A stretch of DNA of 36,106 bases from Gammaproteobacteria bacterium (lineage in GTDB: Bacteria > Pseudomonadota > Gammaproteobacteria > Pseudomonadales > JAUIET01). The DNA lies in contig JAUIHW010000040.1 in NCBI GenBank assembly GCA_030431775.1, forward strand, positions 1-36,106, written 5' to 3'. Every line of letters begins with the position of its first letter. The stretch's first letter is position 1. Shown piece after piece: positions 1 through 36,106 of the stretch. The position numbers and the translations under genes are program-made. The notes under the pieces are model-generated. The model saw only the letters and a list, made by a program, of their open reading frames with translations, did no database searches and had not been told where the DNA came from.

Positions 1-913
1 GAAACAGCGTACGGTTTGGCAAGCCGGTCAAAGCGTCGAAATAGGCCAGATGCCGAATACGTTCTTCGTGTGTTTTGCTCTCGGTAATATCACGCATCGT
101 GACAATCAGGGATTGCACGGCATCAGACTCATCACGCAAGACAGTAATACTGGTCAGCGAGTGAAATGGATCGCCGGATTTTCGCAGCCCCAGATCTTCG
201 CCCTGTGCATAACCATCCAGCAAGGCCTGCTCCAGCAAGCCGGAATCCGTGGTCAGATCCTGGACTTTCTCATCCGGGTTGCGCAGTGGAAATATACGCC
301 CCATGGGTGACTCACCCAATAACTCACTTTCGGAAAAACCACATATCTGCACCATCGCCGGGTTGACCTGGGCAATCTCCAACTCGCTGTTGATCAGCAT
401 GATGCCGTCACTGCTGTTTTCGAATACTTTGGCCGCCATGCGGTGTTCATTGTCTTTGCGCTGCAGTTCACTAACGTCACGGGCAACAATCACGGCACTG
501 GCCGGCTCACCTGGCTTTGCCTCCACCCTCGAACAACGCGTCTGGTAGCTAACCCAGTGACCGTCGGCATGAAGAAAGCGGATATTCGCTGTCAGGGTGC
601 TATCGCGGCTCAGTTTCTCACTCAAATGCTGCGGGTTATGCAATATTTCAGCGTCATCCGGGTGCACCATCTTTGCCCACTGCTGCGAACGCTGCTCTGC
701 GGTCAGTTTCCAATAGTCCAGCGGCCAGCCAAAGTGGCGGAAAATATCTTGGTTCGAGTACAGCAGGCTGAGATCACGGAGGTCGACCGCAAAAATCAGG
801 TCCGGCGAATTGCCGACAACATTCTGCAGGAAATCGGCGGAAAAGCTTTTAACACTCAACGTCTTAGCGTCGGCGCCATGCCGTGCACCGGGATTGTCGT
901 TATTGTCCACCAC
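1..913 (-). CDS. PAS-PAS-GGDEF signalling protein, 3' part outside window
   Basis: Reading the minus strand from a GTG at 913 gives an uninterrupted frame of about 304 residues to the window edge. Two PAS-like sensor segments are visible, roughly residues 25-140 (with the PAS-typical HPDDAE) and 155-270. They are followed by HLAYFDALTGLPNR, the usual opening of a GGDEF diguanylate cyclase domain; the catalytic GGDEF motif and any EAL domain lie beyond base 1. No membrane segment or signal peptide is seen in this part, so the sensor is probably cytoplasmic. The GTG at 913 was chosen because GGAGA sits 9 bases upstream and an in-frame stop lies at 952-950. A TATACT -10-like hexamer at 957-952 has no convincing -35. 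It is divergent from ettA. The likely role is c-di-GMP turnover in response to an unknown signal. Confidence 0.85.
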   Translation of the reverse strand, partial: MVDNNDNPGARHGADAKTLSVKSFSADFLQNVVGNSPDLIFAVDLRDLSLLYSNQDIFRHFGWPLDYWKLTAEQRSQQWAKMVHPDDAEILHNPQHLSEKLSRDSTLTANIRFLHADGHWVSYQTRCSRVEAKPGEPASAVIVARDVSELQRKDNEHRMAAKVFENSSDGIMLINSELEIAQVNPAMVQICGFSESELLGESPMGRIFPLRNPDEKVQDLTTDSGLLEQALLDGYAQGEDLGLRKSGDPFHSLTSITVLRDESDAVQSLIVTMRDITESKTHEERIRHLAYFDALTGLPNRTLF

Positions 914-1032
914 TTGGGTCAGTCTCCGATCTGACTGCGCGTTATTTATTCAGTATAGACAGGCTCACCGGTTTGGATGTTGCGCTCATCGGACAATTTG
1001 TTTAATTTGCATCCTTTTTCGCAAGGAAAATT

Positions 1033-2697
1033 GTGGCTCAGTACATTTACACCATGAACCGGGTTGGCAAGATAGTGCCACCCAAAAAGGAGATTCTGAA
1101 AGATATATCGCTATCATTCTTTCCAGGCGCCAAAATTGGTGTGCTGGGGCTCAACGGCGCGGGCAAGTCCACTTTATTGCGCATCATGGCTGGCCTCGAC
1201 TCAGACATCGAGGGTGAAGCCAGGCCCATGCAGGACATTCGAATCGGATATCTGCCGCAAGAGCCGGAGCTGGATGACAGTAAGGACGTGCGCGGCAATG
1301 TGGAAGAAGGGCTGGGCGAGGCAAAGTCAGCGCTGGAGGCGCTGGATAAGGTGTATGCCGCCTACGCGGAACCAGATGCCGATTTCGATGCGCTGGCCGC
1401 CGAGCAGGCGCGCCTGGAAAATATCATTCAGGCCAGTGATGCACACAACCTGGAACACAAGCTTGAAGTGGCCGCTGATGCATTGCGGCTACCGCCCTGG
1501 GACGCCGATGTCAGCAAGCTGTCAGGCGGGGAACGGCGCCGGGTTGCCCTTTGTCGACTGCTGCTGGCCGGGCCAGACATGCTGCTGCTGGACGAGCCAA
1601 CCAACCATCTGGATGCCGAAAGCGTCGCCTGGCTGGAACATTTCCTGGCGGATTTTCCCGGCACCGTAGTGGCCATTACGCACGATCGTTATTTTCTGGA
1701 CAATGCCGCTGGCTGGATTCTTGAACTCGACCGCGGCCGCGGCATTCCTTATGAAGGGAACTACTCGGCCTGGCTGGAAACCAAGGAGCAGCGCCTGGCC
1801 GTGGAAGAAAAACAGCAGGCTGCGCACCAGAAAGCCATTCAGGCCGAACTGGAGTGGGCGCGAGCCAATCCAAAAGGTCGCCAAAGCAAGAGCAAAGCCC
1901 GCCTGGCGCGCTTTGAAGAACTTAACAGCAAAGAATTCCAGCAACGCAACGAAACTCTGGAAATCTACATTCCACCCGGGCCTCGCCTGGGTGACAAGGT
2001 CATCGAGGTCAACAACATCAGCAAGTCCTTTCGCGGCGAGATGCTGATGGATCAGCTGAGCTTCACGGTACCCAGAGGCAGTATCGTCGGAGTGATTGGT
2101 GGCAATGGCGCTGGCAAGTCCACATTGTTCAAAATGATCGCCGGTATGGAACAACCGGATTCCGGTACGATTGAGCTCGGTGAAACCGTAGACCTGGCCT
2201 ATGTCGACCAGAGCCGGGAGAACCTGGACGGCAACAAAACGGTCTGGGATGAACTGTCCGACGGCCACGACGTACTGACCATAGGAAACTACGAAGTGTC
2301 TTCGCGGGCCTACGTTGGCCGCTTCAATTTTCGCGGCAGCGACCAGCAGAAATTCGTCAAAGATCTATCCGGCGGCGAGCGCAACCGCCTGCACCTGGCC
2401 AAGGTACTCAAACAGGGCGCCAACGTCATCCTGCTGGACGAACCCACCAACGATCTTGACGTGGAAACCCTCCGCGCTCTGGAAGAAGCGATTTTGGCCT
2501 TTCCGGGCACCATCATGGTCATATCGCACGACCGCTGGTTCCTCGACCGGACCGCCACTCACATTCTGGCTTTTGAAGGAGACAGCCAGGCAGTGTTCCA
2601 CGAAGGCAATTTCTCAGACTATGAGGAAGACCGCAAAAAACGTACTGGAGATGCCGAGATCGTACCCAAGCGGGTGCGCTACAAGAAGCTGGCATAA
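1033..2697 (+). CDS. ettA: EttA, energy-dependent translational throttle protein (ABC-F ATPase)
   Basis: This is a 554-residue soluble ABC-F protein, almost exactly the family length. Two nucleotide-binding domains are complete: Walker A GLNGAGKST (39-47), signature LSGGE (163-167) and Walker B LLLDEPTNHLD (184-194), then Walker A GGNGAGKST (356-364), LSGGE (445-449) and LLDEPTNDLD (467-476). The basic, helical linker between them (about 240-300, with KGRQSKSKAR) is the P-site tRNA interaction motif of the family. Known role: binding the ribosomal E site and gating entry into elongation according to the ATP/ADP ratio. Start is GTG, with AAGGA five bases upstream, which gives the family N-terminus MAQYIYTM. 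The stop codon lies in the loop of a hairpin shared with convergent radA. Confidence 0.95.
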   Translation: MAQYIYTMNRVGKIVPPKKEILKDISLSFFPGAKIGVLGLNGAGKSTLLRIMAGLDSDIEGEARPMQDIRIGYLPQEPELDDSKDVRGNVEEGLGEAKSALEALDKVYAAYAEPDADFDALAAEQARLENIIQASDAHNLEHKLEVAADALRLPPWDADVSKLSGGERRRVALCRLLLAGPDMLLLDEPTNHLDAESVAWLEHFLADFPGTVVAITHDRYFLDNAAGWILELDRGRGIPYEGNYSAWLETKEQRLAVEEKQQAAHQKAIQAELEWARANPKGRQSKSKARLARFEELNSKEFQQRNETLEIYIPPGPRLGDKVIEVNNISKSFRGEMLMDQLSFTVPRGSIVGVIGGNGAGKSTLFKMIAGMEQPDSGTIELGETVDLAYVDQSRENLDGNKTVWDELSDGHDVLTIGNYEVSSRAYVGRFNFRGSDQQKFVKDLSGGERNRLHLAKVLKQGANVILLDEPTNDLDVETLRALEEAILAFPGTIMVISHDRWFLDRTATHILAFEGDSQAVFHEGNFSDYEEDRKKRTGDAEIVPKRVRYKKLA

Positions 2698-2709
2698 GCC
2701 GGCTTCTTT
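2683..2709. terminator. Bidirectional terminator-like hairpin between ettA and radA
   Basis: AAGAAGCTGGC (2683-2693) pairs with GCCGGCTTCTT (2698-2708) over 11 positions, one a T-G wobble, around an ATAA loop. The outer arms give a short T-rich tail on both strands. The last codons and the TAA of ettA are inside the hairpin. radA reads toward it from the other side, 31 bases away, so it can serve both genes. Confidence 0.6.
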
Positions 2710-2739
2710 ACCAACGGGTGAATTCCTCAATACTCGGCA

Positions 2740-4113
2740 TTACAAGTCATCAAATGCCTGCAAGGCATCCGCCAGTTTGTCGACCGGCGTAACCTGCATG
2801 CTGGCCACGCCGTCGCGGGGTATATTGCCGCGTGGAACGATGGCCCTTTTGAAGCCGTGTTTGGCGGCTTCCTTAAGGCGCTCCTGACCGGACGGTACCG
2901 GGCGAATTTCCCCCCCTAACCCGACCTCACCGAACACCACCAGGTCTTTGGGCAAGCAGCGGTCGCGCAAGCTGCTGACCAGGGCCAGCAGCAAAGCCAG
3001 GTCGGCGCTGGTTTCCAGCACCTTAACGCCACCGACCACATTGACGAACACATCCATGCCGCCAATGTGCAGACCACCATGGCGGTGCAGCACGGCCAGC
3101 AGCAAAGCCAGGCGGTTTTGTTCCAGGCCAACGGCAACCCGGCGCGGATTGGCCAACTGGCTATCGTCGACCAGGGCCTGAATTTCAACCAGCAGCGGCC
3201 GAGTGCCCTCCCAAACCACCATAACCACTGTACCCGGCGTAATCTGCTCGCCACGCGACAGAAAAATCGCCGATGGGTTCTTAACCTCCTTGAGTCCCTG
3301 TTCGGTCATGGCAAATACGCCCAGCTCATTAACCGCACCAAAGCGGTTCTTCTGGCCGCGCAATGTCCGAAAGCGACTGTCGTGATTGCCTTCCAGCAGA
3401 ATTGAGCTGTCAATCATGTGTTCGAGCACTTTAGGGCCGGCCAGACTGCCGTCTTTGGTAACATGCCCAACCAGAAACAGCACGAAACCTCGCTGTTTGG
3501 CCGCTTGAATCAGAAACGCGGCCGATTCGCGAACCTGGGCGACACCACCCGGTGCAGAGCTGACGTCGGGTACGTAGGTGGCCTGAATGGAATCCACCAC
3601 TACCAGGCGCGGCTGATGCTCTTCAATGGCCTGCAAAATACTGTGCACATTGGTTTCGGCCAGCAACTTCAAAGCATCGGTTGGCAGGTGCAGACGCTGC
3701 GCCCGCATGGCGATCTGATGCAGAGACTCTTCGCCGGTGATGTACAGGGCGGGCATACGTTGGGCCAGCTGGCACATTGACTGCAACAGCAAAGTGCTTT
3801 TACCGGCGCCAGGGTGCCCACCAATCAAAATGGCCGAGCCCGGCACGAGGCCACCGCCCAGCACCCGGTCGAATTCCTGCATGCCGGTGGCAATTCGCGG
3901 TTGCTCATCGGCTTTGATATCTCCCAGCCGCTGCACCTGCGAGCGTTCTCCAGCGTAACCGAGCGTTCGCCCGGGTGGCTCAGCGCGATCACTACGCCCT
4001 AAAGAAATTTCACTGACCGTATTCCAGGCCTTGCAGCTGGTACATTGGCCCTGCCACTTCTGAAAATCCTGACCGCATTCGGTACAAACAAATGCTTTGC
4101 GCGATTTCGCCAA
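2740..4113 (-). CDS. radA: RadA, DNA repair and branch-migration ATPase
   Basis: The 457-residue product has an N-terminal C4 zinc finger (Cys 10, 13, 24, 27), a RecA-type core with Walker A GGHPGAGKST (98-107), the RadA-specific KNRFG motif (255-259), and a C-terminal Lon-protease-like domain. It is the expected size (about 460 residues in E. coli). Known role: branch migration of recombination intermediates alongside RecA. I set the start at the TTG at 4113 because GGAGAG lies six bases upstream and the protein then begins MAKSRKAFVC, as in other RadA proteins. Longer in-frame starts (ATG 4143 or 4239) would add residues from the inverted-repeat region. A TACAAT -10-like hexamer lies at 4147-4142 on this strand, with no clear -35. 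Confidence 0.95.
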   Translation of the reverse strand: MAKSRKAFVCTECGQDFQKWQGQCTSCKAWNTVSEISLGRSDRAEPPGRTLGYAGERSQVQRLGDIKADEQPRIATGMQEFDRVLGGGLVPGSAILIGGHPGAGKSTLLLQSMCQLAQRMPALYITGEESLHQIAMRAQRLHLPTDALKLLAETNVHSILQAIEEHQPRLVVVDSIQATYVPDVSSAPGGVAQVRESAAFLIQAAKQRGFVLFLVGHVTKDGSLAGPKVLEHMIDSSILLEGNHDSRFRTLRGQKNRFGAVNELGVFAMTEQGLKEVKNPSAIFLSRGEQITPGTVVMVVWEGTRPLLVEIQALVDDSQLANPRRVAVGLEQNRLALLLAVLHRHGGLHIGGMDVFVNVVGGVKVLETSADLALLLALVSSLRDRCLPKDLVVFGEVGLGGEIRPVPSGQERLKEAAKHGFKRAIVPRGNIPRDGVASMQVTPVDKLADALQAFDDL

Positions 4114-4184
4114 ACCCAGCTCTCCAACTATTGATCGACGCATTGTAGCGCAGCGGTGCAAGGTCATTGCACAAACCGCAAAGC

Positions 4185-4412
4185 GGGTGTTGCTGCCGGC
4201 AAAATGTGGGGGGAGGTATGCAGCGCTGTGCCTATCCATCGCTGCTCGCTGCGCTCCGCCGGGCGCTGCGAAACTCGACCTCGCGCCAAAGGCGCTCGGG
4301 ACTCAGACAGTCCTCGCGCTTTCTCCGGCTCCACTTCGCTCGCAAAAGCGCGATGTGATCGATAGGCACAGCGCTGCATACCTCCCCCCACATTTTGCCG
4401 GCAGCAACACCC
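4185..4412. repeat. Perfect 52-bp inverted repeat around a 124-bp spacer
   Basis: Bases 4185-4236 and 4361-4412 are exact reverse complements (arm begins GGGTGTTGCTGCCGGC and ends GTGCCTATC). The 124-bp spacer is rich in GCTCG/CGCTC words and small palindromes. It fills most of the 382-bp gap between divergent radA and the dnaT-like gene. There is no transposase inside, so it looks like a MITE or other dispersed palindromic element; transcripts from either side crossing both arms would fold into a long hairpin. Confidence 0.85.
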
Positions 4413-4426
4413 AGCGCAATAAGTGC

Positions 4427-4455
4427 TGTACACCGCTGGTGTGGTTTCTTAAAAT
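4427..4455 (+). promoter_or_regulatory. Candidate sigma-70 promoter for the dnaT-like gene
   Basis: TGTACA (4427-4432), a 17-base spacer and TAAAAT (4450-4455) lie just outside the right arm of the inverted repeat and 40 bases before the chosen start. The -10 matches five of six consensus bases and the -35 four of six. Confidence 0.4.
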
Positions 4456-4495
4456 TCCCAGCCGACTTGAGACCGTGCGCATCACGGTAACGACT

Positions 4496-5632
4496 ATGCC
4501 TTCGCTGTTTCCGGAACGTGCCATCTCATTTTCCCCGTCACTGGCCGCCACCATTGGCCTGGAAGAAGCCGTTATGCTGCAAGGACTGCAGGAGGTTGCA
4601 CAGCATGCCGCCTCGCCATTATGTGATGGGGCCCTACAGTGGCAGCACACCGACCATAAGGCACTTGGCCGCCTGTTTCCTTTTTGGGATGCCAATGATA
4701 TCGAGCGAGTTTCAAAATCACTGGTAGACAAAGGTTTACTCTTGCTGAACAGCGCTGCTTACAGCCAGGTCAAGCACTTGTATTTTGCATTGAACGATGG
4801 GGCGCCAAGCACTCACACGGTCAGCTCTGAGCCTCAGCACCAACAAGCCAGCGCGCCAGTGGCCCGGGAGGCGGGCAAAACCGCGATCCAAACCGACTGG
4901 CAGCCCGACCCACATACCCGCCGCCAACTTCAACAGCACGGTGTCTCCAACGAGTTCATTGAGCAACAGCTGCCGGAGTTTGTATTGTATTGGCAGCAGC
5001 GTGGTGAAACCGCCTACGCCTGGGGCAGCAAATTTCTGAAGCATGTCGTGCATGCCTGGCGCCGCCATCAAGCCGATATCAATGCAGCCGACAGTTTGTC
5101 TCGCCAGTGGTCTCCCAGCGAAGATGCCATGGAGATTCTGCTGCGTATCGATATCAGCCGGCAGTTTATCGAAGATACCATTCCTGAATTTGTGCTGTAC
5201 TGGCGCGAGCGCGGCGACGGGGCCGGCACCTGGAACAGCAAATTTATCGCCCATGTTAAAAAGCAGTGGGCTTATTACACCGCCGCGCTTGAAAACAACC
5301 ATCAGCCCAGTCCGCTGCCGGCCAATTGGCAACCCAGTCAGGACGTTTACGACATTCTGGCCATGGCCAATATCGACACCGGGTTTGCGCGCTCTTTACT
5401 CGCGGAGTTCAAACTATTCTGGCTGGATAATGGCCAGGCAGCCACATCCTGGAATACAAAATTCCTGCAGCATGTAAAATACCAGTGGGCGCGCAAGCAT
5501 CAATTTGAATCCACCGCAGGTACGGACTATGCGAACCAGCCAGCAACTCATCGACCAGCTGCAGTCCGGGCTGACAAAAAAGCCAGCGCATTCGAGCGCC
5601 TTACCGACCGCAGCTGGGCCAGCGGTCTCTGA
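4496..5632 (+). CDS. DnaT-like primosomal protein with three tandem DnaT repeats
   Basis: The 378-residue soluble protein has an N-terminal domain (1-100, LAATIGLEEAVML) typical of DnaT-like proteins of pseudomonads and relatives. Three repeats of about 58 residues follow, at about 134-192, 204-260 and 277-334. Each runs W-Q/S-P, a helix, then EFVLYW or EFKLFW, a W-x-S/T-KF motif and a final HV..W. The repeat matches the DnaT C-terminal single-stranded-DNA-binding domain, known to act in primosome assembly with PriA/PriB; E. coli DnaT has one copy. Linkers between repeats are polar. ATG 4496 was chosen because the conserved N-terminus starts there; GTG 4475 is possible. The frame stays open upstream through the inverted repeat, but that part looks noncoding. 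The 3' end overlaps the next gene by 104 bases in another frame. Confidence 0.8.
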   Translation: MPSLFPERAISFSPSLAATIGLEEAVMLQGLQEVAQHAASPLCDGALQWQHTDHKALGRLFPFWDANDIERVSKSLVDKGLLLLNSAAYSQVKHLYFALNDGAPSTHTVSSEPQHQQASAPVAREAGKTAIQTDWQPDPHTRRQLQQHGVSNEFIEQQLPEFVLYWQQRGETAYAWGSKFLKHVVHAWRRHQADINAADSLSRQWSPSEDAMEILLRIDISRQFIEDTIPEFVLYWRERGDGAGTWNSKFIAHVKKQWAYYTAALENNHQPSPLPANWQPSQDVYDILAMANIDTGFARSLLAEFKLFWLDNGQAATSWNTKFLQHVKYQWARKHQFESTAGTDYANQPATHRPAAVRADKKASAFERLTDRSWASGL

Positions 5633-6242
5633 GCCCGAATCCGGCTACGGCAGCCACGAACAGGGCACCGCAAACACCGTTGACCAGATTGACGCCATCA
5701 ATCGCGTCTTTGCCGAATTGGAGCTGGCCTACCACAACCAGTTCCACAAAGCGTTCGCCAGCGAACAAAACGAACAGATGGCTAAGCAGCTGTGGTTCGA
5801 TACTCTGCGGGGTTTTTCAGCCGCGGTCATTCTGGATGCCTGCCGGGCGGCTATTGCCGAGTCGGAGTACCTGCCCAGCCTGCACAAGCTGCATTTCCAC
5901 TGCACTCGCCAAATGGCCCGCTTTGGCTTGCCCGACACTTTGAGCGCCTATCAGGAGGCGTGCAATGCTCCCTCGCCCAAGGCCAATTTTGCCTGGTCGC
6001 ATCCGGCGGTGTATTACGCCGGTGTCGCCAGTGGTTGGCAGATGCTCAGCGGTGAGCCGCAGGCCCGGATGTTGCCTTTGTTTGAACAGCACTACCAACG
6101 CCTTTGCGAGCGTGTTATGCAGGGCGAAACGCTGCCTAACCCGGAGCAGGTGCGTCTGCCCCGGCAATCGGACCGGCCACCCTTATCCGGCGAACAAAAC
6201 CAGCGCCGCCTGGCTGAATTGCGTGCTCAACTGAAACTGTAA
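5529..6242 (+). CDS. Lambda-P-like replication protein (putative DnaB loader)
   Basis: The 237-residue protein resembles the replication protein P family of lambdoid phages, whose founding member delivers DnaB helicase to the origin. The conserved core is about residues 55-175 (VFAELELAYHNQF, W-F-D-TL-GF, then YLPSLHKLHFHC). The first 50 residues are low-complexity and the C-terminus is polar. ATG 5529 follows AGG at 5517-5519. A TTG at 5505 is the alternative, and either start lies inside the dnaT-like gene, so the two are probably translationally coupled. Adjacent to a DnaT-like protein and convergent with dnaB, it most likely works as a chromosomal helicase loader; no DnaC ATPase gene is in the window. 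The family match is from remembered patterns, not a search. Confidence 0.7.
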   Translation: MRTSQQLIDQLQSGLTKKPAHSSALPTAAGPAVSEPESGYGSHEQGTANTVDQIDAINRVFAELELAYHNQFHKAFASEQNEQMAKQLWFDTLRGFSAAVILDACRAAIAESEYLPSLHKLHFHCTRQMARFGLPDTLSAYQEACNAPSPKANFAWSHPAVYYAGVASGWQMLSGEPQARMLPLFEQHYQRLCERVMQGETLPNPEQVRLPRQSDRPPLSGEQNQRRLAELRAQLKL

Positions 6243-6269
6243 ACCCGGCCGTTCCTCAGCCCCTTGCGC

Positions 6270-7655
6270 TTACTCGGTAGGGTCGTAAGCACCAAAGGCC
6301 AGGTTTTCAAAACGCGTGTACTGACCAAGAAACGCCAGCTTGCAAATACCCGTGGGCCCGTTTCTTTGTTTGCCGATAATAATTTCCGCAACCCCTTTCT
6401 CCGGGCTGTCCTCGTTGTAGAACTCGTCTCGGTAAATGAAGGCGATGACGTCGGCATCCTGCTCGATGGCGCCGGATTCCCTGAGGTCAGACAACACCGG
6501 CCGTTTATTGGGGCGCTGCTCCACGCCACGATTCAACTGAGAGAGTGCGATCAGCGGGCACTCAAATTCTTTGGCAATGGCTTTCAGCGAACGGGAAATT
6601 TCAGATATTTCTGCAGTCCGCCCTTCGGTGCCACCGGCCTGCATCAATTGAAGATAATCCACCATGATCAAGCTAATTCGGCCGTGCTCCCGCAACACCC
6701 GGCGCGCCCGGCTGCGGACTTCACTGGGCGACAATGCCGGGGTATCGTCGATCAGCAGTGGCTTGTCCTTGAGCTTGCCAACCGCTGCGCTCAATTTGGG
6801 CCAGTCATCGTCCCTAAGCTCGCCGCTGCGCACGCGCTGCTGCTCTATTTTGCCGAGGGACGACAGCATCCTCATGACCAGGGACTCCGCCGACATCTCC
6901 ATGCTGAACACCAACACTGGCGCTTCTTCGTTCATGGCTGCGTGTTCAACAATATTCATTGCGAAACTCGTTTTCCCCATTGAAGGCCGGCCAGCCACGA
7001 TGATCAGGTCACCCTTTTGCAAACCTGCGGTTTTTTCGTCGAGCTCGCTGAAGCCCGTGGACACTCCGGTGAGTGACCCCTCGGTCTTGAACAACTCATC
7101 AATGCGGTCGAGCGCGCCTTTAAGCAGCGGGTTCACTTCTTGTGGGCCACCGGCTTTGGGACGGCCCTCGGCAATCGCCATAATCTGGCGCTCGGCATCC
7201 TCTAGAATTTCTCCGCTGTTGCGGCCTTCCGGGAAGAAGCTGCTGTCGGCTATGTTATTCGCCGAGCGGATTAGCTGACGCAGAATTGCTCGTTCACGCA
7301 CAATGCTGGCGTAGGCGCGCACATTACCGGCACTGGGCGTGTTATTGGCGAGTTCACCAAGATAGGCCAGGCCGCCAACCTGCTCAAGTTCCTTGAGGTC
7401 AGCCAGAGCGTCGGCAACCGTAATTACATCGAGTGCCTGATCGGCCTCTGCCAGCTTTTCCATGGCCGCAAATATGCTGCGATGGTCACGTCTGTAAAAG
7501 TCTTCCGCACCGACCAGGTCGGCAACTCGCTCCCAGCTCTCGCTCGACAGCAGCAGGCCACCAAGCACTGACTGTTCCGCCTCCACCGAGTGCGGCGGAA
7601 CCTTTAGGTTGCTGACCTCCGCCTCACTGGGCGCAGGGGAGAAAGGTTGTTCCAC
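6270..7655 (-). CDS. dnaB: Replicative DNA helicase DnaB
   Basis: The 461-residue protein has the DnaB N-terminal domain (LKVPPHSVEAEQSVLGGLLL, 18-37) and a RecA-like core with Walker A GRPSMGKTS (222-230), Walker B IMVDYLQLM, and the conserved segment SLKAIAKEFECPLIALSQLN. The length is normal and there is no intein. It forms the ring helicase unwinding the fork on the lagging strand. Start is a GTG (7655) with a weak ribosome-binding site. It lies 46 bases after rplI on the same strand, so it is likely the distal gene of the rpsF operon, as in Pseudomonas. Its 3' end faces the P-like gene across 27 bases with no clear terminator. Confidence 0.95.
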   Translation of the reverse strand: MEQPFSPAPSEAEVSNLKVPPHSVEAEQSVLGGLLLSSESWERVADLVGAEDFYRRDHRSIFAAMEKLAEADQALDVITVADALADLKELEQVGGLAYLGELANNTPSAGNVRAYASIVRERAILRQLIRSANNIADSSFFPEGRNSGEILEDAERQIMAIAEGRPKAGGPQEVNPLLKGALDRIDELFKTEGSLTGVSTGFSELDEKTAGLQKGDLIIVAGRPSMGKTSFAMNIVEHAAMNEEAPVLVFSMEMSAESLVMRMLSSLGKIEQQRVRSGELRDDDWPKLSAAVGKLKDKPLLIDDTPALSPSEVRSRARRVLREHGRISLIMVDYLQLMQAGGTEGRTAEISEISRSLKAIAKEFECPLIALSQLNRGVEQRPNKRPVLSDLRESGAIEQDADVIAFIYRDEFYNEDSPEKGVAEIIIGKQRNGPTGICKLAFLGQYTRFENLAFGAYDPTE

Positions 7656-7701
7656 GCTGGTTGCCGATCAACTGGGTCAAGCCCGTATTCTGGCAGCTTT
7701 T

Positions 7702-8148
7702 TTATTCCGGCACCACGGCTACGACGACAAGCTGGGATACATCGCTGTGTAACTGCAAGCTTATTTCGTACTCGCCCAGCTCTCGAATCACGCCTTCAGG
7801 CATCAGCACTTCGCTTTTGCTGACCTCAACGCCAGCCGCGGTAATTGCTTCAGCAACGTCGCGCGTGCCAATAGAGCCGAACAGTTTTCCTTCTTCACCG
7901 GCATTGGCCGCAATGCTGACACTCACGCTGGCGAGCTTGTCTGCACGGGCTTGTGCCTCGCTCAGACGTTGCTGGGCAGCCGCCTCAAGCTCCGCCCGGC
8001 GTGCTTCAAACACTTCCAGGTTTTCTTTATTGGCCGGTACGGCTTTGCCCTGAGGTAAAAGGAAATTACGGCCAAAACCCGCTTTCACTTTTACTTTTTC
8101 ACCCAGGTCACCCAGGTTACCTACCTTTTCTAACAATATGACTTCCAT
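7702..8148 (-). CDS. rplI: 50S ribosomal protein L9
   Basis: The 148-residue protein starts [13 protein letters not shown] and has the RNA-binding N-terminal domain ([14 protein letters not shown]), the long connecting helix, and the C-terminal domain ([16 protein letters not shown]), all standard for L9. ATG 8148 is preferred over the preceding GTG because GAGG is seven bases upstream and the family begins MEVILL. L9 binds 23S rRNA near the L1 stalk base. It sits between the membrane gene and dnaB in the rpsF operon. Confidence 0.96.
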
Positions 8149-8191
8149 CACTTTACCTCACAGTCAATGTAGCACCCTGCACACCCCGCGA

Positions 8192-9052
8192 CTACGATGA
8201 GCCACCGGAGGCGCGAAGCGCGCGAATATTAATAAAGCTGTCAACAAGCGCGACCGCACACAGCAGTTGCTTCAGCGGGTCCAGCATGATCAACAGTACA
8301 TAAAAAGCGATCAGCAAGCCGGTTGCTCCACTGGAACGATACAACAAGGCATGCACCAGGCCGATACCGGCCACCAAAAGCGGCAATAAACACATCCAGG
8401 CCCACATCTGCAGGCTGTCAGTACTGAACAGCAATATCGCAAACGCGACCAGACCAATGGCGATTGCGGGTTTGAAGCGCAGCGCCCTGAACTCCTCACC
8501 GAAACCGCCCGGATTAAACAGTACCGCCTGCCAATACCGTGCCAGCGCCAGAGCACAGACGGCAATCGTAATGGCCGCACCAGTAAACATGCCGGCCAGA
8601 TCGCTCAGCTGCAAATTGCTCAGAATCTGCTTTGCCGGGTCCTGCTCCGGAACCTTGGCGAACACTTCAGCAAACAATTGACTGTACAGGTCAAGTATCT
8701 GCTGTAAATAAGCACCCCCGGCAAACAGTAACAATATGGCCAATGCCATGGCGCCTGCAGCTCCGGCCAACAAACTGGTGTTCCAGCTGGTTGAAAATCG
8801 CAGTACCACCGCCATAGCAAAAGTGATCAGCAAGCCAAGCAATGCCAGCGGAAAATGCAACCATGCCAAGACTGACGCCGGCAGCAAGGCCCAGAGCAAA
8901 ATAAAAAAGCCCTGCTCCACGCCTTTGCGCAAGGTGATCAACGCAATTACCGCCGCACTGATCCAGAAAAATATTTCCGTTCCAGCACCGGGAACAGCAA
9001 CGATGAGCGCCTGCATACGCCCGCGCATGACAAACTCAGCAATACTTTTCAC
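8192..9052 (-). CDS. Multi-pass membrane protein of the rpsR-rplI interval, function unknown
   Basis: The 286-residue product has about eight hydrophobic segments (for example EIFFWISAAVIALITL and AITIAVCALALA) separated by short loops, with no catalytic motif I recognise. A membrane gene of this kind occupies the same position between rpsR and rplI in Pseudomonas and related genera, and the overall look resembles the YybS/DUF2232 type; I could not verify the family. GTG 9052 was chosen because AGGGG is nine bases upstream; a GTG at 9097 would add 15 residues without hydrophobic character. Co-transcription with ribosomal genes does not reveal its role. Confidence 0.75.
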   Translation of the reverse strand: MKSIAEFVMRGRMQALIVAVPGAGTEIFFWISAAVIALITLRKGVEQGFFILLWALLPASVLAWLHFPLALLGLLITFAMAVVLRFSTSWNTSLLAGAAGAMALAILLLFAGGAYLQQILDLYSQLFAEVFAKVPEQDPAKQILSNLQLSDLAGMFTGAAITIAVCALALARYWQAVLFNPGGFGEEFRALRFKPAIAIGLVAFAILLFSTDSLQMWAWMCLLPLLVAGIGLVHALLYRSSGATGLLIAFYVLLIMLDPLKQLLCAVALVDSFINIRALRASGGSS

Positions 9053-9123
9053 AGGCTTGACCCCTGTAGGGAGCCGCGTCCAGTTTGCACTACCCACCGC
9101 AAACCGAACGCCAGACCCGCTGC

Positions 9124-9351
9124 TCAGTCGTGACTGTCGGAGTATGGCAGCAATGCGATATAGCGCGCCCGCTTGATCTCCGCAGCCAGTTGCCGCTGAT
9201 ACCGTGCCTTGGTACCGGTAATTCGACTCGGCACTATTTTACCCGTCTCGGAAACAAATTCCTTGAGCAGGTCCAGGTCCTTGTAGTCGATGTCAGTAAT
9301 ACCTTCGGCGGTAAACTTACAGTACTTTCTACGACGAAAATAACGCGCCAT
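9124..9351 (-). CDS. rpsR: 30S ribosomal protein S18
   Basis: The 75-residue basic protein ([13 protein letters not shown] start, [13 protein letters not shown] core) is a full-length S18. It begins two bases after the rpsF stop, so the S6 and S18 partners are translationally linked; they bind 16S rRNA as a heterodimer. It continues into the membrane gene and rplI. Confidence 0.97.
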
Positions 9352-9353
9352 TT

Positions 9354-9770
9354 CTAGCCCTCCTCTACCTGATCGCCAGAATCATCAGGGCGGCTTTCTT
9401 CCCTTGCTGCCCGGCTTGCTTCATTGCGTTGCTTGCGCTCTTTGCTTTCCCGCTCCTGCTTCATGATCGGCGATTCAGCGGTCAGCGCCTCGTTGCGTTT
9501 GATGATCAGATTGCGCAGCACAGCATCGTTGTAGCGAAATGCAGTTTGCAGTTCGTCCAGCGTTTCTGCGTCGATTTCGACATTCATCAACACATAATGG
9601 GCTTTGTGCAGTTTATCGATGGAAAAGGCCAGCTGACGTCGGCCCCAGTCTTCCAGACGGTGAATTTTACCACCGGACTTCTCAATCGAGCCCTTGTAAC
9701 GCTCGATCATGCTGGGTACCTGTTCGCTCTGGTCAGGGTGGACCAGAAACACAATTTCGTAGTGTCTCAT
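9354..9770 (-). CDS. rpsF: 30S ribosomal protein S6
   Basis: The 138-residue protein begins [17 protein letters not shown], the standard S6 N-terminus, with the [14 protein letters not shown] and NVEIDA strands of the ferredoxin-like fold. A charged tail after residue 100 ([16 protein letters not shown] and an acidic end) corresponds to the glutamate-rich tail that RimK extends in some bacteria. AAGGAG precedes the ATG at good spacing. It is the first gene of the operon; the promoter and a leader hairpin are annotated separately. Confidence 0.97.
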
Positions 9771-9790
9771 AAAGACTCCTTCTGGTTATC

Positions 9791-9814
9791 GCCCCCCGTG
9801 TCAGACGGTGGAGC
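9791..9814 (-). promoter_or_regulatory. Leader hairpin upstream of rpsF, possible S6:S18 autoregulatory site
   Basis: On the minus strand GCTCC plus CCGT pair with ACGG plus GGGGC, with one bulged A and a CTGAC loop, ending about ten bases before the ribosome-binding site. S6:S18 complexes are known to bind leader hairpins of rpsF mRNA and repress translation. This hairpin is in the right place and carries CCG, but I have not matched it to the published consensus. Confidence 0.45.
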
Positions 9815-9854
9815 AAGGAGGTATGCTGTTTACCCGGCACAGACCGGGGCGCGC

Positions 9855-9883
9855 ATTCTAGGCGAGCGCTAGGACTATTGCAA
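9855..9883 (-). promoter_or_regulatory. Sigma-70 promoter of the rpsF operon
   Basis: On the minus strand TTGCAA (9883-9878) is followed by a 17-base spacer and TAGAAT (9860-9855), then a very GC-rich discriminator (GCGCGCCCC), typical of growth-rate and ppGpp-controlled ribosomal promoters. The predicted start near 9848 gives a leader of about 78 bases. A small CCCGG/CCGGG hairpin begins the transcript. Confidence 0.7.
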
Positions 9884-9901
9884 GCGTAAAGAAAGCTGGC
9901 T

Positions 9902-9921
9902 TCGGCGCAAGCGAGCGCCGA
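9902..9921 (-). terminator. Hairpin terminator candidate after the CsgG-like gene
   Basis: TCGGCGC and GCGCCGA (seven pairs) flank a six-base loop just after the CsgG-like stop codon. The downstream tail AGCTTTCTTT is only moderately T-rich. It separates that gene from the rpsF promoter. Confidence 0.45.
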
Positions 9922-9947
9922 GCGCCTTTACTATTACTGGTACCGGA

Positions 9948-10721
9948 TTACTGGCCAATACCCAGCTTGCCGCCTTTACCCAGGCCGCCTTCAACGGTCT
10001 GCGCTCGATAATTGCGCAATGCACCGATCATCTGGTTCAGCGAATCGGCAAAGGCCGCCACAATAACCTTACCTTCAGGCGTTTTGGTGTAGCCGCCCAA
10101 CGCGCCGGCGGCACTGCCGCCAAACATGCCGCCAAATAGATTGAAATCAAATTTCTTGGCACTGCCCACGGCCGCCGAAACCTGCACTCCCGAGCGGTTA
10201 TCGATCAGCAGCAAGGTGGTCGAGGCTTCATTTTTTTTCAGACCGCCGGCAATTGCTCCCAGGGTGCGGTTAGCCCCACCCAGCAGCCCACCCAGTGCAC
10301 CGCCGATGCCTCCGGTTTTATCCGAGAACTGAATGGAAGGATTGATCGTATAGTCGGCTGCAACCATCTGGCCTTTGCCGAAATTACTGCCTTCGCGAAG
10401 CTCACCAGAGTCCATCAGAGCCCGCTCACCCATCATATTATTCATTGCCCGGCCACGCTCCACGACAACAAAGCAGTTGGTTTGCTGAATCATCATCCGC
10501 AGTACCGGCACAGTACTGCCCAACCGGGGATAGCGACGATAATAGTCTGCCCACCAGGGTTCACTCTGATTTTCCACAACGGCCAGAGTACCCAGCGTGG
10601 CGTCGCAGTGCTCCAGACCTTGAACGCCAGTGGCATTGGCGCCCCCCGCGGCCCCACCCTGTGCCTGAGCCTGAACAGCCAGCACGACACTCAACAAGAC
10701 GACCCAATTTATATTTTTCAT
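9948..10721 (-). CDS. Secreted CsgG/HfaB-like protein
   Basis: The 257-residue product begins with a signal peptide (MKNINWVVLLSVVLAVQAQA) and has no lipobox cysteine, so it is probably periplasmic rather than a lipoprotein. The body follows the CsgG-family pattern: GTLAVVE near the N-terminus, a segment PVLRMMIQQTNCFVVVERG as in the CsgG core, and a later strand TTLLLIDNRSGVQV. Two glycine-rich stretches (GGIGGALGGLLGG and LFGGMFGGSAAGALGG) are conspicuous. Known CsgG proteins form outer-membrane pores for curli export, but no curli genes are here and export is not implied. ATG 10721 has AGGA eight bases upstream; a start at 10766 would hide the signal peptide. It lies 83 bases after rlmB on the same strand. 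Confidence 0.65.
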   Translation of the reverse strand: MKNINWVVLLSVVLAVQAQAQGGAAGGANATGVQGLEHCDATLGTLAVVENQSEPWWADYYRRYPRLGSTVPVLRMMIQQTNCFVVVERGRAMNNMMGERALMDSGELREGSNFGKGQMVAADYTINPSIQFSDKTGGIGGALGGLLGGANRTLGAIAGGLKKNEASTTLLLIDNRSGVQVSAAVGSAKKFDFNLFGGMFGGSAAGALGGYTKTPEGKVIVAAFADSLNQMIGALRNYRAQTVEGGLGKGGKLGIGQ

Positions 10722-10804
10722 AACCCTGATCCTATTATCATCCTGGATATTCTCCGACCATACCAAGTGGCGCGAAGCATGGCAAGCACTGAGCGTGCCG
10801 GCGT

Positions 10805-11566
10805 TTAAGGCCCGTCAGCCAGGCGCTGTCGGTTCACTTCAAACAGGCAGATCCCGGCAGCAACCGACACATTCAGGCTTTCCATTGTTCCAGGCATTGG
10901 CAGTTTGGCCAGGGTATCGCATTCCCGCCGGGTCAGCTGGCGCAAACCCTTGCCCTCGGCCCCCAGCACCAGCGCCGTGGGGCCACGAAAGTCCAGGTCG
11001 TAAACACTGGTTTCGGCGTGGCCACACAGGCCAGTCGACCACACACCGTGGTCTTGCAGCTGGCGCATGGCCCGAGCCAGATTGGTCACCCGATAAACGG
11101 GCAATATTTCGCTGGCACCGCAGGACACTTTGCGCACTGTGGCCGTCAGTCCCACCGCACGATCCTTGGGGATGATTACGCCGGCCGCGCCCGCCGCTTC
11201 AGCACTGCGCAGACAGGCCCCCAGATTGTGCGGATCGGTCACGCCGTCGAGTACCAGCCACAAGGATTGCCCAGCGTCTTCCTGCAGGCGCAACCGTAAC
11301 TCCGCGTCGGCCAGCACCGGCGCTGGGTCGCACCAGGCGAGCACGCCCTGGTGATTGCCCTCAACCAGCCCTTCAAGCTCGAGGCGGCTGAGCTGTTCGA
11401 CCGGCACCGCCAGCCGCTCGGCCATCGACTGCAGGGCCTGAACCCTCTGGTCCGCCCGCTCGCTGGCGATGCACAGGCGCTGTATTCTTTTGGGCGCCCT
11501 GTGCAACAAGGCCTCCACACTGTGAATTCCATACAGCCACTGCCACTTGTCCTGACCTTTACCCAT
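10805..11566 (-). CDS. rlmB: RlmB, 23S rRNA 2'-O-methyltransferase (Gm2251)
   Basis: The 253-residue SPOUT methyltransferase has an N-terminal substrate-binding domain (WLYGIHSVEALL) and the knot motifs PHNLGACLRSAEAAG, LVLGAEGKGLRQLT and ESLNVSVAAGICLFE, closely matching E. coli RlmB. It uses S-adenosylmethionine to methylate G2251 in the peptidyl-transferase P loop. Its ATG overlaps the rnr stop codon by one base (TAATG), so it is translationally coupled to rnr, the classical pairing. Confidence 0.95.
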   Translation of the reverse strand: MGKGQDKWQWLYGIHSVEALLHRAPKRIQRLCIASERADQRVQALQSMAERLAVPVEQLSRLELEGLVEGNHQGVLAWCDPAPVLADAELRLRLQEDAGQSLWLVLDGVTDPHNLGACLRSAEAAGAAGVIIPKDRAVGLTATVRKVSCGASEILPVYRVTNLARAMRQLQDHGVWSTGLCGHAETSVYDLDFRGPTALVLGAEGKGLRQLTRRECDTLAKLPMPGTMESLNVSVAAGICLFEVNRQRLADGP

Positions 11567-13833
11567 TAGCGCCTGCGCGGTTTACGCTTCTTTTTACCGG
11601 CCGATTTTTCCGCACCACAAAGTGCCAGATCAACTTTGCGTTCATCCAGGTTGACTCCGACCAGGCGCACCCGCAGGCGGTCTCCCAAACGAAAGCTCGC
11701 ACCGGTCCGCTCACCCTGCAAACGTTGCTTCGCCGCGTCAAAGTGGTAATAGTCATTGTCCAGTGCCGTCACATGCAACAGGCCTTCAACATAAATTGAT
11801 TCCAGCTCTACAAACAGGCCAAAGCCGGTCACGGCATTGACAAGGCCATCAAACTCTTCGCCTACCCGGTCGCTCAGGTATTCACATTTTAGGAATGCAA
11901 CCACATCCCGAGTGGCATCGTCAGCCCGCCGTTCGGTCATCGAACTGTGCTCTGCCAAGGAAAGCATGTCGGCTGGTGAGTATGGGTAGATGGCTTTTCG
12001 TGCCAGCGGCCGGGCACCACGAACCCGCTGGACGTGCTTGTTTGCATGGCGAGATCGGATAACAGCCCGGATAGCGCGGTGCACCAACAGGTCCGGATAG
12101 CGTCGGATCGGCGAGGTAAAATGGGTGTATGCCTGATAAGCCAGGCCGAAGTGCCCCTTGTTTTCCACGTGGTAGACCGCCTGGCTCATGGAGCGCAGCA
12201 TCATGCTCTGCAGGATCGAAGAATCCGGACGCTTCGCCGCCTTTTCAGCAAGTACCAGGTAGTCCTTGGGGCCGGGCTTCGCACCCCCACCCAGACTCAA
12301 GCCAAGCTCACCAAGAAAGTCCCGCAGGTTCAGAAGCTTCTCGGCGCTGGGCCCTTCATGCACTCTGAATACAGTCGCCCAATCAAGACCTTCAAGAAAG
12401 CGCGCCGCGCTGACATTGGCGGCCAACATGCATTCTTCAATCAGTTTGTGGGCCTCGTTCCTTTGCACCGGAACAATGTCTTCGATTTTTCGGTCCGAGC
12501 CGAAGATTATCTGAGTTTCACGCGTTTCAAAATCCATTGCACCGCGTTGCTGACGGGCGCCACGCAATGCCTGATAGACCCCGTAGAGTGTGTCCAGAGG
12601 CTTGCGCAGGGCTGCGGCCAGTGCATCACCACCGGCCAGGTAGTCGCCCACCTGGGTATAGGTCAGACGTGCCACTGAACGGAACAGGCCTTCGAAAAAC
12701 TGATAGCCCGTTACCCGGCCGGCGGCCGATACCGTCATCTCGCAAACCACACAGAGGCGGTCGACGTCGGGGTTCAGAGAGCACAGCCCATTGGACAGCT
12801 CCTCCGGCAGCATGGGCACGACCTGGCCAGGAAAATACACCGAGTTGCCGCGGCGCGCCGCTTCACGATCAAGCGCCGAGCCGACGGCCACATAGTGGGA
12901 GACATCGGCAATAGCCACCCAAAGACGCCAGCCACCGGACTTGCGCTGCTCGGCATAGACCGCATCATCGAAATCGCGGGCATCCTCACCGTCGATGGTC
13001 ACAAAGGGCAGGTCACGCAAGTCCACGCGGTGCTGTTTATCCGCTTCGCTCACAGCGCTGCTGATGCCTGCCACTTCATGCTGCACATCCACCGGCCAGA
13101 TGTATGGAATGTCATGAGTGCGCAGCGCAATATCGATCTCCATGCCCGGGGCGAGGTGGTCGCCCAGCACTTCATCTATTCGCCCGCTGGGTGGCGCTTC
13201 CGCGCTGGGCTGATGGAGTATCTCAACCGATACAATCTGCCCGGCCTTGGCCTTACCACGCTCTTTTTTCGGGATAACAACCTGATGGCTGATACGCTGG
13301 TCATCCGGGTCGACGAACCAGAACCCCCGCTCTCCCTGCAAGCGGCCAACAATATGACTGTGCGCACGTTCCAGAACCTCAACGATATGGGCCTCACCCT
13401 GGCCACGGCGAGTGAAGCCAATGCGCCGCCCAAGCACCAGATCACCATCAAACACCAGGCGCATCTGTCGCGGGCTGAGGAACAGATCTTCTCCGCCACC
13501 TTCGGGCGCCAGAAAGCCAAAACCGTCACGATGCCCGAGCACGCGGCCACGAATGAGATCCAGCTTGTCAATCAGGCCAAATGCACCACGGCGGTTACGA
13601 ACCAGCTGGCCATCGCGCAGCATGGCCTTGAGCCGCCGTTCGAGCGCTACTTCCTGTTCGGTGCGCAGTTTCAGGGCACGGGCTATCTGCTGTTCCGTCA
13701 GAGGCTTACCCGCCTTGTTGAGGAGCTTCAGTATATGCTCGCGACTGGCTATGGGTACCTCGTAGCGTTGCGCTTCGCGCGCCGCGTGCGGGTCATCTCC
13801 TATGTCGTTTTTTCGGTGTTTCTTCCCTGGCAT
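11566..13833 (-). CDS. rnr: RNase R, 3'-5' exoribonuclease
   Basis: The 755-residue protein has an N-terminal winged-helix segment, cold-shock domains, the RNB catalytic domain with TIDGEDARDFDDAVY carrying the metal-binding aspartates, an S1 domain near the C-terminus and a lysine/arginine tail (KKKRKPRRR). It degrades structured RNA and acts in rRNA quality control. ATG 13833 has AAGG seven bases upstream and gives MPGKKHRKN; a TTG 18 bases earlier is unlikely. It is the first gene of the rnr-rlmB-CsgG-like unit. The long open frames on the opposite strand within it are codon-bias shadows. Confidence 0.95.
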   Translation of the reverse strand: MPGKKHRKNDIGDDPHAAREAQRYEVPIASREHILKLLNKAGKPLTEQQIARALKLRTEQEVALERRLKAMLRDGQLVRNRRGAFGLIDKLDLIRGRVLGHRDGFGFLAPEGGGEDLFLSPRQMRLVFDGDLVLGRRIGFTRRGQGEAHIVEVLERAHSHIVGRLQGERGFWFVDPDDQRISHQVVIPKKERGKAKAGQIVSVEILHQPSAEAPPSGRIDEVLGDHLAPGMEIDIALRTHDIPYIWPVDVQHEVAGISSAVSEADKQHRVDLRDLPFVTIDGEDARDFDDAVYAEQRKSGGWRLWVAIADVSHYVAVGSALDREAARRGNSVYFPGQVVPMLPEELSNGLCSLNPDVDRLCVVCEMTVSAAGRVTGYQFFEGLFRSVARLTYTQVGDYLAGGDALAAALRKPLDTLYGVYQALRGARQQRGAMDFETRETQIIFGSDRKIEDIVPVQRNEAHKLIEECMLAANVSAARFLEGLDWATVFRVHEGPSAEKLLNLRDFLGELGLSLGGGAKPGPKDYLVLAEKAAKRPDSSILQSMMLRSMSQAVYHVENKGHFGLAYQAYTHFTSPIRRYPDLLVHRAIRAVIRSRHANKHVQRVRGARPLARKAIYPYSPADMLSLAEHSSMTERRADDATRDVVAFLKCEYLSDRVGEEFDGLVNAVTGFGLFVELESIYVEGLLHVTALDNDYYHFDAAKQRLQGERTGASFRLGDRLRVRLVGVNLDERKVDLALCGAEKSAGKKKRKPRRR

Positions 13834-13947
13834 TACAAACCTTGAGTGCAAATAATCCGGCTATTATGCCTGCGCTGCCTAACCAAGCGTTAACAGTAGA
13901 AACCCACAGCGCTTGCTAATGTGAGCTTTTTACTTTCCGGAGTCTCA

Positions 13948-15117
13948 ATGAACGCAGTCGGCCGTGGCTTTGAATTGGCCCGCTCTATTGAACCCGTGGT
14001 GCTTGAAAATGCCGCGGCTTCTGAGGAACAACGAACACTTTCCCCCGCAATTGTCGACGCTTTGTGGGACAGCGGTTTGATGCAGTGGATGAATCCCAAG
14101 GCAGCAGGCGGCAGTGAGCCCGGTTTTCGGGAAATGATTGACACCTGGCTGGAAATGGCGCGCCAGGACGGCTCAGTTGGCTGGATCGGCATCGCCAACC
14201 TCCCATCGGCCGCGTTCGGCGCAGCGTTTTTGCCCGATGAAGGTTTCGCCGAAGTGTTCGGCGCCAACAACAACCGGGTCACTATGGCGGGACAGTTTTT
14301 CCCTAATGGACAAGGGGTAAAGGTAGCCGGTGGCTATACGGTGAGCGGCGCCTGGCAGTTTGGTAGCGGAACCGGCCATTCAGAATACGTGGTGGGCGGC
14401 TTTATACCCCTGATAGACGGCGAGATGCCCATGCAGGATAACGGCATGCCGGAAATGTGGGTCGCAGTAATGCCAAGAGAGGATATTAACTTCACCGACA
14501 ACTGGCATGTGCAGGGCTTAAAGGGTACCGGCAGCTTTGACTACAATGTGCAGGAAGTATTCGTACCCGATTCTCGCTGTTATCCCTTGTTTGGTGCCCG
14601 GAGCTATCGTGGCGCAGCGCTGGCGGACATGGGCATCATGCCCATGGTGGCCGCCGGCCATGCGGCCTGGGCACTGGGCGTGTCGCGCTCCATGCTGGAT
14701 GACATCAAAGCTCTTGCGCTGGAAAAAACCCGCATGGGGGATGAATCGTCGCTGGGTAACAAGTTGACGTTTCAACGCGATTTCGCCCATCACGAAGGCA
14801 TGTGGCGAGCCGCCTATCATCTGGTTTGCCATAGCTACGAACAGGCTGAACAGCAGTTTCTGGCCAGCGCCGAATTGCCCATTTCAGCAAGAGCAGAGCT
14901 GCGGGTAGCGGCTACCTATGCAACTGAGGCGGCGCGCGAGGTTTGCCAGTGGGCGCATCTGGCCGCCGGCACCAGCGCCATCCGTGAGGGCTCGCGTCTG
15001 GAGCGCGCCTTTCGCGATATGTACACCGGCACCCAGCACGCCTTTATTAATGAAAAAACCTACACCGATGCGGCCAAAGTAATGCTTGGCCTGATTGAAG
15101 ACGCCCCCGGCCTGTAG
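13948..15117 (+). CDS. Acyl-CoA-dehydrogenase-fold flavin enzyme (group D monooxygenase-like)
   Basis: The 389-residue protein has the ACAD fold: a helical N-terminal domain (LWDSGLMQWMNPKAAGGSEP, then ARQDGSVGWIG), a beta-domain (GGYTVSGAWQFGSGTGHSEY) and a C-terminal helical bundle. The motif GAWQFGSG and the absence of a recognisable catalytic acyl-CoA-dehydrogenase glutamate point to the HpaB/DszC/HsaA-type flavin-dependent monooxygenases rather than true dehydrogenases. Those enzymes take reduced flavin from a partner reductase, which is not present here. ATG 13948 has GGAG six bases upstream; a GTG at 13921 is weaker. Two bases separate it from the sulfotransferase-like gene, so the two are surely co-transcribed. 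Substrate unknown; aromatic or steroid-like compounds are the family precedent. Confidence 0.75.
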   Translation: MNAVGRGFELARSIEPVVLENAAASEEQRTLSPAIVDALWDSGLMQWMNPKAAGGSEPGFREMIDTWLEMARQDGSVGWIGIANLPSAAFGAAFLPDEGFAEVFGANNNRVTMAGQFFPNGQGVKVAGGYTVSGAWQFGSGTGHSEYVVGGFIPLIDGEMPMQDNGMPEMWVAVMPREDINFTDNWHVQGLKGTGSFDYNVQEVFVPDSRCYPLFGARSYRGAALADMGIMPMVAAGHAAWALGVSRSMLDDIKALALEKTRMGDESSLGNKLTFQRDFAHHEGMWRAAYHLVCHSYEQAEQQFLASAELPISARAELRVAATYATEAAREVCQWAHLAAGTSAIREGSRLERAFRDMYTGTQHAFINEKTYTDAAKVMLGLIEDAPGL

Positions 15118-15119
15118 TC

Positions 15120-16286
15120 ATGACACAAATACCCACCGTTACAGAACTGAGCGAACGCGCTCAGGAAGAAACCGGCAAAGAAGACTTTGGCGACCCGGGC
15201 TGCCTGGAAGGCCTGGAAGTGTATCTGGAGACGATTCGCCGCCACGTCCCCGACCAGGCCGGGCAGCAGAAGCTGCTGAAAATACAATACAAAAAGCTGG
15301 TCAGCCGACTTAAGATTTTCGCCGCCTTCGCAGAACACCCAGAGATTCTGCAGCAGCAGATAAACGCCCCAATATTTGTCACTGGCCTGCCTCGCTCAGG
15401 CACTTCGGCTTTGTTGAATCTGCTGGCAGTCGACCCCGCTGCACGCCCTTTGCTGCAATGGGAGCTACGCCACCCCGAGCCATACCCGGGCTTGCGGCCC
15501 GGCGAAATGGATCCGCGCTATCAGCAACTGGTTGCGCACATGAGCTCCCTGCAGGACAGTGAGTTTCGCAAAATGCATTATGCTGATGCCGACACGCCGG
15601 AAGAATGCGTTCTGCTGCATCAGTTGTCATTTGATGGCGTACAAACCGGCTTTGAAGTCATGCTGGAGCCCTATCGAAGCTGGTTTATTGAGCACGACCT
15701 TAGCCGCCTGTACGCCGAATACAAAAACTTTCTCAAACTATTGCAGTGGCAGCGTCCAGCCGATTATTGGGTATTGAAGGCACCAGCACACATGTGGGCC
15801 ATTGATTGTGTGGCCCGCGAATTTCCTGACGCCACGGTTGTGTGGGGGCACCGCGACCCGGTTCGTGTCAGCGCCTCCATATGCAGCCTTACGCGGCAGG
15901 TAATGGACCTTTACATGGGTGACAACAGCCACATTGACCAACGCGAGTTTGCCTATTCCGTTATGGATTTCTATGCCGAATCATTGCATCGCGGGCTGAA
16001 TGAGCGGCAACGCCAACCACAGTTGCAATTTCTTGACTATAACCACAAGGAGTTGCTGGACAAGCCAATGGTGCTTCTGGAAGCTATTTTTGAGGCCAGT
16101 AAGCGCGACTTCAACCCGCAAATTGCCACTCGTTTCCAGCAGCACATCAGCGAACACCCGCAACATAAGCACGGCGAACACCGCTACACGCTGGAGCAAT
16201 TTGGCCTTCGCGAAGAAGACATTCGCCAGCGTTTTCATTTTTACTCTTTCCAAGACACTTACCTGGACGCATCTAATGAGCGATAA
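15120..16286 (+). CDS. Sulfotransferase-family protein (Sulfotransfer_3 type)
   Basis: The 388-residue protein carries the 5'-phosphosulfate-binding loop TGLPRSGTSALLN (88-100) and the 3'-phosphate-binding segment WGHRDPVRVSAS (242-253), the two PAPS-binding signatures of the family. A helical N-terminal extension of about 80 residues is also present. No signal peptide is seen, so it is cytoplasmic. Proteins of this type are numerous in marine gammaproteobacteria and few have a demonstrated acceptor. It starts two bases after the ACAD-like stop, and its last ten bases overlap the DUF1214 gene, which suggests one transcript and a common pathway. Sulfonation of a hydroxylated product of the upstream enzyme is a reasonable but untested idea. 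Confidence 0.8.
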   Translation: MTQIPTVTELSERAQEETGKEDFGDPGCLEGLEVYLETIRRHVPDQAGQQKLLKIQYKKLVSRLKIFAAFAEHPEILQQQINAPIFVTGLPRSGTSALLNLLAVDPAARPLLQWELRHPEPYPGLRPGEMDPRYQQLVAHMSSLQDSEFRKMHYADADTPEECVLLHQLSFDGVQTGFEVMLEPYRSWFIEHDLSRLYAEYKNFLKLLQWQRPADYWVLKAPAHMWAIDCVAREFPDATVVWGHRDPVRVSASICSLTRQVMDLYMGDNSHIDQREFAYSVMDFYAESLHRGLNERQRQPQLQFLDYNHKELLDKPMVLLEAIFEASKRDFNPQIATRFQQHISEHPQHKHGEHRYTLEQFGLREEDIRQRFHFYSFQDTYLDASNER

Positions 16287-17364
16287 CACCGAAGAGAGCA
16301 TTGCTGCCTGGGAGCAGTTCTGTGAGCAACTGAAATCAGCTGCGCAAATTCTCCGCCGCGACGACCTGGAACTGACTGACTTTGACCGAAGCGAGGGGGT
16401 TCGATATCTGTCACGCCTGGCCCGCGCCGGATTAAGCACCTTTGCGGAGCTGTCAGGGCCAGAGCACCCGACTTTCCGCACGCAGCCAGACCTGGTGAAA
16501 ATGGGTCTGGACAACCCGGATAATTTTTACGTCGGCGCGTCCATCAAAGCCGTTTACGACTACCGAATACGGGGCAATCGCGGCAGCATTCATTACCTGA
16601 GTTTTGCGGCACAAAACCAGAATTTTTCGTCCAAAGACAAAATCACCGGCGGCGCCGGGCACCTGAACGCATCAGAGCTTGAAATGGACGCCGATGGTAA
16701 TTTCGAGATTATTGCCAGCCAGCGGGAACACCCCGGCAACTGGCTAAGACTGGCGGCCGATACGTCCCAGATTTTGTGCCGCCAGACCTTTCTGGACCGC
16801 AGTCGCGAGCGCGAGGCCCTGTTGACCATAGAGTGTTTACACAAGGCCGAGCCGCCCGCCCCACTGGAGCTTACGCGGATAGCCCGGCAACTGTCCGGAG
16901 CCGCCATGTACGCGCAGGGAACCGCCGCCTGGTTCGCCGACTGGGTGGTGGATATGAGCCGACATGCAGCGCCCAATTGTTTTTACCTGCCCTCTGCAGA
17001 GCAGCATCGCCAGGTTGGCGGCGACCCAAATGTCAGGATCTACCTGGGCCGCTGGAAACTTGCAGCAGACCAGGCGCTGGTTATCGACATTGAGCCACCC
17101 GAATGCGAATACTGGAATTTTCAATTGGGTAACATTTGGGCCGAATCGCTGGATTATCAACACCGACCCGTTTACATCAACAGCGCGCAAGCACAGGCCG
17201 ATGAGAACGGCCGCTACCAACTGATTGTGTCTGGCCGAGACCCGGGTACCGGCAATTGGCTGGATACCGCCGGGCACGAACATGGCACCATGTGTGTGCG
17301 CTGGGTACTGGCTGACACCCATCCTTGCCCGAATACCCGAGTCTGCGCGCTTGATAGCTTATAA
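16276..17364 (+). CDS. DUF1214-family protein
   Basis: The 362-residue soluble protein has the C-terminal DUF1214 pattern: ECEYWNFQLGNIWAESLDY followed by the closing motif NWLDTAGHEHGTMCVRW. The middle portion (RGNRGSIHYLSF, EREHPGNWLRL-like strands) is beta-rich. No function is established for the family, though members recur beside oxidoreductases and sulfotransferase-like genes. ATG 16276 overlaps the sulfotransferase gene by 11 bases; the frame is open further upstream but only inside that gene. A small TTATAA-centred palindrome (17353-17368) follows the stop without a T tract. Confidence 0.75.
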   Translation: MSDNTEESIAAWEQFCEQLKSAAQILRRDDLELTDFDRSEGVRYLSRLARAGLSTFAELSGPEHPTFRTQPDLVKMGLDNPDNFYVGASIKAVYDYRIRGNRGSIHYLSFAAQNQNFSSKDKITGGAGHLNASELEMDADGNFEIIASQREHPGNWLRLAADTSQILCRQTFLDRSREREALLTIECLHKAEPPAPLELTRIARQLSGAAMYAQGTAAWFADWVVDMSRHAAPNCFYLPSAEQHRQVGGDPNVRIYLGRWKLAADQALVIDIEPPECEYWNFQLGNIWAESLDYQHRPVYINSAQAQADENGRYQLIVSGRDPGTGNWLDTAGHEHGTMCVRWVLADTHPCPNTRVCALDSL

Positions 17365-17497
17365 GCTATTGTTCTGAAATAACTTTTTATAAGCATACCT
17401 TCCGTCGGCCACCGCCTAAAAAAGCACCACTGGCGCTTCGTTGTTGTGCCTGTTTGCTAGGCTTAATGAAACAACGTAAAAAATCAGCTGACCAAGC

Positions 17498-19825
17498 ATG
17501 GATTTCAAGAGCCTGCGCGCGCGGTTGCTGCTTATTCTCGCCTCGTTGCTTATCCTGGTACAGGTTATGGCCCTGCTACTGATGGACAAGACAGCGACGC
17601 AGATCAGCGGCGCCTACACCGATGAGCATCTGCGCGACGCGCGTGGCGTGATGAACCACTATTTTGTCGCCCAGCGCGAAAGCTGGATTAATGCCGGCAA
17701 GCTGATTGCCGCCGACCGTGAAGTGCTGGCCGCCTTACGCGCCGAAAACAAGCAGGTACTGAACGAACTGCTGGAGCGCTACCGCGAGCCCTTGCGGGTA
17801 GACTACCTGGCGGTTGCCAGCGATGAGTCCGCCGCGAAACAGCGCTTCCAGGACTTTATCCGTACCCGACAACACTTATACCACCAGGTGATGGTGCCCA
17901 TCAGCGACGGTGGCTCGAGCACCTGGCTTAGAATAGCCCGACGCCTGGATGAACGCACGGCCATGGATATCCAGGAGATCAGTAATCTGCAGGTATCGTT
18001 CATTCATGAACACGATAAAGGCATCAGCCTGTACGGAACCACCATGTTGGCCTCGGCCGCCGCCCAGGATCAGCAGGATGCGCGCACTGCACTGGTTGCC
18101 CACTATGCCCAGGCGCTAAACGAAGGCAAGCAGAACTCATTTCAACCAAAGCAGGAACAGATTCTATTGCCGTTGGGACGTCCTGACCAGGCGATCTATG
18201 CCGTTTTGGAGAACACGTCCAACCATGCCGCGGAAGCAATGGCCGGGCTGCGCCGCAACTTCTTCCTATTGGTTAGTTTTAGTTTGTTGCTGGCCTTGGT
18301 GGCGGGCCTGTATATTTCCAAGGCCATCTCCCAGCCCTTGAAAGTACTGGCGGATTTCGCCAAAGAAATTCAGTTAGGCAACTACGCTAAAACCGTAGAG
18401 ATGCATCGTCAGGATGAAATCGGCGAGCTGTCCTACACCCTGAATGTCATGAATCAGGCCATTGCTCTGCGCGAAGAAGAAATGCTGCATATGGCCTATT
18501 CAGACACCCTGACCAACCTGCCCAACCGCGCGATGTTTAATGAACGCTTGAGCCGCGCCGTGTCCACCAAAAACCGCCAGCCCACTCCCTTTACCGTGCT
18601 GATGATCGACCTGGACCGCTTTAAGTTCATAAACGACGTGCTGGGCCATGAGTCCGGGGACTTCGCGCTCAGAGTTGTGGCAAAACGCCTGCTGGCGGTA
18701 TTGCGCAAAACGGATACAGTCGCCCGGCTGGGTGGTGACGAATTTGGCATACTGTTGCCGACCGCTGACCGACGACGCGTGATTGATATCGCCCAGAAGG
18801 TACTGCGTGCTCTTGAACAACCGGTGGCTATGGAAAACCAGCATGTCGACCTTGGCGGCTCGATTGGCATTGCCTCCTTTCCCACCCACGCGCACGAGGC
18901 CAGTACTTTGCTGCGCTACGCCGACGTGGCCATGTATGAAGCCAAACGATCGGGCAGCGGCTTTGCCTTTTTTGACCAACACTCCGACAAGTACCAACAA
19001 ACGCACCTGTCTCTGCTGAGCGATATTCGAAAAGCGGTTTCCGACAACGAATTTGAACTGTACTTCCAGCCCAAGGTTGCTCTGAAGCAGGCGGACACTC
19101 CCAATATGGAAGTACTGATTCGCTGGAACCATCCCACCCGGGGCTTCATTCCTCCGGACGAGTTCATTCCTTTTGCCGAGCAGACTGGGGCAGTTCGGCT
19201 GATTACTCATTGGGTGATAGACAACGCCATCAATCAGGCAGGCGCCTGGCACAAAGCCGGTACCGCGGTGAAGATTTCCCTCAACATTTCGTCGCGCGAC
19301 CTATTGAACCCCAACCTGGCCGATATTGTTCGACACGCCCTTGAGCGAAGCGGCTTCCCGGTTGCCCATCTGTGCCTGGAGATCACCGAAGGCGCTTTGA
19401 TGGACGACCCGGAAAAGGCCAGGCAGATGGTTCAGGAGCTGCATGACATGGGCATCAGCTTGTCGATCGATGACTACGGAACCGGCTACTCGTCGCTGGC
19501 CTATGTTGCCAACCTGCCGGTCAACGAGCTGAAAATTGATAAGACCTTTGTTAACAACATGCTCGACAGCGCCGAAGACAGCGCCATTGTTCGCTCGACC
19601 ATTGAATTGGGCCATTACCTGAACATGACCGTGGTAGCGGAAGGGATAGAAGAGCACGCTGAACTCGCCCGGCTGCGCGAATACGGCTGTGATTATGCCC
19701 AGGGCTACCTCGTCTGTAAGCCCATGCGCGAATCGGACATGCTGGAATGGCTGGCCAGCAAAGACTGGCGAAACTATTGCGCCCTATCGGGCGACGTCGA
19801 CCTGCAGCGGGCGGCCAACTCATAA
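17498..19825 (+). CDS. Membrane sensor with HAMP, GGDEF and EAL domains (c-di-GMP turnover)
   Basis: The 775-residue protein has transmembrane helix 1 at about 9-29, a periplasmic sensor of about 220 residues, helix 2 at about 254-274, HAMP (275-327), GGDEF (332-495) and EAL (505-755). The cyclase motif GGDEF (412-416) and inhibitory I-site RKTD (403-406) are intact. In the EAL domain the signature reads EVL (538-540). The catalytic set looks complete: E538, N596, E628, DDYGTG (658-663), K679, E715 and Q735. It could therefore make and degrade c-di-GMP; which activity dominates cannot be read from sequence. The ribosome-binding site is poor. Its last six bases overlap the convergent decarboxylase gene. 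Confidence 0.93.
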   Translation: MDFKSLRARLLLILASLLILVQVMALLLMDKTATQISGAYTDEHLRDARGVMNHYFVAQRESWINAGKLIAADREVLAALRAENKQVLNELLERYREPLRVDYLAVASDESAAKQRFQDFIRTRQHLYHQVMVPISDGGSSTWLRIARRLDERTAMDIQEISNLQVSFIHEHDKGISLYGTTMLASAAAQDQQDARTALVAHYAQALNEGKQNSFQPKQEQILLPLGRPDQAIYAVLENTSNHAAEAMAGLRRNFFLLVSFSLLLALVAGLYISKAISQPLKVLADFAKEIQLGNYAKTVEMHRQDEIGELSYTLNVMNQAIALREEEMLHMAYSDTLTNLPNRAMFNERLSRAVSTKNRQPTPFTVLMIDLDRFKFINDVLGHESGDFALRVVAKRLLAVLRKTDTVARLGGDEFGILLPTADRRRVIDIAQKVLRALEQPVAMENQHVDLGGSIGIASFPTHAHEASTLLRYADVAMYEAKRSGSGFAFFDQHSDKYQQTHLSLLSDIRKAVSDNEFELYFQPKVALKQADTPNMEVLIRWNHPTRGFIPPDEFIPFAEQTGAVRLITHWVIDNAINQAGAWHKAGTAVKISLNISSRDLLNPNLADIVRHALERSGFPVAHLCLEITEGALMDDPEKARQMVQELHDMGISLSIDDYGTGYSSLAYVANLPVNELKIDKTFVNNMLDSAEDSAIVRSTIELGHYLNMTVVAEGIEEHAELARLREYGCDYAQGYLVCKPMRESDMLEWLASKDWRNYCALSGDVDLQRAANS

Positions 19826-21160
19826 ACCTTGTTGCACGCCCGAGTAACATTGCCAGATTCGGTCCAGCCACTCCAGATGTTCCGGCTTCATCAGGCAACT
19901 GCGAAGACAGGTAACCTCGCTTTCGGAACCGGTCAGCTCCGGGCTGTATTCCCGCAATAATTCAGCCGGCAAGCTAAGCAATGCCAGGTGCAAGCCAGCG
20001 CGGGCGCAGCCATCAAACAGGCGCTGCGACAGTCTGGACACTTCGGCAAGGCTTGCCGCTTCCGGCGCCCACACAACAATATCCAGCTCCGGTTCGAACA
20101 GGGCAATATTGTTGGCGGAATCTTGCAGACGATGATACAGAGCCAACGCCGCCGCCCTGCTTTTGGCAAGCCCGGCTGAAAATTCACCACCCGGCTGCAA
20201 TGGCAGCTGTCGCTGAGTGGCCCACAAAGCGGCGGCGGCCGCACCCGGCCGGGAACATTCCAGGCTAATCTCCCCAAGGTGGAGCTCGTCGGAGGTGAAA
20301 TAGGTGTAAGGCGACTCATGACGGTAGTGCCTGCCCACTGCAGGATCCCTGAACAAAACACAGCCACAACCATACGGTTGCAGGCCATGCTTGTGTGGGT
20401 CGATAACGATCGAGTCGGCCTGGTCAATGGCCGCGAAAGCCGCCGTGGCGGAGGCGCCCAGCGTATCGACCAGTTGGTAGTACCCGCCATAGGCCGCATC
20501 AACGTGCACGCGAAACCCGTAGCTCTGCTGCAGGGCCAGAACCGCCGGCAGCGGGTCGACGGCACCGCTGGATGTGGTGCCCAGCGTCACGACAACGGTG
20601 CCAATTTTTTCGCTTTGCAGCAGCTGTTCCAATGCGACCGGATCCAGGCGACCACAACGGTCGCTGGCTACGGCAAAGAAAGGCAGTTGCAATACAGCTG
20701 ACAGCCGCGAATGCGTGTAGTGCGCCTGCTCAGATGCCACAATGGCAGCCCCGCCAGTTTCCCGCCCGGCAACCCACAGAGCTTCCATGTTGGCAACGGT
20801 CCCACCGCTGCACAGATGCCCCAAATGTTGGCCCCAGCCACACATGGCCGCCAGCTCTGCCACCGCCTCTTTTTCCAGCGCGGAGGTGGCCCGGCCGCCG
20901 TCCAGGGCATGATTATTCGGGTTAACGTACATCGCCAAACTGTAGGCGGCACGGGCAATCGGCGCCGGCGGTTTGAGCATTTGCCCGGCATAAAACGGGT
21001 GCGCATAGGGGTAGTTGTCCTGCAGCCGCTCGGCGAGCGCCTGCAACGGTTCGGCCAGGTCAACGCCCTGCCTGGCTTGAAAGGCCGGCAAGTCGGCGTG
21101 CCCTTCGGCCAGGGTCGCCAGGGGGCCCCGCAGGGCATCCAGAGTTGCTTCATCGTACAT
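19820..21160 (-). CDS. Pyridoxal-phosphate-dependent group II decarboxylase-like enzyme
   Basis: The 446-residue protein has the aminotransferase-fold layout of group II decarboxylases and related lyases. It shows GTVANMEALWVAGRE (120-134), His 147 in QAHYTH that would stack on the cofactor, VHVDAAYGGYY with Asp 221 contacting the pyridine nitrogen, and DPHKHG with Lys 257 as the Schiff-base lysine. It is about as long as bacterial tyrosine/aspartate/glutamate decarboxylases, but the substrate cannot be assigned; cysteine-sulfinate or aromatic amino acids are possible. ATG 21160 lies three bases after the nrtS stop, with GGGGTTG as ribosome-binding site inside nrtS, so the two genes are coupled. 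It overlaps the convergent GGDEF-EAL gene by six bases. Confidence 0.8.
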   Translation of the reverse strand: MYDEATLDALRGPLATLAEGHADLPAFQARQGVDLAEPLQALAERLQDNYPYAHPFYAGQMLKPPAPIARAAYSLAMYVNPNNHALDGGRATSALEKEAVAELAAMCGWGQHLGHLCSGGTVANMEALWVAGRETGGAAIVASEQAHYTHSRLSAVLQLPFFAVASDRCGRLDPVALEQLLQSEKIGTVVVTLGTTSSGAVDPLPAVLALQQSYGFRVHVDAAYGGYYQLVDTLGASATAAFAAIDQADSIVIDPHKHGLQPYGCGCVLFRDPAVGRHYRHESPYTYFTSDELHLGEISLECSRPGAAAAALWATQRQLPLQPGGEFSAGLAKSRAAALALYHRLQDSANNIALFEPELDIVVWAPEAASLAEVSRLSQRLFDGCARAGLHLALLSLPAELLREYSPELTGSESEVTCLRSCLMKPEHLEWLDRIWQCYSGVQQGL

Positions 21161-21163
21161 TGT

Positions 21164-21394
21164 TCAACCCCCCGCGGACTGCGCGCGCGCCGTTTGTACC
21201 GCCGACCAGGTGGCCACCGAATACGGCACTATGAATGTCAGCACGATCTTCAGCATAACCCCGGCGTCCACCGTACCGGCCAACACCCGGTCACCATGGT
21301 TGATAACCGCAAGAATCAACCCAACCACCAGTGCCACCCGCAAACTGCGGCGAACAATGTCCCGGCGCAGCGCCATTTGAACCCAAGTTTGCAC
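21164..21394 (-). CDS. nrtS: NrtS-like small membrane protein (nitrate/nitrite transport family)
   Basis: The 76-residue protein has two hydrophobic helices (SLRVALVVGLILAVI and MLKIVLTFIVPYSVATW) joined by NHGDRVLAGT. The patterns VALVVG, INHGD and LTFIVPYSVATWSAV are those I associate with NrtS, a two-helix subunit shown in marine cyanobacteria to support nitrate/nitrite uptake. The start is GTG 21394, with GGGGG upstream at about six bases. It is the first gene of a pair with the PLP decarboxylase, and no nitrate reductase is nearby, so its physiological role here is open. Its 5' end faces the tRNA-Leu promoter on the opposite strand. Confidence 0.7.
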   Translation of the reverse strand: MQTWVQMALRRDIVRRSLRVALVVGLILAVINHGDRVLAGTVDAGVMLKIVLTFIVPYSVATWSAVQTARAQSAGG

Positions 21395-21458
21395 TTAACA
21401 CCCCCACTCGCCCCTCATGGGTGGAGTTTACCCGTAACCACTCACCAGCCACCAGCAA

Positions 21459-21487
21459 TTGACAGCAACGGCATACGCTATTAAAGT
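21459..21487 (+). promoter_or_regulatory. Strong sigma-70 promoter reading into the repeat array and tRNA-Leu
   Basis: A perfect TTGACA (21459-21464), a 17-base spacer and TAAAGT (21482-21487, four of six) are followed by a GC-rich discriminator. A start near 21494 would place about 358 bases of leader, including a TGGGC/GCCCA hairpin (21505-21521) and four 82-bp repeats, ahead of the mature tRNA. Confidence 0.6.
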
Positions 21488-21523
21488 GCGTGGCCTTCTG
21501 GATATGGGCGTCATTTGCCCACA

Positions 21524-21851
21524 ACCCAGACGGTATTGTGGTAGACAAGGCGAAGCCTTAACCCACAGCGATGTGAAAATTTGGAAGAAATCCACCTTTC
21601 TATATGCCCAGGTGGTGTTGTGGTAGACAAGGCAAAGCCTTAAACCGCAGCGATACGAAAATTTGGAAGAAACCCACCTTTCTATATGCCCAGGTGGTGT
21701 TGTGGTAGACAAGGCAAAGCCTTAACCCACAGCGATGTGAAAATTTGGAAGAAATCCACCTTTCTATATGCCCAGGTGGTGTTGTGGTAGACAAGGCGAA
21801 GCCTTAAACCGCAGCGATGTGAAAATTTGGAAGAAATCCACCTTTCTATAT
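21524..21851 (+). repeat. Four 82-bp tandem repeats, each starting with a tRNA-Leu 5' fragment
   Basis: Units begin at 21524, 21606, 21688 and 21770, and the next period falls exactly on the tRNA-Leu start at 21852. The first 28 bases of each unit mirror the tRNA 5' end: GCCCAGGTGGTG (acceptor strand), then GGTAGAC of the D arm, one base shorter in the D loop. The remaining 54 bases carry an AAGGC/GCCTT mini-hairpin (loop GAA or AAA), and end CCACCT-TTCTATAT. CCACCT can pair with AGGTGG at the start of the next unit, including the real tRNA. Units 2-4 are identical over the tRNA-like part and differ at only a few other positions; unit 1 has four substitutions in its first 17 bases. No unit has a T arm or acceptor 3' strand, so none is a tRNA gene. 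Confidence 0.95.
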
Positions 21852-21938
21852 GCCCAGGTGGTGAAATTGGTAGACACGCTAGCTTCAGGTGCTAGTGGCC
21901 GCAAGGCCGTGGAGGTTCAAGTCCTCTCCTGGGCACCA
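21852..21938 (+). tRNA. tRNA-Leu, anticodon CAG
   Basis: A complete 87-base class II tRNA: acceptor GCCCAGG pairs with CCTGGGC, the D arm carries GGTAGAC, the anticodon stem is CTAGC/GCTAG with loop TTCAGGT (anticodon CAG, reading CUG), and the variable arm is GGCCGCAAGGCC. The T arm is GAGGTTCAAGTCCTC, and CCA is encoded. It closely resembles E. coli tRNA-Leu(CAG). Four repeats of its own 5' segment precede it, and a second copy of its 3' end follows. Confidence 0.97.
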
Positions 21939-21956
21939 TTACTCAGTCACTAACGT

Positions 21957-21993
21957 AGCTCAAGCTTTCAAAAGAGCTCGATTCGCGTTTTTT
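21957..21993 (+). terminator. Weak hairpin plus T6 after tRNA-Leu
   Basis: AGCTC (21957-21961) pairs with GAGCT (21974-21978) across a 12-base loop. A run of six T follows at 21988-21993, but nine bases separate stem and T run, so termination here is doubtful; the hairpin at 22122 is much better. Confidence 0.25.
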
Positions 21994-22077
21994 ATTCCCC
22001 AGAGGACTATTCAGTCAGGGCTCTCTATCCGCGCTACGCGCGTTAATGGTCCTGCCGTTCGAGCTTCCGCTCGAACT

Positions 22078-22094
22078 CTCTCCTGGGCACCATT
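22078..22094 (+). other. Second copy of the tRNA-Leu 3' end, candidate attachment-site core
   Basis: CTCTCCTGGGCACCATT at 22078-22094 repeats 21924-21940 exactly (17 bases), which is the T-arm/acceptor 3' strand with CCA and two bases beyond. Just before it is a 7-bp palindrome GTTCGAG/CTCGAAC that imitates a T arm. Duplicated tRNA 3' ends are the usual trace of tyrosine-recombinase integration. No further copy is visible to the right in this window, and no integrase gene is present. Confidence 0.6.
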
Positions 22095-22121
22095 TTGAAA
22101 AACGTCGAAAGACCACGAGAG

Positions 22122-22157
22122 ACCATTTAAGATACTGATTCTTAAATGGTTTTTTTT
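22122..22157 (+). terminator. Strong intrinsic terminator downstream of tRNA-Leu region
   Basis: ACCATTTAAG (22122-22131) pairs perfectly with CTTAAATGGT (22141-22150) around a nine-base loop and runs straight into eight T (22150-22157). It would end plus-strand transcription from the tRNA-Leu promoter. Confidence 0.85.
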
Positions 22158-22208
22158 GTTTATGCCTTCCACGTACATTGTCTCCCATCGTCTCAAATTG
22201 TCCCTTCT

Positions 22209-22238
22209 GTGGAACGCCAGTGGAACGTGAGTGGAACG
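22209..22238 (+). repeat. Three 11-bp-spaced GTGGAACG iterons
   Basis: GTGGAACG occurs at 22209-22216, 22220-22227 and 22231-22238, exactly one helical turn apart. Just before it (22177-22204) the words ATTGTC, CATCGTCTC and ATTGTCCC form looser repeats. Such iterons beside a duplicated tRNA end resemble integrase arm-type sites. Nothing else is seen between the terminator and the next gene at 22315. Confidence 0.5.
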
Positions 22239-22314
22239 CAGACTCGGAGATTCAGCGTCCGTTTCGGACTCTCACACTGTCGTTCTGTTAGCCTTTCCAC
22301 GTCTCTCTGCATCA

Positions 22315-23506
22315 TCATAATCTGCGCGCCAGGGACTGCCTGACGAACGCGTTCCCGGCGCGCTTCGTCTGGTCGAGGCGCGCGCGAATCTGATCTAACA
22401 CATAATCTATGTGGGCTCTCTCGGCGGCAGCCAGAGCGAGCTCATAGGCATCGATCACATCGATACCGGTCACCTCGTAACCCCACCCCTCGTTCAACCA
22501 GCGAAGCGCCGCCATTGCCGCGCCGAGAGCAAACTCAGGTCCAGTCTCAAGAATATCTCTTGCTGCCCGGGTCAGCGTCTTCGGCTCGCATGGGCTCTGG
22601 TCAGCGAGCTGTAAAGCCAGTTCGTAAAGTTTCAAATCCTTGGCCGTCGCGAACCACTTACCCTCATCCCCCGGCGTGGTCTTGATCAGATCCGAGAGAA
22701 TGTCTGCCGGCGCGATCATGGGATAGCGTTTTGCCACGGCACGAAACCTTGCGAGATACGAGTTGCCCTGGGCCGCCCTCAACCCATAGCGCCGATACGC
22801 CTCGTCATGGAGGCCGGAGGAGATCAGTATCTCTTCACAGGCCTGGTCAATCGTCGAATCCGGTTGATTGAGCCCTCTGGAAGCCTCGGCGTATTTCAGG
22901 GCTTCTGACTTCCTGCCCATCGCCAGTAACGCCTCGACACCGTAGCGGCGGTAATGCCAGAAAGATTTGCGGTCCAGCGCCAACAGATCAAGCAGCTCCT
23001 GATAGCGCCCCGCCGACAGTAGACAGGACAGGCAGGCCGTTGTGCCGTGAAAATAGTTTCCGGGGTTCGGGTCGGTCCAACATGACCTCAGTGTCGGCAT
23101 CAACTCCTCCGTCCACTGATTGGCCATTTCCGTCGAACCGCATAACTCTCCCCAGCGATCGCCCACCAGCCCCAGATAGTCGACGCCATCATCTTCCATG
23201 GCCTGCCACAGGCGTTCGAGCCACTTGTTACGAGTTTCGGCATCGGCCGGGGCTTTGATGATGAGCGGAATCAAGTCATCGAGTGCTTTGTTCACCGCGG
23301 AACCCAGGGCGCCGCTGGAACTGTCGACATTTTCCAGCGCGGGCCAGAGCTTTTCCATAAAACGAACAGCCCCCTCCGCTCCAAGGACAGGTTCCTTTTT
23401 CGCAACCTTCTTGATCTCAGAAACAGCTTCGCGCAGCTGCTGACACGCCAATTTGGAAGATTTCCAGCCATAGGTGCCTGCACGAAAACGTGCGGGGAAA
23501 CTCCAT
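22315..23506 (-). CDS. DUF6880-like alpha-solenoid protein with a one-base frameshift near its start
   Basis: The continuous frame runs to 22315 and encodes a helical repeat protein without signal peptide or catalytic motif (FHGTTACLSCLLSAGRY, FWHYRRYGVEALLAMGRKSEA). This pattern fits what I recall of DUF6880. The frame lacks a plausible start: its first candidate, TTG 23451, cuts off recognisable family sequence (FRAGTYGWKSSKLA). An ATG at 23506 with AAAGGA upstream reads MEFP and then leaves the frame at a run of four C (23497-23494 on the minus strand). With three C it would read MEFPARFRAG and join, giving 396 residues. It is thus a recent frameshift, a sequencing error, or an unusual recoding site. 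It follows the sbcC remnant by 30 bases on the same strand and was probably part of its operon. Confidence 0.65.
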
Positions 23507-23536
23507 TTGTGTCCTTTCTATGTGCTCAATGGAAAC

Positions 23537-24187
23537 CTAACCTGCGTCCACGGCCCGTTCGATCACGTCCATCTTGTTACACCCCGGTCCAAATAGTTGG
23601 CTTCTACCACCGGTTTGGGGTGTAACCTGAATCTGTGTACTGATTCGCTCTTTCAAAGTTGGTACGTGTGAAATAACGCCGATGAGTTTGCCGTCCTGTT
23701 GGAGCCCTGCGAGGGTTTCCAAAGCGGTGTCGAGGGCTTCCTCGTCCAGGGTGCCGAAGCCTTCATCCAGAAATAGGGAATCCACCCGGACATTCTTGCT
23801 GGCCATATGGGACAACCCCAGCGCCAGGGACAGGCTGACGATAAAGCTCTCGCCGCCAGAAAGATTTTTCGTGGACCGAATCTCCCCAGCCTGATAGTTG
23901 TCGACCACGTTGAGCTCAAGGGGCTGAGCGTCGTCTCGGGCCAGCAAGTAGCGGTCGGTCATTTTTTGCAATTGTCGGTTGGCGTGGCCAATCATCATTT
24001 CGAAAGTCAGCCCTTGGGCGAAATTGCGGTATTTCTTGCCATCTGCGGAGCCAATCAATTCGTGCAGGTTTTCCCACCTGCGGTACTCTTTTATCTGGGC
24101 CTCGATAGCTGTCTGCTTTTCCTTTATCCGCTCTTTGGCGGCCGCATTTTCACTCAACTTGTGTTTGAGACCGGCAATGATGTCCCT
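23537..24187 (-). pseudogene. sbcC: sbcC remnant: C-terminal ATPase part of the SbcCD nuclease
   Basis: About 216 codons remain, running from the IS edge (reading LRDIIAGLKHKLSENA) to the natural stop at 23537. They carry the end of the coiled coil, the signature NLSGGESFIVSLSLALGLSH, and the Walker B/D-loop FLDEGFGTLDEEALDTA with ISHVPTLKERI, all diagnostic of SbcC. Walker A and most of the coiled coil (about 800 residues in intact proteins) are absent and do not reappear on the other side of the IS, nor does sbcD. TTG 24157 is only an internal codon. The fragment cannot form a working ATPase alone. The loss is best explained by insertion followed by an adjacent deletion. Confidence 0.85.
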
Positions 24188-24247
24188 CAGTGTTGAATTG
24201 CGTCGAATATTGACCCGGGGTTATGGAGTGAACCCCTGAGGCTAGAC
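24188..24247 (+). repeat. Left terminal inverted repeat of the IS3 element
   Basis: Sixty bases pair imperfectly with the right end: 20 perfect bases, one mismatch, ATTGACCC, an eight-base divergent patch, then GGAGTGAACCC and a mostly matching tail to GACCA. This is longer than the usual 20-40 bp of the family. Confidence 0.85.
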
Positions 24248-24302
24248 CACTGTAGCCCCAAATATTGATACCCTTATCGGGCCTTGGAAGAGGAGAATAC
24301 CC

Positions 24303-24662
24303 ATGTCCAGAGGTCCATACCGCCATCATAGCCCCCATTTCAAGTTGCAGTTATGCGCTGATATCCGCAGTGGCATCCTGGGGCGCCGGGAAGCGCAGAA
24401 GAAATACAAGTTATCAGCCAATCTAATTCAGTTGTGGCTTACGCAATTCGATTCTGGAGAACTCAACCAGGATCGAGCCGCCCAGTCTTTGATTACTGAG
24501 TACGAGGCTAAGATTGCAGCTCTTGAGCGTAAGGTAGGCCAACTGACGATGGAAATTGATCTGCTTAAAAAAACTCCGGTGAAGCCAGGAGAGATCGACA
24601 ACGACGAGTTATTGATCGTGAGCGGTCCAGAGCCTGTTCTATCCGAAGGGGGTGCCAGGTGA
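24303..24662 (+). CDS. IS3-family OrfA (helix-turn-helix transposase subunit)
   Basis: The 119-residue protein has an N-terminal helix-turn-helix of the IS3 OrfA type (ILGRREAQKKYKLSANLIQLWL, about 26-47, seen in pieces). A leucine-rich coiled coil at about 67-90 (AKIAALERKVGQLTMEIDLL) would mediate multimerisation. GAGGAG lies about eight bases before the ATG. A run of seven A at 24567-24573 could promote slippage: the -1 frame stays open from there into orfB, giving an OrfAB fusion transposase. The stop overlaps the orfB GTG in a GTGA arrangement. Confidence 0.9.
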   Translation: MSRGPYRHHSPHFKLQLCADIRSGILGRREAQKKYKLSANLIQLWLTQFDSGELNQDRAAQSLITEYEAKIAALERKVGQLTMEIDLLKKTPVKPGEIDNDELLIVSGPEPVLSEGGAR

Positions 24663-25459
24663 TCAACCTACCTCGAAGCACATATTACTATCGCTCCACT
24701 GCCAAACAACACGGCTTGTCAGATGCGCACCTGGTCGAACAGATCGGCACTATCAGGGATGAATTTCCTGGGTACGGCTATCGAAGAGTGACGCGTGAAT
24801 TAGCCGCTAGAGGCATTCTTGTAAACCATAAGCGGGTTGCTCGAATTATGCGAGAAAATGGCTTATCAGCAGTTCAGGCGCGTCGATTCGTGGCCACGAC
24901 AGACAGTGATCATGAAGAGCCAGTATTTCCAAACCTCTATCAAAATCAAATCCCTTCTAAACCCAATCAAGTCTGGGTTGGGGACATTACCTACATCCGT
25001 ATGCGCAATGGATTCGCCTACTTAGCGGCGCTATTGGATGCCTGCAGCCGCAAAGTCGTCGGATATGCATTGTCGCGTCGAATTGACACTGAGCTGACGC
25101 TCGCGGCACTGGAAGCCGCTTATCTGAGCCGATGTCCAGAGCCTGGTACCTGTATACACCACACGGATAGAGGGAGTCAGTATGCCAATAAACGGTACCG
25201 CAAAGCATTGAAGGATTACGGCTTGGTCGGGTCAATGAGCTCACCAAGGAATCCGTACCACAACGCACAGGCAGAGAGTTTTATGAAAACGCTCAAAGTT
25301 GAAGAGGTCTATTTGGACAGATACGAATCGTATCGAGATGTTGTTGCCAGATTGCCCCGGTTCATAGAAGATGTGTACAACGCCAAGCGCATGCACTCAG
25401 CGCTGGGATACGTGTCACCCAATCATTTTGAGGAGAAACTTGCCCGAAAAGCGGCTTAA
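24659..25459 (+). CDS. IS3-family OrfB (DDE integrase-type transposase)
   Basis: The 266-residue protein has an N-terminal HTH_21-like region (GYGYRRVTRELAARGI) and an rve integrase core with all three catalytic acids: D in VGDITYI, D in HTDRGSQYA and E in NAQAESFMKTLK. The C-terminal NAKRMHSALGYVSP is the usual IS3 ending. The start is GTG 24659, overlapping orfA by four bases, so it may be made by coupling as well as by frameshift with orfA. Confidence 0.93.
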   Translation: MINLPRSTYYYRSTAKQHGLSDAHLVEQIGTIRDEFPGYGYRRVTRELAARGILVNHKRVARIMRENGLSAVQARRFVATTDSDHEEPVFPNLYQNQIPSKPNQVWVGDITYIRMRNGFAYLAALLDACSRKVVGYALSRRIDTELTLAALEAAYLSRCPEPGTCIHHTDRGSQYANKRYRKALKDYGLVGSMSSPRNPYHNAQAESFMKTLKVEEVYLDRYESYRDVVARLPRFIEDVYNAKRMHSALGYVSPNHFEEKLARKAA

Positions 25460-25476
25460 TATTGGAGTAGTAGCTG

Positions 25477-25536
25477 GTCCAGTCCCAAGGGTTCACTCCA
25501 GGTTAGTGGGTCAATTTTCGACGCAATTCAACACTG
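25477..25536 (-). repeat. Right terminal inverted repeat of the IS3 element
   Basis: This is the reverse-complement partner of the left end (see 24188-24247). The outermost 20 bases are identical and the inner GGAGTGAACCC block is conserved. Confidence 0.85.
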
Positions 25537-25672
25537 GGAAGTAAGAGTGCGTTCCGGTAGGCTTATGAATCATTGATTTGGCTAATGTGAAGTGCTACTG
25601 TAGAGCAAACCAATGCTTTTCGATGTGGGTGTTGTTTTCTAAATCAATGCCAGTTTTCGACAGCGTGATAAA

Positions 25673-26698
25673 ATGATAGATAGCCTAGCAGCACTACCTA
25701 CCCGTTACATCTGCAACGAGATAGAGTCTTATTTACAACCTCTGCCACACAAAATGGTGGTGCCTCAGAATCAGGGAGATCCCTACACGCCTGGTCGAGG
25801 GACGCGATTACGCCTCAGTAAATCAGAAGGTAGCGGATATTGCGATTATTTAAGCCTTTCAAAAGATTTGAAGGTGAATATCTGTAATCGCGTCAGCATG
25901 ACGGATATCAGTGCCAATTTTATCAGCGAAGGCTATGTCAAATTTCATTACCGGCTATCGGGCACCAGCGAAGTAATTTTTGAAAATGGGCAAAAAATTT
26001 CAATGGAAGGCCCTATTTGCGGGGTGCTTGCGCAACCACCTGGTGCACCCAAGGGCGAGATTTGTTTTCGGCACAGCTGTGAAAAATGGATGACAGTATT
26101 GTGCAGCCCAGAGTACATCGAGCATCAGTTGCATGTTCGCGAGGAACAATTGCCCAAGCAGCTTCGTCTATTTGTGACCAATAATTCGCTTGGTCTATTC
26201 CAGGCCAATCTTTCGCTGGATCGTGCAATGCAAGTTGCATTAACCGATTTGCTAAATACTCAACTTACTGGCGATTATCGAGCACTGTATACGGAGGGAA
26301 AAGTACTCGAGCTTCTCGCACTCACTCTCCACAAATTGTGTGATGGGAACAACGAACAATTGTCGTATCGAGCGGCAAGTTCGCGTGAATTGAATCGAGT
26401 GAGTAATGCCATAGACATGGTGCATGCAGATTTCACTAAGACGCCATTACTGTCTGAAGTCGCTGCACAACTTGGCACCAATTCTTCTCGACTCAACGCA
26501 CTGTTCAAACAGCAGTTAGGTCTTACCTATGGCCAGTATGTGGTTGACCAGCGCATGCGTCGTGCACATGACCTGCTTCGCGGAGGTGATATGACTATTA
26601 CCGAGATCGCATTCGAGGTGGGCTATCAGTGGCCTGCTAACTTTAGCAACGCGTTCAAGCGATACTTTGGAGTATCACCAAAATCGTTCTTTAAATAG
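25673..26698 (+). CDS. AraC-family transcriptional regulator
   Basis: The 341-residue protein has an N-terminal beta-rich ligand or dimerisation domain (about 20-220) and a C-terminal double helix-turn-helix (about 240-341). That part includes LSEVAAQLGTNSSRLNALFKQ, RRAHDLLRGGDMTITEIAFEVGY and FSNAFKRYFGVSPKSF, the canonical AraC ending. It lies 11 bases from the convergent oxidation operon and is the only regulator in the catabolic region, so it probably activates it in response to the substrate or an intermediate. The ribosome-binding site is poor (GTGATAAA before the ATG). A weak TTGATT-17-TACTGT pair lies at 25573-25601; the 139 bases between the IS and this gene show nothing else. GC content is visibly lower than in the left half of the window. 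Confidence 0.9.
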   Translation: MIDSLAALPTRYICNEIESYLQPLPHKMVVPQNQGDPYTPGRGTRLRLSKSEGSGYCDYLSLSKDLKVNICNRVSMTDISANFISEGYVKFHYRLSGTSEVIFENGQKISMEGPICGVLAQPPGAPKGEICFRHSCEKWMTVLCSPEYIEHQLHVREEQLPKQLRLFVTNNSLGLFQANLSLDRAMQVALTDLLNTQLTGDYRALYTEGKVLELLALTLHKLCDGNNEQLSYRAASSRELNRVSNAIDMVHADFTKTPLLSEVAAQLGTNSSRLNALFKQQLGLTYGQYVVDQRMRRAHDLLRGGDMTITEIAFEVGYQWPANFSNAFKRYFGVSPKSFFK

Positions 26699-26709
26699 TA
26701 CAACCGACA

Positions 26710-27801
26710 CTAAGAAGCAAGCAGCCCTGTACAAGCCTGATCAAACGCCTGAAAACAGCGCTGCACAATGGCTTCACGCCAACAGTCATTTTCAGGGCAG
26801 TGTAATTCTTCAAGCTTATCTCTTGCTTCGGAAATGAGCTCGGTATTGACTGAACCAGCGGCATACAGCAAATGGTCTGTGAGCAGAGCTGTAAAAACTT
26901 CAGTTACCGGATATGTGCCAAATTCCAGAACCACAGCGCAGGTGTCAGAACCGCTCAGGATTCTTTCGTAGCCATCTGCAGAGTGACCGGTAACATCGTA
27001 AAACTCATCGGGTTTGCTTTCTGCAAACTCGCGAGGTGCTATGAGCCATCCGCCATAGGCTTGTTTTGCCCGCTTCAATGCGGCGTGCCTTTGAACCGCA
27101 ACAATAGACCCATAAGCGTATGGTCCTACTCCTGAATGCAAATCCAGAAAATCAATTCTTTTTCGACCGTTCTGCAAAGTGGGGAGGTATTCAGCGAGAA
27201 CGGAGTGAGACCAGCAGGCCTTTTCGCCGCCATATGAAAACCCATCCGAACAAATGTATTGACCACCCATAACTGCATTCATGAAGCTGGCTGTGTTGTT
27301 CTGACCAACTGAGCGCTCTACGAAATCGCGTACTTGGTCAAGTTCCAGCGCATGAATAGTATCGTGAATGTCAGCGTACGCTGAATTGACGGGCAAATCC
27401 TGCTCAAAATCTACAAAGTTTCGACATAAGTCAACATTGTCTTCCGTATTACGCCGCCTGTAGGCAGCCCCCCAGGGGTTAATGCCGTGGATCAGTACGA
27501 CGGCAATATTTTCGGGTAATCTTTTCGGGTCTAATGCGCCGCTATCCAGAAGGGCAAATTGACATGCGGAGCCGGGTAAGAGTTCCACACCATGAGTTCC
27601 GGACGTAACAACAAGTACGTTTTCGGCCTGTTCCGTGCCGAGATAGACACAATCCATTGCCAGCTCCTCACCATTCGGACCACGCATTGGGTGTGTAAAA
27701 CTCCGAATGGCGGAATCGCTGATTGCCTTCCGATGCAATCGTTGAAAAAATTGTTCACGTGAACTTCCATAGTTTTTTGCAAAGTAGTTGCCGTACCGCA
27801 C
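26710..27801 (-). CDS. DUF2817 / M14-like zinc hydrolase
   Basis: The 363-residue protein has the layout of DUF2817, a relative of M14 carboxypeptidases and aspartoacylase-type deacylases. SGTHGVEL supplies His 70 and Glu 73 as zinc ligands, NVDLCRNF is the substrate-binding arginine motif, DLHSGVG supplies the third ligand, and VLEFGTYP the catalytic glutamate. The set looks complete, so hydrolysis of an amide or peptide-like bond is expected; the substrate is unknown. There is no signal peptide, so it acts in the cytoplasm. GTG 27801 was chosen because GGA sits seven bases upstream, four bases after the aldehyde dehydrogenase stop. Earlier in-frame starts (TTG 27813, or 27954) overlap that gene. 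It is the last gene of the oxidation operon. Confidence 0.8.
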   Translation of the reverse strand: MRYGNYFAKNYGSSREQFFQRLHRKAISDSAIRSFTHPMRGPNGEELAMDCVYLGTEQAENVLVVTSGTHGVELLPGSACQFALLDSGALDPKRLPENIAVVLIHGINPWGAAYRRRNTEDNVDLCRNFVDFEQDLPVNSAYADIHDTIHALELDQVRDFVERSVGQNNTASFMNAVMGGQYICSDGFSYGGEKACWSHSVLAEYLPTLQNGRKRIDFLDLHSGVGPYAYGSIVAVQRHAALKRAKQAYGGWLIAPREFAESKPDEFYDVTGHSADGYERILSGSDTCAVVLEFGTYPVTEVFTALLTDHLLYAAGSVNTELISEARDKLEELHCPENDCWREAIVQRCFQAFDQACTGLLAS

Positions 27802-27805
27802 GTTT

Positions 27806-29299
27806 TTATCCAAAGTTGTAAACGGTTGACTTGAGGTAGCTATAAGTATCCATGCCGGCCATACCACCTTCAACGCCAAAACCCGATTGGCCGAAAGGCT
27901 CAGCGGCATGCGCAAACCCGCTACCTTCGCCCACCAAGCTCGACGTGCCAACATGCACCGTCCCGGCTCTCAAACCAGCCGCAACCCGATGTGCGCGTTG
28001 ATAATCGTTTGTCCAAACTGTGGCGGCCAACCCATAACCACTAATATTAGCCGCATCCACTGCCTCGGATTCCGTGTCAAACGGTTGAATCACTATCACT
28101 GGGCCAAATACTTCTGTGCGTGCGATGCTATGTGAATCACTAACGTCTGCAACAACGGTTGGTTCTAGATAAGCACCCTTAGCCTCATCCACAACACCAC
28201 GCCCATCTAACACTATTCGAGCGCCTTCAGTTTCTGCCAAATCGATGAGCGAGAGAACTTTTCTCAGAAGTGGGTAGTTGGCCAACGGTCCGAACGTACT
28301 CTCTGCTAGCGCCGGATCCGTAACAGAAATTGTTCGACACTGATCCACGATCGCCTCCAGTATTTCTTCGTAAATGGAGCGGTGAACAAGGACTTTGCCG
28401 CGCGATACGCACAGCTGACCCTGGTTTTCCAGTGCGCTACCAACAATGGATTGCACTAAAATGTCTCGGGATTCTCCACGAAAAACATCTGGAAACACGA
28501 GTTGAGAACATTTTCCGCCGCATTCCAGGGCCACGGGACGCAGTTGCTGATTAGCCGACAGCGCCATAATGCGTTGCCCGGTTATGGTCGAACCCGTGAA
28601 GGTTATCATGCTAACCCCCGACTCTCTTATCAATTGTTCTCCAGTGGTACCCGCGCCAGGAACGGTATTAAGAACCCCTTCCGGTATTCCTGCTTTGGTG
28701 CAGATCTCCGCAAGCAATAACGCGGAAAAACTTGAATATTCTGAAGGTTTTACAACAACCGTATTGCCAGCTGCCAGTATTGGTGCAACTTTAAGGGCTG
28801 CATTAATAAGCGGGTAATTCCACGGAACAATTGCAACGATACATCCCAGTGGCTGTGCGATCTGCGTTTCCAGAACGCTGGATTCAGTGGGAGCGGTTTT
28901 ACCATAGCGTTTATCGATTGCTTCTGCGTAATAACTAAAAAATGCAGCGGCAATATCAACTTCAGCAAGCGCCTTGGTGCACGGCTTGCCCATTTCTTCC
29001 GTGTCACAGGAAGCCAAAGCCACCCGGTTTGATCGGATAGCATCGGCGCACGCCAAAAGAAGTGTCTTGCGTTCGGTAGGATTTGTTCCAGCCCACCGTG
29101 GAAAGGCTGACACCGCCGCGTTCACAGCGGAGGACGCCTCCGCGTCATTAACATACCGCAGAGCTTGCAATTGTTGACCATTCGACGGGCTAATACGTTC
29201 ACACTGTTTGCCTGAACCCGCTATCCGCTGACCGGCTATGAAAGCGCGACCATCGTACTCTGCAAGCGTATCCGATTTTAATTCGCTCTCATTCGTCAT
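27806..29299 (-). CDS. NAD(P)-dependent aldehyde dehydrogenase
   Basis: The 497-residue protein is a full-length ALDH-superfamily enzyme. PWNYPL (159-164) holds Asn 161, VKPSE the cofactor-binding Lys 184, FTGST (234-238) is the Rossmann loop, LECGGK gives the general base Glu 259, and GQLCVSRG the nucleophile Cys 297. It oxidises an aldehyde to the acid and most resembles the betaine-aldehyde/broad-specificity group. It lies seven bases after the GMC oxidoreductase stop, so the pair probably performs consecutive alcohol and aldehyde oxidations. It is soluble and cytoplasmic. Confidence 0.93.
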   Translation of the reverse strand: MTNESELKSDTLAEYDGRAFIAGQRIAGSGKQCERISPSNGQQLQALRYVNDAEASSAVNAAVSAFPRWAGTNPTERKTLLLACADAIRSNRVALASCDTEEMGKPCTKALAEVDIAAAFFSYYAEAIDKRYGKTAPTESSVLETQIAQPLGCIVAIVPWNYPLINAALKVAPILAAGNTVVVKPSEYSSFSALLLAEICTKAGIPEGVLNTVPGAGTTGEQLIRESGVSMITFTGSTITGQRIMALSANQQLRPVALECGGKCSQLVFPDVFRGESRDILVQSIVGSALENQGQLCVSRGKVLVHRSIYEEILEAIVDQCRTISVTDPALAESTFGPLANYPLLRKVLSLIDLAETEGARIVLDGRGVVDEAKGAYLEPTVVADVSDSHSIARTEVFGPVIVIQPFDTESEAVDAANISGYGLAATVWTNDYQRAHRVAAGLRAGTVHVGTSSLVGEGSGFAHAAEPFGQSGFGVEGGMAGMDTYSYLKSTVYNFG

Positions 29300-29306
29300 T
29301 GCACAT

Positions 29307-30908
29307 CTACTCCGTTTCTGAAATCAGGTCGGAGGCTTTCTCACCAATCATCAAAGCCGTTGCATTGGTGTTACCAGATGGAAGGGTTGGCATGATCGAA
29401 GCATCGGCAACCCACAGATTACTCAGCCCGCGAACTTTTAGCTTGGGGTCAACAACGGCGAGGTCATCGGTACCCATCTTGCAGGTGCCGACCTGGTGGT
29501 ACATTGAAAATGCGGTATTGCGGATATACTGTTCCAATAATTCATCCGAATCGGCCCCACTACCAGGCAAGCGCTCAGACTCGTAGACAGCGCTCATCGC
29601 AGCCTGCTGCATGAGTTTGCGAGCAATCTTTATTCCATCCACCAATGTGTCGAGGTCTTTTCGCGCGCCAAACATTTCAAACTGTATCTTCGGCGGAAAC
29701 TGTGGATTCTTTCCATGCAAGCTCACTACTCCGCGCGATTCAGGACGCTGAACTCCGATCGCCACACCAAAAGCCTTGTCCTTGACTAACTTGGCACCTC
29801 TTTCATCGAAATCGTACGCGAATGGCGATGTAATAAGCTGCAGATCCGGGAGCGCCAGGTCCGGACTACTACGAAGGAACGCCTGAGCATGTCCGATACT
29901 CGTGGTGAGTGGGCCTCTGCCACGTAGCAAAAAATTGATGCCATGAAGCAAATTTTTTATCGGCCCCGTGTTCGATCCGAACGTTTCATGATTGACATTG
30001 AAACTAGTCATTATCGCAGGATGATCCTGATAGTTTTGGCCCACGCCTTGTAATTCGTGCACGCAGTCAATCCCGTGTTCACCTAGTGTTGAGCTTGGTC
30101 CAATTCCTGACAGCAAGAGTAATTTAGGGGAAACCATTGCGCCCGCACTGAGGACAACTCCCTTATTTGCGTGAACGGTGATTTTCCTGCCATTTTTCCG
30201 GTAATCCACGGAGACAACTTTGCCATTTTTAATCTCCAGCTTTTCAACGAAAGCCTTCAACTCCAGCCGCATATTCGCTCGTCCAAGCACTGGGCGTAGA
30301 AACGCGCTGCCTGCCGTATGTCGCCAACCCGCCTTCTGAGTGCACTGCACCGCATCCACGCCATCCGGTACCTCGCCATTTAGATCTGGATTGCGCGGAA
30401 CTCCGAATTCTTCTACCGCTTCAATCCATTTGTCCATCAGCGGACTACGCTCTCTGGCCTCAGAGACCGATTGGGGGCCGCCTATGCCGCGGTAAAAATC
30501 GGCTCCCCTTGGGTTGTCCTCCAAACGCTTAAAATATGGCAGCAGGGATTGGTAATCCCATCCGGTGCACCCCATTTCTGCCCAGCCGTTGTAATCTTCC
30601 CGATGACCCCGGATATACATCATGCCGTTTATTGAGCTCCCGCCGCCGAGACATTTTCCAGCCGGTACAGTGTCAACACGGTTAAAGCGAGACGCATCCG
30701 GTTCAGCATCAAACTTCCAGTTAAGGTGGCTGCTGGCTACCGCATAATTTGCGAACCCCGGTATGAGTACCATAGGATTTCGATCCGAGCCCCCGGCCTC
30801 TAGCGCGAGCACCGAGTACCCCATATCCGACAACCGGCGTGCGATAACAGATCCGGCAGAACCGCAACCGACCACAATATAGTCAGAATTCATCTTTGAT
30901 TGGCCCAT
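29307..30908 (-). CDS. GMC-family FAD-dependent alcohol dehydrogenase (choline dehydrogenase-like)
   Basis: The 533-residue protein opens with the FAD dinucleotide fold (YIVVGCGSAGSVIARRL) and ALEAGG. It carries the first GMC signature GKCLGGGSSINGMMYIRG and ends with the catalytic pair His 471 (MYHQVGTC) and the asparagine of SGNTNA (513-515). It oxidises a primary alcohol to an aldehyde and passes electrons to the respiratory chain or a quinone rather than oxygen, judging by its relatives. Precedents are choline, alkanol and polyethylene-glycol dehydrogenases; the substrate cannot be read from sequence. GGTGG lies a few bases before ATG 30908. It heads the minus-strand operon, divergent from the TonB receptor gene. 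Confidence 0.92.
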   Translation of the reverse strand: MGQSKMNSDYIVVGCGSAGSVIARRLSDMGYSVLALEAGGSDRNPMVLIPGFANYAVASSHLNWKFDAEPDASRFNRVDTVPAGKCLGGGSSINGMMYIRGHREDYNGWAEMGCTGWDYQSLLPYFKRLEDNPRGADFYRGIGGPQSVSEARERSPLMDKWIEAVEEFGVPRNPDLNGEVPDGVDAVQCTQKAGWRHTAGSAFLRPVLGRANMRLELKAFVEKLEIKNGKVVSVDYRKNGRKITVHANKGVVLSAGAMVSPKLLLLSGIGPSSTLGEHGIDCVHELQGVGQNYQDHPAIMTSFNVNHETFGSNTGPIKNLLHGINFLLRGRGPLTTSIGHAQAFLRSSPDLALPDLQLITSPFAYDFDERGAKLVKDKAFGVAIGVQRPESRGVVSLHGKNPQFPPKIQFEMFGARKDLDTLVDGIKIARKLMQQAAMSAVYESERLPGSGADSDELLEQYIRNTAFSMYHQVGTCKMGTDDLAVVDPKLKVRGLSNLWVADASIMPTLPSGNTNATALMIGEKASDLISETE

Positions 30909-31117
30909 TTTTCCACCACTTATTCACCCAAGCTAAAGAATACTTTCGTCAGGCAGAACATACTTATTCCAGTTCGGCCGGTTTCCAATGCATTTTGCTA
31001 CCGGACAGGTACAAGCCGCATTCCTTTTGGGCCCTTATTGAATAAGAATTAACGGTTTTTTGAGAATACCATGTGGGCAACAATTCATCCGTAGTCGACG
31101 ATATCGAGGAGAAAACG
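30909..31117. promoter_or_regulatory. Divergent control region between the oxidation and uptake operons
   Basis: This 209-bp region must hold both promoters. ACTTATTC occurs twice in the same orientation (30918-30925 and 30962-30969, 44 bp apart). A 13-bp palindrome CTTATTGAATAAG is at 31034-31046. CTTATT is thus present three times plus one inverted copy, a candidate operator for the AraC regulator. A TTGAAT-18-GAGAAT pair (31038-31067) is a weak promoter for the receptor gene. Confidence 0.35.
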
Positions 31118-33451
31118 ATGATCCCCAATGAACGATCAAGGCAGAAATTTCTCAAACCGACACTTGGCTGCCATTCTTTAGCGTGCAGCGCGGCAAGTGG
31201 ACTGCTGATTGCCGCCCTATCGACGGAAGCTAAAGCATTGGAACTTGAGGAGGTTACAGTTACCGCGACCAAGCGCGGAGAGATATCCACTCAAGAATTG
31301 TCGTTTAGCATTCAGGCCATCGGCGAAAACGAACTCAATCGGATGGGGGCCACCGGGATAGATGATATTGCTGCTATGGTGCCTGGATTCACGAGCTTCA
31401 ATGCGGGGTCAAATCAAAAAAAGCTGAAGATTCGCGGGATTAGTAGTAGTAGCGAATCCGAACCACAAGAAACGGTCGCAATCTATCTGAATGACATTCC
31501 CATTACAGGTTTCGGTGGCACAAACAATGAAAACGGGGCATCTCCAGACATTAATTTGTTTGACTTGAGTCGCGTAGAAGTCATAAAAGGACCATCGGGC
31601 ACATTGTATGGCGCCGGTTCGCTTGGCGGTACCGTCAAATACATTACCAATGACCCAAATGTTGAGGCATTTGAAGGAAAGGCTGACCTGAGCTATTCAT
31701 CCGTCAATGATGGTGATGCCAGCTACGGCGGTAACGTGATGCTCAATCTTCCGGTTTCGGACACTTTCGCTGTTCGTTTTGTCGGTGGGCACCGTGAAAT
31801 CGGTGGCTATATTGACAATATCGTACAGACCGGTGTTCAAAATGTGCCCAAATCAGGCCCGGAAGCGGACGCAAATAGTGATTCCGTTACGTCCTATTCT
31901 CTGGCCGCAAAGTGGATTGCGAGTGACCGGATGACCCTGACCGCGCGATATCTGCGCAATGACTATGAGGTCGATGCGGAGAGCAGCCTCGATGCCAATG
32001 TCGGACCCAAGCTGGATCCCTCAATTACGCCTCCTCTGGATGCTCTTCAACAGGTAAGACTCATTGAAGAGATCAATGAAGATGTGGTGGATGTCTATTC
32101 GTTTACGCTGGAGTATGATTTTGATGCATTTAGCTTAACTTCCAGCACGTCTTACATGGAGCGCGAAACCTTCGATCGCCAGGATACGTCGATCGTGCCA
32201 ATCCTATTTTTTGGCGCAGCACCTGCCATGTTGGGCGGTACCAGTCAGATTCCTGCACCACTGGAAAATGACACCGAAGGAGAGCGCTTTGTCCAGGAAC
32301 TACGATTAACGTCAAAAGGGGATCAAGGTGTCCAGTGGCTGGTTGGTCTGTATTACAGCGCATTGGACAAAACCTTCCGACAGGGCGGTGTTATTCCCGG
32401 TTTGGATGCTCAGACGGGTGGCCTAACCGCGCTCCTGGGCAGAGCGGATATACCTTTCGAAAGCGAAACCACGCAGACGCTAGATCAGACAGCCCTGTTC
32501 GGTGAAGTAGTCATACCATTTGGAGAAAAATACGAATTGACGCTCGGTGGTCGATTCTCCAACGTAGAACAGGACTTCCGCCAGGTAGCAAACGGATTAA
32601 TCAATGGCGGTCCATCTGATAACTCAGGCAGTTCGGATGAAGATCAGTTCAACCCCCGGGTATCGCTGGCGTACCATGTAAGCGACGACGTGATGGTATA
32701 TGGCGGTGTGTCTCGAGGGTACCGTGCTGGAGGCATAAATCAGCCCGTACCACTGGATGCCGGAACTGGATGTCGAGACGAATTGCAGTCTCTTGGGTTT
32801 GAAGCCGCGCCTGGTTCGTTTGAGTCAGACACCGTAATTAACTACGAGTTGGGCCTTAAATCCACGCTGGCTGATAATCGAGTGCGTCTCAATGGCGCGG
32901 TTTATCACATTCAATGGGACGATATACAGGCCCGACGCCAGCTTGGTTGCGGTTTCACCTTTTTTGCAAACAGTGCCGAGGCCGAAGTTGATGGTATTGA
33001 GATCGACCTGGAAGCACAGGTCAGCGAGCATTTATTGATATCGGCGACGGTCGGCTACGTTGATAGTCAATTGTCTAAAGATGACGCTTTTTTCGTTGCG
33101 CAAAAAGGCGCGTCAGTACCTGGCGTATCTGATTTTACTTTCAGTACGGCTCTGACCTATGAGTTCGAGATTGCCGGAAGGCCCAGCTTTGTGCGAGCCG
33201 ACTACCGCTATGCCAGCGAATACGATAGTCTCTTCAACACGAACGATCCAGCGAATCGCACCGCTGGCGGGTACGGGTTAGTTAACTTACGTGCGGGTTA
33301 CGACATAACAGACAGTGTCGATGTGTCCGTGTTCGTCAAGAACCTCACCGACGAAATAGAAGTTGCCGGGACACAAAGCAATCTATTCGGCGACTATGTA
33401 TTCGTGACACGTCCTAGAGAAATCGGCCTAAAGTTGCAGGTAGCGTTCTAA
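31118..33451 (+). CDS. TonB-dependent outer-membrane receptor
   Basis: The 777-residue protein has an N-terminal signal peptide (hydrophobic ACSAASGLLIAAL, about 22-34) and the TonB box LEEVTVTAT. The plug domain includes VPGFTSF, LKIRGIS and VEVIKGPSGTLYGAGSLGGTV, and a long beta-barrel ends in LKLQVAF with the terminal aromatic residue. It resembles the FecA/CirA-like substrate receptors used for polymer or hydrophobic-compound uptake in marine and sphingomonad bacteria. ATG 31118 has AGGAG seven bases upstream; a start at 31073 would spoil the signal peptide. It leads the uptake operon with the transporter 37 bases downstream. Confidence 0.94.
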   Translation: MIPNERSRQKFLKPTLGCHSLACSAASGLLIAALSTEAKALELEEVTVTATKRGEISTQELSFSIQAIGENELNRMGATGIDDIAAMVPGFTSFNAGSNQKKLKIRGISSSSESEPQETVAIYLNDIPITGFGGTNNENGASPDINLFDLSRVEVIKGPSGTLYGAGSLGGTVKYITNDPNVEAFEGKADLSYSSVNDGDASYGGNVMLNLPVSDTFAVRFVGGHREIGGYIDNIVQTGVQNVPKSGPEADANSDSVTSYSLAAKWIASDRMTLTARYLRNDYEVDAESSLDANVGPKLDPSITPPLDALQQVRLIEEINEDVVDVYSFTLEYDFDAFSLTSSTSYMERETFDRQDTSIVPILFFGAAPAMLGGTSQIPAPLENDTEGERFVQELRLTSKGDQGVQWLVGLYYSALDKTFRQGGVIPGLDAQTGGLTALLGRADIPFESETTQTLDQTALFGEVVIPFGEKYELTLGGRFSNVEQDFRQVANGLINGGPSDNSGSSDEDQFNPRVSLAYHVSDDVMVYGGVSRGYRAGGINQPVPLDAGTGCRDELQSLGFEAAPGSFESDTVINYELGLKSTLADNRVRLNGAVYHIQWDDIQARRQLGCGFTFFANSAEAEVDGIEIDLEAQVSEHLLISATVGYVDSQLSKDDAFFVAQKGASVPGVSDFTFSTALTYEFEIAGRPSFVRADYRYASEYDSLFNTNDPANRTAGGYGLVNLRAGYDITDSVDVSVFVKNLTDEIEVAGTQSNLFGDYVFVTRPREIGLKLQVAF

Positions 33452-33488
33452 ACATACCTGCCACCGTTGGCATCGGGCAGACCAGCCT

Positions 33489-34829
33489 TTGAACGATTTT
33501 CTGCCAGTCAGTCACAGCCGGCTCACCTTAGTCTCCTACGGAGGGCCGGCAATCATAATATCGATGCTTACATTGGCATTGATTGTTTACATTCCGGCTT
33601 TCTATGCAACCGAAGTCGGCATCAGCCTAACTGATGTGGGACTGGTGTTCATGGCTGCACGCACGTTTGACGCCCTTCTTGACCCTCTAGTCGGCTACCT
33701 ATCAGACATTACCCGGACGCCTCTGGGTTCTCGCAAACCCTGGCTGCTAGTTGGCGCTCCACTTTTACTCATCTCAACATGGCAACTTTTTCTTCCACCC
33801 GAACAAGGCGTGTCAATGGGATATCTTCTGCTCTGGATATTCTGCTTCTACTTGTCCTGGACGATCGTACAGATTCCCTATCTGTCCTGGGGCGCAGAGT
33901 TATCCACGGATTATGAAGAACGAAATCGAATAGTTGGTTACCGCGAAGGCATGTTGTTTATTGGCACTCTGCTTGCTACAGCACTACCAACGCTGGTTTT
34001 TTTGAATGAGGAACCCAGCATTCGCTCAATATTATACGTCTTTGCTTTATTATCACTGTTGATATTGCCAGTTGCTGTTGTACTCGCAATTCGTAATGTT
34101 CCCGTTACTGCGCCCATCAGCGAGAATCGAGCCCCGCTTGGTCAGGCCATGCAAGTGATTGGCCAAAACAAGCCATTCCTCCTTCTCATGCTCGGTTGCT
34201 TGCTCGCGTGGCTGGCATTACATATATACAACGCCGCCGTACTACTCATAATCGAGTTCGCGCTGAAATTTGAAAAGTCCATCTTTCTACAATTGGTTTT
34301 CATTCAATTTTTTGTTGGCTTGCTTGCTGTACCTTTGATTACCAAGGCCGCAAGCCGATTTGGTAAACACAAAGTACTGTCAGCGTCCCTGCTAAGTTGC
34401 GCGTTGGCATTGCCATTAATGTCAATAGTGCCTGAGGCGAGCTTCGTGCATGCGGTCATTATGTTTGCACTTCTTGGTATATGTATTTCTCCGATCTGGA
34501 TACTTCCCACCGCAATCGTTGCAGACGCCGTAGATTATGGGCGACAGTTGGGCGGTTCCGACCAATCAGGTTTGTACATTTCACTGTACAACCTGTGCAA
34601 TAAGCTGGCGCTTGCAGCCAGCGTCGGAATTGCTCTCCCGATAATACAGTACTTCGGCTTTGATACTCTGAACGCAGCCACTCATGACAACATTTCCCCA
34701 CTGTTTTCTGTGGGTCTGTATTTACCTTCCTTGATTTTCGTGCCAGCAAGTATTGTGCTTTGGAGATATCCAATTGGGAAAAAAGAGCACCAACAAATCG
34801 TAGAATCGCTAAAGCCTGGCGCATATTGA
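33489..34829 (+). CDS. MFS transporter of the GPH sugar:cation symporter type
   Basis: The 446-residue protein has about 12 transmembrane helices. It carries the GPH-family motif FDALLDPLVGYLSD followed by RTPLGSRKPWLL in the first cytoplasmic loop, and WTIVQIPYLSWGAEL in the next helices. Members import sugars or other small organics with Na+ or H+. The start is a TTG (33489) with a modest GGGCAG upstream; the first ATG would remove helix 1. Placed after the TonB receptor, it most likely moves the same substrate across the inner membrane. Confidence 0.85.
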   Translation: MNDFLPVSHSRLTLVSYGGPAIIISMLTLALIVYIPAFYATEVGISLTDVGLVFMAARTFDALLDPLVGYLSDITRTPLGSRKPWLLVGAPLLLISTWQLFLPPEQGVSMGYLLLWIFCFYLSWTIVQIPYLSWGAELSTDYEERNRIVGYREGMLFIGTLLATALPTLVFLNEEPSIRSILYVFALLSLLILPVAVVLAIRNVPVTAPISENRAPLGQAMQVIGQNKPFLLLMLGCLLAWLALHIYNAAVLLIIEFALKFEKSIFLQLVFIQFFVGLLAVPLITKAASRFGKHKVLSASLLSCALALPLMSIVPEASFVHAVIMFALLGICISPIWILPTAIVADAVDYGRQLGGSDQSGLYISLYNLCNKLALAASVGIALPIIQYFGFDTLNAATHDNISPLFSVGLYLPSLIFVPASIVLWRYPIGKKEHQQIVESLKPGAY

Positions 34830-34865
34830 AGCAGACATACTGCGCCCCCAGTAGGACTATTTACT

Positions 34866-35789
34866 ATGAGAAAAGTGGTCGTCGCGGCAGTGCAATGGTC
34901 GCCAGAGTTTCACAATGTCGACAGCGCAATTTCAAAAGCGCGCGACGCGATGCGTCAAGCTGCTAGACAAGGCGTAAATTTACTTGTTTTCCCTGAATCG
35001 TGGCTTCAAGGCTATCCCTACTGGGCCAGCATTTCTGTCCGTGATTCTAGATTTCATGAGTTTCGCCGCGCGCTTCGCGGGAATGCGATACGCAGGCAGG
35101 GCCCGGAAATGACAGCACTTTGTGTTGCAGCCAAGGAATCACATATCACCGTTTGCATAGGCTTTCATGAACTGTGCGGAGAAACTATCTACAATTCGGT
35201 AGCGTATATTAGCGCTGACGGAGAATTACTGCGTGTGCATCGCAAGCTTGTCCCCACTACGACGGAACGGCTGGTCTGGGGTAGGGGGGATGGTTCTGAT
35301 CTCGATCCTGTAGAAACCGAGTGCGGTCGCCTGGGTGGTTTGATTTGCTTTGAGCACCAAATGGCACCAGCGCGGTATGCCTTATGTCTTTCCGGTGTTG
35401 AGATTCATGCCAGTCTTTGGCCCGGCCATGACATTATGGATGATGTTATCGACGCGTCAACTCGACATCTGGCTTACGAAAACGGTTGTTTTGTTGTGGT
35501 GGCGAGAGAAATAATGAGCAGTGATCGAGTGCCTGCCAACTTGCCCGACATTAGCGATGAACCCGAGCGCTGGAACACGCATGGTGGAAGCGCCATCATC
35601 GCACCGAACGGAAAATATCTGGCTGGTCCGCTGTTCAACGAGGAAACCATTCTAGCCGCAGAGATTGAGTTAGGACAAATAACTGATACAAAATGGTGGT
35701 TTGATGGTGCAGGTCACTATTCGCGCCCGGATGTGTTTCAGTTGTTATGGGATAAATCAGAAAAAACCAATATGTCAGAACCGCAATAG
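34866..35789 (+). CDS. Nitrilase-superfamily carbon-nitrogen hydrolase
   Basis: The 307-residue protein has the complete Glu-Lys-Cys triad: Glu 44 in VFPESW, Lys 127 in HRKLVPT and Cys 161 in LICFEH, with Glu 134 in TTTERLVWGRGDG. The HRKLVPT...ERLVWG pattern is that of true nitrilases and cyanide hydratases (branch 1) rather than amidases. It would therefore convert a nitrile to an acid and ammonia; an amide substrate cannot be excluded. Phe at 162 replaces the more usual Trp. It is cytoplasmic. AGGA lies nine bases before the ATG, 36 bases after the transporter. It is the last gene of the uptake operon; the 150 bases after it hold nothing recognisable. Confidence 0.88.
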   Translation: MRKVVVAAVQWSPEFHNVDSAISKARDAMRQAARQGVNLLVFPESWLQGYPYWASISVRDSRFHEFRRALRGNAIRRQGPEMTALCVAAKESHITVCIGFHELCGETIYNSVAYISADGELLRVHRKLVPTTTERLVWGRGDGSDLDPVETECGRLGGLICFEHQMAPARYALCLSGVEIHASLWPGHDIMDDVIDASTRHLAYENGCFVVVAREIMSSDRVPANLPDISDEPERWNTHGGSAIIAPNGKYLAGPLFNEETILAAEIELGQITDTKWWFDGAGHYSRPDVFQLLWDKSEKTNMSEPQ

Positions 35790-35941
35790 CCTGGCATATC
35801 AATACTGACACTTTGGATCGGGTTCTGCTGCAAACTGGTCTACAGAACTCACAGATCCATGCTCGATGACCAGGGACAACGGAAATTATTTGGTGCATAT
35901 TTGTTTGCAGAATTTTGTTTTGATCAGCCTAGAGAAATGAC

Positions 35942-36106
35942 ATGGATTGGAAGGTATTCTTAACGATATTTGCAGCTGTTTTTGTCGCTGAGCTTGGGGA
36001 TAAGACGCAATTGGCCACAATGTTGTTTGCGACCGATAAGGAAGTAAGCAAGTACACGGTATTTCTTGCCGCCTCAGCGGCTCTCGTCGTCGCTTCAGCG
36101 CTGGGT
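35942..36106 (+). CDS. UPF0016/GDT1-family cation transporter, 5' part only
   Basis: The first 55 codons read MDWKVFLTIFAAVFVAELGDK and continue to a second hydrophobic helix (VFLAASAALVVASALG) before the window ends. The ELGDKT motif defines the UPF0016 (TMEM165/GDT1) family, whose bacterial members export manganese or exchange Ca2+/Mn2+ for protons. ATG 35942 begins the family N-terminus; the ribosome-binding site is poor (AGAGAA). It is probably unrelated to the catabolic locus and may mark the return to core genome. Confidence 0.85.
   Translation, partial: MDWKVFLTIFAAVFVAELGDKTQLATMLFATDKEVSKYTVFLAASAALVVASALG

Follow-up and report, generated by a model that had tools for sequence, protein, structure and literature searches.

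The window, by which we mean the whole 36,106-nucleotide stretch of gammaproteobacterial DNA analyzed here, contains a repeat array immediately upstream of a tRNA-Leu(CAG) gene that is very probably a conserved leader element. The core of the repeat consists of an altered D-arm, GGYGTTGTGGTAGAC, followed by a short hairpin, P2. Because similar repeats precede tRNA-Leu genes in distantly related bacteria, the array appears to represent an unrecognized RNA element. Neither the hairpin in each unit nor the old core family, with its covarying hairpin at other tRNA-Leu genes, figured in the initial annotation of this DNA.

Four 82-bp repeats precede tRNA-Leu(CAG)

Four 82-bp units occupy positions 21524-21851 and run in phase up to the tRNA gene at 21852-21938. 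This arrangement, first described in the initial annotation, is confirmed by three lines of evidence: TRF identifies a sole array in the window (21525-21863; period 82, 4.1 copies, 93% matches, score 594), covariance-model matches place the unit starts at 21524, 21606, 21688, and 21770, and both ARAGORN and Rfam set the tRNA start at 21852, in exact phase with the units. Identity to the first 164-nt reference is 91% and 95% for the two copies that follow and 66% for the last copy, which continues into the tRNA. The features of the locus are as follows.

21459-21487, + strand: promoter-like site TTGACA-17-TAAAGT (pattern search; present before the congener array too)
21524-21605, + strand: unit 1, 5' start decayed (repeat analysis; covariance-model match 21524-21561, 28.1 bits)
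21547-21559, + strand: P2 hairpin of unit 1, AAGGCGAAGCCTT (sequence, fold, family-wide covariation)
21606-21687, + strand: unit 2 (repeat analysis; covariance model 52.9 bits)
21629-21641, + strand: P2 hairpin of unit 2, AAGGCAAAGCCTT (sequence, fold; alone p 0.11 against shuffles)
21688-21769, + strand: unit 3 (repeat analysis; covariance model 52.9 bits)
21711-21723, + strand: P2 hairpin of unit 3 (sequence, fold)
21770-21851, + strand: unit 4, last base adjoining the tRNA (repeat analysis; covariance model 50.2 bits)
21793-21805, + strand: P2 hairpin of unit 4 (sequence, fold)
21838-21843, + strand: CCACCT, a possible, weakly supported partner of AGGTGG in its own unit or the tRNA (pairing tests)
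21852-21938, + strand: tRNA-Leu(CAG) (ARAGORN, Rfam)

Units 2-4 open with the first 12 nt of tRNA-Leu(CAG), GCCCAGGTGGTG, after which TTGTGGTAGACA stands in place of the tRNA's AAATTGGTAGACA; they read TTGTGGTAGAC at the place of its AAATTGGTAGAC. The likeness to the tRNA spans about 25 positions rather than the 28 originally given. It had also been ascribed to every unit, which holds for units 2-4 and not for unit 1, where the GCCCAGG start is lost. From the tRNA-start copy, each unit passes into the hairpin AAGGC-RAA-GCCTT (5 bp) and then into a stretch of leader that has CCACCT close to its end.

Read from sequence patterns, the layout is a promoter-like site, four units, the tRNA, and a terminator-like site (22117-22155), and the earlier placement of the array within a likely transcript is supported at that level. 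What had been called a good promoter is a promoter-like site: the bare pattern occurs at chance level (1 found against 0.8 expected from shuffles), but it also precedes the CAG array of the congener (1322-1350 of locus L029). The terminator-like pattern likewise occurs in about the number expected by chance (1 found).

ARAGORN finds one tRNA in the window, and none of the units holds a functional tRNA copy with a complete cloverleaf and T-arm. At gathering score, Rfam matches only the tRNA in the window, with no match to rtT RNA; in 13 related loci its matches are confined to tRNA and a group I intron. At E values up to 10 over 21400-22170 of the window, it adds a chance minus-strand match to ES173. 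CRISPR was dropped because the repeats match the adjacent tRNA, and att repeats of an integrative element because the copies, 82 bp apart, are too close for a gene to lie between them. An assembly artifact is unlikely, given that the units differ from each other and that the architecture recurs in other genomes.

Two further observations concern the downstream flank. The tRNA 3' end, CTCTCCTGGGCACCATT (21924-21940), occurs again 154 bp downstream at 22078-22094; the stretch between the copies is missing in the congener, a similar end is present on contig C98 (L002), and the repeat is probably the scar of an integrative element. At 24303-25459, two ORFs resemble an IS3-type transposase pair, as judged by eye from their translations.

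A second array and the congener

Within the assembly of the window's genome (G000), the core is also found at the ends of contigs C96 and C78. The C96 array runs into tRNA-Leu(CAA). Its units alternate between 82 and 76 bp, the 158-bp double unit being 100% identical, and open with GCCAGAGTGGTG, the start of tRNA-Leu(CAA) and unlike that of tRNA-Leu(CAG), followed by the shared GTGTTGTGGTAGAC. The C96 and C78 ends overlap by 78 identical bases; if the contigs join there, the CAA array would contain about ten units. All 14 exact copies of GGTGTTGTGGTAGA in G000 fall within its two arrays.

The initial annotation had suggested searching related genomes for the unit beside tRNA-Leu(CAG). The one congener compared (G001) has two diverged units there, of 135 and 84 nt, against four in the window, with the promoter-like site and downstream flank as in G000. 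Three units precede its tRNA-Leu(CAA): the one nearest the tRNA has an ordinary D-arm, and the other two match the model weakly (17.6 and 19.3 bits). A promoter-like TTGCAC-16-TATAAT lies before the CAA array in both genomes.

Each genome has 38 tRNA matches, and 75 of the 76 have at least 80 nt of upstream sequence. A 5' copy lies upstream (local score at least 14) at 8 of these 75 tRNAs, compared with 0 of 75 in a reversed control: Leu-CAG and Leu-CAA in both species, His and Met in G000, and Lys and Arg in G001. The remaining three tRNA-Leu genes per genome, Leu(UAA) included, have no upstream 5' copy, so that two of five are positive. The leaders of tRNA-His (G000) and tRNA-Lys (G001) share a homologous body, each headed by its own tRNA's 5' end, and among 18 relatives this body is found only in G000 and G001. 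At the G000 tRNA-Met (L245, upstream of 601), we observed a truncated pseudo-tRNA-Met, the ends of which pair (TGCGGG/CCCGCA), followed by a very strong hairpin (z -4.7).

The core recurs before tRNA-Leu genes in seven families

A covariance model of the core (R1), run on 369 genomes of the class, matched 30 genomes at E up to 0.01. Ten of the 369, spanning seven families, score at least 28 bits, and all ten have a unit directly before tRNA-Leu, within 91 bp; four of them (G738, G637, G688, and G531) lie outside the model-building set. Among the 20 genomes with a best match below 25 bits, none has a unit before tRNA-Leu: one match is the tRNA itself (G446), one has only a doubtful opposite-strand tRNA-Gln (G689), and 18 are without a tRNA.

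Exact TGGYGTTGTGGTAGAC is present in 6 of the 369 class genomes, and the five besides G000 all have it in units before tRNA-Leu(UAA). Two MAG contigs, L161 (JAJDOF010000158.1) and L171 (JAASSE010000150.1), likewise carry units before tRNA-Leu(UAA), and in these and the class-genome loci the tRNA-adjoining unit measures 83-91 bp. At five loci (L171, L289, L348, L350, and L351), a Gly-Cys-Leu cluster holds the unit between its tRNA-Cys and tRNA-Leu(UAA) genes. The altered D-arm and the hairpin at the same place are found at three isoacceptors. Locus L349 has lost the acceptor copy and nevertheless keeps TGTGGTAGAC and P2, which points to the core as the persisting part.

The distribution is patchy. 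Units occur in two of eight genomes in the order of G445, or in two of the four that are 90% complete, and G471 is alone in its order. Among 390 genomes of the window's order, exact TGGYGTTGTGGTAGAC is found in G000 and in two others without a nearby tRNA, a motif that misses the diverged units of the congener; the covariance model covered, from this order, the few genomes included in the class set. GGTGTTGTGGTAGA alone is not diagnostic, as it occurs in 26 of 293 order genomes, and the 24 loci from genomes outside the two congeners are without a tRNA.

In two gammaproteobacterial genomes that also have the repeats, an intron interrupts tRNA-Leu(UAA). That of L161 (311-670) scores 50.1 bits against the Rfam group I intron model, whose cut-off is 50; that of L289 was called by ARAGORN only.

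P2 covaries across loci

The P2 sequences are almost wholly different between loci, yet the pairing is kept. We compared an alignment of 13 rows with 500 shuffles, a test that is indicative rather than exact because five of the rows either are closely related to another row or lie out of register, and relatedness by itself can lift sequences above their shuffles in the absence of structure. Paired cells amount to 77.2% against 51.4% in shuffles, cells changed on both sides to 22 against 8.4, and the covariation score to 0.515 against 0.176, none of which was reached in 500 shuffles. The other two of the five measures, pair count and pair type, were reached by 76 and 94 of 500. Sliding the P2 partner gave a score of at most 0.280, with 28-46% paired. 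Because P2 covaries, selection on an RNA hairpin is likely.

Folding energies are less uniform. Across 12 partly related units, the 21 nt that follow the motif are more stably folded than dinucleotide shuffles (combined p 6e-8). Taken singly, 6 of the 12 fall below p 0.05, the window's unit standing at p 0.11. Two of four out-of-sample P2 stretches pass (p 0.0005 and 0.007), and those of G688 and G531 fold no better than shuffles. Whole units are little better than shuffles (z +0.8 to -2.1) with two exceptions, unit A of the congener (z -3.25) and the G000 Met leader (z -4.7). The case for structure therefore rests on the covariation of P2.

Other tRNA-Leu leaders

A search for the general pattern returned at least 97 matches without, and at least 31 with, a recognized tRNA at the first copy; some of the former, in Stutzerimonas and Arthrobacter, resemble chance matches and were discarded on inspection by eye. 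In records mostly titled Flavobacteriaceae, this search found a single 5' half, reaching to the anticodon loop, before tRNA-Leu(UAG). Over 23 such loci, picked by eye and then by a fixed pattern and hence a biased selection, identity is 96% in the half, 87% in the tRNA, 75% in the leader, and 61% upstream. As raw counts with L178 excluded, 15 of 22 loci have TATATTTG in the 40 nt preceding the half, and 11 of 22 have it at 10-11 nt.

It is possible, if doubtful, that these loci and the arrays belong to a bacteria-wide class of structured 5'-linked tRNA repeats, in which encoded tRNA 5' halves with a 3' hairpin, located in the same tRNA's leader, would control tRNA-Leu maturation or serve as dedicated small RNAs tied to tRNA-Leu output. 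On that same doubtful reading, the class would be tandem with an altered D-arm in Gammaproteobacteria, and single and extended to the anticodon loop in Flavobacteriaceae tRNA-Leu(UAG).

Two other kinds of leader came to light. In L103, titled Flavobacteriaceae, a CCCCGAAGTATCGGG hairpin breaks up the half-tRNA. Twelve tRNA-Leu(UAA) leaders, several titled Gastranaerophilales, contain a stretch antisense to the 5' part of their own tRNA (score at least 14; control 2 of 270): L064, L072, L073, L077, L094, L099, L104, L143, L145, L146, L159, and L176.

Origin of the repeats

The sequences support an origin by partial duplication of the tRNA-Leu 5' end and its leader, amplified by unequal crossing-over. 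The last, partial copy of the repeat is the tRNA's own first bases. First units are decayed in the window, the CAA arrays, and L289, although none is in L161, L287, and L290; copy number differs between relatives, and the acceptor copies of L349 and L350 have drifted. The initial annotation had likewise proposed repeated unequal duplication, now kept homogeneous, and the identical double unit, the decayed first units, and the copy-number differences support it, with unequal exchange as the homogenizing process. Because such exchange between a unit and the start of the tRNA would hold the copies identical even without selection, acceptor identity alone is no evidence of function.

Possible roles of the units

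We tentatively propose, at somewhat below an even chance and on the strength of our computational analysis, that the units are structured leader RNA freed at tRNA maturation and most likely acting as small RNAs. They would constitute a leader or spacer element, the 5' counterpart of tRNA-linked repeats, with the altered D-arm and P2 as the working part. The array would be transcribed together with the tRNA, and RNase P cleavage at the first base of the tRNA would release the leader. Endonucleases would then cut this leader into hairpin RNAs of unit size, whose output would follow that of tRNA-Leu. Once freed, these may act in trans by binding a protein or other RNAs, as reported for rrB and 3'ETS-leuZ of E. 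coli. Behind this reading stand the position of the units, the promoter-like site in common with the congener, the recurrence in front of tRNA-Leu in several families, the covariation of P2, and the differing copy numbers; transcription, processing, release, and action in trans are inferred. Outside the core, the bodies vary from locus to locus, so that a common trans target is conjectural. Three leaders of the genus carry CAGGANG loops, which we take to resemble CsrA/RsmA sites: four in G000 His (L227), two in G001 Lys (L253), and two in unit A of G001 Leu-CAG (L029). CAGGA(A/C/T)G density in these leaders, which were picked after the motif was seen and with loop placement judged by eye, is 14-16 per kb against 0.28 per kb over 30 loci of the genus. 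The window units have no CAGGANG loop; each has one weak ATTT-GGAAG-AAAT, again by eye.

Rather unlikely, in our estimation, is that the repeats are mostly neutral relics, that is, partial tandem tRNA duplications that expand, shrink, and decay, with the P2 palindrome kept by template switching instead of selection. Such a process would fit the decayed units of the window, the CAA arrays, L289, and L349-L351, the lack of units in most genomes searched, and the several tRNA types affected in the genus (8 of 75 tRNAs). Upstream 5' copies against downstream 3' copies, at 6 versus 2 of 48 tRNAs, likewise give no firm excess, as 4 of the 6 and 1 of the 2 are loci added for their arrays; a 5'-over-3' excess was rejected as unsound on account of those four. 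What speaks against neutrality is the altered D-arm with its hairpin at the same place at three isoacceptors in seven families.

A further reading places the function in cis. Pairing is possible between the tail CCRYCT and the AGGTGG of either its own unit or the tRNA, and L161 differs on both sides (GGATG/CATCC). The CCACCT:AGGTGG pairing proposed at the outset is possible at 21838-21843 of the window and weak against controls: compared with shuffled tails the excess is small (Fisher p 0.024 over 10 loci and 0.018 over 15), and the G000 CAA array fails the test. At least five leader-tRNA pairs occur in 13 of 15 array loci, compared with 54 of 72 other tRNAs of the genus and 66 of 177 other tRNA-Leu. 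Given these controls, leader-tRNA pairing was rejected as the conserved function.

It is unlikely, though the idea stays alive on folding models, that the units provide decoy 5' strands. In this scheme, the acceptor copies would compete for the 3' acceptor strand of the tRNA and CCACCT would occupy the true 5' strand, so that the balance would set RNase P maturation and copy number would act as a dial. The initial annotation had suggested that the half-molecules could fold the tRNA 5' end, and predicted folds support competition with tRNA folding in part. With exactly one unit attached, 3' acceptor capture is 0.92-0.99 in seven of eight loci (8 of 13 array loci tested) and shuffling of the first 12 nt lowers it to 0.08-0.44 in these seven; with a 90-nt leader, it is at least 0.69 in 9 of 13 array loci and exceeds 0.5 in 10 of 67 control tRNAs. 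Shuffling the body, however, leaves capture at 0.70-0.99, so the conserved core is not needed for it. In the G000 CAA array, the natural unit captures 0.04 and a shuffled body 0.78, yet the value is 0.92 with a 90-nt leader. Capture in the window swings with leader length (0.97, 0.10, and 0.33 at 90, 180, and 270 nt) and with the number of units (0.97 with one, 0.99 with two, 0.11 with all). In G738, G637, G688, and G531, capture is at most 0.18. The Flavobacteriaceae halves exceed 0.5 in 12 of 22 loci and match the acceptor of their own tRNA no more closely than the acceptors of others (6.2 versus 6.0 of 7). All these values come from a folding model without tRNA tertiary contacts, and decoy action would leave the conserved D-arm variant and P2 unaccounted for.

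A small mobile or recombinase-recognized hairpin element (REP-like or att-like) inserting at tRNA 5' ends is very improbable: a homologous body does stand at tRNA-His in one species and tRNA-Lys in the other, and the hairpin beside GTAG resembles REP elements, but the exact GGTGTTGTGGTAGA copies of G000 are confined to two arrays (14 of 14), the P2 sequence is not conserved, and none of 46 viral contigs with TGGYGTTGTGGTAGAC has the motif before tRNA-Leu. A phage or plasmid origin was also discarded, as only the tRNA part of the query was matched in the 20 listed of 116 phage records and the 20 listed of 129 plasmid records.

Comparison with known systems

Leaders of tRNAs are usually regarded as throw-away sequence. 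If a covarying element is tied to tRNA-Leu leaders in several families, tRNA precursors would bear regulatory or small-RNA parts of their own on the 5' side, as the TLRs of Escherichia coli do on the 3' side. The arrays are also compact natural copy-number variants for tests of RNase P site choice and of competition in tRNA folding.

Remnants of tRNAs left by integrative elements are usually 3' copies beside islands. The window units resemble them as partial tRNA copies near tRNA genes; unlike them, they are 5' copies, in phase, in tandem, and adjoining a promoter-like site. A full-text search of the open PubMed Central literature found no paper on 5'-end tRNA repeats among the matches listed.

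RNAs cut from rRNA and tRNA precursors offer a second comparison. According to one account, E. coli rrA/rrB/rrF and 3'ETS-leuZ are such RNAs; rrB binds Hfq and CsrA in vitro, the rrA/rrB/rrF study itself saw no clear phenotype, and the sponge RNA 3'ETS-leuZ is the 3' spacer of the glyW-cysT-leuZ transcript (PMC8144298). As there described, these RNAs are 3' spacers, whereas the window units lie in a 5' leader, from which they would be released. The Gly-Cys-Leu cluster of L171, L289, L348, L350, and L351 is an operon of the same kind as glyW-cysT-leuZ in that account.

The TLRs (tRNA-linked repeats), according to the same source, comprise 22 genes at ten loci, with 3'-end tRNA copies downstream; they lie within tRNA or rRNA transcripts, carry an exact piece of the neighboring tRNA, number one to five per locus, and are of unsettled function (PMC8144298). 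The tyrT repeat among them has a covarying structure, according to a second source (PMC8250186). With these repeats, including the tyrT repeats and rtT RNA, the window array shares a common layout: repeats with a piece of the neighboring tRNA, likely within its transcript. They differ in that TLRs lie downstream and copy 18-19 bp of the 3' end, whereas the window units lie upstream and copy the first 12 nt, followed by the altered D-arm. As the units copy the 5' end of the tRNA that follows them, in place of the 3' end that defines TLRs, and share their layout, we regard them as a 5' variant of the TLR kind. The initial annotation had cited the tyrT repeats as a loose precedent; the relationship is closer than that, and the E. 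coli TLRs are the nearest known kind.
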